DNA of 64,000 nt from Bacteroidales bacterium (GTDB lineage: Bacteria; Bacteroidota; Bacteroidia; Bacteroidales; Tenuifilaceae), in contig JAFGDZ010000060.1 in assembly GCA_016931855.1 (NCBI GenBank), positions 1-64,000 of the forward strand. The letters run 5' to 3'. Under the pieces are notes generated by a model. That model did not search any database. It saw only the letters and a program-made list of their open reading frames with translations, and was not told where the DNA came from. Numbering within the stretch: position 1 is the stretch's first letter; each line of letters starts with the position of its first letter. The position numbers were made by a program, and so were the translations under genes. This document shows, piece after piece, positions 1 to 64,000 of the stretch.

Positions 1-2
1 GC

Positions 3-125
3 GATGACTCTCGGTTGAGCTACATCCCGTTAGGACTACAACCTGCTGTTATGCACTTTAAGTCGGTTTTTGATGTTTTTGGCAAGGGTACCCGTGGTAC
101 CGTCTTCCCGTTCTTAAGCAGTTGA
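3..125 (+). CDS. Possible C-terminal fragment of an unidentified protein, cut by the window edge
   Basis: Frame 3 stays open from the window edge to a TGA at 123-125 and gives about 40 residues of ordinary composition, ending in FGKGTRGTVFPFLSS. No domain is recognised. A perfect 9-bp inverted repeat (111-119 with 126-134, loop of six) straddles the stop codon. The same DNA read on the minus strand resembles the 5' part of a tRNA, but the D-loop lacks the GG pair, so I prefer the protein reading. So short an open frame could also be chance. Confidence 0.25.
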   Translation, partial: DDSRLSYIPLGLQPAVMHFKSVFDVFGKGTRGTVFPFLSS

Positions 126-430
126 GCTTAAGAAATGGCCCGTCCTAGGGGCTCAGAAGCCGAAATCCTGTTCCTTTTTGGCTAAAAAGCTACAATCAAG
201 GCAATACAATACCCAACCTCATGTGAATGAGGCTTTTTAAGGAGGTACGTTGTAGGCTACTGCAGCTTCGCAAAAAGCATTATTTAAAAGTGAATAATGC
301 AGCTATAACGGATTGTGACTAAAAAGATTTGTGCTGTTTTTGAAAGAAGCTATCCCGTAGGGATTTAGTTCAACTGTCAGTCCCTTTTATTGGGGCTGAT
401 GATGCCGCCACGAAATTTTTAAATGAAACT
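126..430. other. Non-coding, hairpin-rich stretch
   Basis: No reading frame of note. It holds a terminator-like hairpin at 217-238 and an 8-bp perfect inverted repeat at 277-300 (GCATTATT with AATAATGC, loop of eight). With the hairpin at 111-134 this makes three stem-loops within about 190 bases. Next to an antirepressor pseudogene it is probably a degraded mobile-element or prophage edge; that is inference. Confidence 0.4.
217..238 (+). terminator. Rho-independent terminator-like hairpin
   Basis: CCTCAT and ATGAGG form a 6-bp stem with loop GTGA, followed by CTTTTT. It lies about 90 bases after the stop of the possible partial gene at the window edge and could end its transcript. Confidence 0.5.
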
Positions 431-660
431 ATGAGTAATGTAAAGCTATTTGAGAGTAAGCAAATTCGTTCTGAATGGAATGAAACTGAACAAAAATGGT
501 ATTTTGCAATTATTGATGTAGTTGAAATTCTCACAGAAAGTAATAATCCTCGACGATATTGGAGCGACCTTAAACGAAAGCTAAATAAAGAAGGGTTTTC
601 TTAGTTGTACGAAATTATCGTACAACTGAAAATGATATCCTCTGATGGGAAGAAATCATG
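431..660 (+). pseudogene. Broken BRO-N family antirepressor-like gene
   Basis: From ATG 431 the reading frame gives a typical BRO-N start: MSNVKLFESKQIRSEWNETE, then a KWYFAIIDVVEILTES segment and RRYWSDLKRKLNKEGF. It stops at TAG 602-604. The same frame continues behind the stop with LYEIIVQLKM and SSDGKK, which is what the family normally has there, and breaks up again at a TAG near 660. The first stop sits where a Gln (CAG) would be expected, so one C-to-T change explains it. Intact relatives are DNA-binding phage or mobile-element proteins, often in RhuM- or DinD-like contexts. The downstream two thirds of the gene are missing. The family call rests on memory of the motif, not on an alignment. 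Confidence 0.65.
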
Positions 661-689
661 GTAGGGAGCGCGCATAGCCCTACGGTAAG

Positions 690-721
690 TTGATTTGCAT
701 GTCACTTTTTTGCTATATTTA
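690..721 (+). promoter_or_regulatory. Possible Bacteroidetes-type promoter of the histidine kinase gene
   Basis: TTG at 690-692 lies 21 bases before TATATTTA at 714-721, close to the -33 TTG / -7 TAnnTTTG pattern. The last base of the -7 box differs. It leaves a leader of about 75 bases before ATG 805. Confidence 0.3.
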
Positions 722-804
722 GTGTGCCTAGCACATTGGCGTATGTTATCTGTTGGCTACCAATTTAAACGTAGTGTCAAAACTATCAATCCCAAAAATA
801 AACG

Positions 805-1977
805 ATGGAAAAAGAGACTCAGAGCCTCCTGGATAGGATTGAAGCGCTAGAAAAGGAGAATGCATTTCTTAAAAAGGAACGTATAGAGATTTCCAAGGCC
901 AAGGAGCTATACCTAAAAATTTTTGAGGAGTTTCCTGCACTAATATGGCGATCGAGGCTAGATAAGTTGTGCGACTACTTTAACAAAACTTGGCTTGAGT
1001 TTACCGGGCGTACCATGGAGCAGGAGTTTGGCAACGGCTGGGCCGAGGGTGTGCATCCCAACGACTTTAACATATGCTTACAAACCTATGTTACCGCGTT
1101 CGATAAGCGGGAGCCATTCCTAATGGAGTATCGCATGAAGAATAGGCATGGCGAGTACCGCTGGATTCGCGACTTTGGCAGACCATTTTACGATTTGGAT
1201 GACTCCTTTTTAGGTTATATTGGTTCTTGCTACGACGTTACGGCCATTAAGGATAATGAGCAAAGGCTAATTGAGCTTAACGCTACAAAGGATAAGTTCT
1301 TTTCCATTATTGCACACGATTTAAAATCGCCCTTTAATTCCATTGTCGGCTTTAGCGAGCTGCTGGTTGAGGGGATTGGGGAGAAGAACTACGAGAAGAT
1401 TACCGAGTATGCCGATTTTATTCTGGCTGCATCTAAAAGCGCCATGGACTTAATTACGAACCTGGTAACATGGGCACAGTCGCAATCGGGCAGGCTAGAG
1501 TATAAGCCAGAGTACGTTGATGTTGCGGTGCTTGTGTCGGAGGCATTGCAGCTGCTAAGCTGTATAGCCGAGCATAAGTCCGTTGTGGTTAGCAATGAGA
1601 TAGCTGCGCCCACAATGGTTTACGCCGATAGGGCGATGCTGAGCACCGTGCTGCGTAACCTAATATCGAATGCGCTAAAGTTTACGGACACTCGGGGTGG
1701 TGTTACAATATCGAGCCACGGTGGCAATAATGGCATGCTTACGGTACGTATTAGCGACCAGGGAGTTGGGATATCGGAGGAGAGAATGGATAAACTTTTC
1801 AATATCGCTCAGAACTATTCCACGCAGGGTACCCATAACGAAAAGGGTACTGGATTGGGGCTAATCCTATGCAAGGAGTTTGTTGAGCGGAATGGGGGTA
1901 GTATTTGGGCAGAGAGTAAGCTAGGCGCTGGCTCTACCTTCTCGTTTACACTGCCAGTTGAACCTGTTTTGAATTAA
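805..1977 (+). CDS. PAS-domain sensor histidine kinase
   Basis: A 390-residue soluble two-component kinase. Residues 1-35 look coiled-coil. Residues 36-150 form a PAS/PAC domain (FPALIWRSRLD... to the GYIGSCYDVTAIKDNE exit motif). The dimerisation domain carries the phospho-accepting His171 in FFSIIAHDLKSPF. The ATPase domain shows the N box (NLISNALKF, about 285-293), G1 (DQGVGIS, 318-324) and G2 (GTGLGL, 348-353). No transmembrane segment is seen, so the PAS domain probably senses a cytoplasmic signal. No response regulator gene is adjacent, so its partner is elsewhere. The family is certain; the stimulus is unknown. Confidence 0.92.
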   Translation: MEKETQSLLDRIEALEKENAFLKKERIEISKAKELYLKIFEEFPALIWRSRLDKLCDYFNKTWLEFTGRTMEQEFGNGWAEGVHPNDFNICLQTYVTAFDKREPFLMEYRMKNRHGEYRWIRDFGRPFYDLDDSFLGYIGSCYDVTAIKDNEQRLIELNATKDKFFSIIAHDLKSPFNSIVGFSELLVEGIGEKNYEKITEYADFILAASKSAMDLITNLVTWAQSQSGRLEYKPEYVDVAVLVSEALQLLSCIAEHKSVVVSNEIAAPTMVYADRAMLSTVLRNLISNALKFTDTRGGVTISSHGGNNGMLTVRISDQGVGISEERMDKLFNIAQNYSTQGTHNEKGTGLGLILCKEFVERNGGSIWAESKLGAGSTFSFTLPVEPVLN

Positions 1978-2048
1978 ACGGTTTGGGGAATGTATTTTAT
2001 TCTAGCAACTATTTAAGCATTTGATGTATTAATATAAAACTTACGATT

Positions 2049-2657
2049 ATGAAAAGAGTAGTAGCCATTATTGCAATCCTATTTTCAGCCATTTTTTTGG
2101 TGCTAGGTGTTGTTAGCGTCTTGCAACAGCCATCAGCTGTGCTAAGGTATTTAAATGTTCCTACCGAAGGTGCTGTTCACTGGTTTGTACTTTCGTTTGT
2201 TGCCGCCATTATTCCTTTTACTAAAGAGGTAACGCTATTTGGTTATGGGTTCAAACTTTTAGATGAGATTAGAAAAGCCAATAAACGTATAGATTCATTA
2301 GAATCTGTTATTAACTCGCAGAAAACAGCATCAAGAGAGTATCTAATAAATTCGTTTAATGAGCATGTTTCTTCTCTACCGTCAGAAACGATGCTAGAAA
2401 AGGTGTTTGGGCTTAACAAGATTTATTTCGAAGAGTTGGGTGTATCGGTTGTTGATGTAAAAAAGGCGCTAAACAGATGGTTTCAAAACAGAAAGGGTGA
2501 TGGAGCCGTGTTGCTAAAGAATGAGTCGGAGCGTATAGACGAAGAGCTTATAGCAGCCCTTAAGCTATTCCAACGGGAGAGTTGTTTGAAAAATTCCGAT
2601 GGAATATTTGGTTATTATACCTGCGAAAAGCTTAAGAAATACATGGATATATTGTGA
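2049..2657 (+). CDS. Membrane protein with a C-terminal peptidoglycan-binding-like domain
   Basis: 202 residues. Two hydrophobic segments near the N-terminus (about 5-25 and 44-62) are followed by a probable coiled coil (75-105) and a globular part. The last 35 residues (ALKLFQRESCLKNSDGIFGY and on) resemble the PG_binding_1 fold: an LFQ helix, a DGIFG turn with the usual DGxxG spacing, and a closing helix. That suggests a wall-attached or wall-sensing membrane protein, but the domain match is partial and the overall family was not recognised. It follows the kinase by 71 bases on the same strand; a functional link is unproven. Confidence 0.7.
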   Translation: MKRVVAIIAILFSAIFLVLGVVSVLQQPSAVLRYLNVPTEGAVHWFVLSFVAAIIPFTKEVTLFGYGFKLLDEIRKANKRIDSLESVINSQKTASREYLINSFNEHVSSLPSETMLEKVFGLNKIYFEELGVSVVDVKKALNRWFQNRKGDGAVLLKNESERIDEELIAALKLFQRESCLKNSDGIFGYYTCEKLKKYMDIL

Positions 2658-2711
2658 TCGGTGCTTTGTCTGTTTTCCTATATGGTTATCTTGAATGATT
2701 TTGTACAGCAA

Positions 2712-2742
2712 AAAGATATGACTCCAGCGGAGTCATATCTTT
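2712..2742. repeat. Perfect 14-bp palindrome with AGC loop
   Basis: AAAGATATGACTCC and its exact reverse complement enclose a 3-base loop. It is flanked by A's upstream and TTTA downstream, so it could terminate in either direction. It forms a pair with the palindrome at 2769-2786, which has the same AGC-centred design. Confidence 0.6.
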
Positions 2743-2768
2743 ATAGCAATAAAAAGCTGTTGAATCCC

Positions 2769-2786
2769 CGACCCCAGCCGGGGTCG
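2769..2786. repeat. GC-rich palindrome with AGCC loop
   Basis: CGACCCC and GGGGTCG enclose AGCC. Its layout (GAC-YCC-AGC centre) resembles the palindrome 27 bases upstream, which suggests both belong to a REP-like family. Confidence 0.5.
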
Positions 2787-2884
2787 AATAAGCTAAGCGA
2801 ACCAGCATTGGAATGTGCTTCCACCCAACCCAATCCTTCCTAAACAGTAGCGCTGTGCAATAAATGCCATCCAATGCAGTTATT

Positions 2885-2907
2885 AAAAGGATGTGTAATC
2901 CTTTTTT
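2885..2907 (+). terminator. Short terminator-like hairpin before the PorQ gene
   Basis: AAAAGGAT and ATCCTTTT form a compact stem with a 5-base loop, and the second arm runs into a T6 tract. It would separate the upstream gene from the PorQ gene that starts 31 bases later. Confidence 0.4.
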
Positions 2908-2937
2908 CCTAATTTTAGCCCTTCTATACCTTACTAC

Positions 2938-3996
2938 ATGAAGCGTTGGTTATTCCTGTTTTTGTTGATTGCTGCAGCTCTGCCTAATTTGTGCGTTGCG
3001 CAGATTGGGGGTGAGGCCACGTTTGCGTTTCTTAACCTTGCCTCGTCGCCCCGTGCTGCTGCTCTGGGTGGCAAAATTGCTGCCTTCGATGAGCACGATG
3101 CCTCGCTTGTTGTCCATAACCCTGCGCTGCTTAGCGCCGATATGCACAATCACCTATCCTTTGCCTATGTGGGCTTTCTTGCCGATGTTAAGTATGGCAG
3201 CGCATCGTACTCCCGCTCTTTGGGACGTATGGGTAATGCGTCCATTGGTTTTCAGCGGGTGGGGTATGACGATTTTGATGCCTCCGATGTGTCGGGCAGT
3301 ATAACGGGAACGTTTGGCGCATCGGAAACGGTAGCTAACGTGTCGTACTCCTACGCCTTCGACTCGCTGTTTACAGCAGGTGTTACCGCAAAATCAATAT
3401 TCTCTAGTCTTGAGCAGTACAGCGCCTTTGGCCTTGCTGCCGATATTGGCGTGGCGTACCGTAGCCGCAACGGGCTGTTCTCGGCAGGGTTGGTGCTTCG
3501 TAATATGGGCTCTATGCTCAAACCCTATACCCCGGGGAACTATGAGCCTATTCCGCTTGATGTTGTGGGCGGCATAAGCTACAAGCTGCAACATGCGCCT
3601 TTTAGGTTTGTGGTAACGCTTCATCAGCTGCATAACTGGAACCTGTGGTACGAGCGGCAGGAGGAAGAGGATGCCTTTGGCCTATCCGATAACAACAGGC
3701 CAAGTGCCGTTGAGCGCTTTGGCAACGAGCTGCTAAGCCACGTGGTTTTTGGCGTTGAGTTTACCCCGGTAAGGGGATTCTACCTGCGCGGTGGGTATAA
3801 CTACCAGCGCCGCAACGAGCTTAGGGTGGAGGAGAAGGTAGGCGCCGTGGGCTTTAGCTGGGGTGTGGGCGTTAAAATATCAAAGTTTAATATTAGCTAC
3901 AGCCGTGCATACTACCATTTGGCTGGGGGGTCTAGCCATTTCTCAATATCAACAAACCTAAGCACCTTTGCACGGAATAAGCGTGTGTCCAGCTAG
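2938..3996 (+). CDS. porQ: Type IX secretion system PorQ-family outer-membrane protein
   Basis: 352 residues with a signal peptide ending in LCVAQ (about residues 1-21). The mature start, FAFLNLASSPRAAALGGKIA, is the hallmark of the PorV/PorQ family, and the rest alternates as a membrane beta-barrel. In Porphyromonas gingivalis PorQ belongs to the outer-membrane part of the type IX system that exports and attaches CTD proteins. The length is close to the usual 340 or so. In P. gingivalis porQ lies next to cmk and ispH; here those two genes are on the opposite strand about 12 kb away. Family certain; choice of PorQ over PorV rests on length and the Asp/His-rich N-terminal region. Confidence 0.85.
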   Translation: MKRWLFLFLLIAAALPNLCVAQIGGEATFAFLNLASSPRAAALGGKIAAFDEHDASLVVHNPALLSADMHNHLSFAYVGFLADVKYGSASYSRSLGRMGNASIGFQRVGYDDFDASDVSGSITGTFGASETVANVSYSYAFDSLFTAGVTAKSIFSSLEQYSAFGLAADIGVAYRSRNGLFSAGLVLRNMGSMLKPYTPGNYEPIPLDVVGGISYKLQHAPFRFVVTLHQLHNWNLWYERQEEEDAFGLSDNNRPSAVERFGNELLSHVVFGVEFTPVRGFYLRGGYNYQRRNELRVEEKVGAVGFSWGVGVKISKFNISYSRAYYHLAGGSSHFSISTNLSTFARNKRVSS

Positions 3997-4095
3997 TGTT
4001 ACGCTGAACGCAGACAGGTTTTCGTGCTAGCTCTTTACGCTGTTCTTTGTGCGTTATACCAAAATCGGCATAACAATAGTTTGTTTTTTTCTAAA

Positions 4096-4127
4096 GCATT
4101 CCAACCTTTGGAGTCTATTAATCGTCT
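4096..4127 (+). promoter_or_regulatory. Putative ECF sigma promoter, copy 1
   Basis: GCATTCCAACC at 4096-4106 followed after exactly 16 bases by CGTCT at 4123-4127. An AAC-containing -35 and a CGTC -10 are the common signature of ECF sigma promoters. The same two blocks with the same spacing lie before the gene at 6971. The -10 is 22 bases before ATG 4150, so the leader would be short. Confidence 0.65.
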
Positions 4128-4149
4128 ATAAATTACTAAACCCATTACT

Positions 4150-4896
4150 ATGGCTAAACGTTTACTCGGTAGGTGTCGGCTTGGCATTGTCCTTTTACCC
4201 TTTCTGTTTCTGCTTTTAGGATGCAATAAGGATATGCTAACCTATCCTGTTAGGATAGATTTTGGTATCGGTATAAATCAGCAATCCGCACAGCAAGTGT
4301 ATGTTAGCCTGTCTGAGGCTGTTGTGGGAGTAGGCAGCATTGGGTTTGTTGGGCTACGCCAAGTGGGCGAAGGTGTTTACTTTGATACGCAGGCTGGGGT
4401 AGAACACGGTACTTATGTTATTGCCGCTGGCGATTCGGCTAAGTATGTTACCTTTTTTGATATTCCTCAGGGTGTTTATGATTTAATGAGCTGGAAGCTT
4501 ACTCTTGCCGAGATTGATGACGATGTTTATGAGGATGAGCTGGTTGATAGCGACGACTATGGGCTGCTGGTAAAGGGAGCCTACACTAGCATTGGCGGGC
4601 AGCAGCGTCCTATCTACTTTTTGGTTAACCCCATGGAGGTATTCTCCTGCGAGGCAACGGGTGCGGCAGGTTTGCTGCCTATTTCCATTGTTGATGGGAA
4701 CTCATATACCCTTTTGCTAAAGCTAAACCCTATGGAAGCTATTGCTGGAATTAACCGCGACTACTTTGAAAATGCCACAGTTAGCATAAGCGATGATGGG
4801 ATTGAGCACATAGTGGTATCCAGTGTGGATAATACAAGCATACACCAGTTTTTTCTTTTTCAACTGGCTAAAACGCTGAGAGCCACAGTTAAGTAG
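4150..4896 (+). CDS. Predicted lipoprotein, first gene of the ECF sigma operon
   Basis: 248 residues. A basic start and hydrophobic stretch end in the lipobox LLLGC with Cys25 as the lipidated residue; the following NKD does not obviously retain it in the inner membrane. The rest looks like a soluble beta-rich domain with an acidic loop (EIDDDVYEDELVDSDDYG, about residues 119-136). I do not recognise the family with confidence; it vaguely resembles DUF4382-type lipoproteins. Its stop is 14 bases before the sigma factor gene, so the two are surely co-transcribed, from the putative ECF promoter at 4096. The product is likely either part of the stress signal path or a target. Confidence 0.8.
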   Translation: MAKRLLGRCRLGIVLLPFLFLLLGCNKDMLTYPVRIDFGIGINQQSAQQVYVSLSEAVVGVGSIGFVGLRQVGEGVYFDTQAGVEHGTYVIAAGDSAKYVTFFDIPQGVYDLMSWKLTLAEIDDDVYEDELVDSDDYGLLVKGAYTSIGGQQRPIYFLVNPMEVFSCEATGAAGLLPISIVDGNSYTLLLKLNPMEAIAGINRDYFENATVSISDDGIEHIVVSSVDNTSIHQFFLFQLAKTLRATVK

Positions 4897-4910
4897 TAAC
4901 TCTTTTTATA

Positions 4911-5447
4911 ATGACTGCCTTTGACCCGCTAACCGATGAGTACCTTGTTGCAGGATGCCTAAAGAACGATAGGCGCGTGCAGGAGCAGCTGTACCGAAAG
5001 TATGCCAATGAGATGTATGCCATTTGCTTGGCGTACGAGTCGGACAGGGACTCTGCTAAGGACATTCTACAGGAGGCGTTTATTAAGGTCTTTAAAAGTA
5101 TTGACCAGTTTGATAAGCGGGGTTCTCTAAAAGGGTGGATTAGACGCATAATTACCAACACCGCAATTGACTTTTACCGCAGAAAAGGCGTTGAGGCAAA
5201 CTTTGTTGATGTGGAGCGCATTGCCGATGTTACCCCAAGCAACGATGAGGAGCTGGGTGGCTATGGCAGTGAGGATATTCTGGCTCACGTAAAGCGATTA
5301 CCCGAGGGTGCTAGGGTTATATTCAATCTTTTTGCCCTTGAGGGCTACTCGCACAAGGAGATTGCCGAGAGGCTGAATATCACCGAGGGTACATCAAAAT
5401 CGCAGTTTAGCCGGGCGCGCCAGCTGCTACAGGAATGGGTTAAGTAA
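4911..5447 (+). CDS. ECF-type RNA polymerase sigma factor
   Basis: 178 residues with both ECF domains. Region 2 (about 22-90) has RDSAKDILQEAFIKVFKSID followed by the GWIRRIITNTAIDFYRRK helix that binds the -10. Region 4 (about 125-176) has the helix-turn-helix GYSHKEIAERLNITEGTSKS and the closing SRARQLLQEW. No C-terminal extension is present. It sits between a lipoprotein gene (14-base gap) and a membrane protein gene (14-base gap), the usual place for a sigma factor with its anti-sigma factor. It probably recognises the GCATTCCAACC-16-CGTC sequences found before this operon and before the gene at 6971, which would make it autoregulatory. Confidence 0.93.
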   Translation: MTAFDPLTDEYLVAGCLKNDRRVQEQLYRKYANEMYAICLAYESDRDSAKDILQEAFIKVFKSIDQFDKRGSLKGWIRRIITNTAIDFYRRKGVEANFVDVERIADVTPSNDEELGGYGSEDILAHVKRLPEGARVIFNLFALEGYSHKEIAERLNITEGTSKSQFSRARQLLQEWVK

Positions 5448-5461
5448 GAATTGGCACTACT

Positions 5462-6766
5462 ATGAACGAGCAGGAGCTTATAGGTCAGTATCGTAATAGG
5501 GTGGAGAACTCTTCCGCGCAAGCCCCGCAAGGGCTTTGGGACGATATTGCCAATCAGCTCGATGTTGATGAGGTGTGGACAGGTGTTTCCAATCAGCTGG
5601 ATATTGATGATGTTTGGGAAGGTATATCGGCCGAGCTGGATTCCGACCGTCGTTCCCGTTCCATTTGGGTGTACGTGTCGTGGGCAGCCTCGGTGGCACT
5701 ACTGGCAACAATGGGCGTTGTAGCTTACTGGTTAACCGTTAGTAGTCCAGTGGTACAGCCATCGGTCATTACGTTGGGTTCACAGGTGGAGGTTGTTAAG
5801 CCTGTGGCTACTAGTCCCGCAGGTAGCGGTAATGAGAATCTGATTACGAATCCAACCGCCCAGCACAGCGCTGTGCGTAGCAACAATGCGGCCACTGGTG
5901 AGCCGTTGGCAGCAGTGGTATCGTATAAACCAGCGGAAACCAATGGTGCTCATCCCCAGAATAACCCTTTGGTAAGCGATGCTCAGGAGGATGGGCAGGT
6001 GGCTGGTGTTGTTACGTTAGGCACTATTGCTCCCCAGCAGGCTGTGGTTCACAAATTGGCTGTGGATAGCCCAAGCATGGCTTTGGGCAACTTTTTGGCA
6101 TATGCTCCAAGTGTTGCGCCTGTTACCAAGGAACGTTCAGGGCACCTAAGAGCACTATCGGTTGGGGCAACATCAGCAATAAAGAATACGTGGCTGTTTG
6201 GTAGCGAAACCATGGAAGGGTTAGAGAGGAATAGCTTAACCAAATCGGACGTGAAGGTTTACCCCGATTTTGGGTTTAACGTAAGGTATGGCTTCTCGCC
6301 CCGTTGGAGCGCAGAGTCGAGCCTGTTCTTTAAATCGCGTACAGGCCAATCGTACAAGGAGTACATTTACGGGCGTTACAGCAGTAAGGATATTGCCCTT
6401 TACTACACTCAAGTTGAGCTGGTTGCTAAGTATAGCAGCACAAAGCGCTGGTTAAAATCAAATTCCTATGGTTTTACCACCTCGTTGGGGATGTTCTACT
6501 CCAACCTAACATCGGCATCGGAAACTATTGCAGGCGAGAGCAAATCGGTTGACCACAGGTACTCAAGTAGCGATTATGGCTTTGTGCTGGGACAGGATGT
6601 GGAGGTTATGCTTACCAGCCGCATAGTGCTATCGCCTGGTTTGCGCTTAAAGTGGGGCTTGCCAAATATCTATGCTGGCGAGGCCAATATCCCATCCTCC
6701 CTAAAGCGTACGCACAACCGCAGCCTGGAATTTAGGTTTACCCTTTACTACAATATTTTTAGGTAG
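5462..6766 (+). CDS. Presumed anti-sigma protein fused to an outer-membrane-barrel-like domain
   Basis: 434 residues. The cytoplasmic N-terminus holds three near repeats of about 15 residues built on W-x-x-I/V-x-x-x-L-D (GLWDDIANQLDVD, EVWTGVSNQLDID, DVWEGISAELDSD; about 24-62). One transmembrane helix follows (about 68-92), then a long linker rich in Val, Ala, Ser and Pro (95-225), then about 200 residues with alternating, aromatic-rich strands and a typical barrel end (LEFRFTLYYNIF). The position directly behind the ECF gene and the single helix point to an anti-sigma factor. If the C-terminal part is a real barrel the protein would reach from cytoplasm to outer membrane. No zinc anti-sigma His/Cys motif is seen. 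Role is inference; the architecture is read from the sequence. Confidence 0.75.
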   Translation: MNEQELIGQYRNRVENSSAQAPQGLWDDIANQLDVDEVWTGVSNQLDIDDVWEGISAELDSDRRSRSIWVYVSWAASVALLATMGVVAYWLTVSSPVVQPSVITLGSQVEVVKPVATSPAGSGNENLITNPTAQHSAVRSNNAATGEPLAAVVSYKPAETNGAHPQNNPLVSDAQEDGQVAGVVTLGTIAPQQAVVHKLAVDSPSMALGNFLAYAPSVAPVTKERSGHLRALSVGATSAIKNTWLFGSETMEGLERNSLTKSDVKVYPDFGFNVRYGFSPRWSAESSLFFKSRTGQSYKEYIYGRYSSKDIALYYTQVELVAKYSSTKRWLKSNSYGFTTSLGMFYSNLTSASETIAGESKSVDHRYSSSDYGFVLGQDVEVMLTSRIVLSPGLRLKWGLPNIYAGEANIPSSLKRTHNRSLEFRFTLYYNIFR

Positions 6767-6885
6767 CTTCTGCGCTACTATGTCGTTTCTAGCTCTCCCG
6801 TACTAGTTTGTTGATGTGTAATTTGCAGGTTAAAGCCGCTTGTGGCTTCTTCTTTATTGGCTGTTTGTGCCCAAAGTTTTCTATC

Positions 6886-6917
6886 GCATTCCAACCTGTA
6901 GGCATACGTATTCGTCC
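6886..6917 (+). promoter_or_regulatory. Putative ECF sigma promoter, copy 2
   Basis: GCATTCCAACC at 6886-6896, 16 bases, then CGTCC at 6913-6917. It repeats the elements and spacing of copy 1 (4096-4127), and both also share TTTTCTA just upstream. The spacers differ, which argues that the two blocks are conserved for function and are not a recent duplication. Confidence 0.65.
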
Positions 6918-6970
6918 TTAGTGTACAAACAAGCAAGACCAAATAATCATAATAACTAAAAATTACAGCA

Positions 6971-7705
6971 ATGAAAAGATTTGCGTTACTACCGCTTGCT
7001 GCGTTGGCATTTACATCATGCGAGGATGTTTCTACTGAGGATGTGTTTACTGAGGTTCAGTTAGTTGTTAAGTCTAGTGCGGAGCTTCCTACTGTTGCTT
7101 CACCAGCCAAGAGCACCGTGGCCGAGGGTATTGTTATTGAGAACTTCTGGGTTAACATAAGCGAGGTTGAGTTTGACTTTACCGATGAGTGGGAAGATAA
7201 GCTTAACGATAGCATTATTGCCGCACAGGAGCTACAAGGCCCATTCCTTGTGAATCTTATGTCGCAGGAGGCGCTTAGTGGGCTGTCGTTGGGCACTACG
7301 CTTATTCCTAACGCTGCTTACGAGGAGGTAGAGTTTGAGTTCGATCGGTGCCTCGATGCTTCTAAACAGAGCATGTACAACCGCTCTATATACATTACAG
7401 GAACCATTGCCAACACCCCATTTGTGCTATGGTACAACAATGAGGTTGAGTTTGAAATTAGCCTGCCTAACCGCTCCAGCTTTGCGTTAACTGGTGAAAC
7501 AATGAAGCTGTACATCGATTTTAATATTGCGCAAATAGTTAGTAGCCTAACAACCATGAACTTCTCATTGGCAACCGATGGCAATGGCGATGGGGTTATT
7601 GAGATTGGCCCTAACGATGCCGATGGCAATGGCGATTTAGCCAGCAGAATTATTGAGGCACTTGAGGAGTCGGTAGAACTTGATGATAACAACCTTGATG
7701 ATTAG
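6971..7705 (+). CDS. Predicted lipoprotein with acidic, calcium-binding-like tail
   Basis: 244 residues. A short signal ends in the lipobox AFTSC (Cys17). The middle is beta-rich, with a VEFEFDRCLD strand. Near the C-terminus ATDGNGDGVIEIGPNDADGN has the regular Asp/Asn spacing of EF-hand or dockerin calcium loops, and a helix (ASRIIEALEESVEL) follows, so one calcium site is plausible. The overall plan, with a conserved N-A-A-Y-E-E-V turn, recalls DUF4382-type lipoproteins, but I am not sure of that. It stands alone between the sigma locus and a terminator, and its putative promoter matches that of the sigma operon, so it is probably a target of that sigma factor. Confidence 0.8.
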   Translation: MKRFALLPLAALAFTSCEDVSTEDVFTEVQLVVKSSAELPTVASPAKSTVAEGIVIENFWVNISEVEFDFTDEWEDKLNDSIIAAQELQGPFLVNLMSQEALSGLSLGTTLIPNAAYEEVEFEFDRCLDASKQSMYNRSIYITGTIANTPFVLWYNNEVEFEISLPNRSSFALTGETMKLYIDFNIAQIVSSLTTMNFSLATDGNGDGVIEIGPNDADGNGDLASRIIEALEESVELDDNNLDD

Positions 7706-7788
7706 CAGTTTGGGTTAAACTGGGAAGTTTTTACTGCTAAGGTTTGTTTCCCCTGGGGGTTCATTTAACACTCCGTTATTATCCCCCA

Positions 7789-7823
7789 AGCCTGCATCAT
7801 ACTTTGGTGCAGGCTCTTTTTTT
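7789..7823 (+). terminator. Strong rho-independent terminator
   Basis: AGCCTGCA and TGCAGGCT form an 8-bp perfect stem with an 11-base loop, followed by CTTTTTTT. It ends the lipoprotein transcript and closes the ECF sigma locus. Confidence 0.85.
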
Positions 7824-8371
7824 GTACCACCGTTTAAATGGGTGAATATGGTTTTTGATAAGCTTGTTTTAAGCCCCATTAGGGGCAATCTGTCGGTAGA
7901 ATGGCTTCGACAATCCGATACGCATTTTTAATCCTATCCTTTCAGGGCAGGAGGTTAGCGGTTGGAGTGTGCCGTGGGCAATTCGCGTTGCTCATTATCC
8001 ACGGTTATTAATATAGCGCCACTCCGTGGCTAAAAGTTAGTGGACGCACAAAGCCTGAAAGGCTTAAATCTCAATAACCCTCGGTGAAGCCGAGGGGTAA
8101 GAAAGCAAGACTAGATGCGCCCCGAAGGGGTGCTGCATTTGTGCTGAGACTTTGAGGATGCGCTACCTTGTGTTTTGGTTAGATGTGAATTGCTAATCAG
8201 CTGGTTAAGAGTTTAAACAAATACTAGAAAAGGAGGGCTAACTAAACGACATTAGAAGTGCAATCCTTTTTTACAGTGTATTACATCTTTGTCCATTAAA
8301 GTAACGGTAGAACTTTTTTTGTAATTTTAGGAATTGGTTACTTATCGCTTTAAAAACATATCCTTATTGTA
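7824..8371. repeat. Non-coding region with a cluster of short palindromes
   Basis: No gene is visible. Four short hairpins occur: GCCCC-atta-GGGGC (7873-7886), AAGCCT-gaa-AGGCTT (8051-8065), CCCTCGG-tgaag-CCGAGGG (8078-8096) and GCGCCCC-gaa-GGGGTGC (8117-8133). Three of the four have loops containing GAA. This is the style of REP-like elements left in intergenic DNA by RAYT-type transposases, but no transposase gene is in the window. Confidence 0.5.
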
Positions 8372-9136
8372 ATGGAAAATCTTATTCCCCTTACGCCAGA
8401 AAGTATTGAGAAGGAGCACATTTGCTGCGCTATTTCCGATAAAAAGTGTACCTATGGCTATCAGCAAAAAAAGCAATGGCTAAAACAAGAGTTTGCCAAT
8501 GGTTACGTATTTAGGCGAATTGATGCTCGCGCAAAGGTTTTTATTGAGTATGGCCCTGCCGAAACTGCCTGGGCACCCGTTGATGCGCCCAACTACCTGT
8601 TTATTGGGTGTTTCTGGGTTTCGGGGCAGTACAAGGGGAATGGGTATGGCAAGGCTCTTTTGCAATCGGCAATTGACGATGCCTTATTACAGGGGAAAAG
8701 CGGATTGGTAACCATTGTAGGTACAAAGAAGTTCCATTTTATGAGCGATACAAAGTGGCTATTACGGCAGGGTTTTGTGGAGTGCGCCAAGTTGCCCTCT
8801 GGCTTTAGCCTTCTGGTTAAGAAGTTGGATGCTGCTGCTCCATCGCCACAGTTTGGGCAATCGGCCATTGATGCTATTTGCGAGGTTAGTAGTGGGCTTG
8901 TTGCATACTACTCCAACCGATGTCCGTTTACCGAGTATCATGTTACTGAATCGCTAGTTGAGAGTGCTCGTAAACGCAATATCCCCTTAACCATAGTTAA
9001 GCTCCAAACCCAGGCGCAGGCGCAAGCCTCACCAACTCCTGCAACCATTTTCAGCCTGTTCTACAATGGGCAGTTTATTACAACCGACCTTAGTGTTTGC
9101 ATGGATAGTAGGTTTAGCAAGATTATGGAATTATAA
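8372..9136 (+). CDS. YoaP-like GNAT acetyltransferase with thiol-containing C-terminal domain
   Basis: 254 residues, matching the length of Bacillus YoaP. The N-terminal half is a GNAT fold: the acetyl-CoA loop lies in the FWVSGQYKGNGYGKALLQSA segment (Q/R-x-x-G-x-G/A, about 82-101). The C-terminal part has YYSNRCPFTEYHVTE (about 178-192), the CPFTEYHV motif of the YoaP domain, a thioredoxin-like segment with a single reactive Cys. The substrate is not known for the family. It is monocistronic, preceded by 548 bases of palindrome-rich DNA and followed by 143 bases with nothing recognisable. Confidence 0.75.
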   Translation: MENLIPLTPESIEKEHICCAISDKKCTYGYQQKKQWLKQEFANGYVFRRIDARAKVFIEYGPAETAWAPVDAPNYLFIGCFWVSGQYKGNGYGKALLQSAIDDALLQGKSGLVTIVGTKKFHFMSDTKWLLRQGFVECAKLPSGFSLLVKKLDAAAPSPQFGQSAIDAICEVSSGLVAYYSNRCPFTEYHVTESLVESARKRNIPLTIVKLQTQAQAQASPTPATIFSLFYNGQFITTDLSVCMDSRFSKIMEL

Positions 9137-9279
9137 TGTAATTGCGTGGCCTTGCTTTCCGGTGTGTTGCTGTACTGTAATCTGGTTCACTCCCTAATCT
9201 TCCCTGTTCACTCCCTATTCTTTTATAGTGTGCGTTAATTCCGCAACCTTTGCTGTATTAAGTTAAAGGGTAAGTTACT

Positions 9280-9771
9280 ATGAGTTATTTTATGGCAGAG
9301 GCGGTTAGGTCTAGCTCGTTTTGCGTAAGCAGCGACAACAGTAATAGCAGCAATGCTCTGCTTAAGGTAAAGCCTGGAGGGAAGTTGGGTGTAGGAGGGA
9401 AGTCGTCGTTTCAAGTTCTTTTTTGCTCCGAGCATCCTTTCTATTCCGAAAATCTGAAATCCGTACTGCAGCAGGCTGCCAGTCCTAGGGGGGTGGCCAT
9501 TACCATTTGCTATTCCTTTAATGAAGGGGCAACCCTTCTGAAAAAAACCGATTTTGATATTATTCTTGTTGATGCCGACTCTGCGGGGGCTCATGGTTTT
9601 ATGCATCGGTTAAGTGAGGAAACAAACTGGTTAAATGTTGCTGTGGTTGCGGTAACTGGTAGCTATACTAGGGAGAATCTTTACAGTATTTTTTCTAGCG
9701 GTGCACGTTACTGTGTCTCAAAGCAGCATCCTAATCTTGATATTTTGCGTCGAATTTTTGTAGGGGATTAA
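9280..9771 (+). CDS. Single-domain receiver-like protein with Ser-rich N-terminus
   Basis: 163 residues. After about 43 Ser/Gly/Lys-rich residues a CheY-like fold begins (FQVLFCSEHPFYSENLKSVL). The phospho-acceptor is probably the first Asp of ILVDADS (about residue 97); the switch Thr is in VVAVTGS and the conserved Lys in YCVSKQ. Only one acidic residue (Glu) remains of the usual pair that binds magnesium, so phosphorylation may be weak or absent. It lies 15 bases before a chemoreceptor gene, so the two likely act together. ATG 9292 is an alternative start. Confidence 0.7.
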   Translation: MSYFMAEAVRSSSFCVSSDNSNSSNALLKVKPGGKLGVGGKSSFQVLFCSEHPFYSENLKSVLQQAASPRGVAITICYSFNEGATLLKKTDFDIILVDADSAGAHGFMHRLSEETNWLNVAVVAVTGSYTRENLYSIFSSGARYCVSKQHPNLDILRRIFVGD

Positions 9772-9786
9772 AATAATTGCGTAATC

Positions 9787-11487
9787 ATGACATTTTCAAA
9801 TATAAGGACTAAGGGAAAGTTAATGCTTGTTTTTGGCGTTATCTTTCTGTTTTTGTTGGGTATTGCATCTGTAGGACTTTGGGGTGTAGAAAAGTTTAAC
9901 CGCTTTGCGCTTGGAACTCGCTATATTAATACAGCCGAAAAATATTTTCTTGCCAGTCAGGTTAGCGCAAGAGCCTTGTCTAATAGTAAGGTACAGACAG
10001 ATTATGTTAGCACACGGGCTAGTATCGATTCTGTGCTAAGTAATTTGAGTAAGCTTAAAACCGTTTTGGTGGCTGATAGCGCTGCTTTTCAAATAGCCTC
10101 GGTGGTTGAGGATGTAAAGGTATTTGTTAACGATTTTGATATCTTCTACGTTTACCTTAACGAGAGTACGCAGCTGGCTAGGGCAAATGTTATGCTAATG
10201 GATAGCATTGAGCTTGTTTTACAGGATGAGCGCCTACGCCAAAGCCATTTGCTTGATGCGTTGCATGCGCACTCCAACTTTTTAAACTATCAGCAAACAG
10301 GTAACTCTGCATTGTTGGATAGGGTAAGAGAGGGCATGTCGCCGCTGCTATCCAGTAGGGTAAAGGGCGTTTCTGCATTGGCCAATCGCTACCTGCAAAA
10401 CGCAACCATGTTTGCCGAGTACGATACGTTCCGTCGTAGCTCCGAGCGCGACGAGAAGGTTAAGGGAGAGGCCATTATGTTGGCCTTTGATGCCTACTCG
10501 GCCAACGTTGAGCGGCTTAGGGCTACCACCAAGTATGTTGTTGTTTGGGTTATAGTGCTATTTACCGTTGTTGCTTTTATTATAGCTTTTGCAATTAGCT
10601 TTATCACCACAAAGCATTTAACTTTATCCATAAGCAAGGGGAGTGGAGTTGTAGATGAGGTTGCACAGGGTAACCTTTCCGTTGATATTCCCTCGGCAAT
10701 GCTTGTACGCAAGGATGAGTATGGCGATATGGTTAGGGGCGTAGTTGCCATGATGGAGAAGCTTAAGGGGGTTATCTCTGGCGTTGCATCGGGTGCGGTA
10801 AGCATATCCTTGGCAAGCACGCAGCTAAACGAGGTGGCGCAGCAGCTGTCGCAGGGTGCGTCGGAGCAGGCATCGTCGGCCGAGGAGATATCCAGTTCTA
10901 TGGAGGAGATGGCTGCCAACGTGGATCAAAGCGCCGATAATGCTGCTATGGCCGAGACTATTGCTGTTGATGTTGATAAGCGCATTGATGAGGTGCTAAA
11001 ATCGTCGATGGAGAGCGTAACCTCCGTTAGGCGTATTGCCGATGAGATTGCTGTAGTTAGCGAGATAGCCTTTCAAACTAACCTGCTTGCGCTTAATGCG
11101 GCTGTTGAGGCGGCAAGGGCTGGCGAGCATGGCCGTGGTTTCTCAGTAGTTGCTGCCGAGGTTCGTAGGCTGGCGGAGCGTAGCGCTGTTGCCGCTGCCC
11201 GAATAAAGGAACTTGCGGTGGCTACGCTTAAGGTATCGGAGGAGTCGCAGAGTCATTTAGATAATGCGGTGCCCAGTATTAAGCGCACAACCAGCTTGGT
11301 GCAGGAAATTGCGGCATCAACCCACGAGCAGCGCGGTGGCATTGACCAAATAAACAGCGCCATTCAGCAATTTAATGATATTGTGCAGTCTAACGCTGCC
11401 GTGGCCGAGGAGCTAGCTACCAGTTCAGAGGAGCTGGCTGGACAGGTTGAGATACTTAGGCAGTCGATTGGTTTCTTTAGGGTATAG
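9787..11487 (+). CDS. Methyl-accepting chemotaxis protein
   Basis: 566 residues in the classical layout: TM1 (about 11-33), a periplasmic helical sensor (35-245), TM2 (about 249-273), HAMP (275-330), and a cytoplasmic coiled coil whose tip [20 protein letters not shown] (about 423-445) is nearly identical to the universal receptor tip. The sensor is all-helical with no cache or PAS signature. The HAMP has the [10 protein letters not shown] segment. No CheA, CheW, CheR or CheB gene is in the window, so the signalling partners are elsewhere. It is probably co-transcribed with the receiver-like gene just upstream. Confidence 0.93.
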
Positions 11488-11547
11488 ATAGCGATAGATG
11501 AATAAGCATGCTCTTAATAGCTGTTTGTTGCAAGGAGGGAAAATATG

Positions 11548-11574
11548 AGATAAGGCTTTTATATAGCCTTATCT
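11548..11574. terminator. Hairpin between converging genes, possible two-way terminator
   Basis: AGATAAGGCT and AGCCTTATCT form a perfect 10-bp stem with loop TTTATAT, 60 bases after the chemoreceptor stop and 55 bases beyond the toxin stop on the other strand. A weak T-rich run follows on the plus strand (GTGTTTTT at 11577-11584). Confidence 0.55.
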
Positions 11575-11628
11575 GAAGTGTTTTTATGGCGGTTTAAATC
11601 TTTTTACTCATTAATGTAACAGGAAAAC

Positions 11629-11925
11629 CTAATATTTTTTTCGCTTGGGATTCTGTCTGTTGTCATAAAAGTTTAATAGAATTATTTTATCCTGTTTTAT
11701 TTTGTAGAATAGCGTTAGCTGCTTTACTATTATAAAACCACGAATTTCCTTTTCAGGATGTTCCATGCTTCCGATTTCGGGAAACTCAACAAGTATATCA
11801 AGGAAATCATAAACCTTTTTTACAAAAGCCCTTGTAACTGTTTCTCCCCATTCTTTGTTGATGTGGCTTATAATTTTGTCGAATTTATTGTCAGCCCTTT
11901 TCGACCAATAAACCGTTAAAGCCAT
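11629..11925 (-). CDS. ParE/RelE-family toxin
   Basis: 98 residues. The start MALTVYWSKRADNKFDKIIS and the IGSMEHPEKEIRGFIIVKQLTLFYKI section followed by a closing strand (IILLNFYDNRQNP) are typical of the ParE/RelE fold. ParE members poison gyrase and RelE members cut mRNA on the ribosome; the sequence alone does not decide. Its start overlaps the antitoxin end by 10 bases, the usual tight coupling. The pair is AT-rich compared with its neighbours and is probably acquired. Confidence 0.82.
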   Translation of the reverse strand: MALTVYWSKRADNKFDKIISHINKEWGETVTRAFVKKVYDFLDILVEFPEIGSMEHPEKEIRGFIIVKQLTLFYKIKQDKIILLNFYDNRQNPKRKKY

Positions 11926-12158
11926 TTCTTGTGCTTTTTTTGGACTTCTGTATGTGGAATTAGGTTGGATGGGTTGTTTGATTCAATTTCGGCTCTAATG
12001 AGCTCTTCTTGTTCCTCTTCGGTAAGTCTTGCCCAAAGTTTTCCATCGGACTTCTCTTTGGTTCTTGCCATAATAGCATAGAACTTCAATAGTATGTTGT
12101 CGTTATTTATACTATCGATAAGGAGATGAAAATTCTTTTTTATTTCAACTGTATTCAT
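11916..12158 (-). CDS. Antitoxin partner of the ParE/RelE toxin
   Basis: 80 residues. It starts MNTVEIKKNFHLLIDSINND, a pattern common in antitoxins that pair with ParE/RelE-like toxins in Bacteroidota, and ends in a charged region (TEVQKKHKKWL) likely to wrap the toxin. The segment EKSDGKLWARLTEEEQEELI also fits. The gene precedes and overlaps the toxin gene. A TATTTTTG -7 box lies 11 bases upstream. Confidence 0.75.
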   Translation of the reverse strand: MNTVEIKKNFHLLIDSINNDNILLKFYAIMARTKEKSDGKLWARLTEEEQEELIRAEIESNNPSNLIPHTEVQKKHKKWL

Positions 12159-12168
12159 GTTTTTTCTT

Positions 12169-12176
12169 CAAAAATA
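12169..12176 (-). promoter_or_regulatory. -7 box of the toxin-antitoxin operon
   Basis: Read on the minus strand this is TATTTTTG, an exact TAnnTTTG match, just before the antitoxin start. No clear -33 TTG was found. Confidence 0.45.
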
Positions 12177-12251
12177 CGACTTTTAGAGGAAAAAGCAATA
12201 TTCTGTTGTTATGTGTTTGTATGTTAATGTTTTGGGCGGAGTATTGTGGCT

Positions 12252-14732
12252 TTAGGCAGGATCCACATCAGCAGCAACAACTAGCGATTTAAGATGTGGA
12301 TACTGCCTAATTAGCATTATCTGCTCATTAATTATCTCCTTGGCTTTAACCACAGAGCGGTCGCGCTCAATCTTAATCATTAGGTTCCTGATGTAGAAGT
12401 TTTGAACCTTGCTAATGGCAGGTTCTTCGGGGCCAAGTACCCTGTTGCCTAGCTTGTTGCGAAGCATGGAGGCTAGTAGGTTGGCGGCCTCGTGTACATC
12501 CTCGCGTTTGCGGTGCTTTAGCGTAATGGATATTAGGCGGTAAAGCGGTGGGTAGCGGAACATTTTCCTATCCGATAGCTGCTGGTTGTACATGCTTAGG
12601 TAGTCGGTGGCCACAATTTGCTCAATAACCTCGTGCTCTGGCTGCGATGTTTGGAGCAGCACCTTTCCGCGTTCGCCCTTCCGGCCTGCGCGCCCGCTAA
12701 CCTGTGCCATAAGCTGGAAGGCGCGTTCGTGAGCCCTAAAATCGGGGAAGTTGAGCATGTTGTCGGCGTTTAGGATTCCCACAAGGCTAACCTTATCAAA
12801 ATCAAACCCTTTGGTTACCATTTGGGTTCCCACTAGTATATCGATTTTGCCGTGCTCAAAATCATCAACTATACGCTCGTACGAGAAACGGGAGCGGGTA
12901 GAGTCCAAGTCCATGCGGGCAATGCGCGCCTCGGGGAAGAAGATGGTTAAATCATCCTCAATCTTCTCCGTTCCAAAACCCTTGGTGCGCAGCGATGGGC
13001 TGCCGCAGGCAAGGCACGTTTTTGTTGGGGTTAGCGCGTAGCCACAGTAGTGGCAAACCAGCTGGTTGCTGTGCTTGTGGTAGGTTAGGCTCACATCGCA
13101 GTACTCGCAGTGGGGAACCCATGCGCACTCATCGCACTCAATGAATGGTGCAAAGCCGCGTCGGTTCTGGAATAGGATAACCTGCTCCTTGCGCTCCAGC
13201 GTGCTGCCAATTAGCTCCAGCAGCCTTGCGCTAAAGTGCGAGTGCATCTTTTTGCGCTTGCGTGCGTCTATTATGTTCACCACCTCAATCTCGGGTAGCT
13301 GAATTCCCCTAAACCGTTCGTTTAGCTCAACCAGGCCGTACTTACTGGTTTGGGTGTTGTAGTATGTGTCAATTGATGGCGTTGCCGAGCCCAGTAGCAC
13401 CTTGGCTCCGTGCATAGATGCTAGCATAATGGCCGTATCGCGGGCGTGGTAACGTGGTGCGGGATTGTACTGCTTAAAGCTGCTTTCGTGCTCCTCATCA
13501 ACAATAATAAGCCCTAGGCGGCTAAAGGGCAGAAACAGCGACGAGCGTACCCCGAGCACAATGTCGTATGCAGGAAATCCCTCTTTAGGCTTATCGTTTA
13601 GCAGGCTTTGGTAAACCTCAACCCGTTGGCCATCGCTAAACTTGGAGTGGTAAATGCCAACCCTGTTGCCGTAAATGCGTTTTAGCCTGTTGATTATTTG
13701 GGTGGTGATGGCAATCTCGGGCAAAAGGTAAAGTGTCTGCTTGCCCTGCGCAATGGCATCGTTAATAAGTCTTAGGTAAACCTCTGTTTTTCCGCTTGAT
13801 GTTATGCCGTGCAGCAGCACTACGGGCTTGCTGGTAAACGATTGGTTTATTTGCTCCAGCGCCACCTGCTGCGCATTGGATAGCGGCGGCATATCGTGCG
13901 TTTGGGTTTGGGTGGTGTCAAGCCTACTTACCTCAACTTTCTCCTCGGAAAGTATCTGCAAGTCTATTAGCGCCGTTAGCGCCGATGCCGATACGTTTGC
14001 CTTTGTAAGGAGCTCCTTCTTCTTGATTTTGGCCGTGAAGGCCTTGTTTGGGCCTGCAAGGGCTAGGAACGACATAAGTACCTTTTGCCGTGCAGGAGCT
14101 TTGGCTATAACCTCAAAGGCTATGTTAACCGCATCGTTGTTCTGGCACTTGTTGTGCATGGAGATGAACGTCTCAAAGCGGGGCTTGTAGGCAGGGTCTA
14201 TATCCTCATCAATCTGAATAAGGTTTTTCTCTATTAGCTGCTGCAGTATGGGCATGGGATTGGATATCCCGCTGCTTGCAGCTAGGCTTTGAATGGTCGA
14301 TTTCTTCTCGGCCTTTATGTGAAGTAGCAGCTGATCCTCCTTCTCCGATAGTAGCGGTGCCTCCGCTTCCTCTTCCTGCTCAACTACCGATATTACGGTT
14401 TCGCTCTCCAGCTTCATAGCCGATGGAAGAGCGGCTTTCATTACCTCACCAACGGTACACATGTAGTAGTCGGCCATCCAGCTCCAGAAACTTAGCTGGG
14501 TTTGGTTTACGACTGGACTGCTATCAAAAACCTGAACAATATCCTTGGTCTCGTAGGCCGTTGGTGCCTGATTGTGTACGCGGCTAACTACGGCCGAGTA
14601 AAGCTTCTTTTTACCAAAGGGGACAATAACCCTTACCCCTGGCACTACGTTGGCCTCCCACTCCTTGGGAACGGAGTAGGTGTATAGCTGTGGTAATGCC
14701 AGCGGCAGTATTATGTCTATGTATGTTGACAA
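12252..14732 (-). CDS. priA: Primosomal protein N' (replication restart helicase)
   Basis: 826 residues. The DNA-binding start YIDIILPLALPQLYTYSVP is characteristic. The helicase core has Walker A GITSSGKT (309-316), the DEEH box (about 416-419), and HARD; eight cysteines at about 528-570 (CDEC, CEYC, CHYC, CLAC) form the two zinc sites inserted in the helicase domain. It restarts stalled replication forks by loading the replicative helicase. The likely start codon is TTG at 14732, two bases after the stop of the upstream CPBP gene, because no ATG or GTG precedes the conserved YIDII start. Confidence 0.96.
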   Translation of the reverse strand: MSTYIDIILPLALPQLYTYSVPKEWEANVVPGVRVIVPFGKKKLYSAVVSRVHNQAPTAYETKDIVQVFDSSPVVNQTQLSFWSWMADYYMCTVGEVMKAALPSAMKLESETVISVVEQEEEAEAPLLSEKEDQLLLHIKAEKKSTIQSLAASSGISNPMPILQQLIEKNLIQIDEDIDPAYKPRFETFISMHNKCQNNDAVNIAFEVIAKAPARQKVLMSFLALAGPNKAFTAKIKKKELLTKANVSASALTALIDLQILSEEKVEVSRLDTTQTQTHDMPPLSNAQQVALEQINQSFTSKPVVLLHGITSSGKTEVYLRLINDAIAQGKQTLYLLPEIAITTQIINRLKRIYGNRVGIYHSKFSDGQRVEVYQSLLNDKPKEGFPAYDIVLGVRSSLFLPFSRLGLIIVDEEHESSFKQYNPAPRYHARDTAIMLASMHGAKVLLGSATPSIDTYYNTQTSKYGLVELNERFRGIQLPEIEVVNIIDARKRKKMHSHFSARLLELIGSTLERKEQVILFQNRRGFAPFIECDECAWVPHCEYCDVSLTYHKHSNQLVCHYCGYALTPTKTCLACGSPSLRTKGFGTEKIEDDLTIFFPEARIARMDLDSTRSRFSYERIVDDFEHGKIDILVGTQMVTKGFDFDKVSLVGILNADNMLNFPDFRAHERAFQLMAQVSGRAGRKGERGKVLLQTSQPEHEVIEQIVATDYLSMYNQQLSDRKMFRYPPLYRLISITLKHRKREDVHEAANLLASMLRNKLGNRVLGPEEPAISKVQNFYIRNLMIKIERDRSVVKAKEIINEQIMLIRQYPHLKSLVVAADVDPA

Positions 14733-14734
14733 TA

Positions 14735-15538
14735 CTAATCGGGATTAATGGTCTCTTGCTTCTTTGCAATAATAAGTAATCCTATGGTTGTTATGGCAAT
14801 TATTGCAAAGTAAAATACAAGGTAAAGCGTGGTGCTATTAAACATCTCCATTATGGTGCCATCGGCATCGTTTGTAAGGTCGAAGAGGATAAACGCCAAA
14901 AGGTTATTCACAAAGTGGATGATGATGCAGGGAACTATTGATTTGGTTTTATAGTAAATCCAGCCAAGAATAACACCTACAAAGCTTGCTCCTATTGCTT
15001 GCCATGGGTTTAAGTGAAAGATTCCGAATAGTAACCCGGAAACTACGATTGCTTTTACTGGGCTGTAGTTCTTTAGGAAGCCCTTTAGTATTATTCCGCG
15101 GAAAAGTACCTCCTCCAAAACAGGGGCAAGAATAACTACTGCAATAAAGGCGAAAGCATCGTTTGTTAGCATCGACTCAAAAAGCTCTTTAGCCCATGCT
15201 GGCATGGGTATAAGGCTGGTTATGGGTTCGGTTATTACAGAATTGGTAAGTCCAATGGCTATGGCAACTACGTAAATAACCCATGGTATGTTGTTAAAAT
15301 CCCACGAAAAGGCCTGGTTGTACTCGTTTGTAATTTTTCTTTTTGCATACCTAATTGTTAGTCCGAAGGAGAGAGCGTAAGCCACCATATATCCTAGCGA
15401 TTTTAAATAAATAGCATTAGGAAAAGCCATTTGTAGCCCATTAAATAAAAGTGCAATAAAACCTGCTAGCAAGCTCATTAAAAGAAGAATGCCAAGAATT
15501 CCAAACGATTGCTTAATTGTTGGATAGAATTTGTTCAT
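14735..15538 (-). CDS. CPBP-family intramembrane glutamic endopeptidase
   Basis: 267 residues with about eight membrane helices. The three conserved motifs are present: EEVLFRGIIL (about 141-150), FGIFHLNPWQ (about 171-180) and HFVNN near the C-terminus. These form the Abi/CAAX-protease active site inside the membrane. Relatives process bacteriocins or membrane proteins; this one's substrate is unknown. It lies two bases before priA, so the pair is co-transcribed even though no common role is apparent. Confidence 0.88.
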   Translation of the reverse strand: MNKFYPTIKQSFGILGILLLMSLLAGFIALLFNGLQMAFPNAIYLKSLGYMVAYALSFGLTIRYAKRKITNEYNQAFSWDFNNIPWVIYVVAIAIGLTNSVITEPITSLIPMPAWAKELFESMLTNDAFAFIAVVILAPVLEEVLFRGIILKGFLKNYSPVKAIVVSGLLFGIFHLNPWQAIGASFVGVILGWIYYKTKSIVPCIIIHFVNNLLAFILFDLTNDADGTIMEMFNSTTLYLVFYFAIIAITTIGLLIIAKKQETINPD

Positions 15539-15579
15539 GTTGATTGATTTGGTGTTTGATGTTTAGTGTTTGGTGTATA

Positions 15580-15599
15580 GTCTCGCCTAAGGACGAGAC
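15580..15599. repeat. Small palindrome upstream of the CPBP gene
   Basis: GTCTCG and CGAGAC enclose CCTAAGGA. There is no T tract, so it is more likely a REP-like element than a terminator. Confidence 0.4.
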
Positions 15600-15616
15600 A
15601 AACTATTTGGTTCTTT

Positions 15617-15650
15617 GTCTAAAATCTAAAGTCTAGCGTCTAAAGTCTGC
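15617..15650. repeat. Degenerate roughly 10-bp tandem repeat
   Basis: A run of GTCTAAAATC/TAAAGTCTAG-like units. A closely similar run, in the same orientation, lies at 37141-37184 before the CvfB-like gene. Confidence 0.5.
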
Positions 15651-15656
15651 TTTTCT

Positions 15657-15696
15657 CCTTTAACCTTTAACGTTTAACCTTTAACGTTTAACGTTT
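15657..15696. repeat. 7-bp tandem repeat running into the end of ispH
   Basis: On the plus strand CCTTTAA, CCTTTAA, CGTTTAA, CCTTTAA, CGTTTAA, CGTTT: about 5.7 copies. Bases 15674-15696 are inside ispH and encode its final residues and stop codon. Confidence 0.75.
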
Positions 15697-16552
15697 CCTC
15701 TTTAACCTTCTCCATAAGCCAAAGCGGGGTTGATGTTGCGCCGCAAATGCCAACCGTTTGCGCAGTGGCAAACCACTCGGGTTTTAGGTCGTTGGCATTG
15801 GTAACCATGTAGGTGTTGGGATTAGCTCCAAGGCAAACCTCGTATAGCATTTTTCCGTTGGAACTTTTTGCGCCGCTTACAAAAATAATAACGTCGTGGG
15901 TTTGCGAAAAAGCAACTAGCTCACGCTTGCGGTTGGATACCTGTCCGCAAATGGTATTGTTAACCTTTAGTGGCAGGTTGTTTGCCGGAAAGTGCTGCGT
16001 CATATGTTTGCGGATTAGCTCTGCCAGCTGCTCGTACCCTTCGGTATCCTTGGTGGTTTGGCTGAATAGCACCACTGGCTTGGAAAAGTCTATTGAGTTA
16101 GCATCTTCAATGTGCTCCACCACAATGGCTTCCCCTTTGGTTTGGCCAACAAGACCATTAACCTCTGCATGACCTTTCTTTCCGTATATCACAACCTGTC
16201 CGCCCTTTGCGAGCATGGTTTCCCATCCCTTTTTTACCCTTTCCTGTAACTTTAGCACTACAGGGCACGATGCGTCAACAAGTTGTATCCCTTTCTCCTT
16301 TGCTTTTTGGTATGTAGATGGGGGCTCACCGTGTGCTCTAATTAGCACTTTGGCGCCGCTAAGGTTATCCAAATCGGCGTGCGAAATTGTTCTAAGCCCA
16401 AGCCCCTCAAGGCGCTTAACCTCCTCGCTGTTGTGTACAATGTCGCCTAGGCAGTAGAGCGTATCATTTTCCTTCATCTCGTTTTCGGCATGGCGTATGG
16501 CGTTAACAACGCCAAAACAAAAACCAGAACGGGAGTCAATTTCTACTTTCAT
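15674..16552 (-). CDS. ispH: 4-hydroxy-3-methylbut-2-enyl diphosphate reductase
   Basis: 292 residues. It reduces HMBPP to IPP and DMAPP, the last step of the MEP isoprenoid pathway. The three cluster-binding cysteines are Cys12 (SGFCFGV), Cys96 (VDASCPVV) and Cys202 (NTICGQVSNR), and the HGEPP and SQTT segments line the substrate pocket. The length is near the standard 290-320. The last residues (TLNVKG) and stop are encoded by a 7-bp tandem repeat, so the C-terminus may vary between strains. It follows cmk on the same strand after a 62-base gap, as in P. gingivalis. Confidence 0.95.
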   Translation of the reverse strand: MKVEIDSRSGFCFGVVNAIRHAENEMKENDTLYCLGDIVHNSEEVKRLEGLGLRTISHADLDNLSGAKVLIRAHGEPPSTYQKAKEKGIQLVDASCPVVLKLQERVKKGWETMLAKGGQVVIYGKKGHAEVNGLVGQTKGEAIVVEHIEDANSIDFSKPVVLFSQTTKDTEGYEQLAELIRKHMTQHFPANNLPLKVNNTICGQVSNRKRELVAFSQTHDVIIFVSGAKSSNGKMLYEVCLGANPNTYMVTNANDLKPEWFATAQTVGICGATSTPLWLMEKVKEETLNVKG

Positions 16553-16614
16553 TTTGAATAGATGTTAATTGGCTAGTTCAATATGTTATGTTGTTGGGTG
16601 TGTGGAGAGAGTTG

Positions 16615-17307
16615 TTACTTAACGCGCTCCTCAATAAGCTTCTCTACCCAAACCATTTGCTCTTCAATGGTCATGTGGCTGTTGTCAAGAACAATGGCAT
16701 CGTTGGCTTTGCGAAGTGGCGATGCATCGCGGGTTTGGTCTATGTGGTCGCGCTCCTCAATGTTAGCAAGTACCTCCTCAAAGGTAACCTGCTCGCCTTT
16801 TTGCTCCAGCTCAAGGCGGCGGCGTTCTGCACGGATTTTAGGTTCGGCAGTCATAAACAGCTTTAGCTCGGCACTTGGGAAAACCACCGTGCCAATGTCG
16901 CGTCCATCCATAACAATGCCCTTATCCTCGCCAAGGCGCTGCTGCTCCCTAACCAGTTTTTCCCTAACCATTGGAATAGCGGCCACAATGCTTACGTGGT
17001 TGGATACCTCAAGCGTACGAATGGCGTTCTCAACAACCACATCGTTTAGCGTTGCCTCGTGTTTACCCAGCTCAGGGTTTAGCTTAAAGCCAACTTTTAA
17101 TGATGCTAAAAAAGAGGGTAGTTGCTCCATATTTACCTTGCCATTGCTAATAAGATTTTCCTTTATTAGGGCATAGGTAACGGTGCGGTACATTGCCCCG
17201 CTATCAATAAAAAGGTAACCTAGTTTTTTTGCTATTAGCTTGGCAAAGCTGCTTTTTCCGCACGACGAGAAGCCATCAACGGCTATTACTATACGCTTAT
17301 TTTCCAC
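16615..17307 (-). CDS. cmk: Cytidylate kinase
   Basis: 230 residues. It phosphorylates CMP and dCMP for nucleic acid synthesis. The P-loop is GFSSCGKS (12-19), followed by LGYLFIDSGAMYR for nucleotide binding, DGRDIGTVVFP in the CMP site, and the lid RAERRR. The start codon is probably GTG at 17307; no in-frame ATG precedes it and MENKRIVIAVDG fits the family start. A perfect -7 box (TACATTTG, minus strand) lies 25 bases upstream. Confidence 0.95.
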   Translation of the reverse strand: MENKRIVIAVDGFSSCGKSSFAKLIAKKLGYLFIDSGAMYRTVTYALIKENLISNGKVNMEQLPSFLASLKVGFKLNPELGKHEATLNDVVVENAIRTLEVSNHVSIVAAIPMVREKLVREQQRLGEDKGIVMDGRDIGTVVFPSAELKLFMTAEPKIRAERRRLELEQKGEQVTFEEVLANIEERDHIDQTRDASPLRKANDAIVLDNSHMTIEEQMVWVEKLIEERVK

Positions 17308-17331
17308 AGTTGTAAAATGGTGTTAGGTGTG

Positions 17332-17339
17332 CAAATGTA
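17332..17339 (-). promoter_or_regulatory. -7 box of the cmk-ispH operon
   Basis: On the minus strand TACATTTG, an exact TAnnTTTG match. No convincing -33 TTG at the usual distance. Confidence 0.45.
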
Positions 17340-17516
17340 TAAAAAAAGCGGTTAGTGCTTTTGTAAAAGTTATGCACATAGCTGCTAAGCTGGGCTTGCT
17401 TTGGACTGATTTTACTGGGCGTAGCGCGTAAGTGGCTGTAGCTGTTAAAATGCAATGTTTATTGTAAAACAAATCTCATTTTTAATGATATTAGGTACGC
17501 AAGCATTTTAATAGTA

Positions 17517-17545
17517 TTGTTGAGCCATTTGTTTTGCTAAATTCG
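17517..17545 (+). promoter_or_regulatory. Possible promoter of the lipoprotein gene at 17578
   Basis: TTG at 17517-17519, 18 bases, then TAAATTCG at 17538-17545, one mismatch from TAnnTTTG. The gene starts 32 bases later. Confidence 0.35.
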
Positions 17546-17577
17546 TTACCGCCAAAACACAGTAAACCCAACTTGCC

Positions 17578-18033
17578 ATGCTTAGAAAATGTTTCCCCGC
17601 ACTGCTAGCAGCGCTATTGGCTATCATGCTAGTTTCCTGTTCCGATGACGAAACAACAGTGAATATGCATAACCTGTTGGACTATAGGTTTGTTTATGTC
17701 TCAACGCTTGTTATGGAGGATAGCACGACTGTTGTTACCGATTCTGTTGAGTATAATTTTGTTAGCTTCGATTCGTTGATTGTTGCACATTCATACTCTG
17801 GCAACGGTTTGCCCATGCTGGGCTACAGTAAGGATACAGCCTATATGCGTCCTGTTGTAGCTGGTAATAGAATACGTTTCCAGCCACCTATCTCTACGGG
17901 TGTTTACCCAACCGATTACCTAACCAACTTTGAGTGGGAGGTGTTGTCTCTCTCATCACAGGAGCTAAAATTAGCGCTGATAGTGATTTGTGCGCCTCCG
18001 TTTAAGGCTACGTTGAAATGCGTTCCAAAGTAA
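17578..18033 (+). CDS. Small predicted lipoprotein of unknown function
   Basis: 151 residues. A leader of about 20 residues ends in the lipobox MLVSC, with Cys21 followed by SDDE. The rest is beta-rich with many Asp-Ser and aromatic residues and one more Cys pair near the end (VICAPPFKATLKCVPK). No family recognised. The next gene starts within 40 bases, so the two exported proteins are likely made together. Confidence 0.72.
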   Translation: MLRKCFPALLAALLAIMLVSCSDDETTVNMHNLLDYRFVYVSTLVMEDSTTVVTDSVEYNFVSFDSLIVAHSYSGNGLPMLGYSKDTAYMRPVVAGNRIRFQPPISTGVYPTDYLTNFEWEVLSLSSQELKLALIVICAPPFKATLKCVPK

Positions 18034-18069
18034 ATGCGAATTGCATATAACCCTTTTAATAGTATTTTA

Positions 18070-18990
18070 ATGAGACTCTACTCCTTGTTCTTATTTGCAC
18101 TTTTGTTCCCGCTTGTTTCTTTTGGCCAAATTGACATGGCCGACTCAACCGTTCAGGTTATTGGCTATTGGGATAAGATGGAAAAACAGACTTACCTAAT
18201 TACCAACGAGTCCTATAAAATTAGAGATACCGATACCACTGCACGTAAGTTTAGCAGCTATGAGGTTGATGTAACCATAATAGACTCAACCGCGAATACT
18301 TATACCATTGAGTGGCTGTATAAGAACGTAAAACCCGATGCGGCCGATTCTGTTATGCTCAGAATAGCGAAGCTATCGGAGGGTATGCGTGTAGTAATCA
18401 CCACCGATGAGCTTGGTGTATTTAAGGGTGTAGAGAATTGGGAGGAGATTCGCGATAGCATAGCAAGCGCTCTGGTAGTTTTAAAGGCTGAGTATGGTGC
18501 GCTTCCCAACTTAGATGCTATTATCAATCAGGTTAAAAACCTCTACTCGTCAAAGTCAGCTATAGAGGGTGGAGCAGTAAAGGATATTTCGCAGTTCTAT
18601 ACCTTTCATGGGCTTAAGTACGGATTGGGCGAGGAGCTAACGGGTCAAATCCAGCTGGCTAACCTTTATGGCGGAGAACCCTTTGATACCGACGTGTCCA
18701 TACTCCTTGATGAAATTAACGCTGATGACGATAATGCCGTTTTTAGAATGTGGCAAAACGTTAATACCCAACAGTTAACCGATGCTGCTTATGGCTACCT
18801 GAAGGATATGGCTGCTGCAACAAAATCGCCTATTCCTCCCCGTAATAAGTTTCCTGAGGTAAGTAATGAGATACGAACGGCTGCTCGCATTCACGGCCCT
18901 TCTGGTTGGATTATCTATAGCATAGAAACTCGCGAGGTTATGGCCGAGGATTCCATGAATGTAGAGGAGCGTGTTATTGAGATTATATAG
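18070..18990 (+). CDS. Secreted protein of unknown function
   Basis: About 306 residues from ATG 18070. A longer frame opens at ATG 18034, right behind the preceding stop, but 18070 gives a standard signal peptide (MRLYSLFLFALLFPLVSFGQ) and is preferred. The mature protein is rich in Asp, Thr and Glu, starts IDMADSTVQVIGYWDKMEKQ, and alternates strands with a helical middle. Nothing was recognised. It probably shares a transcript with the lipoprotein gene upstream. Confidence 0.7.
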   Translation: MRLYSLFLFALLFPLVSFGQIDMADSTVQVIGYWDKMEKQTYLITNESYKIRDTDTTARKFSSYEVDVTIIDSTANTYTIEWLYKNVKPDAADSVMLRIAKLSEGMRVVITTDELGVFKGVENWEEIRDSIASALVVLKAEYGALPNLDAIINQVKNLYSSKSAIEGGAVKDISQFYTFHGLKYGLGEELTGQIQLANLYGGEPFDTDVSILLDEINADDDNAVFRMWQNVNTQQLTDAAYGYLKDMAAATKSPIPPRNKFPEVSNEIRTAARIHGPSGWIIYSIETREVMAEDSMNVEERVIEII

Positions 18991-19029
18991 TTGTTAAGAA
19001 CTAGAAAATCATTGCAAAGTTTGAAAGAG

Positions 19030-19896
19030 ATGGTTAAAGAATTAAAATTTAAACAAATTATTGAAACTATAATTTGTGAGATTAATAGTGCAAAAACGAA
19101 TTCTAGTGCAATTCATAATGCAGGAAACATAAAGGCTTCGGGGGATGAGATTGAAGGTTTGGTTCGAGCGAAAATTAGTTTGTTTTTGCCTGAGCGGTAT
19201 CTGGTTAAACAAGGCCATGTTGTGAATTCAGAGGGGAAAGTAAGTAATCAATTTGATATAATAATTTTTGATAGATTAAATACACCTAAATTCTTCGAAT
19301 CAAATAGTAGCACGGTTTTCTATCCGATAGAGTCAGTTCTAGCTGTTGGAGAGATAAAAAAAACTCTAAGAAAAAATGACTTGATCGAATTTGGGCAAAA
19401 GATAAAGTATCTAAAACAAGATATGAAGAGGAAATTAATAGCAAATACTGTTTATAATGGACAGATAAGAGGTGAATCATCACTGCTAGATCTTGTAAGT
19501 ATGCGAACAGATAGAAAATATAAGAATCCTCTTTTCTCTTTTCTTTTTGCAATTGACCATGAAGATATTCACGATCTATCTTTTGATGATGCTGGGAAAT
19601 ATATGCCTAATGATGTTTATGTCTTGAATTATGGTTGTTTACTTTATGGCAACACTGAAAACAAGAGTATTAATACATTTGTGGAGGACGAAAAGCCTTA
19701 TATGGATACTTGGATTGATATAAAAAAGTCTGGGGTTAATTGTTTTTCTATAATGCTTAACCAAATAATAGAACATCTGAATAAATGTCAAATTGAGCCA
19801 TATAGCATTTCTCACTACATGTCAGATCCTGTCGATTTTGGAATAGTAGGAAAAGATGTGAGGGTTTTTGGACTGATGAAAAAAGATGAAACCTAA
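19030..19896 (+). CDS. DUF6602-like, nuclease-fold-like protein
   Basis: 288 residues from ATG 19030; the open frame extends back to a TTG at 18991 but that adds no conserved-looking residues. The core NQFDIIIFDR followed by YPIESVLAVGEIKKTLRKND recalls DUF6602, whose D...ExK arrangement resembles restriction-endonuclease-like folds (Asp in FDII, Glu-Ile-Lys in GEIKK). Such proteins often turn up in defence or mobile regions. Base composition is markedly more AT-rich than the genes on both sides, consistent with transfer. The activity is inferred from motif spacing only. Confidence 0.65.
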   Translation: MVKELKFKQIIETIICEINSAKTNSSAIHNAGNIKASGDEIEGLVRAKISLFLPERYLVKQGHVVNSEGKVSNQFDIIIFDRLNTPKFFESNSSTVFYPIESVLAVGEIKKTLRKNDLIEFGQKIKYLKQDMKRKLIANTVYNGQIRGESSLLDLVSMRTDRKYKNPLFSFLFAIDHEDIHDLSFDDAGKYMPNDVYVLNYGCLLYGNTENKSINTFVEDEKPYMDTWIDIKKSGVNCFSIMLNQIIEHLNKCQIEPYSISHYMSDPVDFGIVGKDVRVFGLMKKDET

Positions 19897-19918
19897 TAGG
19901 TGAATCTAGTAAGCCTAA

Positions 19919-20413
19919 CTACCCAACCTCTCCCTTAATCTCTTTTAGTACGTTGTAAACAGCAGGGCAAACCAGTGCGTTTTTCAGGGTTAGGTTAAAA
20001 ATACCTTTAATCCGTTTCCTGTCGGTGTGCGGATACTCACGGCATGCACGGGGTCTGTCCTCGTATATGGTGCAGTAGTTGTCGGGTAGAAGAAAGGGGC
20101 AGGGCTGGGTTCTAAAAACGTAGTCGCCATCGCTATCCAGCACAAGGTACTTATCCACCAGTTCCGATGGTTTCATGCGGAGCCGAGCCGCAATGCGGTC
20201 AATATCCCTGTCAATAACAATGGGGCTGATGCTTTTGCAGCAGTTGGCGCAGCTTAGGCAATCGTTGTCCCAGTCAATGTTGCTGTGCGCGTTCCTAAAC
20301 AGCTCGTCAACCTTAGTGTCGGGTAGGCGCTTAAGCCGTTTTAGCAGCTCCATGTGCTCCTTTTTTGCCTTGCTCGCCAGCAATGGGAGCCGCTCTGGCG
20401 TTGGGTCTATCAT
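19919..20413 (-). CDS. YkgJ-family cysteine-cluster protein
   Basis: 164 residues. The family's cysteines are present: CLSCANCC near residues 53-60, then CPFL (about 104) and CTIYEDRPRACREYP (about 113-127). They probably bind a zinc or an iron-sulfur cluster; some relatives modify proteins, most are unstudied. The start codon overlaps the stop of the transporter gene upstream in an ATGA, so they are translationally coupled. It converges with the DUF6602-like gene across 22 bases. Confidence 0.82.
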   Translation of the reverse strand: MIDPTPERLPLLASKAKKEHMELLKRLKRLPDTKVDELFRNAHSNIDWDNDCLSCANCCKSISPIVIDRDIDRIAARLRMKPSELVDKYLVLDSDGDYVFRTQPCPFLLPDNYCTIYEDRPRACREYPHTDRKRIKGIFNLTLKNALVCPAVYNVLKEIKGEVG

Positions 20414-21318
20414 TTTGTTACAGCCGATTTAAACATGCCTCTTCTTACCTGCGATAGCAGCAGCCCCGATATTACAATGGCAATGCCCAGCATTTTAGTG
20501 GGTGTTAGCACCTCGCCCAGCAAGTAGTATGCAAAAAGGGCGGTTAGCACAGGAATGGCATTTGTAAAGATATTGGCCTTTGTTATGCCCAAGTTCTTAA
20601 TGGCAAACGTAAAGAAAATAAAGGCAAAGGTTGATGCAAATATGCCCAGCTTTAGTATGGGTATTACAACATCGGCAGTAATGGGTACGCTCATAAAGTG
20701 CTTGAATTCAAATATCAGGAACAGCGGCAGGAACAGAAAAATACCTATGGTGTTTTGGTAGGTAACCATGCTAAAGGTGTTGTACTTATCCGATAGCCTC
20801 TTTATTACAATGGAGTACCCAATGGCCGATGCAACGGCTAAAAACATTAGCGCAACGCCAAGCGGATTGGTGCCATTTAGGTTAAACCCGTTGTGGAAAA
20901 TTACCATGCCAACACCTACAATCGACACAATAATACCCGCAAAATTCATCCACGATATGCGTTCTCTAAAAAAGTAATAGGCACCTATTGGGCTAAATAG
21001 CGGTATGGTAGCAACAATTACAGCAGCCAGCGTAGATGGTATTAGGCTAACACCAAAGCTTTCTCCAATAAAGTACATAAAGGGCTCAAAGAATGCGAGC
21101 AGCAAAAAGTACTTGTAGTCCTCCTTTTGAATCTTATTTAGCCTTTTTGCCGATATCGTTACAATAAACAGGAATATGCTGGAAACAATAAGCCTTAAGA
21201 ATACAAGGGTGATGGGTTTGTAAAAAACAAAAACCTCCTTGTACCAGATAAAGGATAGCGCCCAGAATAGCATGGCTAAAAGTGCGCTAATGTAAACGGC
21301 CACAGTGCGTAAGTTCAT
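20410..21318 (-). CDS. DMT-superfamily (EamA) transporter
   Basis: 302 residues with ten predicted helices in two EamA repeats, the second ending with the family-typical LLGEVLTPTKMLGIAIVISG. Such proteins export or import small metabolites; the substrate cannot be told from sequence. A TATATTCG -7-like box lies upstream at 21345-21352 on the minus strand. It overlaps the YkgJ-like gene by four bases. Confidence 0.9.
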   Translation of the reverse strand: MNLRTVAVYISALLAMLFWALSFIWYKEVFVFYKPITLVFLRLIVSSIFLFIVTISAKRLNKIQKEDYKYFLLLAFFEPFMYFIGESFGVSLIPSTLAAVIVATIPLFSPIGAYYFFRERISWMNFAGIIVSIVGVGMVIFHNGFNLNGTNPLGVALMFLAVASAIGYSIVIKRLSDKYNTFSMVTYQNTIGIFLFLPLFLIFEFKHFMSVPITADVVIPILKLGIFASTFAFIFFTFAIKNLGITKANIFTNAIPVLTALFAYYLLGEVLTPTKMLGIAIVISGLLLSQVRRGMFKSAVTK

Positions 21319-21344
21319 TTTGTGTGGGTTGATTTTTCTCGGTG

Positions 21345-21352
21345 CGAATATA
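21345..21352 (-). promoter_or_regulatory. -7-like box of the transporter/YkgJ operon
   Basis: On the minus strand TATATTCG, one base off TAnnTTTG, 26 bases before the transporter start. Confidence 0.35.
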
Positions 21353-21493
21353 GCTTAAAAGACAATATGTTGATGACTTGGAACGCAACGCTACGAGTTA
21401 AGTTCTAATCCTTTTTGATGTTTTAAAAGCGCTGCTCTCGGTATTATCGTATAATAACTTTTCTACCTTTACGGTTGAGTAATACTTAGGCTT

Positions 21494-22618
21494 ATGGAAG
21501 AGTTGATACGTTTACGTCGCGAACTTCATAGAAACCCAGAACTTTCCGGTAGCGAGCGCGCTACTGCTAAAAGAATTCGTTTTTTCTTAAGTAGGTATAA
21601 GCCACACGAGCTCTATTCTGGCATTGCAGGCGAGGGTATGGCTGCTGTGTACAACGGAACAGAGCAAGGGCCAACGCTCCTTTTTAGGTGCGATATGGAT
21701 GCGCTTCCAATACAGGAGCGGAGCGCATTACCCTACTCCTCAAGCGTACCTGGGGTAGCACACCTTTGTGGGCACGATGGTCATATGGCTATGGTTTCTG
21801 GTTTGGCGGTACGGTTAAGCCAAAATCCCATAAAAAAGGGGCGCGTTGTGCTGTTCTATCAGCCCGAGGAGGAGACGGGTAAAGGCGCCGAAAAGGCTAT
21901 AGGCCGCCTTGCCGATCTTGATTTGAGTCCAACCTACACCTTTGCCATTCACAACATGCCCAAGTATCCTGCGGGTAGCCTAGTGGTGGGTAGAAATACC
22001 TTCTCGGCAGCATCAAAGGGGCTTGTTGTTAAGCTCTTTGGTAAGGAGTCGCACGCGGCTTACCCCGAGTCTGGCTTAAACCCAGCTTTGGCGGTTTCCG
22101 ATATTATTAGGGAGCTGCTGGCTTTGCCCAATATCAACCTATTTAAGGAGTACGTGCTGGTAACGCTAATTTACACCCGCATTGGCGAGGTGGCGTTTGG
22201 TACTAGCGCTGGCTATGCCGAGATAATGGTTACCCTAAGGGCTTTTCATAACCCCGATATGGAGCTGCTATCGGCAAAATCTATAGCGCTGGTTGAGGCT
22301 AGTGCTGCTATGCATGGCCTTAGGGTGGAAACGCAGTTTACGGAGGCGTTTCCCGCTTCCGTTTGCGATGTGGAGCTTACATCCGTTCTGGAGAACATTG
22401 CGAGCGAACAGAACCGTAAGCTGATATCTATGGAGCAGCCCAACCGTTGGAGCGAAGATTTTGCCCACTTTACCATTGCTTTCCCTTCGCTTATTTTTGG
22501 ATTAGGTGTAGGGGAGGAGCATCCCGATTTACATACGCCCAACTACGACTTCCCCGATACGTTAATAGATTCGGGAGTCGATGTGTTCGAGGCAATAATT
22601 CGTAAGTATTTGGGGTAA
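21494..22618 (+). CDS. M20-family amidohydrolase
   Basis: 374 residues. This is the IAA-amino-acid hydrolase / N-acyl-amino-acid amidohydrolase branch: metal ligands Cys92 and His94 in AHLCGHDGHM, the Glu pair in YQPEEETGKGAEKA, and the dimerisation domain with GKESHAAYPESGLNPA. It releases amino acids from N-acyl or similar conjugates using two metal ions. The true substrate is open. It is a single gene with a strong terminator 28 bases downstream. Confidence 0.9.
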   Translation: MEELIRLRRELHRNPELSGSERATAKRIRFFLSRYKPHELYSGIAGEGMAAVYNGTEQGPTLLFRCDMDALPIQERSALPYSSSVPGVAHLCGHDGHMAMVSGLAVRLSQNPIKKGRVVLFYQPEEETGKGAEKAIGRLADLDLSPTYTFAIHNMPKYPAGSLVVGRNTFSAASKGLVVKLFGKESHAAYPESGLNPALAVSDIIRELLALPNINLFKEYVLVTLIYTRIGEVAFGTSAGYAEIMVTLRAFHNPDMELLSAKSIALVEASAAMHGLRVETQFTEAFPASVCDVELTSVLENIASEQNRKLISMEQPNRWSEDFAHFTIAFPSLIFGLGVGEEHPDLHTPNYDFPDTLIDSGVDVFEAIIRKYLG

Positions 22619-22645
22619 TTGCTTGTGCTGCTTGTGTTTGTTTCT

Positions 22646-22676
22646 AAGCTTCCTTTGCGATAAGGGAGCTTTTTTG
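22646..22676 (+). terminator. Rho-independent terminator of the amidohydrolase gene
   Basis: AAGCTTCCTT and AAGGGAGCTT form a 10-bp stem with one T-G pair and a 6-base loop, ending in T6. Confidence 0.82.
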
Positions 22677-23184
22677 TGCAAAAAAATATGGGAGGCAAAC
22701 GATTGATCTCCGGCAGAATCACAATGCGCTTAACCTCCCAAGCAAACAACCCAATATGAAAGTGTATTGGCTATGCCTCAAAGGTATAATTTTAGTTCTA
22801 ATTTCAAAAACATTAGTCTTGTAAAAAATAACGTTGGTCAACGCAAAGGGTTTGTTGGTCTTAATTATTAGCCTTTTTGTCACAGTGTTGCGTTCATCCT
22901 TGTGTTAAAAAATAGATGCAAAATAAGTTTGAATTTATACTGTTGCTTTTTCAGCATAGATTATATCATTGTATTGTTTAAATTTGTTGATAAATCTACC
23001 GCACTTTAGATTGACCAATGCTTTTTTTGTAAGCAGAGCCAACGTGGTTTAAAATCGGCTTGTGGTATTTCTTTCTATTTCCATTATAAAAATATACACC
23101 CAATAGTTATTTGTCCCTTTATATACAAGGGGTTTGCTGTTGGATAAAGTAAACAAAAGTTTAACCTTAACACGTTTCTTACTA
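22677..23184. other. AT-rich leader region before the macroglobulin gene
   Basis: About 510 bases without a gene. A GGGAGG/CCTCCC pair 38 bases apart (22689-22694 and 22733-22738) could close a weak stem, and TAAATTTG near 22978 matches a -7 box without a good -33. Nothing else recognisable. Confidence 0.35.
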
Positions 23185-26100
23185 ATGAAAAAAAAGTGGC
23201 TTGCCATTGCCATTGCGCTGGGCTTTATTGTCTTGTTTGCATTGGTTGTTGTGCTTTACCGCACAAAGGACAGGGTTAGCGTTGATGTTGAGGCCGATTA
23301 TAGCGGCTACGTATCAGCTTATACTTCTGGGTTAATTTCCAAAAATAGCGCAGTACAGGTTCTATTCCCTGGCGATATGGTTCAGCCAGATAAAGTTGGG
23401 GAACCCTTATCCAAAAGGATACTGAAAATAAAGCCTTCGGTGTCGGGAACGCTAACGTGGACAGACCCCCGAACGTTAACCTTTACCCCAGAGAATCAGC
23501 TTACCCCCGATAAGGAATACGTTGCCACCCTTGCCCTTGATAAACTTTACGATAATTTGCCCGATGAGCTTGAGGATCTGGTTTTCTCGTTTCGTGTAAT
23601 AAAACAGGCAATGGAGGTTGAGCTACTTGGGCTGGAGTTCTACGAGGATTTGAGCAGGAAGGAGAGGCGCTTGGCTGGTGTAATGAATACTGCCGATGCG
23701 GCATCGGTTGCCGATCTGGCAAGTGTGCTAAAGGCCAAAATTGCTGGCGATGAGCTTAAAGTTACTTGGGAGTCGAATAGCGAGGCAACCCAGCACCGTT
23801 TTTGGATTGAGGGAATTATGCAAGCCGATGCCGAACTCACAGTTAGCTTAACATGGAATGGAAAGCCCATTGGCGCCGATTACTCAGAGGAGGCATCATA
23901 CACCGTTCCTCCTAAAGGGAACTTTGAGCTGTTAGATACTAGGGTGGTGCAAACCCCAGAACAGTACGTTGAGATACGTTTCTCGGAACCCATAGATCCC
24001 CGTCAGGTAATAGATGGGCTGGTTACCATTCAGGGAGTTTACGATTTAAGGTTGGTGTCAACGGGTAATATACTCAGGGTTTACCCCGCATCGCGCTTAA
24101 ATGGGCAGTACAACCTGGAAATTGCCGATGGTTTACGCGGTGTAGGTGGCAAGCGAATTGAGCGCACAGTTGTTATTCCGCTACAGTTCGAGGTGTTAAA
24201 ACCCGCTGTTAAGCTGGTGGGCAATGGCACCATTCTACCCTCATCAAATGGTTTGCTATTCCCATTCCAAGCCGTAAGCCTAAGGGCTGTTGATGTTGCG
24301 GTGGAGCGTATATTTGCCAACAACATCGTTCAGTTTATGCAGGTAAACTCCTTGTCCGATGGTAGGGAGATTCGCCGCGTGGGCCGCCTTGTGCTTCGCA
24401 AAACGGTACTGCTAAACTCGGCTGGGTCGGTGGACTATGCCGTTTGGAACTCCTACAGCATCGATTTGTCCAAAATGATACGTACCGAGCCGGGTGCCAT
24501 ATATCGCGTAACCCTATCGTTTAAAAAGGAGTACTCCGTTTACCCATGCGATGGCGTGGTTAACGATGCCCCAATTGCTCAGGTTGATGAGCGCTACTCA
24601 TCGGGCGACGATTCGCACAGCACATATTACTACGACGATTACTACGATGACGATTACTATTACTACGATTGGAAAGAGCGCGATAATCCATGCAACAGCT
24701 CTTACTACTATAATAAAAATGTTACCCGTAACGTGCTGGCTTCCGATTTGGGGCTTATTGCAAAGCGTGGTAACGATGGCTCATTGCTTTTTGCCGTTAC
24801 CGATATTGTTACTGCCAATCCTCTGTCGGGGGTTAAGCTAAGCGTATATAACTACCAGAACCAAGTAATTGCGCAGGCCGAAACCAATAGCGAGGGGCTT
24901 GCATCCATGAAGATTGATAGGCCCGATAAGCCTTTTCTTTTGGTGGCAAGTAATGGCGAGCAGCGCGGTTACCTAAAGCTCGACGATGGTAGCTCGCTGT
25001 CGTTAAGCGCATTCGATGTGTCGGGGCAAGCCGTACAAAAGGGCATTAAGGGGTATATTTATGGTGAGCGGGGTGTTTGGCGCCCTGGCGATACGCTGTT
25101 TGTTTCCTTTATCCTTGAGGATAGGCTGAATACGCTTCCTGCTTCGCATCCAATCTCGTTCGAGGTGCTAAACCCTCGCGGACAAATGGTGCACAAAAGT
25201 GTAGTTACAAGTAATCAGGGTGGTGTGTACGCGTTTGTTGTTCCTACCGACCAATCGGCGCTAACGGGAACCTATACAGCCCGCGTTAAGGTTGGTGGAG
25301 TGGTGTTTACCTCGCCACTTAGGGTGGAAACCATTATGCCAAACCGCTTAAAACTTGCTCTGGACTTTGGTGTTAAGTCGCTTAGCGTAAGCAGCGATGT
25401 AACGGGTAAGCTAACAGCAGCTTGGCTGCACGGTGCTCCTGCTCGTAATCTTAAAGCAAAGGTTGATGTGGTGCTGTCGCCCGCTCGTACTTCGTTCGAC
25501 GACTATCAGGGCTACGTGTTCGACGATCCCACCCAGCGCTTCGAGGCCGAGGAGCAAACCGTTTACAGCGGAAACCTAAACGCCGAGGGTGTTACCAACT
25601 TCTCTCCCGATATCAATGTTTCCGATGCGGCAGCAGGCATGCTACGCGCAAACTTCACCGTAAGGGTGTTCGAAGAGGGTGGCGGATTTAGCATCGATAG
25701 GTTCACCATGCCCTACTCTCCATACAACTCGTACGTTGGCGTTAAGCTGCCCGAGCCTGGCACTAGGTATGGCTACTTCCTTACCGATACCTCCTATGTT
25801 GTTAATGTTGCAACTGTTGATAATAACGGGAAACCCATATCGCGAAGCAACCTAACCGTTAGCGTATTTAAGCTAGGCTGGAGCTGGTGGTGGGAGCGTA
25901 GCTCCAACGATTTGTCCGACTTTAACACGTCTCGTAGTCAGGATAGAATATTTACCACCAAAATTAGCACTGCGGCTAATGGTAAGGGTACTTTCAACTT
26001 AAAGATAGATCAACCAGCGTGGGGACAGTTCCTAATTCTTGTGTCCGATTCTCATGGAGGACACTCAACAGGAACGGTTGCCTACTTCGACTGGCCTGGT

Positions 26101-28740
26101 TGGGTTAAGCGCGATGCCAACCGCCAAAAGGGTTCGGCCACAATGCTTGCCTTCTCGTCCGATAAGAGCAGCTATAAGGTTGGGGAAACAGCAACGCTAA
26201 CCATTCCAACTGCTGCTGCGGGTAGGGTGTTTGTTAGTGTTGAGAATGGCGGTGGTGTACTTAAAACCCATTGGGTTGAGGCTACCGCTGGCGAAACTCG
26301 CTTCTCGTTCCCTGTAACAGGCGATATGGCACCCAATGTTTACGTTTACGCATCGTACATACAGCCACATAGTAAGGTTGAGAACGATTTGCCAATTCGC
26401 ATGTACGGTATCATCCCTATAATGGTTGAGAATCCCGCTACACATATTAAGCCCGTAATTGCTACCGACGATGAGTTTGCCCCCGAAAAAGAGGTAACCA
26501 TTAAGGTGTCGGAGGAGAAGGGTAAGCCCATGACCTTTACCCTTGCTGTTGTTGATGATGGGCTGCTAGATCTAACCCGTTTCCGTACTCCCGACCCTTG
26601 GAGCAGCTTCTATGCTCGCGAGGCCTTGGGCGTTAAAACTTGGGATTTGTACGATATGGTTATGGGTGCAAACGCTGGGCGTATGCAACGCATTATTACC
26701 ATTGGTGGCGACGAGGATTTAAAGGACTCGGGCGAGCGCTCGGCCAATAGGTTTAAACCTGTGGTTAGGTTCTTTGGCCCTTACTCAATATCAAAAGGAG
26801 GAAAGGAAAAGGTAACCTTTACAATGCCAAACTACATTGGTTCGGTTAGGGTAATGGTTGTTGGTGCGCACAAGGGCGCCTATGGCTCGGCCGATAAAAC
26901 GGTACCTGTTCGCAAGCCGCTTATGGTTTTGGCTACGTTGCCAAGGGTGCTTGGTCCCGATGAGGAGGTGATGCTTCCTGTTACCGTTTTTGCAATGGAT
27001 AAAAAGGTTAAGGATGTTTCTGTGTCTGTATCGTGCAACGATTTGCTCTCGCCAATTGGAGATAGCAAGCAGTCGGTTAAGTTCGATGCCGTGGGCGATA
27101 AGGTGGTTCGTTTCAACCTAAAGGTAGCTAAACGATTAGGTATTGCTAAGGTTAAGGTTGAGGTGAAGAGCGGTAGGGAAACGGCTTCGCACGAGATTGA
27201 ACTCGATGTTCGTAATCCAAACCCACCTATAACCCTCGTTTCCGATACCCTTTTAAAAGCAGGACAAAAATGGGCGCAGAAAACATCGTTGCCCGGCGTG
27301 GAGGGCACAAACAGTGCGGTTGTTGAGCTTAGCTCACTGCCTCCTTTGGATATTAAGAAGCGCTTGGGCTACTTAATAGAGTATCCTCACGGATGTTTGG
27401 AGCAAACCACATCAAAGGCATTTCCACAGCTAATGCTGGGTAAGGTTACGGAGCTGTCGCAGGAGGATAAGCTGCAAGCCGAGGCAAACGTAAAGGCCGC
27501 TCTTGGCAAGCTACGCAACTTCCTAACTCCATGGGGCGGACTGGCTCTATGGCCAGGTTCAACCGATCCCGATTCTTGGGCATCAACCTATGCTGGTCAC
27601 TTTATGATAGAGGCGCAGGCGCAGGGCTACACCTTGCCTGTTGGACTGCTCGATACGTGGTTAAAGTACCAGCGTCAGAGTGCCTTGGCTTGGAAGCCAG
27701 CGCTAAACTACTACAACGACGACTTGATGCAGGCATACCGCCTATACACCCTTGCATTGGCTCGCAAGCCCGAAGTTGGCGCCATGAACCGTTTGCGCGA
27801 GTATCCTAAGCTATCCAACGCGGCTCGTTGGCGCTTGGCTGCTGCCTATGCGCTTGCAGGGAACCCTGAAGCAGCAAAGGAACTGGCAAACAAGGCTAAC
27901 TTTGAGTTTAATGAGTACCGTGAGTTGTACTACACCTATGGATCGACACTTCGAGATAAGGCCATGATTGTTGAATCGCTTGTACTTATGGGTATGGACG
28001 ATAAGGCTTTCCCGCTACTTAAGGATATATCCAACCGTTTCTGCTCCGATAGCTGGCTTAGCACACAGGAAACATCGTTTGGGTTACTGGCATTCGCCAA
28101 GTATGCAGGTAAATCCAAGTCCGATGGCAAAATTGATGCGGTTGTTACCATCAAAGGAAAGGACAAGTCGGTATCCACATCGCTACCCGTGATGCAAACT
28201 AAGTTTGAACCATCACAGGGCGATAAGGTTGCTGTGGAGAATAAGGGTAAAGGTGCTTTGTACACAAGGCTAATTGTAACTGGGCAACCAGTGGTTGGCG
28301 ATCAGCTTGAGGTGGCCAACATTATTGCGCTTGATGTTACCTATAGGCTAATGAATGGCGTTGAGGTTGATCCTGCTAGCTTGGCACAGGGAACCGATTT
28401 TTATGCCGACATTCAGGTTCGTAATCCGGGTAGCAGGGGTAACCTACAGCAGCTAATCCTTTCGTTTATTGTTCCTTCGGGATGGGAGATTCGCAATACC
28501 AGAATGGATAATGCGCAGGCATTGCAATCGTCGTCATATACCTATCAGGATATTCGCGACGATAGGGTTTACACCTATTTTGATATTCGTTCGGGCGAAA
28601 CAAAATCGTTCAAGGTGATACTTAACTCATCGTATATTGGTAAGTACTACATGCCAAGCGTAAGCTGCGAGGCCATGTACGATAACTCAATTAACGCCCG
28701 TTTCCCAGGTAAGTGGGTTAACGTGGTGATGCCACAGTAG
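23185..28740 (+). CDS. Large alpha-2-macroglobulin-like protein
   Basis: About 1851 residues from ATG 23185; the frame extends to TTG 23134 but MKKKWLAIAIALGFIVLFAL is the natural membrane anchor. There is no lipobox Cys, so an inner-membrane anchor is likely. The order is MG-like beta domains, an MG/bait-like region, then the macroglobulin core with YPHGCLEQTTSKAFPQ, giving the thioester motif CLEQ (Cys1404-Gln1407), and an alpha-helical thioester domain (LTPWGGLALWPGSTDPDSWA). Bacterial homologues trap attacking proteases in the periplasm. Residues about 472-512 hold an unusual Tyr/Asp-rich insert bounded by two cysteines. The penicillin-binding protein gene that often follows such genes is absent here. 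Confidence 0.9.
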   Translation: MKKKWLAIAIALGFIVLFALVVVLYRTKDRVSVDVEADYSGYVSAYTSGLISKNSAVQVLFPGDMVQPDKVGEPLSKRILKIKPSVSGTLTWTDPRTLTFTPENQLTPDKEYVATLALDKLYDNLPDELEDLVFSFRVIKQAMEVELLGLEFYEDLSRKERRLAGVMNTADAASVADLASVLKAKIAGDELKVTWESNSEATQHRFWIEGIMQADAELTVSLTWNGKPIGADYSEEASYTVPPKGNFELLDTRVVQTPEQYVEIRFSEPIDPRQVIDGLVTIQGVYDLRLVSTGNILRVYPASRLNGQYNLEIADGLRGVGGKRIERTVVIPLQFEVLKPAVKLVGNGTILPSSNGLLFPFQAVSLRAVDVAVERIFANNIVQFMQVNSLSDGREIRRVGRLVLRKTVLLNSAGSVDYAVWNSYSIDLSKMIRTEPGAIYRVTLSFKKEYSVYPCDGVVNDAPIAQVDERYSSGDDSHSTYYYDDYYDDDYYYYDWKERDNPCNSSYYYNKNVTRNVLASDLGLIAKRGNDGSLLFAVTDIVTANPLSGVKLSVYNYQNQVIAQAETNSEGLASMKIDRPDKPFLLVASNGEQRGYLKLDDGSSLSLSAFDVSGQAVQKGIKGYIYGERGVWRPGDTLFVSFILEDRLNTLPASHPISFEVLNPRGQMVHKSVVTSNQGGVYAFVVPTDQSALTGTYTARVKVGGVVFTSPLRVETIMPNRLKLALDFGVKSLSVSSDVTGKLTAAWLHGAPARNLKAKVDVVLSPARTSFDDYQGYVFDDPTQRFEAEEQTVYSGNLNAEGVTNFSPDINVSDAAAGMLRANFTVRVFEEGGGFSIDRFTMPYSPYNSYVGVKLPEPGTRYGYFLTDTSYVVNVATVDNNGKPISRSNLTVSVFKLGWSWWWERSSNDLSDFNTSRSQDRIFTTKISTAANGKGTFNLKIDQPAWGQFLILVSDSHGGHSTGTVAYFDWPGWVKRDANRQKGSATMLAFSSDKSSYKVGETATLTIPTAAAGRVFVSVENGGGVLKTHWVEATAGETRFSFPVTGDMAPNVYVYASYIQPHSKVENDLPIRMYGIIPIMVENPATHIKPVIATDDEFAPEKEVTIKVSEEKGKPMTFTLAVVDDGLLDLTRFRTPDPWSSFYAREALGVKTWDLYDMVMGANAGRMQRIITIGGDEDLKDSGERSANRFKPVVRFFGPYSISKGGKEKVTFTMPNYIGSVRVMVVGAHKGAYGSADKTVPVRKPLMVLATLPRVLGPDEEVMLPVTVFAMDKKVKDVSVSVSCNDLLSPIGDSKQSVKFDAVGDKVVRFNLKVAKRLGIAKVKVEVKSGRETASHEIELDVRNPNPPITLVSDTLLKAGQKWAQKTSLPGVEGTNSAVVELSSLPPLDIKKRLGYLIEYPHGCLEQTTSKAFPQLMLGKVTELSQEDKLQAEANVKAALGKLRNFLTPWGGLALWPGSTDPDSWASTYAGHFMIEAQAQGYTLPVGLLDTWLKYQRQSALAWKPALNYYNDDLMQAYRLYTLALARKPEVGAMNRLREYPKLSNAARWRLAAAYALAGNPEAAKELANKANFEFNEYRELYYTYGSTLRDKAMIVESLVLMGMDDKAFPLLKDISNRFCSDSWLSTQETSFGLLAFAKYAGKSKSDGKIDAVVTIKGKDKSVSTSLPVMQTKFEPSQGDKVAVENKGKGALYTRLIVTGQPVVGDQLEVANIIALDVTYRLMNGVEVDPASLAQGTDFYADIQVRNPGSRGNLQQLILSFIVPSGWEIRNTRMDNAQALQSSSYTYQDIRDDRVYTYFDIRSGETKSFKVILNSSYIGKYYMPSVSCEAMYDNSINARFPGKWVNVVMPQ

Positions 28741-28764
28741 CAAAAACCTTTTTGCAAAATAGAG

Positions 28765-28798
28765 TCCCCAGCTGGTTTGTCCGGTTGGGGATTTTTTT
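28765..28798 (+). terminator. Rho-independent terminator of the macroglobulin gene
   Basis: TCCCCAGCTGG and CCGGTTGGGGA form an 11-bp stem (wobble pairs in the middle), loop TTTGT, followed by T7. Confidence 0.85.
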
Positions 28799-28867
28799 GT
28801 TTGATAGGTGGGGGAGTGTTGGTGCGGGTTACTGGTTACTGCGTATTTCCTACTCATTCCGCTAACC

Positions 28868-29188
28868 ATAGAACACAGATAACACGAATTGGACGGATGT
28901 ACACGGATTTGGATTGTCTTTGGCTACAAGTGACTGGTTACAAGTTACAGGTTACTGCACATTCCCTACTCATTCCGCTAACCATAGAACACAGATAACA
29001 CAAATTGGACGGATGCACACGGATTTGGATTGTCTCTGGCTACAAGTTACTGGTTATTTTCCATGTCCTAATTACTCCGCTGAATTCCGATAACTTCCGA
29101 TGTTTCCGACTTCTTCCGATAACTTATAGAACACAGATAACACGAATTGGACGGATTTACACGGATTTGGATTTTTGTTGGCTACAAG
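28868..29188. repeat. Three copies of a 63-bp intergenic repeat
   Basis: Copies at 28868-28930, 28984-29046 and 29126-29188 differ at only a few positions. Each contains nested 10-base units of the form ACACrGATn/GACGGATn (AACACAGAT, AACACGAATT, GACGGAT, ACACGGATTT). The first two copies are also preceded by the same ACTCATTCCGCTAACC, giving a 116-bp unit; the last is separated by 79 bases of TTCCGAT-rich sequence. Nothing in it looks coding. Confidence 0.85.
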
Positions 29189-29351
29189 TGACTGGTTACA
29201 AGTTACTGCACACGCCCTACTCATTCCGCTACTCCCGCTACTTCTTCAACTTCCTCTTCTCCCTTCTCTTCTTCAATCTTCCTCTTCTCCTTCTTCTCCC
29301 TCTCTTTTTTATTACTATCTTTAGGGCAACCACAGCAACAAAACCTGTTTC

Positions 29352-30935
29352 ATGGTAAAACCATTAAAAATAGCCATTCTACTTCTTATTCTTTTTTCGC
29401 TACTGGCTCTTCCTGGCTGGTTTCTTAGGCTATCGGAGGTAACCATTTTAGGCCGAACCATTGTAATTCCCAATGTTAGGGAGCTGTTCACAATGGACAC
29501 TATAGCCCAGCCCTCCATTTTAAGCAAGCTAAACCCAGAACTGGAAACGCTGGATAAGCATATAGATTTGGCCATAGGCTCCGTAAACACTACTGCTAGT
29601 AATATTGGGCTTATAACAATAAGGGACTCGCTGTTAACGGCAATTAATAGCGCCACGCAAAGCGACTCCTCTGCTACTTTCCTCGATAGCACCACCACAA
29701 TTACTGCCGACTGGCTTCGGAACCGCATAATCCCCATTGAGTTTGCCGACAGCACAGCAAGGGAGCTACGCCCATTCTTTGAGGCGCTGCGCAAAAATCT
29801 ACCATCCAAGGAGCTAATTAGGGTAATGCACTACGGCGACTCGCAAATAGAGGGCGACCGCGTTACATCATTCCTTCGCGCCCGGCTACAGTCGCGCTTT
29901 GGAGGTGGTGGCGTTGGGTTGCTACACGCTGTGCCCTTTAGCTACCAGTTCTCTAATCTTACGCTTAGCACATCGAGCAACTGGGAAAAGTTTATACTAG
30001 CCGATGGCAGCAGCAAATCAACAGGCGTTAAGCGGCTAGGTGCTCTCTTTGGCTTCTCCTCGTTCAAAAAGTCGAAATCGCTGTTTGGTGGAGAACAGCC
30101 CACCAAAGCATGGGTTGAGATGCAAAGAGCTGGTAGCCGAGCTGTTCCTGCCCGAAACTTTACCCAGCTAAGGGTGTTCTACGGTTACAACAACCAGCCC
30201 TTTACCCTTGAGCTAATGGTTGGGGAACAAACAATTGATGCGGATTTAATTGCTTCAACCACATCGCTATCTAAGCTGCAATGGGACATTCCTCTTACGG
30301 TAAATACGCTAAAACTTAGGCTGAGCGGCACCAGTAGCCCCATGATTTACGCCCTAGCGCTTGATGCAAAAAAGGGCATCGCTGTTGATAACATTGCGCT
30401 ACGCGGCAGCTCTGGAACCGACTTTACCCGAACCGACCTCACCTTTTTTAAGGAGATGATGGGCATGCTAAACACTAAGCTTATCATTCTGCAATTTGGG
30501 GTAAACGTTGTGCCGCACGTTGTGAGCGACTATACCTACTACCAGGATCAGCTGTACAACCAAATTGCTGCGCTAAAAAGAATTGCGCCAGGCGCATCGG
30601 TTGTGGTAATTGGTGTGTCGGATATGGCACGGAAAGAGGGTGGCGAGTTTGTATCGTATCCAAATATTGAGCATATTCGCAACGCGCAACGCAATGCGGC
30701 ATTTAGGGCAGGCGCCGCATTTTGGGATTGCTACGCTGCCATGGGTGGCAAAAACTCTATGGCTGCATGGGCTTTTGCCAATCCTGCATTGGCCAACAAG
30801 GATTTTGTACACTTTACATATAGAGGCTCAAGACTGATTGCCGAAATGTTTTATGCTGCACTAATGAGCAGCTACGAGCACCATCTGCAATCGTTCGAAA
30901 AAAGAACCGAGCAACCAGTAACCGAAGCAAAATAG
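29352..30935 (+). CDS. SGNH/GDSL-type hydrolase with N-terminal membrane anchor (AlgX/AlgJ-like role)
   Basis: 527 residues. A signal or anchor (about 5-24) is followed by about 130 helical and low-complexity residues, then an SGNH core: nucleophile Ser164 in HYGDSQIEGDR, a Gly/Asn block in LQFGVNVV (about 381) and the DFVH catalytic Asp-His near residue 484. It starts a three-gene unit: 7 bases on is a second SGNH hydrolase, then an MBOAT acyltransferase. By analogy with alginate and peptidoglycan O-acetylation systems these act on a cell-surface glycan. The target glycan is unknown. Confidence 0.8.
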   Translation: MVKPLKIAILLLILFSLLALPGWFLRLSEVTILGRTIVIPNVRELFTMDTIAQPSILSKLNPELETLDKHIDLAIGSVNTTASNIGLITIRDSLLTAINSATQSDSSATFLDSTTTITADWLRNRIIPIEFADSTARELRPFFEALRKNLPSKELIRVMHYGDSQIEGDRVTSFLRARLQSRFGGGGVGLLHAVPFSYQFSNLTLSTSSNWEKFILADGSSKSTGVKRLGALFGFSSFKKSKSLFGGEQPTKAWVEMQRAGSRAVPARNFTQLRVFYGYNNQPFTLELMVGEQTIDADLIASTTSLSKLQWDIPLTVNTLKLRLSGTSSPMIYALALDAKKGIAVDNIALRGSSGTDFTRTDLTFFKEMMGMLNTKLIILQFGVNVVPHVVSDYTYYQDQLYNQIAALKRIAPGASVVVIGVSDMARKEGGEFVSYPNIEHIRNAQRNAAFRAGAAFWDCYAAMGGKNSMAAWAFANPALANKDFVHFTYRGSRLIAEMFYAALMSSYEHHLQSFEKRTEQPVTEAK

Positions 30936-30942
30936 CATAACC

Positions 30943-32175
30943 ATGAAACTGCAACAAAGAGGAGTGAAGTTGATGTGCAAGGCCCCTGTGTGGCTTTTAA
31001 TCTTTGCTCTTGTTGCCTTTGCCCCAAAACATGGTAGCATGAATAGTTTAAAAGGAGAGGCACTCCCCCTGCCTTTCCTCGATTTTGAAACCAACAGCAT
31101 ACGGTTTACACATCTACAAACCCAAACGCATATTGCAGAGCAGCTGCATTTAGCCCAGCAGGGAAACGGCAGGCTAAACGTGCTACACATTGGCGACTCA
31201 CATATACAGGCCGACCTGTTTACAGGTGAGGTTAGGCGCGTTCTGGCACAGCACTTAGGCGACTCTACCCCGTCAAGAGGATTTGTTTTTCCCTACGGGA
31301 TTGTGGGCACAAACAACTCCGCCGATATTGCTACCAGCAGTAAAGGTCTTTGGGTGTCCACACGCATACTCGATGGAGAGCCCGTTACCAATACTGGTGT
31401 TGCGGGTATCTCGGCATCAACACAAGACGAGGAAGCATGTATAACGATTAGGCTAAAAAGGAGCAAAAGTTTTAATAGGGTCACCATTCTGTTTGACGAT
31501 AATGTTGAATCGTTTTATCCAATTGTTGATAAAGGGCAATGTCAGTGGGGCGAAAAGGGGCTGGTTCAGTTTTCAGTATCCGATACTAGTAACTGCTTTA
31601 CGTTACGGTTGCTAAGGCTAAATCGCACACAAAAATCTTTTACGCTGTTTGGGTTTATTGTTGAAAATGAGAATACAACGCTTACATACAATGCTGCTGG
31701 GTTGAATGGGGCTGATGTAAAAGCGGTGCTGCGCAACCTAAAACTGGCTCAACAGGTTAAGCAGCTAAAGCCCGATATTGTTGTGCTATCGCTTGGTACC
31801 AACGATACCTACAACAGCGCTTTTAATCGTGAGGCATTCAAAGGCAATTTGCATCAGCTTATATCGGAGGTACGAAAAGGATCGCCACGGGCCGCTATTA
31901 TTCTAACAACGCCCAATGATCACCTTGTGAGTGGACAGCTGCTAAACCCCAATGTGCCCATTGCCCGCAACACCATTATTGCAACGGCAAATGAGCTGGA
32001 CTGCGGTATTTGGGATTTTTATACCATAATGGGCGGCGAGGGCAGCATTAACCAGTGGGCAACCAACGGACTATCAGCTAAGGATAAGCTACACCTTAGC
32101 CCCAAGGGTTACCGCCTACAGGGCGAACTGTTTGCCGAGGCTCTGGCCAAACTATCAACCAACATCAACCTTTAG
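30943..32175 (+). CDS. Second SGNH/GDSL-type hydrolase
   Basis: 410 residues; an ATG at 30973 would also give a signal peptide. Ser86 lies in LHIGDSHIQAD; the SLGTNDTYN block is at about 284-292 and the DKLH Asp-His near 384-387 of the C-terminal LHLSPKGYRLQG segment. The four family blocks are more complete than in the upstream gene. It overlaps neither neighbour but is only 5 bases from the acyltransferase gene. It probably transfers or removes acyl groups on the same exported glycan. Confidence 0.82.
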   Translation: MKLQQRGVKLMCKAPVWLLIFALVAFAPKHGSMNSLKGEALPLPFLDFETNSIRFTHLQTQTHIAEQLHLAQQGNGRLNVLHIGDSHIQADLFTGEVRRVLAQHLGDSTPSRGFVFPYGIVGTNNSADIATSSKGLWVSTRILDGEPVTNTGVAGISASTQDEEACITIRLKRSKSFNRVTILFDDNVESFYPIVDKGQCQWGEKGLVQFSVSDTSNCFTLRLLRLNRTQKSFTLFGFIVENENTTLTYNAAGLNGADVKAVLRNLKLAQQVKQLKPDIVVLSLGTNDTYNSAFNREAFKGNLHQLISEVRKGSPRAAIILTTPNDHLVSGQLLNPNVPIARNTIIATANELDCGIWDFYTIMGGEGSINQWATNGLSAKDKLHLSPKGYRLQGELFAEALAKLSTNINL

Positions 32176-32180
32176 CACCA

Positions 32181-33710
32181 ATGGAGCCTTTGGTTAGCAT
32201 AGCAAGCAGAGTATTCGGCTACGCGCAGGATAAGCCGCTGATATTCACCGAGGCATCGTTCTGGGTTTTCTTTACCATACTGCTTGCCGGCTACAGCTTT
32301 GTGTACAAAGCAAAAACATCACGAAGCCTTTACCTGCTCATCTTTAGCCTTTTCTTTTACTACAAGTCTAGCGGGCTATACTTTTTTCTGCTGATATTTT
32401 CCACCATCTGCGATTACCTTATTGGCTGGCAGGTGGCAAAATCGAGGGTTGAATGGAAACGTAAAGCACTTGTGGCGCTTAGCGTTGCCATAAACCTTGG
32501 CGTATTGGGATACTTTAAGTACGCCTACCTATTTACCGATTGGGTAAACCAGCTACTTGGAACATCGCTACAGGTTAACAACTACGTTGCGCAGGTTTGG
32601 AACGCGATATCGGGCTCAAGCATCGATACCAGCAGCATTATACTACCCGTGGGCATATCGTTTTACACCTTCCAAACCATCAGTTATACTGTTGATGTTT
32701 ACCGCCGCAAGGTAAAGCCCGTAAAAAACATCATCGACTTTGGATTTTACGTATCGTTCTTCCCCCAGCTGGTTGCGGGGCCCATTGTGCGCGCAGCGGA
32801 GTTTATTCCACAGCTATACCAAAAGTACTCGCTAACCCAAAGGGAACTGGGACACGCCATTTTCCTAATCCTAAACGGGTTAATTAAAAAGGTGATAATA
32901 TCCGATTACATATCCATAAACTTTGTTGATAGGATTTTTGATGCCCCGCTTAGCTACTCGGGCATAGAAAACCTACTGGCAACCTATGGCTATGCGCTGC
33001 AAATTTACTGCGACTTTTCCGGCTACACCGATATGGCCATTGGCCTTGCCCTTATGCTGGGCTTTAAGCTGCCGCTCAACTTCAACTCGCCCTACAAGGC
33101 CACTAGCATTACCGATTTTTGGCACCGGTGGCACATCTCGCTATCGTCGTGGCTACGCGACTACCTGTACATCCCCTTGGGAGGCAACAAGAAGGGCAGC
33201 ATTAGAACCTATGCAAACCTAATGGTAACCATGATTTTGGGCGGATTGTGGCACGGAGCAAACATCCGCTTTGTTGTTTGGGGAGGAATTCACGGCGCCA
33301 TGCTAGCTCTGGAGAAGTTCTTTGGAAAGCTAATTCCTTTGCAAAGGCACCATAAACCAGCACTACTCCGATTTGCTGGCGCCATAATAACCTTCCATGT
33401 GGTTTGCTTAAGCTGGATTTTCTTTAGAGCCAGCAGCATGAGCAGCGCCTACAATATGCTAGGCCAAATATTCACCCGTTTTGGAGGCAGCCAAGTGGTT
33501 GATGTGGTTATGGGCTACTCGCCCGTAATGCTTGCAATGCTTGTGGGCTTTGGCACGCATTGGTTCCCAGTTACCTGGAAGGAGAGCATCCGAGGGCTAT
33601 TTATTAAGCTGCCACTAGCCGTAAAGGTGGCCATTGCAGCACTTGTGGTTATGGCGCTGCTACAGGTAAAATCGGCCGATGTGCAGCCATTCATCTACTT
33701 CCGATTCTAA
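32181..33710 (+). CDS. MBOAT-family membrane O-acyltransferase (AlgI/DltB/PatA type)
   Basis: 509 residues, about eleven helices. The MBOAT hallmarks are FPQLVAGPIVRA, FWHRWHISLSSWLRDYLYIP (about 313-332) and the conserved His in LWHGANIRFVVWGGIHG (about 355-371). It moves acyl groups, usually acetyl, across the cytoplasmic membrane to a periplasmic partner; the two SGNH proteins upstream are the likely partners. Length and motifs agree with full-length AlgI-like proteins. Confidence 0.92.
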   Translation: MEPLVSIASRVFGYAQDKPLIFTEASFWVFFTILLAGYSFVYKAKTSRSLYLLIFSLFFYYKSSGLYFFLLIFSTICDYLIGWQVAKSRVEWKRKALVALSVAINLGVLGYFKYAYLFTDWVNQLLGTSLQVNNYVAQVWNAISGSSIDTSSIILPVGISFYTFQTISYTVDVYRRKVKPVKNIIDFGFYVSFFPQLVAGPIVRAAEFIPQLYQKYSLTQRELGHAIFLILNGLIKKVIISDYISINFVDRIFDAPLSYSGIENLLATYGYALQIYCDFSGYTDMAIGLALMLGFKLPLNFNSPYKATSITDFWHRWHISLSSWLRDYLYIPLGGNKKGSIRTYANLMVTMILGGLWHGANIRFVVWGGIHGAMLALEKFFGKLIPLQRHHKPALLRFAGAIITFHVVCLSWIFFRASSMSSAYNMLGQIFTRFGGSQVVDVVMGYSPVMLAMLVGFGTHWFPVTWKESIRGLFIKLPLAVKVAIAALVVMALLQVKSADVQPFIYFRF

Positions 33711-33722
33711 TACAACCAACAT

Positions 33723-34250
33723 ATGAGCAACCCCGTGCTACAGAACATCTTAAACAGGAAGAGCGTTAGGCACTTCTCCGACGATAAGGTAACCAAGGAG
33801 CAAATTGAGATTCTGCTTCGCGCAGCAATGGCGGCACCATCGGCAAAGAATGTACAGCCGTGGGCCTTTGTTGTGGTAACGGAGCGCGAAATGCTGGACC
33901 TACTTGCCGACAAGCTACCCTACGCAAAGATGCTATTCAGGGCAAACGCAGCCATTGTTGTTTGTGGCGTTCCCCATAAGGCTGGCGATGGTACCCCAGC
34001 GGGCTACTGGGTGCAGGACTGCTCTGCCGCAACGCAGAACATTCTTCTAGCGGCAGAGGCCATTGGGCTTGGTGCCGTTTGGACTGGCGTTTACCCACGC
34101 CCCGAGCGAGTAGCCGTTGTTGCCGATGCGCTAAATCTACCCGAGGATGTAATTCCGCTAAACGTTATCCCCATTGGCGTTCCCGATGGACAGGAAAAGC
34201 CCAAGGATAAGTACAAGGCGGAGAATGTGATTTGGAATAAGTGGGAGTAA
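33723..34250 (+). CDS. Nitroreductase-family FMN oxidoreductase
   Basis: 175 residues. ILNRKSVRHFSDDKV (about 9-23) and MAAPSAKNVQPWAFVVV (about 37-53) are typical of small nitroreductases that bind FMN as dimers, and GLGAVWTGVYP fits as well. Physiological substrate unknown. It follows the acyltransferase gene by 12 bases and may be carried on its transcript by chance. Confidence 0.88.
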   Translation: MSNPVLQNILNRKSVRHFSDDKVTKEQIEILLRAAMAAPSAKNVQPWAFVVVTEREMLDLLADKLPYAKMLFRANAAIVVCGVPHKAGDGTPAGYWVQDCSAATQNILLAAEAIGLGAVWTGVYPRPERVAVVADALNLPEDVIPLNVIPIGVPDGQEKPKDKYKAENVIWNKWE

Positions 34251-34340
34251 AAAACATTAGAGTAGCGAACATCTGCTCCAATCTTGTGTTTATAGTTAAG
34301 AATGTTTATAAATAAGCGTTTAACTAAAACCTGAGAAACA

Positions 34341-34691
34341 ATGAAAAAATCCATTTTTATTACCCTTGCACTGCTTATGGTAGCTGCAATTACCAGCTTT
34401 GCACAGGATGTTAAAACCGAGAAATTTAAGGTTAACGGTTTATGCGGTATGTGCGAGGAGCGCATAGAGAACGCAGCAAAAGCCGTTGATGGCGTTACCG
34501 CTGCCAGTTGGGACAAAAAGAGCCAAATGCTTGAGGTTACCTATGGCACAGGCAAGGTTGAAGTAAAGAAAATCCACGAAGCGGTTGCCGCAGTGGGTCA
34601 CGATACCGACCTAGTTAAAGCCGATAACAAGGTTTACGATGCGCTGCCCGGCTGCTGCAAATATCGAAATGTAAGCAAAAAGGGTTGCTAA
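34341..34691 (+). CDS. Exported heavy-metal-associated (HMA) domain protein
   Basis: 116 residues. A clean signal peptide (about 1-22, ending FAQ) is followed by an HMA ferredoxin-like domain with the metal-binding pair in NGLCGMCEERIENAA (Cys38, Cys41). The tail ALPGCCKYRNVSKKGC adds three more cysteines. Unlike cytosolic CopZ-type chaperones it is exported, so it probably handles copper or a similar ion in the periplasm. It stands alone before a strong terminator. Confidence 0.85.
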   Translation: MKKSIFITLALLMVAAITSFAQDVKTEKFKVNGLCGMCEERIENAAKAVDGVTAASWDKKSQMLEVTYGTGKVEVKKIHEAVAAVGHDTDLVKADNKVYDALPGCCKYRNVSKKGC

Positions 34692-34713
34692 CGCATAGGG
34701 AATTAGAGATATA

Positions 34714-34745
34714 AGGGTCATTGCCACAAGCAGTGACCTTTTTTT
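34714..34745 (+). terminator. Rho-independent terminator of the HMA gene
   Basis: GGTCATTG and CAGTGACC form an 8-bp stem (one T-G pair) with a 7-base loop, followed by a T7 tract. Confidence 0.8.
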
Positions 34746-34848
34746 GTTTTTATCATCTGCTTAAATAGGTCTAAAAAGCAACGTCACCAAAGCCTATAAT
34801 TAAACCAACCCTAGGGAAACTCATCAAACTAAAGTATTTTTACGCTAA

Positions 34849-34856
34849 TAAATTTG
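34849..34856 (+). promoter_or_regulatory. -7 box of the M3 peptidase gene
   Basis: TAAATTTG, an exact TAnnTTTG match, 19 bases before ATG 34876. No clear -33. Confidence 0.45.
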
Positions 34857-34875
34857 TTTCACCAAACCTATATCA

Positions 34876-36978
34876 ATGAAAAAGTTAACCATTTTACCAG
34901 TTACGCTAATGCTACTGCTAGCTGCGTGCGGAACTCAGGAGAAGAACTCCAACCCATTCTTTAGCGAGTACAACACGCCATTTCAAATTCCTCCTTTCGA
35001 GCAGATTGACACAACCCATTACCTTCCTGCTTTTGAACAAGGGATAAAGGAACAAGAGGCTGAGATTGATGCCATTGTTAACAACACCAACGAGCCAACC
35101 TTTGAGAACACCATTATGGCTCTTCAAAACTCTGGCGAAGTACTAAGAAAAGTTAGCTCCGTATTCTACGGTGTTAACTCAGCCGAAACTAACCCTACAA
35201 TGCAACGCATTGCTAGAGAGGTTTCTCCTTTGATGACTAAGCATGGCGATAACATCTCACTTAACGAGAAGCTATTCCAACGCATTAAAACCCTATACGA
35301 GAACAAGGAAAACCTTGGACTTGATGAGCTACAGCTAAGAACCCTTACCAAAAACTACGACGACTTTGTACGTAATGGCGCTAATCTTAGCGAGGCCGAT
35401 AAGGAGAAGTTACGCAATATCAACCAAGAACTTGCTAAGCTAACCCTTCAGTTCAACGAGAACCAGCTTGCGGAAACCAACAAGAACTTTATTCTTGTGG
35501 TTGATAAGATGGAAGACCTTGATGGCCTTTCAAACGACGTTATTGCCGCTGCTGCCACAACTGCATCTCAGTTTGGACACGAAGGTAAATGGGTATTCAC
35601 CCTTCAAAAGCCAAGTTTACTGCCTTTCCTAACCTACGCAAAGAACCGTGAGCTTCGCGAAAAGCTTTACCGTGGTTACTTTATGAGGGGCGACAATAAC
35701 AACGAGTTCGATAACAAGGAGATATGGCGTAAGGTTGCCAACCTACGTGTTGATCGTGCTCAGCTACTTGGCTACAACAGCCACGCTGACTTTGTAATTG
35801 CCAACAATATGGCTAAAACCCCAGAAAAGGTTTACGAGTTCCTACACAAGGTAATGGAGCCTGCACTTGAGGCTTCGAAACGTGACCTTGCCGAGATGCA
35901 AAAGATTGCCAACAAAGAGGGCGCAAACTTTAAGTTAGCATCATGGGACTGGTGGTTCTACGCTGAGAAGCTACGCAAGGAGAAGTACGACCTTGACGAG
36001 AACGAAATTAAGCCTTACCTACTACTTAGCAACGTACGCGAGGGTATGTTCCATGTAGCCAACAAGCTATACGGCATTACCTTTACCCAGCGCACCGACC
36101 TTCCTAAGTACCACGCAGATGTTGAAACCTTTGAGGTAAAGGAGGCTGATGGTTCTCCTGTTGGTATCCTATTCCTTGACTACCATCCACGTCCAGGCAA
36201 GCGCTCTGGTGCATGGTGTGGCAGCTACCGCCGTCAGGGTTACAAGGGCGACGAAAAAATTTACCCACTATCAACCATTGTTTGCAACTTTACCGCACCA
36301 ACCGCAGAAACTCCTGCTCTACTTTCATGGGACGAAACCGAGACCATGTTCCACGAGTTTGGACACGCCCTACACGGCCTATTTACCGATGGTAAGTACA
36401 GCCGCATTGCAGGTAGCGTTCCACGCGATATGGTTGAGCTTCCATCGCAAATAATGGAGCATTGGGCTGGTGAACCTCAGGTTCTTAAGTTCTATGCTAA
36501 GCACTACCAAACTGGCGAGCCTATGCCCGATGCGCTTATTGAGAAGCTAAGCAAGGCGTCAACCTTTAACCAAGGTTTTGCAACTGCCGAGTACATTGCT
36601 GCTGCTATCCTTGATTTGGATTGGCACTCACTAACCAAGCCAACCGAACTGGACGCCAATACCTTTGAGAAGGAGTCTATGGCACGTATCAACCTAATCC
36701 CAGAGATTCTTCCACGTTACCGTACAACCTACTTTACCCACATCACCGGTGGATACTCTGCAGGTTACTACGTTTACCTATGGGCTGGTGTGCTAGACGC
36801 TGATGCGTTCCAAGCATTCAAGGAGACTGGCGATATCTACAACAAGGAGGTTGCTGCCAAGTTCCGCACCCACATCCTACAGGATGGTGGTAACGACGAT
36901 GGTATGGTGCAGTACTTCAAGTTTAGGGGTCAAGAGCCTAGCATCGATGCGCTACTAAAGGTTAGAGGACTAAACTAA
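34876..36978 (+). CDS. dcp: M3-family zinc metallopeptidase (peptidyl-dipeptidase Dcp-like), lipoprotein
   Basis: 700 residues. A lipobox (LLLAACG, Cys15) shows it is a lipoprotein. The catalytic zinc motif is HEFGHALHG with His493-His497. Long helical N-terminal lobe and the usual downstream Glu are present, and the family's SGAWCGSYR substrate-side motif is seen at about 437-445. It removes dipeptides from oligopeptides at the cell envelope. Codon use is more like a highly expressed gene (many CTA/CTT and AAC choices) than its neighbours. It is a single gene. Confidence 0.93.
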   Translation: MKKLTILPVTLMLLLAACGTQEKNSNPFFSEYNTPFQIPPFEQIDTTHYLPAFEQGIKEQEAEIDAIVNNTNEPTFENTIMALQNSGEVLRKVSSVFYGVNSAETNPTMQRIAREVSPLMTKHGDNISLNEKLFQRIKTLYENKENLGLDELQLRTLTKNYDDFVRNGANLSEADKEKLRNINQELAKLTLQFNENQLAETNKNFILVVDKMEDLDGLSNDVIAAAATTASQFGHEGKWVFTLQKPSLLPFLTYAKNRELREKLYRGYFMRGDNNNEFDNKEIWRKVANLRVDRAQLLGYNSHADFVIANNMAKTPEKVYEFLHKVMEPALEASKRDLAEMQKIANKEGANFKLASWDWWFYAEKLRKEKYDLDENEIKPYLLLSNVREGMFHVANKLYGITFTQRTDLPKYHADVETFEVKEADGSPVGILFLDYHPRPGKRSGAWCGSYRRQGYKGDEKIYPLSTIVCNFTAPTAETPALLSWDETETMFHEFGHALHGLFTDGKYSRIAGSVPRDMVELPSQIMEHWAGEPQVLKFYAKHYQTGEPMPDALIEKLSKASTFNQGFATAEYIAAAILDLDWHSLTKPTELDANTFEKESMARINLIPEILPRYRTTYFTHITGGYSAGYYVYLWAGVLDADAFQAFKETGDIYNKEVAAKFRTHILQDGGNDDGMVQYFKFRGQEPSIDALLKVRGLN

Positions 36979-36998
36979 CATCAACACGCTATACAGTG

Positions 36999-37030
36999 AG
37001 AGAGGGGCCGCAAGCCCCTCTCTTTGTTTT
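36999..37030 (+). terminator. Strong terminator of the M3 peptidase gene
   Basis: AGAGAGGGGC and GCCCCTCTCT form a perfect 10-bp stem with loop CGCAA, followed by TTGTTTT. Confidence 0.9.
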
Positions 37031-37140
37031 AACAATCCTGCATAAGGTTAAAGAGATGAGCTTAATGGTTAAAATTATTCTTTCTCTCTTCCCCCCTTTA
37101 TATCCTTTGTGATTGGCCACAAATTAATACCGGTGTTTAC

Positions 37141-37184
37141 GTCTAAAATCTTAAATCTAACGTCTAGCATCTTACATCTAACAG
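37141..37184. repeat. Degenerate roughly 10-bp tandem repeat before the CvfB-like gene
   Basis: Four units of the GTCTAAAATC / TTAAATCTAAC / GTCTAGCATC / TTACATCTAAC kind, very similar to 15617-15650. A promoter-like box follows immediately. Confidence 0.5.
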
Positions 37185-37192
37185 AAAATGGG

Positions 37193-37200
37193 TACCTTCG
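37193..37200 (+). promoter_or_regulatory. -7-like box of the CvfB-like gene
   Basis: TACCTTCG, one mismatch from TAnnTTTG, 20 bases before ATG 37221. It argues against the earlier in-frame ATG at 37188, which lies before the box. Confidence 0.4.
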
Positions 37201-37220
37201 CGCCAAATAAACACATCAAC

Positions 37221-38051
37221 ATGGCAAATATTGGCAAGTATAACAAGCTACGCGTAGTAAAATTGGTTGATTTTGGTGCATACCTCGATGGTGGAACCCT
37301 TGGCGAAATCCTTATCCCTATTCGCTACCTTCCCGAAGGTACACAACCAGAGGATGAGCTTGAGGTATTCCTTTACCTTGACTCCGAGGATAGACCCATT
37401 GCAACCACCGAGCATCCTTTTGCTACTGTTGATGAGTTTGCCTTTCTGCAAGTGGTGGCTGTAACCCGCATTGGAGCATTTATGGACTGGGGCCTACCCA
37501 AAGATTTGCTTGTGCCATTCCGCGAGCAAAAGGTTGACATGCAGGTTGGCCGCTGGTATGTGGTTAGGATATACCTTGATCAGGACACCCAACGCATAGT
37601 TGGCTCGGCTAAAGTAAGCAAGTACCTTGATAACGTTCCTCCAACCTACACCGTTGGGGAAGAGGTTGATGTGTTAATTAACAACGAAACAGACCTTGGT
37701 TACAACGCCATAGTGAACAACCTACACTGGGGTATGATTTACAAAAACGAGGTTTTTGCCCCCATTAGGGTTGGACAAAGAACCAAGGCTTACATAAAAA
37801 AGGTTAGGGAAGACGAGAAGATAGACCTTCTACTTGACAAGCCTGGTCACACAAAGCTGGACGACCTTGCCCAAAAGGTTATTGATGCGCTTAACCAGAA
37901 TAAGGGATCGCTTCCGCTTGGCGACAAAACCGACCCAGAGATAATTTACAGCATGCTGGGTATGAGCAAAAAAAACTTTAAAAAGGCCATTGGAACGCTG
38001 TACCGCATGCAGATGGTTGAAATAAGCGACAATGGGGTAAAGTTGGTGTAG
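37221..38051 (+). CDS. cvfB: CvfB-like S1-domain RNA-binding protein
   Basis: 276 residues from ATG 37221 (an ATG at 37188 is in frame but precedes the putative promoter). The start IGKYNKLRVVKLVDFGAYLD is the first of several S1-like domains, the second of which reads AVTRIGAFMDWGLPKDLLVP. The C-terminus is a winged-helix segment (MLGMSKKNFKKAIGTLYRM). In firmicutes CvfB affects virulence and RNA processing; here it is probably a general RNA-binding regulator. It ends before a perfect hairpin at 38117. Confidence 0.88.
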   Translation: MANIGKYNKLRVVKLVDFGAYLDGGTLGEILIPIRYLPEGTQPEDELEVFLYLDSEDRPIATTEHPFATVDEFAFLQVVAVTRIGAFMDWGLPKDLLVPFREQKVDMQVGRWYVVRIYLDQDTQRIVGSAKVSKYLDNVPPTYTVGEEVDVLINNETDLGYNAIVNNLHWGMIYKNEVFAPIRVGQRTKAYIKKVREDEKIDLLLDKPGHTKLDDLAQKVIDALNQNKGSLPLGDKTDPEIIYSMLGMSKKNFKKAIGTLYRMQMVEISDNGVKLV

Positions 38052-38116
38052 CATCACCGATTATACATCTCCCTCATTTTTTCTCATTGCAAAACCTACC
38101 CTCCTATAGGTTGAAA

Positions 38117-38140
38117 CGCCTAGCTATTATTAGCTAGGCG
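38117..38140. other. Perfect 10-bp hairpin between CvfB-like gene and TonB-dependent receptor
   Basis: CGCCTAGCTA and TAGCTAGGCG around loop TTAT, without T tract. It ends the upstream transcript weakly or marks a protein-binding site 64 bases before the receptor gene. Confidence 0.5.
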
Positions 38141-38203
38141 GCGTATCAACTATCCCTACTAATTGGGATTTACCAGAATTTTCGAAAGCAGTTCTTTTGC
38201 AGC

Positions 38204-40939
38204 ATGAAAAAGACAATCATCTTTTTTGTGCTAACAGCACTGCATACCAGTATTTTAGCTCAGAATAACTTCAAATTAGAAGGAACTATTCTGGAGAGGG
38301 GGAGCAATACCCCCATTGCCTTTGCCAGTGTTGTTCTAAACTCAAACCAAAGGGGCACGTGTACCGATTATAACGGAGCGTTCCTAATCACCCACCTACT
38401 AAAGGAAACATACCGGCTACAAATTTCCTGCTTGGGATACCAAAGCATAGATACACTAATATACATAGACAGCAACAAGCACATTACAATTGCACTAATG
38501 CCAGCAACTCTTGCGCTAGAAGGGGTTGTGGTAACAGCACAGGAATCGAAACAGAATGGCACCACAACAACCATAAGCAGCGCAACCATGCAGCACCTCC
38601 AACCCAACAGTCTTAGCGAGGTGATGAAACTAATTCCAGGAAATATAAACCAAGAAACGGCAGTAAACCAAGCCAATTTACTCTCCCTAAGGCAGGTTGG
38701 TAACGACATAAACACATCGCTGGGTGCATCAATAATCATGGATGGGGTCCCCATTTCGGGCGATGCAACCCTACAGGATGCCCACAATGGTGGCGATGAC
38801 AACAAAATAAAGAATAGAAGAACCACAGGAAAGGGAATAGACCTTAGGCAAATACCAACCGACCAGATTGAAAGCATTGAGGTGGTGAGAGGCATTGCAT
38901 CGGCAAAGTACGGCGAGGTAACCAGTGGAGCAGTAATAATAAAGCAAAAACTAGGGGAAACTCCATATGAGTTAAGGGCTAAAAAGGATGCCAACACGCT
39001 CCTTCTCCATGCAGGAAAAGGCGTTAAACTGGGTAAAAGCATTTTTAATGGGGGGATAGACTATATAAACAGCAATCCAGACCCCCGAAAGGTATTTGAG
39101 CAGTACCAACGCTTATCGGCAAGTATGCGCTATCAGCACAGTATTACAGGCAATGCGGTAAGGGGACGAATTAACGGTGAGCTATCGGTAACCAGCACCC
39201 TCGACAAGGAGAAAGACGACCCCGAGGAGATGACCCAAGCCGAGGATAGCTACTCTGCCTCATACACCCGTTTGTTTGCCAGAACAGGAGGAAGCATAAG
39301 CATTGAGGAGAGCCTAATTGGCTCTATAGACTGGAACCTTGCAGCCGCGCAAGTCTTGGAAAAAACGCTACGCAACCGTTTTGTCTCGCCCAAAGGACCA
39401 ATGCCGCTGCCTATATCAACAAAAGAAGGCTATTCCTATGGAATTTACCTCCCAGCCGAATACCAATCAAACCTAGAGGTAAACGGCAAACCGCTAAACC
39501 TTTACGCTGCAACAAACCTAGCGCTAAAGGAGCAGCGCTTTTGGGGTAAACACACCATTTTACTAGGAGCCGAGTATAAGTTTGACTGGAACCATGGTAA
39601 CGGAGAGGTTTACGACATAACCCGCCCTCCGTTCCCTGAAGGAGGCTCATCGGTACGCCCACAAAAAAGCAGCAGCATACCTGCACTACAAAAAGCATCG
39701 GCCTATATTGAGGATAGCTACAGCAGCAGGTTCAGCTACGGAAAACTTATGGTACAGGCGGGAATAAGGTTAGCATCGCTACTAAACGCTCCAGCGAGCA
39801 TGATAAAACTAAGAAACAAAGCCTTTGCCGATCCTAGGATTAACGCGACATGGAGCTTCAATCAGTTTAACATTGCTCATAGAGCCATTAGCGTATCGCT
39901 ACATGCAGGGTATGGCATTCAAACTAAGTTACCTGTACTATCGCAGCTATACCCAAACCTAAACTATTTTGATATTATTGAACTAAACTACTTTTCGCAG
40001 AATCCAAAAACCCGAAGTCTCTACATAAAAACCATCACAAAGGATGGGACAAACCCAAACCTTGCCCCTGCAAGGAATAACAAAGTTGAAGTTGGAACTA
40101 CCATAAAAACTGGCAACGCTACGCTAAACATTACGATTTTTAGGGAAGAGCTATCATCGGGTTACGCCAGCCAAACAATGTTTTTAGCTGCCCCTTACAC
40201 CAACTACTTATCAACATCGGTTAATCCAAGTGAAATAGCAGAACCACCCACGGTAGATATGTTCCAATCCGAAGCAGACACCATGCTTTTGGACTACAGC
40301 ACAACGGTAAACGGAAGCCTTACCATAAAAAAAGGAGTTGAGTACAACCTAAGCCTTGGACGCATAAACACGCTGCAAACAAGCATTACGCTGAATGGGG
40401 CATGGTTCCTTAGTAAATACGACATTAGCCTTCCCACATACAAACGAATATCAAGATACTACAACAACAAGCCCTACCCATATGTGGGTATATACACTTG
40501 GAACGAGGCGGGAAAGACCAAGAGCCTTTTTAACACAAACGTACTACTGGACACACACATACCAGCTTACCAACTTATAGTATCCACATCGCTTCAATTT
40601 GTTTGGGTAGAAACGTATCAGCCTAACCCAAACAACGGACTACCTGTAGCATACATTACGCAGAACGGAGAAATACATGAGTACAAAGAGGAGTACCGCA
40701 ACCACCCTATGCTAGGGTTACTGGCACAGGAGTACTCAAATAGAGCCTTTGAAAAGAGTACTACCCCGCTAAACTTCTCAGTAAACATACGCATTACCAA
40801 AAGCATTAAGAAGTTTATGGACATCTCCTTTTACGTAAACAACATTGCCTACTACCAAAAGCCATATAAAGTATTGGGGACAACGCAAAAGAAATGGAAG
40901 GCATCATCGTTTGGCGCCGAGGTTAACATCAAAATATAG
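38204..40939 (+). CDS. TonB-dependent outer-membrane receptor
   Basis: 911 residues: signal peptide (about 1-19), a carboxypeptidase-regulatory-like domain (LEGTILERGSNTPIAFASVV, about 25-105), a plug domain (SSATMQHLQPNSLSEVMKLI ... IESIEVVRGIASAKYGEVTS, about 115-245), then the barrel, ending FGAEVNIKI. It imports a large or scarce ligand using energy passed by TonB. No SusD-like partner follows, so it is not a glycan-utilisation type; the ABC and PepSY genes behind it suggest a metal or metal chelate. It heads a nine-gene, same-strand cluster. Confidence 0.93.
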   Translation: MKKTIIFFVLTALHTSILAQNNFKLEGTILERGSNTPIAFASVVLNSNQRGTCTDYNGAFLITHLLKETYRLQISCLGYQSIDTLIYIDSNKHITIALMPATLALEGVVVTAQESKQNGTTTTISSATMQHLQPNSLSEVMKLIPGNINQETAVNQANLLSLRQVGNDINTSLGASIIMDGVPISGDATLQDAHNGGDDNKIKNRRTTGKGIDLRQIPTDQIESIEVVRGIASAKYGEVTSGAVIIKQKLGETPYELRAKKDANTLLLHAGKGVKLGKSIFNGGIDYINSNPDPRKVFEQYQRLSASMRYQHSITGNAVRGRINGELSVTSTLDKEKDDPEEMTQAEDSYSASYTRLFARTGGSISIEESLIGSIDWNLAAAQVLEKTLRNRFVSPKGPMPLPISTKEGYSYGIYLPAEYQSNLEVNGKPLNLYAATNLALKEQRFWGKHTILLGAEYKFDWNHGNGEVYDITRPPFPEGGSSVRPQKSSSIPALQKASAYIEDSYSSRFSYGKLMVQAGIRLASLLNAPASMIKLRNKAFADPRINATWSFNQFNIAHRAISVSLHAGYGIQTKLPVLSQLYPNLNYFDIIELNYFSQNPKTRSLYIKTITKDGTNPNLAPARNNKVEVGTTIKTGNATLNITIFREELSSGYASQTMFLAAPYTNYLSTSVNPSEIAEPPTVDMFQSEADTMLLDYSTTVNGSLTIKKGVEYNLSLGRINTLQTSITLNGAWFLSKYDISLPTYKRISRYYNNKPYPYVGIYTWNEAGKTKSLFNTNVLLDTHIPAYQLIVSTSLQFVWVETYQPNPNNGLPVAYITQNGEIHEYKEEYRNHPMLGLLAQEYSNRAFEKSTTPLNFSVNIRITKSIKKFMDISFYVNNIAYYQKPYKVLGTTQKKWKASSFGAEVNIKI

Positions 40940-40943
40940 CAAA

Positions 40944-41408
40944 ATGAGAAAACTAGCACCTATACTTACCACAATGCTGCTATCCTTTGCAGGCATTAGC
41001 AACTCCTTTGCAAGCACACCACCAAAACTTGTGCTTAACGGAGAGCTGCATTCCCGCGGAATAACCTACCAAATATGCTCCAACAACGTGGTGTACCAGC
41101 TGTATAATGGTACACTTACCATAAAGGATAAAACTTTACCCAATTGCAGCTACTCGGTTATAGAAATTAACTGGCAGGCACTATCGTACTGCGCATGTAG
41201 TGAGCAAATCCCAGTAACAAACAACGAGCAGATAACCATAACATGCATTAACGGAAGCGGAGCCATAGAGCTAAACGGAATGCTAATATCCAATGTGAAC
41301 ACAATTATTGCACCCGTGAACTATAGCCTTACCAATGCGCTCGCCACACTTTGCAATACCATAAATATTCACTTAACCAATAACAACAATAACAATGAGA
41401 ACTACTAG
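40944..41408 (+). CDS. Small exported Cys-containing protein
   Basis: 154 residues from ATG 40944, four bases behind the receptor stop; a longer frame starting inside the receptor gene is less plausible because a signal peptide (MRKLAPILTTMLLSFAGISN) begins here. It has six cysteines spread through the sequence, including CAC, and an Asn-rich tail. No family recognised. It may be a surface or periplasmic helper of the receptor. Its end overlaps the next gene by 14 bases. Confidence 0.75.
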   Translation: MRKLAPILTTMLLSFAGISNSFASTPPKLVLNGELHSRGITYQICSNNVVYQLYNGTLTIKDKTLPNCSYSVIEINWQALSYCACSEQIPVTNNEQITITCINGSGAIELNGMLISNVNTIIAPVNYSLTNALATLCNTINIHLTNNNNNNENY

Positions 41409-42582
41409 AATTAAATTAGTAGCTGCGCTGTTTGCAGCGATAGCCCTTGCTTCCTGTAGCAAGGACGACGATGGGGTACCCATGTCGATCCTAACAATTA
41501 AAGCCTCCATTGCTGAGAACGCAGAAAAGATAGCCATTGACCTATTGGAGTTTAGTGTAGAGGCAACCAATAGCACAACGGGGAAAAAATACACCACAGT
41601 AACCGATGCAAATGGCCAAGCCACACTTAGCGTTGAGGAGGGGATTTACAACATTAAGGTAGAGGCAAACAGAGAAATACCGTACCAAGGAAAAACACCA
41701 GTACGAGGCTTGGTTGAGAATAGAACAATTAAAGGGAAAGAGGTTGCTGTTGATGTAAGCCTAACCATTTCTAAACCAAGTAGCGGATGGGTATTTAAGG
41801 AGCTTTACTTTACGGGGTCAAAAACACCTAAAGGTAGCTTATACTACAAGGATAAGTACTTTGAGCTGTACAATAATAGCAACCAAGTGCTTTATGCCGA
41901 TGGCATTAGCCTTTGCGAAACAAGCCACATGACAGTCTCATCGGAAAACCCATGGGCCAGCTACATAACTAAAGGTGTTGTTGTGCAAACCATTTACACC
42001 ATTCCAGGCAGTGGCATGAAGTATCCCGTTGAGCCCGGCACAAGCATTATACTTGCCGATATTGGGATTGACCACACCATAGAAAACGCTAACTCTGTAA
42101 ACCTCTCTTCGGCCGATTTTGAATGGTACGACAACCACTCACTTGACGTTGATGTACCTGAAGTTGAGAACCTAATTAAAACATACTCAAATTCTCTAAC
42201 TATATGGACTCCACACAACAGAGGCTTTAAATCGTACTTTATATTCCGCCAGGAGGAGAGCATGGACGAGTTCCTAACCAAAAACAAGGTAACCTTTACC
42301 AACCCCAATGGCTCATCTGGCGTTGCCTACCTGATACCCAACAGCACCATTCTTGATGCCGTTGAGGTTAGCACCCCATCGGACTTTGCGTCAAAAGCAT
42401 TTGCAACAGAACTAGATGCAGGCTGGACCCACGCAGGCGATGCAAACGAGGCGCGCTTTGGGAAATGCGTACGCCGAAAAATTGAGAAGAAGGAAGGTAA
42501 CAGGGTTATATACAAGGATACCAACAACTCTACTGAGGATTTTGAGAACACAGTGACTCCAAAACCTAGAATTTACGAGTAG
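41395..42582 (+). CDS. DUF4876-like lipoprotein
   Basis: 395 residues. The lipobox is IALASC with Cys21. An N-terminal beta-sandwich (about 30-125) with DANGQATLSVEEGIYNIKVE resembles a carboxypeptidase-regulatory-like fold, and the rest (KELYFTGSKTPKGS, YYKDKYFELYNNSNQVLYAD) matches what I know of DUF4876. In other Bacteroidetes such genes lie next to a TonB-dependent receptor and a DUF6850-type barrel, exactly as here. Function unknown; probably the surface-exposed binding or docking lipoprotein of the system. Confidence 0.75.
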   Translation: MRTTRIKLVAALFAAIALASCSKDDDGVPMSILTIKASIAENAEKIAIDLLEFSVEATNSTTGKKYTTVTDANGQATLSVEEGIYNIKVEANREIPYQGKTPVRGLVENRTIKGKEVAVDVSLTISKPSSGWVFKELYFTGSKTPKGSLYYKDKYFELYNNSNQVLYADGISLCETSHMTVSSENPWASYITKGVVVQTIYTIPGSGMKYPVEPGTSIILADIGIDHTIENANSVNLSSADFEWYDNHSLDVDVPEVENLIKTYSNSLTIWTPHNRGFKSYFIFRQEESMDEFLTKNKVTFTNPNGSSGVAYLIPNSTILDAVEVSTPSDFASKAFATELDAGWTHAGDANEARFGKCVRRKIEKKEGNRVIYKDTNNSTEDFENTVTPKPRIYE

Positions 42583-42595
42583 TACTAACAATAAC

Positions 42596-42632
42596 AGTTT
42601 AATACACCATAGCCGTTATGGTGTATTAAACT
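42596..42632. other. Perfect 16-bp palindrome inside the operon
   Basis: AGTTTAATACACCATA and its exact reverse complement flank GCCGT. There is no T tract, so it is not a simple terminator; candidates are an mRNA-stability or attenuation hairpin or a repressor site between the DUF4876-like and DUF6850-like genes. Confidence 0.7.
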
Positions 42633-42667
42633 GATTTACAATAATTATAGCACTGTAATCACACCCC

Positions 42668-44218
42668 ATGAGGACAACTGGTATACTAAAACACCTACAG
42701 CTATTGGGAATGGGCATGGCTCTGTGTCTTTATGGGTATAGCATCGACCCTTTTACCAGCGATAGCACAGCCACACCCCCTACAAGTTGGGATAGGGCCG
42801 CATACTACACAAACCTAAACCTACTGGCAAACCCCAGCATATTAGCACCAAGCAGCCTACCTCCAGCCACGTTACTACAAACGGGTTACACCAGCAATAC
42901 AGGTAACCAGTGGCTAACCCCTTACCAAGGCACCTATCAGGAGCAGTACCATGCTAATGTAACCAGCTACAACCGCAAGGGAAGCAATGCGGCATTCGGA
43001 AAGGCATCGTTTAAAAGAAGGAACAACCACGCCACCAAATGGCAGCTAAACCAGCACATTGACAGAATTGCACCCTACACCATTACCGATACCATTGGAG
43101 GAAATCAGCAAACCGAGGACTATCTGTTTGAGGGCGGCGTTACACGCAGGGTAGGTCAATTCCTTTTAGGCATAAGCGCAGGCTACCAAAGCGCAATTAT
43201 GTGGAAAACACTAAATCCACGGCCAAAAAACACTGCGGCGGAGACCTATGCTAATGCAGGAATTAGTTTTAAGGTAAAGGAGCACACCATTGCCCTTGGG
43301 CTATCGTACAGCCGATACACCCAATATCTAAGTGTAACATCGAGATCCAACAACAATAGAGCGGACATGATATACGCCCAAAAGGGATTTGGAATTACTC
43401 ACAACTCCATATCGGGAATGAAATCCGATTACTCCCGCACATACAAGGGGCACTTGTACGGAGCAAGCGCCACAATATTAACGGACGATATTATGAGTTC
43501 CTACCTGAAAGTTAGCGCCTATCACGAAACCATCAACACTGTTGAGAGCAACGAAACCATTCCCTTTGTGCTAAGCAAATGGCAAGTTGGTATTAACGCA
43601 GGACTAGCAGCCCACGCAACCAAAAGCACATACAGAATAGAGTCAACAGGCAACTTGTTTACCAGTAATGGCACAGAGCAGTTCTACGAACACGTAAAAA
43701 TTGACCCAACCACCCAGCTATACAACTGGGTTTTGCTAACCAAGGGAGTGCTCTACACTAATAGGGAGCGCGAGGTTGGCATAAAAGCCTCGTGGCTAAG
43801 AGAGGCCAGCAGCACAAGGTGGTATGTGCTAACCATTGGCTCCACTTACACCAACAGCAACCAAGCGTATAACAAAACCAGCAATAGCATAAAAAGCCAA
43901 AATGTACTCCTTTTTACCAATGCTCACATCAGCATAAAAAGGGGCAAATACACTTTTGCTACCACCGCAAACATAAACCAGAACATGGTGCTAAGTAGCA
44001 CGGTAAACCTCCCCAACGCCACATGGCCACGCAAACAGGATTTGGAAATGCACTACAAGTATATGCTTAGCAACTCAACCCAATGGGGGGCAAAGGTAAG
44101 CCTACTAAAGGCACTACCCAAAGCCCAGCACATAGGAGTATCAGTAGGTCATAGCAGGCTGCACGCAGGCAGCATAACAACATACGCAACCAGCTTAACT
44201 CTTGAAGTTTTACTCTAA
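42668..44218 (+). CDS. DUF6850-like outer-membrane beta-barrel protein
   Basis: 516 residues. A hydrophobic leader (about 8-26) is followed by WDRAAYYTNLNLLANPSILA, which fits DUF6850, and then by alternating, aromatic-rich strands to the end (ATSLTLEVLL). It should be a large barrel without plug. Relatives stand beside DUF4876-like lipoproteins and TonB receptors in several Bacteroidetes. A second outer-membrane pore or surface complex for the same ligand is likely. Confidence 0.72.
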   Translation: MRTTGILKHLQLLGMGMALCLYGYSIDPFTSDSTATPPTSWDRAAYYTNLNLLANPSILAPSSLPPATLLQTGYTSNTGNQWLTPYQGTYQEQYHANVTSYNRKGSNAAFGKASFKRRNNHATKWQLNQHIDRIAPYTITDTIGGNQQTEDYLFEGGVTRRVGQFLLGISAGYQSAIMWKTLNPRPKNTAAETYANAGISFKVKEHTIALGLSYSRYTQYLSVTSRSNNNRADMIYAQKGFGITHNSISGMKSDYSRTYKGHLYGASATILTDDIMSSYLKVSAYHETINTVESNETIPFVLSKWQVGINAGLAAHATKSTYRIESTGNLFTSNGTEQFYEHVKIDPTTQLYNWVLLTKGVLYTNREREVGIKASWLREASSTRWYVLTIGSTYTNSNQAYNKTSNSIKSQNVLLFTNAHISIKRGKYTFATTANINQNMVLSSTVNLPNATWPRKQDLEMHYKYMLSNSTQWGAKVSLLKALPKAQHIGVSVGHSRLHAGSITTYATSLTLEVLL

Positions 44219-44228
44219 TCAACACCAA

Positions 44229-45113
44229 ATGGAAACCATTATAGAATGTAAGAACCTAACCCACTACTACGGAGCAAGGTGCATCTATACTAACCTTAAC
44301 TTCTCCATTCCTAAAGGGAAAATACTTGGGCTTTTAGGAAAAAACGGAACAGGAAAAACCACCCTAATAAATATCCTAATGGGATTTCTAAAACCCCATT
44401 CGGGAAAGTGCACCATTTTTAACGAGCCATCGCACAACCTATCGGCACAAACAAAGCAGCGCATAGGCTTACTGCTCGAAGGGCATCTACAGTACTCCTT
44501 TATGAACATTGAGCAGCTAGAGCGCTTTTACGCTGCCTTTTACCCCAGCTGGCGGCGCGAGCCCTTTTACGAGCTTATGAGTAAACTCAAAATTGCTCCA
44601 GGGCAAAGGGTTAACCGCATGTCGTGCGGGCAGCGATCGCAGGTGGCACTTGGGCTAATCCTGGCGCAAAATGCGGATCTGCTAATCCTCGACGATTTCT
44701 CCATGGGGCTAGATCCTGGTTATAGGCGACTATTTATAGATTACCTTAACCAGTACGTTAAGGCCGAGGGGAAAACCATGCTGCTTACCTCACACATTAT
44801 TCAGGATTTAGAAAATCTTATTGATGATTGCATAGTACTGGATTACGGCAAAATACTAACCCAACTACCCACTACCGAGCTACTCAATAACTTTAAACGA
44901 TACCGATTTAACACGCCCCAATCCATAGAGGCGCTTCCCAACGAGGCATTCTTTAACTCAGAAAAAAACAAGGGAAATATTGAGACCTACAGCTTCTTCA
45001 CCCACGAAGAGGTTAAGTACATCTTTTCAAAAAGTGGGATACAAAGCGAAAGCCTTATGGTAGAGAAGCTATCGCTAGAAGACGCATTTATTGGGCTAAC
45101 AGGAAAATACTAA
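44229..45113 (+). CDS. ABC transporter ATP-binding protein
   Basis: 294 residues from ATG 44229. A TTG 27 bases earlier is in frame but overlaps the previous gene. Walker A is GLLGKNGTGKTTL (about 38-50), the signature is MSCGQRSQVAL in place of LSGGQ, and Walker B reads LLILDDFSMGLD with Asp where the catalytic Glu normally stands. The H-loop LLTSHI is intact. The C-terminal 80 residues form an extra domain. It works with the permease that starts 5 bases after it. The unusual Walker B suggests slow hydrolysis or a regulatory role. Confidence 0.9.
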   Translation: METIIECKNLTHYYGARCIYTNLNFSIPKGKILGLLGKNGTGKTTLINILMGFLKPHSGKCTIFNEPSHNLSAQTKQRIGLLLEGHLQYSFMNIEQLERFYAAFYPSWRREPFYELMSKLKIAPGQRVNRMSCGQRSQVALGLILAQNADLLILDDFSMGLDPGYRRLFIDYLNQYVKAEGKTMLLTSHIIQDLENLIDDCIVLDYGKILTQLPTTELLNNFKRYRFNTPQSIEALPNEAFFNSEKNKGNIETYSFFTHEEVKYIFSKSGIQSESLMVEKLSLEDAFIGLTGKY

Positions 45114-45118
45114 GCACT

Positions 45119-45790
45119 ATGTACAAAGCACTACTTTATAAAGAGTTCCTAAAAACAAGAAAAACAATTCTTGCCCTTGCTCTGGTTAGCATAGCAACTC
45201 ACATATACATGTACGCAAAAATAGGACGATCGATGCGCCTTGTTGGCATCGACCACCTTTGGGAGGTAATTATTGGCCGAAACATATTCCTATTTGGTGC
45301 CATCACCTTTATTCCCCTTGTAGCGGGCATTGCCATTGGGCTTTCGCAGTTTGTGCCAGAGCTTCGCAACAAAAGCCTGAGGCTAAGCTTGCATTTGCCC
45401 GTTAAGGAATCCGTTGCCGTGGCCACCTTTGTGGGCTACGGAACCATTGTTAACGTGGCTCTATCGGCACTATCGCTGGTTAGCCTTACGATTTTTGCAA
45501 GCATCTACTTCCCTTGGGAAATTACCCAAAGGGTGGTACAAACTACGTATCCGTGGTTTGCCGCAGGATTATGTGCATATGCCATAACTGCTTGGATTTG
45601 CTTAGAGCCAACATGGACTAGGAGAGCAGTTAATGGGCTTATTGGTGCTGGACTAGTAAACCTTATGTTTATAACTAGCGACCCAGGCGCTTACAGCCAA
45701 GCAATAGGTTTGGTAGCACTAATTGCCATATTACCTTATGCCTTTATTGCCGAATCGACTGTGCGGTTCAAACAAGGCGTTCAGGATTAA
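45119..45790 (+). CDS. ABC transporter permease
   Basis: 223 residues with six predicted helices (from ILALALVSIATHIYMYAKIG near the start to ALIAILPYAFIAE). It starts MYKALLYKEFLKTRKT, the usual cytoplasmic start of ABC-2-type subunits. It is the membrane partner of the ATPase encoded directly upstream. Substrate not evident. The gene that follows also ends in membrane helices and may be a third subunit. Confidence 0.82.
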   Translation: MYKALLYKEFLKTRKTILALALVSIATHIYMYAKIGRSMRLVGIDHLWEVIIGRNIFLFGAITFIPLVAGIAIGLSQFVPELRNKSLRLSLHLPVKESVAVATFVGYGTIVNVALSALSLVSLTIFASIYFPWEITQRVVQTTYPWFAAGLCAYAITAWICLEPTWTRRAVNGLIGAGLVNLMFITSDPGAYSQAIGLVALIAILPYAFIAESTVRFKQGVQD

Positions 45791-45814
45791 CAAAATAATT
45801 TAAACATTAGAACA

Positions 45815-47026
45815 ATGCGACTTTACAAACTAGCAATTTTGGTTACTACAATACTGCTGCTGTCGTGGGCGATTCCAAGCCTATACAGCATAGGCACCGA
45901 TAAGGCCGATTCGTTCCCATTCACCTACTACAGCAGCATTGCCAAGCAGTTCTGCATGATTAACTACGATGGCAACGACTCTCTTAGGTACACCGATGCC
46001 GCGGGAAACAGCTACACGCAGGAGCAGTTTGATAGCCTGCTCCCCCTATTCTACTACTACCAACTCTTTGCCGAGAATAGAATGCCCGACACAATAAGTG
46101 GCATCCCAATTAGCATTAAGCAGATTAAGGAGAATAGCTTTTACCAACGCTTTAACCCATCGGACATAAGCAGCAAGGGTATTGCGCTATACCCCCTTTT
46201 TGAGTCGATGGGGAAACGCGTAAACATTGAAATGCCCAACGACTACTTTAGGTTTACCCGCACAGGCATTGAGTTTATCGATACAAAAAGCAACAGCATA
46301 GCCCACAGTAAGAGCAACCAATTTACCAGCGCCCTTAAATCGGCAGGCTTTGCATTTCCCCCAAGCATAGTTGCAGGGATCCCCACCACAAGAAAAAACT
46401 ACGACGAGGGCTACTTTATCCTGGACAATAGCAACAAGCTGTTCCATTTTAAAATGGTAAACGGTAAGCCATTCATAAAGAACACAAAAGTTGGAGTTAC
46501 ACCTAAGTACATTGCCCCTACCGATTACCCTAACCGTGCATTTTACGGATTTATGATTGGCCAAAACGACTCCCTATACAGAATAAGTACCCCAAACTAT
46601 AACCTCGAAGCCATCCCTACAAGCGGCTACTCTCCAAGCAAGAGCGGCTTGCTTATTATGGCCAATCCGTTATACTGGAGCATAGTTACCACTAACGGCA
46701 ACAAGCGCCAAATAGTAGCAGTAAAGGCTAGCACGCTTGAACATGCAGACAACATAACCTACACCAATCCAATCCCTTGGTTAACATCAGTAAAAAAACA
46801 CCTATTCCCTTTTACGCTAAGTTTTATCTCATCGCAACACAAAAACTTTAAAGCCGAAATAGAACTAGGTAGCCCATGGGCGCTGCTAGTAAACCTTCTG
46901 CTGGCACCTATTGCTCTGCTTTTTGCAAAAGGGAAAACACAAAAGGGAATTGGCGCTGCAGCAACAGTAATTACAGGCGTTTTTGGGCTAACAGCAAGCC
47001 TATTACTACTAAAGAACAACAAGTAA
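45815..47026 (+). CDS. DUF4857-like protein with periplasmic beta-propeller-like domain
   Basis: 403 residues: one N-terminal helix (about 5-26), a large periplasmic region with many Tyr/Asn/Gly strands (30-345) resembling DUF4857, and two C-terminal helices (about 355-400). The layout fits an accessory membrane subunit of the ABC system coded just upstream. Nothing catalytic is recognised. It is 24 bases behind the permease and 22 bases before the lipoprotein gene. Confidence 0.7.
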   Translation: MRLYKLAILVTTILLLSWAIPSLYSIGTDKADSFPFTYYSSIAKQFCMINYDGNDSLRYTDAAGNSYTQEQFDSLLPLFYYYQLFAENRMPDTISGIPISIKQIKENSFYQRFNPSDISSKGIALYPLFESMGKRVNIEMPNDYFRFTRTGIEFIDTKSNSIAHSKSNQFTSALKSAGFAFPPSIVAGIPTTRKNYDEGYFILDNSNKLFHFKMVNGKPFIKNTKVGVTPKYIAPTDYPNRAFYGFMIGQNDSLYRISTPNYNLEAIPTSGYSPSKSGLLIMANPLYWSIVTTNGNKRQIVAVKASTLEHADNITYTNPIPWLTSVKKHLFPFTLSFISSQHKNFKAEIELGSPWALLVNLLLAPIALLFAKGKTQKGIGAAATVITGVFGLTASLLLLKNNK

Positions 47027-47048
47027 TAAACCTAAAACAATAAGTAAA

Positions 47049-47570
47049 ATGAAAAGAGCAAGTATGATTCTTTCGCTACTAAGCCTTCTGCTTGTAGTAG
47101 CATGCAACAATGAGCCAAAGCAAAATGCTAGTGACAATAGCCAAAAGCCATCCTTTGCAATCACAAAAATTAGCGAGTTGATATCGGCCGACACAACAAA
47201 TGTTGGTAACATTGTAATAACCGAAGGGGTTGTTACGCACGTATGCTCACACTCGGGCAAACGTTGCTTCATAGAGGATTCTCTTGGGCTATCGATACGT
47301 GTAGAAGCTAAAGGTGAAATAAATGGCTTTAACAAGGAACTTATGGGGATGAAAATCCGTGTAAAAGGGCCTCTACGCGTAAATTTTATTGATAAGCAAC
47401 GCATTGGCAAGATGGAGGAAAAGGTTAACGAGAAAGAGGAGCATGACGACTGCTCTACCGAAAGGAAAAGCATTGAGCGCATGAAAGAGTGGATGAACCT
47501 TAACAACAGCGATAGGTATCCTGTTTTTTATATTGACGGAGAGGAGTACGAAGTAGTTCCTACGGAATAA
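47049..47570 (+). CDS. OB-fold-like lipoprotein with a Cys/His motif
   Basis: 173 residues. The lipobox is LLLVVAC with Cys19. An OB-fold-like part follows (ITEGVVTHVCSHSGKRCFIE, about 59-78, then IRVKGPLRVNFI), with CSHSGKRC being a plausible metal-binding loop, and a charged helix with His-Asp-Asp-Cys (EEHDDC). Relatives occur near cytochrome-type or PepSY proteins. It may carry or sense a metal ion in the periplasm; that is inference. Confidence 0.72.
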   Translation: MKRASMILSLLSLLLVVACNNEPKQNASDNSQKPSFAITKISELISADTTNVGNIVITEGVVTHVCSHSGKRCFIEDSLGLSIRVEAKGEINGFNKELMGMKIRVKGPLRVNFIDKQRIGKMEEKVNEKEEHDDCSTERKSIERMKEWMNLNNSDRYPVFYIDGEEYEVVPTE

Positions 47571-47602
47571 GTCCACTAATAGTTTAGACATACCATTTTT
47601 AT

Positions 47603-47642
47603 GGGCACCGCATTGGTTTAGTGCTAATGCGGTGCCCGCTTT
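47603..47642 (+). terminator. Strong hairpin within the cluster, terminator-like
   Basis: GGGCACCGCATT and AATGCGGTGCCC form a perfect 12-bp stem with an 11-base loop, followed by GCTTT. The T tract is weak, so partial read-through into the PepSY-type gene is likely. Confidence 0.55.
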
Positions 47643-47774
47643 AGCACAACACCTACACCTAAAGCACCGCAATAACGCACAAACAAAATATGGGTGTTCC
47701 ATAGTTAGAGCAAAGAATACTATGCACAGCGTTACAATGCGTTACTTCTTTATCATACTAAACATTTCTTACGG

Positions 47775-48317
47775 ATGAAACTTTTTAACAAGAGCATCAC
47801 CTACTGGCTAAGGTTACTGCACAGAGACCTAGGATATATTTTTGCTGGCATTTGCATTATTTACGGAGTAAGTGGCTTTATTCTTAGCCTGAAGCCAAAC
47901 GATAAAGCCATTCTTTACAAGGAGATAACCATAGGCGCTACGCTACCCGCAAATTTGGAAACTAGCAGAATTCCAATGGAATGGAAAGCACTAAACCAGA
48001 AGTATGCAATAACCCTTGCCAAAAACGATGGCAACAACATTTCGCTGCTATTTAATGGTGGAGAAGGGGTTTACAACAGCGCCACAGGTGAGGTTGCTGG
48101 TAAAATCTTTAAAAAAAGAGCCATTCTGGTGTTCTTTAATAAGCTGCACTACAACCAAATGGGGAACTGGAAAATTATGGCGCAGATATTTGGTGCTGTA
48201 CTTGTTTTTCTTGCCATATCGGGGCTATTCCTTGCCAAGGGGAAATACGGTTTTCTTAAACGTGGCCTTTGGCTAACCCTACTTGGGGTGGCGCTAACCA
48301 TTGCGTTTGCCCTGTAA
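47775..48317 (+). CDS. PepSY-associated membrane protein
   Basis: 180 residues. It starts with WLRLLHRDLGYIFAGICIIY, the first helix of PepSY-associated proteins, has a periplasmic PepSY-like part (about 45-120) and two C-terminal helices with LHYNQMGNWKIMAQIFGAV between. Such proteins take part in iron reduction or heme and siderophore handling at the inner membrane in other Bacteroidetes. Last gene of the cluster; separated from its neighbour by 204 bases including a hairpin. Confidence 0.8.
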   Translation: MKLFNKSITYWLRLLHRDLGYIFAGICIIYGVSGFILSLKPNDKAILYKEITIGATLPANLETSRIPMEWKALNQKYAITLAKNDGNNISLLFNGGEGVYNSATGEVAGKIFKKRAILVFFNKLHYNQMGNWKIMAQIFGAVLVFLAISGLFLAKGKYGFLKRGLWLTLLGVALTIAFAL

Positions 48318-48326
48318 GAAGCAGAA

Positions 48327-48371
48327 GCTAGCATAGAGTGAATTACTTAAATCACATCCTATTATGCTAGC
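48327..48371. terminator. Inverted repeat between converging genes
   Basis: GCTAGCATA and TATGCTAGC, 27 bases apart, between the PepSY-type gene and the permease gene on the other strand. Weak candidate for a shared terminator. Confidence 0.35.
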
Positions 48372-48392
48372 CTTTGCTAATACCCAGTAAGG

Positions 48393-50762
48393 CTACTCGT
48401 ATCGTAACGACTCCACAGGATTCCTTCCCGTAGCACGCCATGTTTGGAAACCAACGGTAAGCAATGCAACCACTAAGCAAAGCAAACCGGCTATAGCAAA
48501 AGGCATAAAGCCCAAGTTAATTCTATACGCAAAGCCATTAAGCCACTCTCGCATAAAGTAGTACGCAACAGGAGCAACTAGCACAAAGGCCAAAAGAACC
48601 TGCATTGTATATGTTTGAAGCAGCAACCCAAGAATCTGAATACGGGTAGCACCATTCACCTTTCTAATGCCAATCTCCTTGGTCCGTTTGCCCACAAGGT
48701 ACATGGATAGAGCATATAACCCCAGTAAGCTAAGAATTATGGATAGCAGCGCGGAGTAATTTGTTAGCTTAGAGGTTTGCTCCTGAGATTGGTACTTATT
48801 CCTAACCGTATCCTCAACAATAATGTACTCTAATGAGTAGGATGAGTCAAAGCGTTTGATTGTGCTTTCAATTATGTCCAGCACTTCTTTCACAGGAATA
48901 TCCGCATGCTTAACCATTATAAAGTTTATCCACTCACGATACATAGACAGCATTAGTGGAGCCACAGGTTTCTCAAGCGACTCGTAGTTAAAATCCTTAA
49001 CAACGCCTATTATCTTTGTTTCTGGGCCAATGCTAGCAAACTCAACTTTAGCATTAAGTGGATCTTTTAAACTAAGCATTCTAATGGCGGCCTCATTTAG
49101 AATAATACCCGCGCTATCGGAACTGATGTTTGCATCAAATGGCCTACCCACTATAAACTGCATCCCCATTAACTCGCAATAGCCTGGCTGTATCCTATAC
49201 TCATTAATTCCGTAGGTCTTTTTTGGGCTCTCCTCATATGAATTAATTCCTTGACCGCTAGTCCCTCCGCCAAACAGGTGTCCCGATGCGCTAACCTGCT
49301 CTATATTGGGGTTCTGCAAAAGAGCCTCACTAATGGACTTATACGATCTTACCATCGACTCATTTAACCCCATTACAGCAACAACTCTTTTTGAATCAAC
49401 ACCTAAATCGGCATTCTTCATATAATCAATTTGCCGCTGCATCACTATTAAACTCGATATTAAAAAGATAGCCACCCCAAACTGGAAAACAACAAGCACT
49501 TTTATAAAGCGTTGCACACCCCCACTCTTGCTAATATCGCCCTTTATTGCCTTATACGGATTAAAGCCACTCACAAAAACAGCAGGATATAAACCAGCAA
49601 TTACCCCTAGGCAAATGGCAACTAGCGGCGTAATCACCTTTAGTAACGTATCATTTCTATAACCTTCAACAACGCCACTCCTAAGCAAACTCCCAAACGA
49701 GGGAAGCAGCAGCTCCACAAGAATAGAGGCAATAATAAGAGCCACAACGCTTAGCAGCACCGATGAGCCAATAAACTGAAACGCCACACGCCACCGCGAT
49801 GCACCAAGCGTTTTCTGTACGCCAACCTCACGGGTGCGGCTTTGGTACTGAACGGTAAGCAGATTCACATAGTTAATCATTGCTACCACCAGCACAATAA
49901 TGGCCATAAACAGAAACACATAGATACGACGAAGACGAGCATCGATACCATTTGGGGAGTTAAAGCTTGAGTTTAGGTGGATATCCTTAAATGGTTGCAG
50001 GTACGATCCCGTGTTGTAATCGTACTTACCAAACCTATCGTTAAGAATAGCATTGTATGCCTCAACGGTTTTCTTTGTAGCCTGATCCATATTGCTGCCC
50101 TTTCTGTACTGCAGCAGGGTGTTAAACTCTAAACCGCCCAGCACATTAAGGTATGGAAGCGCATCCATCCGTGCTATTACACCAAACGCCCAATCAGAGT
50201 TAGAAGGGAAATCATCAACCACGGCCGAGATGGTAACCGTGTGGTTTGAATCGAAATAAACGATAGACTTGCCAACAACATCAACGGTTCCAAAAATTCG
50301 CTCGGCAATGCTACGCGTAACAACAACCGAGTTTAACTCGGCAAAAGCGCTCTCCTTGCTTCCTTCCAAAAAGGAAAATGTAAGAACATCAAATATTGTA
50401 GGATCAACAAAATCAAAAGGAATGCTTTTGTGCTGCTTATTGCTCTCAACAAAGGTACATCGGCCAAAACCATACAGCTGCAAAATATGCTCAAGCTCTG
50501 GAACACTATTAGATAGAATGCTATCGTTAAGCCGAAGCGATATGTCATAATCATTCAACTGGAGCGTTCCCAATTGAGAGACCACGCGGTAAATCCTATC
50601 CTTCTTCTCATGAAAGTTATTGTAGCTAAACTCGTGCCTTACGTAAATGGTTAGCAAAAGGGTAACGGTTAGGCCTGTTGCTAGCCCCAGTATGGTTATG
50701 AACGAGAAAAGCTTATTCCTCATCATATTACGAAGAGCCAGTAGGAAATGGAACTTAATCAT
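48393..50762 (-). CDS. FtsX/MacB-type ABC transporter permease
   Basis: 789 residues with two MacB/FtsX units: helix 1 (about 20-41), a periplasmic domain, three helices at about 275-410, a second periplasmic domain, and a last three-helix block (about 675-775). The RTREVGVQKTLGASRWRVAF and KRTKEIGIRKVNGATRIQIL segments are the conserved coupling helices of this family. Such single-protein permeases of Bacteroidetes export signals, antibiotics or lipoproteins with a separate ATPase. A sigma-54 regulator and a kinase lie on the other strand 1.2 kb away and may control it. Confidence 0.9.
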   Translation of the reverse strand: MIKFHFLLALRNMMRNKLFSFITILGLATGLTVTLLLTIYVRHEFSYNNFHEKKDRIYRVVSQLGTLQLNDYDISLRLNDSILSNSVPELEHILQLYGFGRCTFVESNKQHKSIPFDFVDPTIFDVLTFSFLEGSKESAFAELNSVVVTRSIAERIFGTVDVVGKSIVYFDSNHTVTISAVVDDFPSNSDWAFGVIARMDALPYLNVLGGLEFNTLLQYRKGSNMDQATKKTVEAYNAILNDRFGKYDYNTGSYLQPFKDIHLNSSFNSPNGIDARLRRIYVFLFMAIIVLVVAMINYVNLLTVQYQSRTREVGVQKTLGASRWRVAFQFIGSSVLLSVVALIIASILVELLLPSFGSLLRSGVVEGYRNDTLLKVITPLVAICLGVIAGLYPAVFVSGFNPYKAIKGDISKSGGVQRFIKVLVVFQFGVAIFLISSLIVMQRQIDYMKNADLGVDSKRVVAVMGLNESMVRSYKSISEALLQNPNIEQVSASGHLFGGGTSGQGINSYEESPKKTYGINEYRIQPGYCELMGMQFIVGRPFDANISSDSAGIILNEAAIRMLSLKDPLNAKVEFASIGPETKIIGVVKDFNYESLEKPVAPLMLSMYREWINFIMVKHADIPVKEVLDIIESTIKRFDSSYSLEYIIVEDTVRNKYQSQEQTSKLTNYSALLSIILSLLGLYALSMYLVGKRTKEIGIRKVNGATRIQILGLLLQTYTMQVLLAFVLVAPVAYYFMREWLNGFAYRINLGFMPFAIAGLLCLVVALLTVGFQTWRATGRNPVESLRYE

Positions 50763-50812
50763 GCCATATCTATTTTAAGGTGAAATTAGGTTTTTCTTAC
50801 GGCTTAACGTAA

Positions 50813-50829
50813 CCCCAAGTCCATGCCAA
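50813..50829 (-). promoter_or_regulatory. Possible sigma-54 promoter of the FtsX/MacB gene
   Basis: On the minus strand TTGGCATGGACTTGGGG keeps the -24 block (TGGCA) and the spacing of the TGGCACG-N4-TTGCW consensus, but the -12 GC is replaced by GG. It lies 50 bases before the start codon, and a sigma-54 activator gene is close by. Confidence 0.3.
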
Positions 50830-51032
50830 ATTATATCACACTGATTTGATGTAGATTAAAACAAAACGCCATAAATTAATGTCGGAATTTCCAACACAGG
50901 GAATAACAAAAGCGAACAATGACTAAAGGGATAAAACAATAATTAATAAATTCGTAGCAACGATTGTTACTTCTGCAACTAAGTAATCGAACAGTCCTTT
51001 AAAAACTTCAAACCAAACTAAAATAGATTATT

Positions 51033-51935
51033 ATGATACCTGACTTCCAAACAATAATGCTTCCATTTTTACAAATATTATCAGATGGAAAAGAACATAC
51101 AACAAATGAAACCAATCAGAAATTAGCGGAACATTTTAATTTAACTGAAGAAGAGTTGAATGAATTTCTTCCAAGCGGAGCAGCAAAAACATTTCCTAAT
51201 CGTGTAGCATGGGCAAAGTCCCATTTTAAAATGGCTGGTTTTATTGAGAACACGAAAAGAAGTTCGTTTAGAATTACAGAGGCAGGTAAAAAATTCATTG
51301 AATCAAACCCGACAGAAATCAACCTCAGAATATTAAAAACAATACCAACCTACCAAGAGAGAACGGGCAGAACAAAAGAAGATGAAATACAAATAGTTAA
51401 CAACAATCAAGAAGAATCTACCCCAGAAGAGATCTTTGAAAACAGCTATCTGCGAATTAGAAAAAACTTAGCTCAAGAACTTCTCATCAAGGTTAAAGCT
51501 TGCAGTCCTACCTTTTTTGAATCATTAGTAGTAGAACTACTAGTAAAAATGGGCTATGGGGGTTCCATAAAAGAAGCAGGGCGTTCTATTGGACGCTCAG
51601 GAGATGAAGGAATTGATGGAATAATAAAAGAAGACAAACTTGGACTTGATGTGATTTACATCCAAGCAAAAAAATGGGAGAACGTAGTAGGGAGACCTGA
51701 GATACAAAGGTTTGTAGGAGCCTTAGCTGGTCAAGGTGCAAAAAAAGGGGTATTTATAACCACATCCAGATTCTCTAAAGAAGCAAAAGAATACCTACCA
51801 AGAAATGAGACTAAAGTTGTTTTAATAGATGGAGAGCAACTAGCAGAACTAATGATTGACTATAATCTTGCGGTGTCTACTATCAACACATTTGAGATTA
51901 AACGAATAGACAACGATTATTTTGGTGATGATTAA
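51033..51935 (+). CDS. Mrr-like restriction endonuclease
   Basis: 300 residues. An N-terminal winged-helix (about 1-95) is followed by the Mrr catalytic domain: FFESLVVELLVKMGYGG (about 160-176), the Asp in RSGDEGIDGII, and the IQAKKW catalytic block (about 209-214), with the GRPEIQRFVGALAGQGA segment behind. It resembles type IV enzymes that cut methylated foreign DNA. The gene is AT-rich and stands between a permease and its likely two-component pair, so it is probably an acquired insertion. Confidence 0.9.
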   Translation: MIPDFQTIMLPFLQILSDGKEHTTNETNQKLAEHFNLTEEELNEFLPSGAAKTFPNRVAWAKSHFKMAGFIENTKRSSFRITEAGKKFIESNPTEINLRILKTIPTYQERTGRTKEDEIQIVNNNQEESTPEEIFENSYLRIRKNLAQELLIKVKACSPTFFESLVVELLVKMGYGGSIKEAGRSIGRSGDEGIDGIIKEDKLGLDVIYIQAKKWENVVGRPEIQRFVGALAGQGAKKGVFITTSRFSKEAKEYLPRNETKVVLIDGEQLAELMIDYNLAVSTINTFEIKRIDNDYFGDD

Positions 51936-52013
51936 CCAAAATAAACAAGTGTGAAATCCCATAAACTATAAAGTTCAGCCAAACACAAGCAAGATATTAA
52001 TCTGTCTCTCTAA

Positions 52014-53378
52014 ATGGGAAAAACAGCAGGCAAAATACTTATTGTTGACGATAACGAGGAACTACTTTATGCCCTTAAGCTATTCCTTACGCCACACTTT
52101 AGCGCTATAGACACAGTAAAAAATCCCGAACAGATAATTAACGCGATACAAGGGAAACAGTACGATGTTGTGCTGCTGGACATGAACTTTAGCGCTGGCA
52201 TAAATAGCGGTAACGAAGGGCTATACTGGCTTAGTCGAATTCGAGAGGCCGACCCAACCCTAAGCGTGGTTTTTATTACTGCATATGGCGATATGGAACT
52301 TGCCGTAAACGCCATGAAGGAGGGTGCCGCCGATTTTATTCACAAATCGTGGGACGAGCATAAGATTCTCTCATCGGTGCTGTCGGCCTACAAGCAGCGG
52401 CTAGCCAAGGCCGAAATCCGCACGCTGCGCAACAAGCAGAAGCACCTTGCCGCCGAGTCGCAAAACGGGTTTACGCTCATAGGGTGCAAATCGGCACCAA
52501 TGCAGCAGGTGCTAAAAACCATAGAGAAGGTAGCCCCCACCGATGCCAACATACTAATAACAGGCGAAAGCGGTGCTGGTAAGGAGATGGTGGCGCGGGC
52601 AATACACAGCCAATCGCATAGGAAAAACCAGCTATTTGTAGCTGTCGATTTGGGCTCGCTTAGCCCCACTCTTTTCGAGAGCGAACTTTTTGGCCACAGG
52701 AAAGGGGCGTTTACCGATGCTAAGGACGATAAGCTGGGCCGGTTCGAAATGGCATCGGAAGGCACACTATTCCTTGATGAGATTGGCAACATACCACCGC
52801 ACCTACAGGCAAAGCTGCTAACCGCCATTCAAAGCAAAGAGGTTACTCCGCTTGGGGCAACACACCCCACTGCTGTTGATGTAAGAATAGTATCGGCAAC
52901 CAACACGCCCATAGCGGAGCTGGCACAGAGTAGCCACTTTAGGGAGGATTTGTACTACAGGCTAAACACCATAACCATTGAGGTTCCACCGCTGCGCCAA
53001 CGAAAGGACGATATCCCTGAGCTTATCCTCTTTTTTGCTAGCAAATACGCACAGCGATACAACAAAGAGGATGTTACCATTAGCAGCAGTCTACTAAAAT
53101 CGCTTTGCGAATACTCCTGGCCAGGCAACGTTAGGGAGCTACAGCACAAAACGGAGCGGGCAGTAATACTTAGCAACAGCGCAGAGCTTAGCCTTCCCGA
53201 TTTTGGAATTGAGCATCAAAATACGGTAAGTTCAAACCCATACAACCTAGCCCATAACGAGCGTCAGGTAATTGCCAGCGCCATTAAACACTGCAATGGC
53301 AACCTTAAGCAAGCAGCCCAAGAGCTGGGAATAAACCGCTCCACCCTTTACGATAAAATTAAAAAGTATGGGCTTTAG
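52014..53378 (+). CDS. Sigma-54-dependent response regulator (NtrC family)
   Basis: 454 residues in three parts. Receiver (about 5-125): DD near residue 12-13, phospho-acceptor Asp in VVLLDMNFS and the LysS in FIHKSW. The AAA+ domain (about 150-385) has GESGAGKEMVARA for Walker A, the sigma-54 contact loop GAFTDA (in place of GAFTGA) and LDEIGN. The Fis-type HTH (about 415-454) reads NLKQAAQELGINRSTLYDKI. It activates promoters of the -24/-12 type. The kinase gene overlaps its 3' end by 11 bases. Confidence 0.95.
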   Translation: MGKTAGKILIVDDNEELLYALKLFLTPHFSAIDTVKNPEQIINAIQGKQYDVVLLDMNFSAGINSGNEGLYWLSRIREADPTLSVVFITAYGDMELAVNAMKEGAADFIHKSWDEHKILSSVLSAYKQRLAKAEIRTLRNKQKHLAAESQNGFTLIGCKSAPMQQVLKTIEKVAPTDANILITGESGAGKEMVARAIHSQSHRKNQLFVAVDLGSLSPTLFESELFGHRKGAFTDAKDDKLGRFEMASEGTLFLDEIGNIPPHLQAKLLTAIQSKEVTPLGATHPTAVDVRIVSATNTPIAELAQSSHFREDLYYRLNTITIEVPPLRQRKDDIPELILFFASKYAQRYNKEDVTISSSLLKSLCEYSWPGNVRELQHKTERAVILSNSAELSLPDFGIEHQNTVSSNPYNLAHNERQVIASAIKHCNGNLKQAAQELGINRSTLYDKIKKYGL

Positions 53379-54696
53379 ACGATTCCAACTTGCCGTTCTG
53401 TTACAGGTAATTCTAATTGGCATTACCCCCATACTCTTTGTTTGGGCAGTTAATCGCCAGTACATGGTGGCGATACCCTCAGCTTTAGGGGCGCTGTGGC
53501 TAGCACAGCTGGCCTACCTTTTCCACTTTATAAATAGGATTACTCGCGATATAAAGCACTTTTTGTGGGCATTCAAGTATAAGGATCCTACACTTTTACC
53601 CAAAAAGCGCACTTCAGATCCTGCCTTTGATGAGCTTTACTCCCTATTTAGCCAAATTACACAGGCCTTTAGTGAGGTACGCATAGATAAGGAGCAAACC
53701 GTTTCTCTGTATAAATTGGCTTTGGAACAAACCAGCGTAGCCATAATTGCCTACAACCAGAATGGCAGTATTGAGATTTGCAACCAGGCATTTTCCTTGC
53801 TATTTGGTGTTTCTGTATCAAAAAATATAGCTGATCTAAGCAAAAAAGCACCTGCACTACTCAGTCACATCGCAGCGGAAAACCTAAACCGCGAGAGCAG
53901 CTTTACAGTGAACGTTAACGGCGAGCAAAAAAGCATTGCCACACGCACTACAAGCTTTAGGTACAACGGGAATGCCATTAGACTTGTAGCACTGCAGGAT
54001 ATTCGGAACGAGATTAGCGTAGGACAAATAGAAGCTTGGCAAAAGTTGATAAGAATTCTAAGACACGAAATCCTTAACTCGGTTAGCCCTATAACGCTGC
54101 TAGCATCGGGATTAATCACACAGATGGAGAGCAAAGAGAACCTTTCGCAAAGCGATATTACCGAAACCATAGAGGGGCTAAGCATCATAAAAAAGCGAAG
54201 CAAAGGGCTCACCGAGTTTGTAGATAGGTACCAATCCATTTCCAGCATGCCCAAACCAAGCTTTGCCACCATCAACCTAAACGCAGTGGCAGAAAGGGTT
54301 ACACTGCTACTTACACCCCAATGTAAAGCACTAGGCATTGCGCTAAACCTAAAACATGGTGCCCACCTTGAGATTACTGCCGACGAGAAGCTAATTGAGC
54401 AAGCACTAATCAACATAATAAAAAATGCCATTGAGGCCAGTCAAGAGGAAAGCAATGCCAGCATAGAGGTTGGGCTGCTGCAGGAATATGGTAGGGCTTC
54501 AATTTTGGTGTCCGATAATGGCAAGGGCATTCCTCCACAAGTGGAGCCCAACCTGTTTACCCCATTTTTCACAACAAAGCCTACTGGCTCTGGAATTGGA
54601 CTAAACCTTACGCTCCAAATAATGCAGCTGCATGGGGGTACCGTTACCCTAAAACCCAATAATAACAGGGGAACCATTGCTGCGCTAAGGTTCTAA
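53368..54696 (+). CDS. Membrane sensor histidine kinase
   Basis: 442 residues. Two helices close to the N-terminus (about 7-30 and 34-52) are followed by a HAMP-like stretch, a PAS-like domain (about 115-215) and the kinase core: His in LRHEILNSVSP (about 230), NIIKNAIEAS, DNGKGIPP and TGSGIGL. This is the NtrY-like type usual for sigma-54 regulators of Bacteroidetes. The 11-base overlap with the regulator gene couples their translation, so the two form a pair. Confidence 0.93.
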   Translation: MGFRRFQLAVLLQVILIGITPILFVWAVNRQYMVAIPSALGALWLAQLAYLFHFINRITRDIKHFLWAFKYKDPTLLPKKRTSDPAFDELYSLFSQITQAFSEVRIDKEQTVSLYKLALEQTSVAIIAYNQNGSIEICNQAFSLLFGVSVSKNIADLSKKAPALLSHIAAENLNRESSFTVNVNGEQKSIATRTTSFRYNGNAIRLVALQDIRNEISVGQIEAWQKLIRILRHEILNSVSPITLLASGLITQMESKENLSQSDITETIEGLSIIKKRSKGLTEFVDRYQSISSMPKPSFATINLNAVAERVTLLLTPQCKALGIALNLKHGAHLEITADEKLIEQALINIIKNAIEASQEESNASIEVGLLQEYGRASILVSDNGKGIPPQVEPNLFTPFFTTKPTGSGIGLNLTLQIMQLHGGTVTLKPNNNRGTIAALRF

Positions 54697-54719
54697 AATC
54701 GCCCCAAACAATATACGCC

Positions 54720-55349
54720 ATGATAAAATGCCCGCTTTGCAACACTCCCAATAGCTCGGAATACGTTGAGGGCAACAGGAACCGACTATTCAAACAGTGC
54801 AGCAACTGCTTGCTGCTGTTCGCCAAGTATCTTCCCCTACCAAACGAGGAGAAGGCCAGATACCTTGAGCATCAGAACAGCATGAGCAACAAGGGCTACG
54901 TTCAATTTTTGCTTGAAACAGCTAACAAAGCGCTACCCTATTTAAGCAAGGAGATGCAAGGCTTAGATTATGGTTGTGGCCCCACCCCCACACTAAGCGT
55001 TTTGCTAAACCAAATGGGCTACCAATGCAACAACTACGACCCATACTTCTTCCCTGAACTTCCTAAAGAATCCTTCGATTTTATATTTGCCTCGGAGTGC
55101 TTTGAGCACTTCTTTGCCCCTGCCATCGATATGCTAAAAATTAAGCAGGTACTAAAGCCCAATGGCATACTGGTTATTTCTACCGACAAGTGGGACAGCA
55201 TTACCGATTTTAAGCACTGGCACTACACAACCGATATAACCCATGTGAGTATCTACCACTCCCAAACGTTCCGCTATATTGCTCAGACCTTTGGCTTTGA
55301 TATTATTGAGAATGGAAAATCGCGAATAACCATACTTAAAAACCATTGA
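54720..55349 (+). CDS. Class I SAM-dependent methyltransferase with N-terminal zinc ribbon
   Basis: 209 residues. CPLC (about 4-7) and CSNC (about 25-28) form a zinc ribbon; then LDYGCGPTPTLSVLL (about 80-94) is the SAM-binding motif I and ASECFEHF an acidic-loop block of the Methyltransf_23 type. The usual targets of this branch are small molecules or sugars; the true target is unknown. It lies 24 bases behind the kinase gene and may be read through from it. Confidence 0.85.
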   Translation: MIKCPLCNTPNSSEYVEGNRNRLFKQCSNCLLLFAKYLPLPNEEKARYLEHQNSMSNKGYVQFLLETANKALPYLSKEMQGLDYGCGPTPTLSVLLNQMGYQCNNYDPYFFPELPKESFDFIFASECFEHFFAPAIDMLKIKQVLKPNGILVISTDKWDSITDFKHWHYTTDITHVSIYHSQTFRYIAQTFGFDIIENGKSRITILKNH

Positions 55350-55419
55350 AACATCGCCTAATATGTTTAGCTTTACAGTGCCATAAACCCAACAGTAACC
55401 CTTTTCTAACCCCAATTTT

Positions 55420-55926
55420 ATGAAACTATTTGGTATCGACACAGAAAAAATCCTTAGCTTTTGTGCAATCATTATTAGCATTGGCACTTTTGGCAGCATC
55501 CTATACCAAAATTCGCTATACAAAAGGCAGCAGTACGCTTCGGTTTTGCCATACATAGAGATATGGCATAGAAATACACCCGATGTTTTTGGCGTTCAAA
55601 TTGTAAACTCAGGTGTAGGACCTGCATTTATAGAAAAGTTCGAGGTGCTTTACGGCGACTCAATATACGAAGGCGATCTCCCTTCGTTTCTAATTGAGAA
55701 AAGAGCGAGTCTTCTAAAATCACTACGGCATAGCAATACCCCTAAAGGGATAATAATTCCCGCAGGCAAAACCATAGAAACCATATGGGCCGAGTCCGAC
55801 TCAACCCTTGTTGCAAACGTAAAAAAAGCCTACAAGGATCTAAACCTACGAATTACCTACTCTTCAATTTATGGAGAGAAATGGGTGAAAACCAGATTCG
55901 AGACCATCCCCGTAAAAATTGACTAA
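55420..55926 (+). CDS. Small membrane protein of unknown function
   Basis: 168 residues with one helix near the N-terminus (about 9-30, ILSFCAIIISIGTFGSILYQ) and a soluble beta-rich part with VQIVNSGVGPAFIEKFEVLY. That NxGxGPA segment is common in small anchored proteins of unknown function. No enzyme motif. It ends 5 bases before a strong two-way terminator. Confidence 0.72.
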   Translation: MKLFGIDTEKILSFCAIIISIGTFGSILYQNSLYKRQQYASVLPYIEIWHRNTPDVFGVQIVNSGVGPAFIEKFEVLYGDSIYEGDLPSFLIEKRASLLKSLRHSNTPKGIIIPAGKTIETIWAESDSTLVANVKKAYKDLNLRITYSSIYGEKWVKTRFETIPVKID

Positions 55927-55931
55927 TAAAA

Positions 55932-55962
55932 AAGGCAGACCGCAAAGTCTGCCTTCTCTTAT
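55932..55962. terminator. Two-way rho-independent terminator
   Basis: AAGGCAGAC and GTCTGCCTT form a perfect 9-bp stem with loop CGCAAA. CTCTTATT follows on the plus strand, and on the minus strand the stem runs into T's (from the AAAAAA upstream). It serves both the small membrane protein gene and lysS. Confidence 0.85.
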
Positions 55963-55978
55963 TACTATCTCAACTAAG

Positions 55979-57700
55979 TTACTCAACCCATGATTTCACT
56001 GCATCGGCAGTTGGGTTTGGCAAGCCCAGCTTATTCTTCTTGTTAAAGCCGCAAAGCTCGTTAAACAGCTTACCAGCCGCAACGCCGTTTAGCGATGCAA
56101 CGGTATTGTAGCCCATTTTCTGTAGAACGGGTACCCACTCAGCAGGAATTCCCTTGGCGGTGTAAGCCTCGGCAGAGTCCTTAGCAGCCTTTTTCTCTGG
56201 GCGCATCTGAGGGAAGAACAGCACATCCTGAATAGAGCTGTTATTGGTCATAAACATGGTTAACCTGTCAATACCAATACCCATACCGGAGCAGGTTGGC
56301 ATACCGTACTCAAGCGCACGCACAAAGTCCAAATCAATAAACATGGCCTCATCGTCGCCCTTTTCGCTTAGCTTAAGCTGATCTTGGAAACGCTCTAATT
56401 GGTCTATAGGATCGTTAAGCTCACTGTAAGCGTTGCACAGCTCCTTGCCGTTAACAAATAGCTCAAAGCGCTCGGTTAGCTCAGGGTTGCTACGGTGACG
56501 CTTGCACAGCGGCGACATCTCAATTGGGTAATCCATAATAAAGGTAGGCTGCACAAGGTGTTCCTCGCACTTCTCCCCAAAAATGGCATCAATAAGCTTA
56601 CCCTTGCCCATTGTATCGTCAACCTCAACATCAAGGCTTTTGCAAATGGCTCTTAGCTCATCCTCATTCTTACCAGTGATATCAACATTAGCGTACTGCT
56701 TAATGGCATCGGTCATGGTAAGGCGGCGGAACGGACGTTGGAAGTTAATTGCTCTGTCGCCCATCTGAACCTCAGTGCTATTGTGAAGCGCAAGGGCTAC
56801 GCGCTCAATCATCTCCTCGGTAAAGTCCATCATCCAGAAGTAGTCCTTGTAGGCCACGTAAATTTCCATTACGGTAAACTCTGGATTATGAGTGCGATCC
56901 ATACCCTCGTTACGGAAGTCCTTTGCAAACTCGTAAACTCCGTTGTAACCACCAACAATAAGGCGCTTTAGGTAAAGCTCATTGGCAATACGAAGGTAAA
57001 GCGGCATATCCAACGCGTTGTGGTGCGTAATGAATGGACGCGCCGATGCACCACCTGGGATAGGCTGTAGAATTGGGGTTTCCACCTCAAGGTATCCCTT
57101 CGAGTTAAAGAACTCGCGCATGGTGCTAATTATTTTGCTGCGCTTAATAAAGGTCTCGCGAACATGTGGGTTAACCACAAGATCCACGTAACGCTGACGG
57201 TAACGCATTTCGGCATCGGTAACCGCATCAAAAACCTGTCCCTCCTTCTCCTTAACAATGGGAAGTGGTTTTATCGATTTTGATAGCAGGGTTAGCTCAT
57301 GAACGTGAATGGACTCCTCGCCCATGTTGGTTCTAAACACAAAACCCTTAACGCCAACAATATCGCCAATATCTAAAAGTTTCTTAAAAACAGTGTTGTA
57401 CATGGTTTTATCCTCGCTAGGGCAAAGGTCGTCGCGTTTGACGTACACCTGAATCTTGCCCTTCTCGTCTTGCAGCTCCATAAACGAAGCGCTGCCCATA
57501 ATACGGCGAGCCATAATTCTACCTGCAATGCAAACCTCTGCTTTGGCGTCACACATCTGCTCAAAGCTCTGCATTATATCACCAGTACTATGCGTAACTG
57601 GGTACATAGCAGCAGGGTAAGGATCGATACCCAGCTTACGAAGCTCCTCGAGCGATTGTCTTCTGATAATCTCCTGTTCGCTCAGCTCTAAGTTGTTCAT
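55979..57700 (-). CDS. lysS: Lysyl-tRNA synthetase, class II
   Basis: 573 residues. After the OB-fold anticodon domain (about 55-150) come the class II motifs: [15 protein letters not shown] (motif 2, about 262-276), and motif 3 in [11 protein letters not shown] (about 482-492). It charges tRNA-Lys. About 65 residues at the C-terminus (from [15 protein letters not shown]) go beyond the usual 505; this helical extension is common in Bacteroidales enzymes. A perfect -7 box lies upstream at 57720. Confidence 0.97.
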
Positions 57701-57719
57701 TTCCTAAAAATTTAGGGTG

Positions 57720-57727
57720 CAAATATA
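57720..57727 (-). promoter_or_regulatory. -7 box of lysS
   Basis: On the minus strand TATATTTG, an exact TAnnTTTG match, 20 bases before the start codon. The lipA gene starts on the other side of this intergenic region. Confidence 0.5.
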
Positions 57728-57860
57728 GCTATTTAGAAGAAGTTTAAGAACATTAGCCAACTTAATGAAAAATCTATACGTTGGCTGTTTACAAAGATGT
57801 TCACAACTTGATTCGGGTTGTTCCGACTTTTTTTCGTTTTTTTGCAAAAAACATATACCA

Positions 57861-58733
57861 ATGGAAAGAGAGCGCAAACCTGCATGGTTAAAAATCAGGC
57901 TTTCGGGCGGAGAGGACTATGCCAAGGTTAATAAAATAGTTAAGCAGCACGGTTTACACACCATTTGCAGCAGCGGCATGTGCCCCAATATACACGAGTG
58001 CTGGGGAAACGGAACCGCTACTTTTATGATTTTGGGTGATATATGCACCCGTTCCTGCAAGTTCTGCGCAACCACCACCGGTAAGCCAGGCGCCGTTGAC
58101 CCTAACGAACCCGAAAACCTTGCCAACTCTGTTAAGCTTATGCAGCTTAAGCACTGCGTTATTACATCGGTTACCCGCGACGATCTTCCCGATGAGGGCG
58201 CAGCTCACTGGGCCGAAACCATTCGCAAGGTGAAGGAGGTTAACCCAAACACTAAGGTTGAGGTCCTTATTCCCGATTTTAACGGTAGCACCCAGCTCCT
58301 AGACGTTGTGCTTAGCGCCAATGCCGACATTGTAGCCCATAACCTTGAAACGGTGGAAAGGCTTTCCCCATCGGTACGATCGGCGGCAAAGTACCACCGT
58401 AGCCTAGAGGTTATTAAGTACATATCATCCCAAGGAGTGCTATCAAAATCGGGCATAATGCTTGGTCTTGGCGAAACCTACGAAGAGGTTCTTGTTACCA
58501 TGGATGATTTGCTAGCTGTTGGTTGCCAAATGATTACCATTGGGCAGTACCTTCGTCCACGTACCGAGAACCTACCCGTTGAGCGCTACGTAGAGCCCGC
58601 TGAGTTTGAGAAGCTACGCATAGTTGCGCTGGAGAAAGGTTTCCGCTTTGCAGAATCGGCGCCACTAGTTCGCTCATCGTACCATGCCGAGCAGGCAATT
58701 GCCAAAACTCAAAATGAACAAAATCGCCCCTAA
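57861..58733 (+). CDS. lipA: Lipoyl synthase
   Basis: 290 residues from ATG 57861; a longer frame to 57765 adds a Cys- and Phe-rich stretch that does not fit the family and overlaps a promoter-like run of T's. Auxiliary cluster cysteines lie in CSSGMCPNIHEC (about 34-45) and the radical-SAM cluster in CTRSCKFC (about 60-67); RSSYHAEQ closes the protein. It inserts two sulfurs into octanoyl groups to make lipoate. lipB and recJ follow on the same strand. Confidence 0.95.
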   Translation: MERERKPAWLKIRLSGGEDYAKVNKIVKQHGLHTICSSGMCPNIHECWGNGTATFMILGDICTRSCKFCATTTGKPGAVDPNEPENLANSVKLMQLKHCVITSVTRDDLPDEGAAHWAETIRKVKEVNPNTKVEVLIPDFNGSTQLLDVVLSANADIVAHNLETVERLSPSVRSAAKYHRSLEVIKYISSQGVLSKSGIMLGLGETYEEVLVTMDDLLAVGCQMITIGQYLRPRTENLPVERYVEPAEFEKLRIVALEKGFRFAESAPLVRSSYHAEQAIAKTQNEQNRP

Positions 58734-58798
58734 TTGTATTTATGTAGGGTACTCTCTTAGCAGAGTAGCATAAACCAAACTAAGCAGCTACAATTCGC

Positions 58799-59482
58799 AT
58801 GGAAAATGTAAACTTTGAGGATATTGGCCTAGTTGACTACAAGCAGGCATGGGATTACCAGGAAAAGGTGTTCGAAGTAGTTCTTCAGTCAAAAAACAAC
58901 CCATCCGAGGGAAAAAAGCGCCACCACCTTATTTTTTGTGAGCATCCTCACGTTTACACCTTAGGGAAAAGCGGGCAGGGGAGCAACCTGCTAATATCCG
59001 ATGAGATGCTAAAGCGCATAAACGCCACGTATTACCACATAAACCGTGGTGGCGATATCACCTATCACGGCCCCGGGCAGCTGGTTGCCTATCCAATACT
59101 TAACCTAGAGGCGCTAAATCTAACCCTAAAGGAGTACGTTCATAAGCTGGAAGAGGTTGTTATTGCATACCTCGCAACCCAGGGCGTTACTGCCAGTAGG
59201 CTCGATGGCGCAACGGGTGTGTGGCTAGATAAGGGCATTGCAGGCCGAGAGCGAAAAATCTGTGCCATAGGCGTTAGGGCTAGCCGCTTTGTTACCATGC
59301 ATGGATTTGCGTTTAACGTTAACACAGATCTCAACTATTTTAGCTACATTAACCCCTGTGGATTTGTTGACAAAGGGGTAACCTCACTACAAAAAGAGAT
59401 GGGTAAACCCATTGACATGCAGGAGGTAATGGCTGGCGTAAAGCAGCAGTTTGCCAATGTGTTTGGTTTTACATGGGCATAG
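58799..59482 (+). CDS. lipB: Octanoyltransferase
   Basis: 227 residues. The conserved RGGDITYHGPGQLVAYPI (about 83-100) and the catalytic Cys in NPCGFVDKGVTS (about 184) are present, as is the RKICAIGVRASRFVTMHGFA segment. It moves octanoate from acyl carrier protein to lipoate-dependent enzymes, the step before LipA. Pairing with lipA is the usual arrangement. Confidence 0.96.
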   Translation: MENVNFEDIGLVDYKQAWDYQEKVFEVVLQSKNNPSEGKKRHHLIFCEHPHVYTLGKSGQGSNLLISDEMLKRINATYYHINRGGDITYHGPGQLVAYPILNLEALNLTLKEYVHKLEEVVIAYLATQGVTASRLDGATGVWLDKGIAGRERKICAIGVRASRFVTMHGFAFNVNTDLNYFSYINPCGFVDKGVTSLQKEMGKPIDMQEVMAGVKQQFANVFGFTWA

Positions 59483-59533
59483 CACCCCTTTGGCCGTACC
59501 GTATTATTGGCCAAAATTGTGTATTTTTATACG

Positions 59534-61303
59534 ATGGAAAAAAAGTGGATATATAAAGAAACCGGCGACCCCGGAATTGTAACGCATTTACAGGAAGTTT
59601 TAGGCATCGACAGGGTTTTAGCCACGCTACTACAGCAGCGAGGAATATCCACTTTTGATGAAGCCAAAAAATTTTTTCGACCTGACCTAGATCACCTCTA
59701 CGATCCTTTTTTAATGAAGGACATGCAGGTTGCAGTTAACCGTATTCAAAAAGCCATAAAGCAAGGAGAAAACATACTTGTGTATGGCGATTACGATGTT
59801 GATGGTACAACGGCCGTTGCACTCATCTACTCCTTTCTAAGAAAGCATCACCAAAAAATTGGATATTACATCCCCGATCGTTACGATGAGGGGTATGGTA
59901 TCTCATACAAAGGGATTGATTACGCATCGGCAAATGGCTATAGCCTTATAATTGCGCTGGACTGCGGCATTAAGGCCGTTGAGAAGATTACCTATGCTAA
60001 GCAGCGCAAAATCGATTTCATTATTTGCGACCATCACCTTCCGGGCGAGCAAATCCCCGAGGCGGTTGCTGTGCTAGACCCCAAGCGGATTGACTGCCCT
60101 TACCCATTCAAGGAGCTCTCGGGCTGTGGCGTTGGATTTAAGCTGCTGCAAGCGCTAAGCATGCAAATGGGAATTCCTGCCGAGGAGATTTACAGCTATC
60201 TAGACCTTGTGGTGGTTAGCATTGCATCGGACATAGTGCCAGTTATTGACGAGAACCGCATTCTGGCTCACTTTGGGTTGATGAAGCTAAACGAAAACCC
60301 ACGGCTTGGCCTAAAATCTATTATTAAGATTGCGGGCATCGAGAAGCACCAAATTGCCATAGACGATATTGTATTCCGCATTGGCCCTAGAATAAACGCA
60401 GCGGGCAGAATGGAGTCGGGTAAATCGGCCGTTGATTTGCTTTGCGCCTGCGATGAGATTGTGGCCTACGAAATGGGTGCCCTTATCAACTCCTGTAATA
60501 ACGACCGTAAAAACGTTGACCGCAACATAACCCACGAGGCAATGCGTATGATTGCTTCCGACTCCAAAATGCAGCACCGTAACACAACTGTGCTGTTCAA
60601 CCCGTTGTGGCACAAGGGGGTTGTGGGGATTGTTGCATCAAGGCTAATTGAGACCTACTACCGCCCAACAGTGGTGCTAACGGAATCAAACGGGCTGGCT
60701 ACTGGCTCGGCACGTTCGGTGCCTGGCTTTGACCTGTATCAAGCCATTGAGTCGTGCTCCGATTTGCTGGAGAACTTTGGCGGGCATATGTACGCTGCAG
60801 GACTTACGCTTAAATCTGAAAACGTTGATAAGTTTAAGGAGCGCTTTGAGGATATTGTGTCTAAAACAATAGACCCTGCAATGCTAATTCCTCAAATTGA
60901 TATCGACGCAAAAATTTCTCTTGAGGAGATAGACGACAAGTTTTTTCGCATACTAAAGCAGTTTCAGCCTTTTGGCCCTGGTAATATGGCTCCCGTATTT
61001 GTTTCGGAAAGCGTTTACGATAATGGCGAGGGAAGGCTTGTTGGCTCCGACAAGGAGCACCTTAAGCTCACCATTATTCATGAGGATAGCCCAAAATTAT
61101 ACCAGGCCATTGCATTCCAACTTGCAGATTACTACCGCGATATTCACAACGGAAAGCCCTTTGACATTTGCTACACCATTAATGAGAATGTATTCCGCGG
61201 AGTAACAACACTACAGCTAAGGATTAAGGACATTAAGTTTATCGATCAGGAGCTGCTTGAAGAACGCCGCCAAAACAGAATTGAGCAGCAGTATGGGACG
61301 TAG
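59534..61303 (+). CDS. recJ: Single-stranded-DNA-specific exonuclease RecJ
   Basis: 589 residues from ATG 59534; an in-frame TTG at 59507 adds nine residues without match. The phosphoesterase motifs are seen: VYGDYDVDGTTA (about 84-95), ALDCGI, and CDHHLPG (DHH), with the GSARSVPGFDLYQA and GGHMYAAGLT segments of DHHA1. It degrades single-stranded DNA 5' to 3' in repair and recombination. Length is typical of Bacteroidetes RecJ. Confidence 0.96.
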   Translation: MEKKWIYKETGDPGIVTHLQEVLGIDRVLATLLQQRGISTFDEAKKFFRPDLDHLYDPFLMKDMQVAVNRIQKAIKQGENILVYGDYDVDGTTAVALIYSFLRKHHQKIGYYIPDRYDEGYGISYKGIDYASANGYSLIIALDCGIKAVEKITYAKQRKIDFIICDHHLPGEQIPEAVAVLDPKRIDCPYPFKELSGCGVGFKLLQALSMQMGIPAEEIYSYLDLVVVSIASDIVPVIDENRILAHFGLMKLNENPRLGLKSIIKIAGIEKHQIAIDDIVFRIGPRINAAGRMESGKSAVDLLCACDEIVAYEMGALINSCNNDRKNVDRNITHEAMRMIASDSKMQHRNTTVLFNPLWHKGVVGIVASRLIETYYRPTVVLTESNGLATGSARSVPGFDLYQAIESCSDLLENFGGHMYAAGLTLKSENVDKFKERFEDIVSKTIDPAMLIPQIDIDAKISLEEIDDKFFRILKQFQPFGPGNMAPVFVSESVYDNGEGRLVGSDKEHLKLTIIHEDSPKLYQAIAFQLADYYRDIHNGKPFDICYTINENVFRGVTTLQLRIKDIKFIDQELLEERRQNRIEQQYGT

Positions 61304-61338
61304 TAATTCAAGAAACCACATTCATTAATTCTAACCAA

Positions 61339-63378
61339 TCAAATCTTCACTCTAATCAGCAGCTTAACATCGCTGCGGGTTGAGCCGCTTATGAGGTCGT
61401 AACCCGAACCCAGCTCCTCCATGTCGGAGTAGTAGGTTTGAGCCCAGCGCAACCAAATATCAACACGATTAAACAGCTCGTACTTTGCCATTAGGTAAAC
61501 CCTTGTCCCCTGCGAATAGTAGGCAGGAACGGAGAAGGAGTACAGCACATCCGACTCGTAGGCGTAAATGCGGGTATCCCAGCTGTCGGTATCGAAAAGG
61601 GCAAACCGAGCCGAGAGCGATAGCGGAATCCGCTTTGCGCTCCAAGTAACATCCTGATAGACAACGCTACCATAGGTAGTTGGATTTACCTCCGATTGGT
61701 ACTCGGAAAGTTCCCAGCGCGTACGTAGCGAAATCCTGCGCATAATGGACGTATTAAATTGCACCCTAGCAGAGTTTTTTGTTACTGGGTATGGTGCTTT
61801 TACCAAAGCCCCTTCGGGCTGCTGGTCTATATACCACTGCTTTGTTCTGTACCTAAAGTTAACCGTGTAGCGCTGTCCCCGCGAGTAGGTGGCCTCTATA
61901 AGGTACTCGTGTCCCGTGGTTGGAGCGCTGGCTTGGTAGGTCATCCAAGGGAAGCGGTAAAAATCGGCTAAGGCCGATACTGCCCATCCCTTGGCGGGAA
62001 GGAACTTAATGCCAACCATAACTCCCTCCTCGTTGGAAGTGCCTGATCCGGCTCCCATTCCGGCCGTATATCGCGATGCGTAATTAGCAGGATAGCTGCG
62101 TGCCAAAACCGATAGATCCACTAGTTGGGCGGGCTTTATCACCCCTCCAAAAACAGCAGCCACGGTGCCATTATGGTCGGTTGCTACCTCGCCAAACAGC
62201 AGGTGCTTACCAAGGAGTACATCGAAGTTTGCACCTATGCGCCTTGCCTCAACAGGCGAAGGAATAACCGACTGGTACAGCCGTGTTCCTCCGCTATAAT
62301 CGCCATCAATACTTTGCGTAACAGCAGTTATGCCCACGTTAAAGCGTTTAAACCTAGCGCCAATGTTGGCTCCAAACACAGCCTCGTTGGCCTGTCTCTT
62401 TGTGCTAACCTCCGATGCTGTGCGGTGTAAGCCCGATGTAGGGAACGATGAGTAGGTGCGTGCCTCAAAGTTGGTGTCAATCCTAGCATCTATTACGCGG
62501 TATGAGCCAAAGAGGGTAACATCAAAATTCTTATAGGCTAGCGTTGCACCACCTCCACGTAAGCGCTGCGCCTCATTTGCCGACGAGTGTTTTGCCAGCT
62601 GTGGCTGGCGCTTGCGAATTCCCATAGGGTCGGAGCCACGCCCAAACGACAATCCGCTCCAAAGCGTTAACCCCTGACCAAACCCTGCGTTAAAATCGCC
62701 AGCAACGGCGTTTTTTAAAACGCCAATATCCTTAACCTGAAGGTAAAAGGCGTTATAATCAAACCCATAAGGATTATCGCCTGCAAAAGCCTGCTCGCCA
62801 GCATCCTTCTCTGCAACCCAGCCAAACAGTATGTGCTTGCGATTACCCCCGCTATACCTAACCTGCGTTGCCATTTTGCTGCCTGGGTAGTATGAGCCAT
62901 CGCCCTCATTGCTATAGCCTCTGGGCGTTTCAATTAGCGTGGTTGCCCTAAATGCAGCCTCATGCCTAAGGCGTGAAAAGTAACCCCGTTGCTGCTGCTC
63001 TGCTTTTGGCGATACCGTTACAAATGGCAGTACACGTGTTATTACCTCTGGCGAAAATCCATAAACCAGCTGCAGCTCATATACCGAAAGGAATGCCCCC
63101 GAAGAGTCAACGTAATCGAGCAGGCTACGTACCTGAAAATCGGTGAGAAAGGGGAGCTGCGAAAGCTCATCGTAAGTGGTTTGATTTAGGTTGATGGGGT
63201 TCTCCCACAGGAACATCAGATTCTCGGTAAGCGCATCAACATCAACCTCCTCTTCCTGACCAGCCACCAAATCCTCAATTAGGTCGCTAATAAAGAGCCG
63301 TGGGTCGGTAACCTCTTGCGCCTGTGCAAAAAGCACCAATAGTAGAAGCGCTATGGTAAAAGCAAAACGCTTCATCAC
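61339..63378 (-). CDS. Helix-hairpin-helix domain protein with barrel-like C-terminus
   Basis: 679 residues with a signal peptide (about 1-20). Residues 55-130 form ComEA-type helix-hairpin-helix repeats (INLNQTTYDELSQLPFLTDF, then LDYVDSSGAFLSVYELQLVY). The rest alternates as a membrane barrel with many Tyr/Arg strands and ends in SDVKLLIRVKI. A DNA-binding-like domain joined to a presumed outer-membrane barrel is odd; a role in DNA handling at the surface or in protein contacts is open. ATGA overlap with the gene upstream couples the two. Confidence 0.75.
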   Translation of the reverse strand: MMKRFAFTIALLLLVLFAQAQEVTDPRLFISDLIEDLVAGQEEEVDVDALTENLMFLWENPINLNQTTYDELSQLPFLTDFQVRSLLDYVDSSGAFLSVYELQLVYGFSPEVITRVLPFVTVSPKAEQQQRGYFSRLRHEAAFRATTLIETPRGYSNEGDGSYYPGSKMATQVRYSGGNRKHILFGWVAEKDAGEQAFAGDNPYGFDYNAFYLQVKDIGVLKNAVAGDFNAGFGQGLTLWSGLSFGRGSDPMGIRKRQPQLAKHSSANEAQRLRGGGATLAYKNFDVTLFGSYRVIDARIDTNFEARTYSSFPTSGLHRTASEVSTKRQANEAVFGANIGARFKRFNVGITAVTQSIDGDYSGGTRLYQSVIPSPVEARRIGANFDVLLGKHLLFGEVATDHNGTVAAVFGGVIKPAQLVDLSVLARSYPANYASRYTAGMGAGSGTSNEEGVMVGIKFLPAKGWAVSALADFYRFPWMTYQASAPTTGHEYLIEATYSRGQRYTVNFRYRTKQWYIDQQPEGALVKAPYPVTKNSARVQFNTSIMRRISLRTRWELSEYQSEVNPTTYGSVVYQDVTWSAKRIPLSLSARFALFDTDSWDTRIYAYESDVLYSFSVPAYYSQGTRVYLMAKYELFNRVDIWLRWAQTYYSDMEELGSGYDLISGSTRSDVKLLIRVKI

Positions 63379-64000
63379 TCACTAATTTTGGTTGATGATT
63401 TTCCAAACCGATACGATACCGACACAAACGGCGTATAGCCCAAAACCTCGTGGTGCGAGAAGGCTAAATCAAAGCAAACGCGCTTAAAGGTGTACCCCAA
63501 TCCAAAGCTAAGGGAAACGGGCTCGGAAGAAACGCCAATACGCAAGGCCAGCGCATCAATAGGCAGGAATTCTACCCCAAATTTGGCAACAGGATCAGTA
63601 TCGGTGTTATCCTCAACTTCTGCGCTAAGCAAAAACATCTGCGAAAAAGAGTAGGAGACCCCAGCGCGTAGGGTGACTGGTATTGATGCATTATCGCCAA
63701 GTGATGTACGGGTGGGGTTAAATACGTTGGCGCCAACAGCTAAACTTGATGTGGGCTTGTACAGAAGCCCCAAGGCTGCGGAAAAGGCTGATGCATCGCC
63801 GTACTCGCCCGCTATGGCCATACGATGGTAGTTTAGCCCAATACCCGCCGAGAGCTCAGGGGTAAGCATCATTCCGTAGGCTAAGCTTGCAAAAGTTTCG
63901 CTATAGCCACTGTATCCCATATTGCTTAGCGCCACACCAAAAGTCCCTGGCCTAAGCGGCACTAGTGCTGCAACGCTACTATTACTTAGCTCCTTTACCA
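63375..64000 (-). CDS. PorV/PorQ-like outer-membrane protein, 5' end beyond the window
   Basis: The open frame continues past the window end (VKELSNSSVAALVPLRPGTFG before the region shown as start, which is only a GTG inside the gene), so about 207 residues are visible. They show the family's repeated G-x-x-Y strands: GYSGYSETFASLAYGMML, LSAGIGLNYHRMAIAGEYGD and LAVGANVFNPTRTSLGDNAS. This resembles PorV/PorQ-type barrels but lacks the diagnostic N-terminus because that part is not in the window. It overlaps the helix-hairpin-helix gene by 4 bases. Confidence 0.68.
   Translation of the reverse strand, partial: VKELSNSSVAALVPLRPGTFGVALSNMGYSGYSETFASLAYGMMLTPELSAGIGLNYHRMAIAGEYGDASAFSAALGLLYKPTSSLAVGANVFNPTRTSLGDNASIPVTLRAGVSYSFSQMFLLSAEVEDNTDTDPVAKFGVEFLPIDALALRIGVSSEPVSLSFGLGYTFKRVCFDLAFSHHEVLGYTPFVSVSYRFGKSSTKISE

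Follow-up and report, generated by a model that had tools for sequence, protein, structure and literature searches.

The ECF sigma factor encoded near the start of the window, which here means the whole stretch of 64,000 nucleotides analysed (contig JAFGDZ010000060.1 of a Bacteroidales bacterium), very probably turns on its own operon together with a neighbouring lipoprotein gene, as judged from a two-block promoter sequence that stands before both. A first-pass annotation of this DNA had proposed an autoregulated sigma factor with a one-gene satellite target; this proposal fits well with related genomes, since across most of the sigma clade the same two-block promoter heads both the LP1–sigma operon and whichever gene follows the one for the anti-sigma factor. 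It is highly likely that the locus forms an autoregulated envelope-sensing circuit of the Das–Dma (EcfO–Reo) kind, in which the two promoters, P1 and P2, would be read by the locus's own sigma factor. The features of the locus are as follows, all on the + strand.

4087–4126, +: putative promoter P1 of the operon LP1–sigma–anti-sigma/barrel (T-rich TTTTCTA 4087–4093, −35 GCATTCCAACC 4096–4106, −10 CGTC 4123–4126); conserved before LP1 in related loci
4150–4896, +: LP1, 248-aa lipoprotein, operon gene 1, without a Pfam family
4911–5447, +: ECF sigma factor, Das-like, 178 aa (Pfam)
5462–6766, +: fused anti-sigma/outer-membrane barrel protein, Dma/Reo-like, 434 aa (OMP_b-brl_2 1.1e-06, AlphaFold2 model, Foldseek)
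5547–5624, +: tandem pair of 39-nt repeats (79% alike) within the anti-sigma/barrel gene, where the cytoplasmic end is encoded
6877–6916, +: putative promoter P2 of the satellite gene LP2 (TTTTCTA 6877–6883, −35 GCATTCCAACC 6886–6896, −10 CGTC 6913–6916); conserved before LP2 in related loci
6971–7705, +: LP2, 244-aa lipoprotein, satellite gene, DUF4382-like (Pfam score below the cut-off here)
7789–7824, +: terminator-like hairpin 3' of LP2, with an 11-pair stem (7789–7815) followed by a T run

The assignment of the sigma factor to the ECF type, made in the earlier annotation, agrees with its Pfam matches (Sigma70_r2, 2e-18; Sigma70_r4_2, 5.1e-15), in which regions 2 and 4 are both above the cut-off, while its profile matches are to general or other ECF models; the copy in the relative G009 is 76% identical. 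LP1 and LP2, likewise already described as lipoproteins, both have lipoprotein-type starts by eye (LLLG-CNK and FTS-CED). The anti-sigma/barrel gene begins at 5462, after the sigma stop at 5447, and the gene order is identical in five relatives with complete loci. The upstream gene for the T9SS protein PorQ (2938–3996) was considered as a member of the unit and rejected, as it gave weak short matches alone in the six stretches searched.

The promoter pair and its conservation

The window contains two 31-base sites of the form GCATTCCAACC-N16-CGTC, at 4096–4126 and 6886–6916. The first-pass annotation had reported such a sequence before both lipoprotein genes; its presence, the 16-base spacing, and the difference in sequence between the two spacers are borne out, but the sites had been drawn one base too long, the true ends being 4126 and 6916. 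The shared TTTTCTA that it placed upstream is present at 4087–4093 and 6877–6883, with two unlike bases separating it from GCATT each time. Exact copies of GCATTCCAACC-N16-CGTC in the source genome (4,077,890 bases) are those two only, where arithmetic gives a chance expectation of about 0.008 for a 15-base exact match on both strands. Genome-wide counting, which the annotation had suggested as a check, therefore sets the exact pair apart as unique to the locus, but the looser counts lie at or below their controls. With up to three mismatches, the window yielded one extra match (at three mismatches), a count that is uninformative because 14 of 100 shuffles gave at least three matches. With up to two mismatches, the source genome yielded the two exact sites and four at two mismatches, i.e., six against 10 in the reversed control, and a second count at this tolerance gave 26 against 62; CAACC-N15-17-CGTCT gave 4 against 21 in the source genome, and CAACC-N14-17-CGTCT gave 92 against 218 in ten clade genomes. 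Since the loosened motif does not exceed its control, a genome-wide count tells signal from chance for the exact pair only, and conservation at matching places in related loci is, for the sequences compared, a stronger argument against chance than the number of exact copies.

Orthologous clusters are present in G009, G021, G006, G023, and G018, and in G013, where the cluster is split across two contigs and the second site lies on another contig, between the Dma and LP2 genes. G009 and G021 carry TTCCAACC-N16-CGTCT before both LP1 and LP2; G006, G018, G023, and G013 carry TTACAACC-N15-CGTCTTA before LP1 and TTACCACC-N14-CGTCTTA before LP2; and the spacers vary between clusters. The pattern TTCCAACC-N15-17-CGTC is found exactly twice in the window genome (G000) and twice in G021, every time at the cluster. 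G009 has three such sites, two of them at the cluster and one within a gene. The pattern for G006, G013, G018, and G023, which was written from those genomes' own sites, gives exactly two sites per genome and no control matches, so that the full pattern occurs exactly twice, both times at the cluster, in six of the seven cluster-bearing genomes. In five relatives without a close orthologue, TTCCAACC-N15-17-CGTC is found 0 (G002), 0 (G003), 1 (G015), 2 (G004), and 3 (G007) times, and the reversed control gives 0–3 per genome (2 in G000, 3 in G021); the place of the sites, not their number, is thus informative.

A wider sample consisted of the best 80 of 563 confirmed sigma-factor relatives. A weight matrix built from 12 sites of the first clusters and scanned over these 80 loci gave 36 matches at score 16 against 11 in reversed sequence, and 25 of its 27 matches at 18 or above precede an LP1-like gene, a post-Dma gene, or a sigma gene, the other two preceding no nameable gene (L101 8933 and L155 12042); L102 is the same record as the training genome G006, and L102 and L039 are one genome. 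In a quick tree of 91 sigma factors, the window sigma factor falls in a group of 23 rows (SH-aLRT 92) comprising Bacteroidales MAGs, a Saprospiraceae MAG (L111), and the Cytophagales Nafulsella (L101) and Pontibacter (L172). The strict motif stands at the locus in 22 of the 23 rows, with a near match only in L098, and motif and LP1 together track the sigma clade into Cytophagales; in L172, the gene order is sigma–LP1–Dma, the blocks have diverged, and the strict motif precedes a divergent lipoprotein gene. Of 42 promoter regions, some of them from G167 and G200, two genomes that the motif itself had brought up, 38 contain the strict pattern; the control, 637,128 strand-bases long, gave 11 matches, a rate of 0.0052 (0.5%) per control interval. 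The pattern was written after many sites had been seen and some satellite regions were picked because a site stood there; among operon heads of loci not found via the motif, 17 of 20 match. The four misses (L098 LP1, L100 LP1, and two in L172) show near variants by eye. No satellite promoter was seen directly after the Dma gene in L096, L107, and L111. L106 has three strict promoters, one of them ahead of a 172-residue protein whose start is signal-like.

A class-wide scan of DNA alone covered 395 class genomes with a pattern that ends in CGTCTTA and does not fit the window's own sites. It gave five sites in three genomes against three in the control, so the count proves nothing and the places alone carry information: one site precedes an LP1–sigma operon, one follows a Dma-like gene, one on another contig precedes a relative of the second target, one lies inside a gene (G146), and one stands about 40 bases before a glmS-like gene with SIS and glutamine amidotransferase domains (G200:C27), possibly by chance. 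G167, found by this DNA pattern alone, encodes LP1–sigma–Dma with its own P1, which lies outside the search pattern; its second site precedes an 874-residue protein that ends in a type IX sorting tail, and its third, on another contig, precedes a 264-residue protein that shares this tail and carries DUF2271. Of the individual signs that the motif marks a regulon, this distant, related target is the best. Satellites can apparently number more than one, as in L106 with its three strict sites and G167 with one on another contig, a possibility that the first-pass annotation had overlooked.

Promoter words of other sigma clades

Outside the window clade, dyad counting upstream of the sigma gene found other words, obtained by looking and without correction for the number tried: all 7 loci of a Cytophagales-type group have CAAC-17/18-GTCT, all 6 of a second Bacteroidales group have CAAC-16/17-CATC, and all 10 of a Parabacteroides group, which also includes one record labelled Prevotella and one from Dysgonomonas, have TGCA-18/19-CATC. 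No word distinguishable from shared descent or A+T-rich chance emerged from the Chitinophagaceae-rich, Flavobacteriales, and Saprospira-type groups. Of 64 loci outside the window clade, 12 have CAAC-N16-19-[CT]GTC[TA] ahead of the sigma gene, against 0.013 expected per region.

For the Parabacteroides group, TGCAGCGTTT-N9-14-CATC was scanned over five genomes; four of these held 11 sites between them, and the control held none. Each site is followed within 300 bases by an ORF of at least 60 residues. Four of the 11 precede, by construction, the sigma genes from which the motif was written. Of the other seven, one stands before a gene for a NigD1/NigD2 lipoprotein, a kind of target already described (PMC13114119), one before a serpin gene, two before genes for unnamed proteins whose starts look lipoprotein-like, two (in separate genomes) before a 61-residue ORF, and one before a 433-residue ORF. 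With nigD accounting for one of these seven, the scan serves as a check rather than a proof. Across 149 genomes of the order, the motif gave 18 sites against 4 in the control; three are in G146, at the same places as in G434, and 13 of the remaining 15 lie within ORFs, so the motif carries information only where a genome contains that sigma clade.

Trans-envelope anti-sigma factors were discovered only recently, and the published work found concerns gut Bacteroides and Phocaeicola; with a conserved self-promoter, candidate targets could be proposed for other Bacteroidota from sequence.

Gene products, the proposed circuit, and its alternatives

Pfam recognises the 434-residue protein by its C-terminal barrel alone. 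In the AlphaFold2 model, made with 13 relatives, helices at 3–45 have low pLDDT, a long helix at 48–93 contains a hydrophobic (membrane) segment, residues ~89–229 are disordered with pLDDT <50, and eight strands of at least 12 residues each lie between 232 and 431 in blocks of pLDDT 70–96; Foldseek matches the model to 8-strand barrels, best to OmpA, Ail, OprG, and OmpW, and also to OmpX. By this model, the protein has the published Dma (Reo) layout, a comparable layout being described for Dma in the accessible text of PMC13088901 and for the anti-sigma factor in that of PMC9308784. The protein diverges fast along its entire length (21–46% identity to relatives), a single Pfam model suffices to match the barrel in 7 of 14 members, and the tandem 39-nt extra unit amounts to a 13-residue insertion relative to five aligned relatives. 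The first-pass annotation had missed the nature of the third gene, a Dma-type anti-sigma/barrel fusion, which supplies the mechanism.

The LP1 profile finds a member in 22 of the 23 clade rows, as well as in G167 and G200; in the one row without LP1 (L104), the contig begins at the sigma gene, and the profile found no LP1 in the other 58 loci among the best 80 of 563 relatives. It also matches the divergent lipoprotein of L172 (1.2e-24) and weakly reaches LP2 of G009 (2.2e-05) and L097 (1.3e-05). When the LP1 and LP2 alignments are compared by hhalign (96.9%, E 1.4e-10, 219 columns, 12% identity), the two are, at the level of sequence profiles, distant relatives, a relationship also overlooked earlier. 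P1 and P2 would thus drive two distant relatives, which suggests an old promoter-plus-gene duplication with both copies retained. The window copy of LP1 matches no Pfam family, DUF4382 (PF14321) included. At a cut-off of 25 bits, DUF4382 scores 17.4 with window LP2 and 23.1 with L102, and at LP2's place it reaches 114.7 bits in L139 and 104.2 bits in L099; NigD_N and NigD_C match neither window LP1 nor LP2 at E 0.1, nor any of the 13 LP1 members. The LP1 model is beta-rich (pLDDT 87) and has no Foldseek match at E 0.001; VIA-align 2 relates it to MbnP (7l6g, Z 8.9, rmsd 4.0, 182 aligned) and to Bacteroides adhesin/fimbrial proteins (Z 6.0–7.3), likenesses that possibly reflect just a common arrangement, and no family is claimed from the fold. 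After the lipid cysteine, K-(D/E)2 is found in 6 of 13 aligned LP1 members and D-D without K in three more, and window LP1 reads CNKDM; K-(D/E)2 is described as a surface-export signal in the accessible text of PMC5080379. LP1 and LP2 may be placed at the cell surface, where LP1 could be a partner of the barrel.

In the proposed circuit, the anti-sigma factor would be anchored in the inner membrane, its N-terminal helices holding the sigma factor in the cytoplasm, and a long flexible tether would link it to a barrel seated in the outer membrane. A disturbance of the outer membrane or surface would release the sigma factor, and the freed sigma factor would read promoters of the form TT[CA]CAACC-N14-16-CGTC. 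P1 would then give LP1, more sigma factor, and more anti-sigma factor, a self-amplifying loop that also rebuilds its own brake, and P2 would give LP2, the distant relative of LP1. Published relatives autoinduce: according to the accessible text of each source, the sigma gene rises 33-fold under BcpT toxin attack (PMC9308784), and das2 reaches log2 4.54 in a dma2 deletion (PMC13088901). On that basis, P1 would be the arm that amplifies the circuit and P2 the arm that delivers its output.

That the adjacent sigma factor reads the motif is probable, and it is quite improbable that the blocks are instead the site of another regulator, whether an activator or another ECF sigma factor, that controls both lipoprotein genes without the adjacent sigma factor reading them. 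Such a regulator might be sought among the four other ECF genes of the source genome (E 1e-20 or better with the sigma query); two of these four are followed by an OMP_b-brl_2 protein (L044 above and L043 just under the cut-off), the protein after the ECF gene of L045 has no OMP_b-brl_2 match, and CGTCTA stands before the NigD-like gene of L045. The motif and LP1, however, follow this sigma clade as far as Cytophagales, other sigma clades bear other words before their own sigma genes, and TT[CA]CAACC is absent from the 180 bases ahead of each sigma gene at the genome's own four paralogue loci. It is more doubtful still, to the point of being hardly credible, that the shared sequence is a leftover of duplication, P2–LP2 having been copied from P1–LP1, with identity by descent and one working promoter only. 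An old duplication of promoter and gene is plausible given that LP1 and LP2 are distantly related, and the two sites agree in 11 + 4 bases. In other genomes, however, each of the two genes still has the blocks ahead of it despite only 12% protein identity and unlike spacers and flanks, and their retention before both diverged genes needs selection on both.

A further alternative, unlikely but carrying some weight, accepts that P1 and P2 depend on the sigma factor and makes the barrel merely an anchor, with the signal arising in the cytoplasm or at the inner membrane. The conjectural nature of sigma release in this protein and its fast divergence leave room for such a signal, but the barrel is retained, as its match in half of the members with a single Pfam model indicates, and published relatives respond to outer-membrane attack, according to the accessible text of PMC9308784. 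The conserved self-promoter points to a two-unit version of the circuit with an unnamed co-travelling lipoprotein, so that a small set of reporters could be used to ask what the barrel senses. A broader reading, tentative when all its parts are taken together, is that Das-type sigma factors each have a clade-specific −35 word (TTCCAACC in the window clade, TGCAGCG in the Parabacteroides-containing group, and GCAACC in another Bacteroidales group) that marks their own operon and lipoprotein targets, making regulons readable from the self-promoter; the window circuit would be two units resembling an old promoter-plus-lipoprotein duplication, in which LP1, always encoded with the pair, might be the surface partner or lid of the barrel that sets the sensor, and LP2 the effector.

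Comparison with known systems

Classical ECF promoters have AAC at −35 and CGTC at −10. The window promoters share the AAC core, the CGTC, and a distance of 15–17 bases, or near it, between AACC and CGTC, whereas the −35 of the window clade is extended to the clade-specific TT[CA]CAACC, often followed by TTT.

The Das–Dma systems of Bacteroides thetaiotaomicron (Dma1–Das1 and Dma2–Das2) are described, in the accessible text of PMC13088901, as an ECF gene beside an anti-sigma factor with an N-terminal domain, a membrane helix, a disordered tether, and a C-terminal barrel, which resembles the arrangement in the window. The same text reports that the own operon is among the most induced genes upon loss of the anti-sigma factor and that the lipoprotein gene nigD1, the Dma1 target, rises in a dma1 deletion; it names no promoter motif. 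The window locus differs in that its operon opens with LP1, which has no Pfam name, and in that its satellite is DUF4382-like, whereas the targets given there for Das–Dma are NigD or DUF4943/DUF4858 (PMC13088901). It has also been reported, in the accessible text of PMC9308784 and PMC13114119, that EcfO–Reo of Phocaeicola vulgatus (and B. fragilis) pairs a sigma factor with an anti-sigma factor that spans both membranes, as proposed here, that the sigma gene is strongly induced along with its own regulon, and that the lipoprotein targets include three nigD; the inducers there are toxins (PMC9308784), and NigD production in P. vulgatus requires EcfO–Reo (PMC13114119). The EcfO–Reo anti-sigma mutant is described as having 15 changed genes (14 up), whereas in six of seven cluster-bearing genomes of the window clade the full motif is confined to the locus. 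The promoter of this clade was not found in print, within mainly open literature. The kind of system, Das–Dma/EcfO–Reo, is already known; what is new, as far as that literature shows, is the promoter sequence with its conservation, the operon that begins with LP1, and the DUF4382-like satellite.

Tandem duplication in the anti-sigma gene and the gene beyond the locus

Within the stretch of the fused anti-sigma/outer-membrane barrel gene that codes for the cytoplasmic end, a 39-nt tandem duplication is present (window 5547-5624), with copies that are 79% alike. In the alignment of the protein with five relatives, this duplication corresponds to a 13-residue insertion relative to all five, and the anti-sigma protein may thereby have gained a second sigma-binding unit. 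3' of the locus, window 8372-9136 encodes an acetyltransferase of the GNAT type whose C-terminal domain is YoaP-like.

Putative promoter motifs in other genomes

A perfect copy of the two-block motif lies on the minus strand at 2577 of locus L187 (G200:C27), about 40 bases 5' of a glmS-like gene with SIS and GATase domains; this is one case only, and the same genome also encodes a window-type sigma factor. At L190 and L196, which carry sites of the different Parabacteroides self-motif, a 61-residue ORF of unassigned family follows the motif and is similar between both genomes.

Further ECF loci in the window's own genome

In L045 (G000:C74:29000-39000, feature 4155-6829), the first gene product is lipoprotein-like (NigD_C match, 5.6e-05) and CGTCTA is present with a differing upstream sequence; a Pfam search of the long protein encoded 3' of the ECF gene returned no match. 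L044 (G000:C31:28000-39000, feature 4028-7903) encodes a barrel-type protein 3' of its ECF gene, together with a 424-residue LVIVD-repeat protein resembling the satellites of loci L140 and L174, as if such ECF circuits exchanged the same lipoproteins among themselves.
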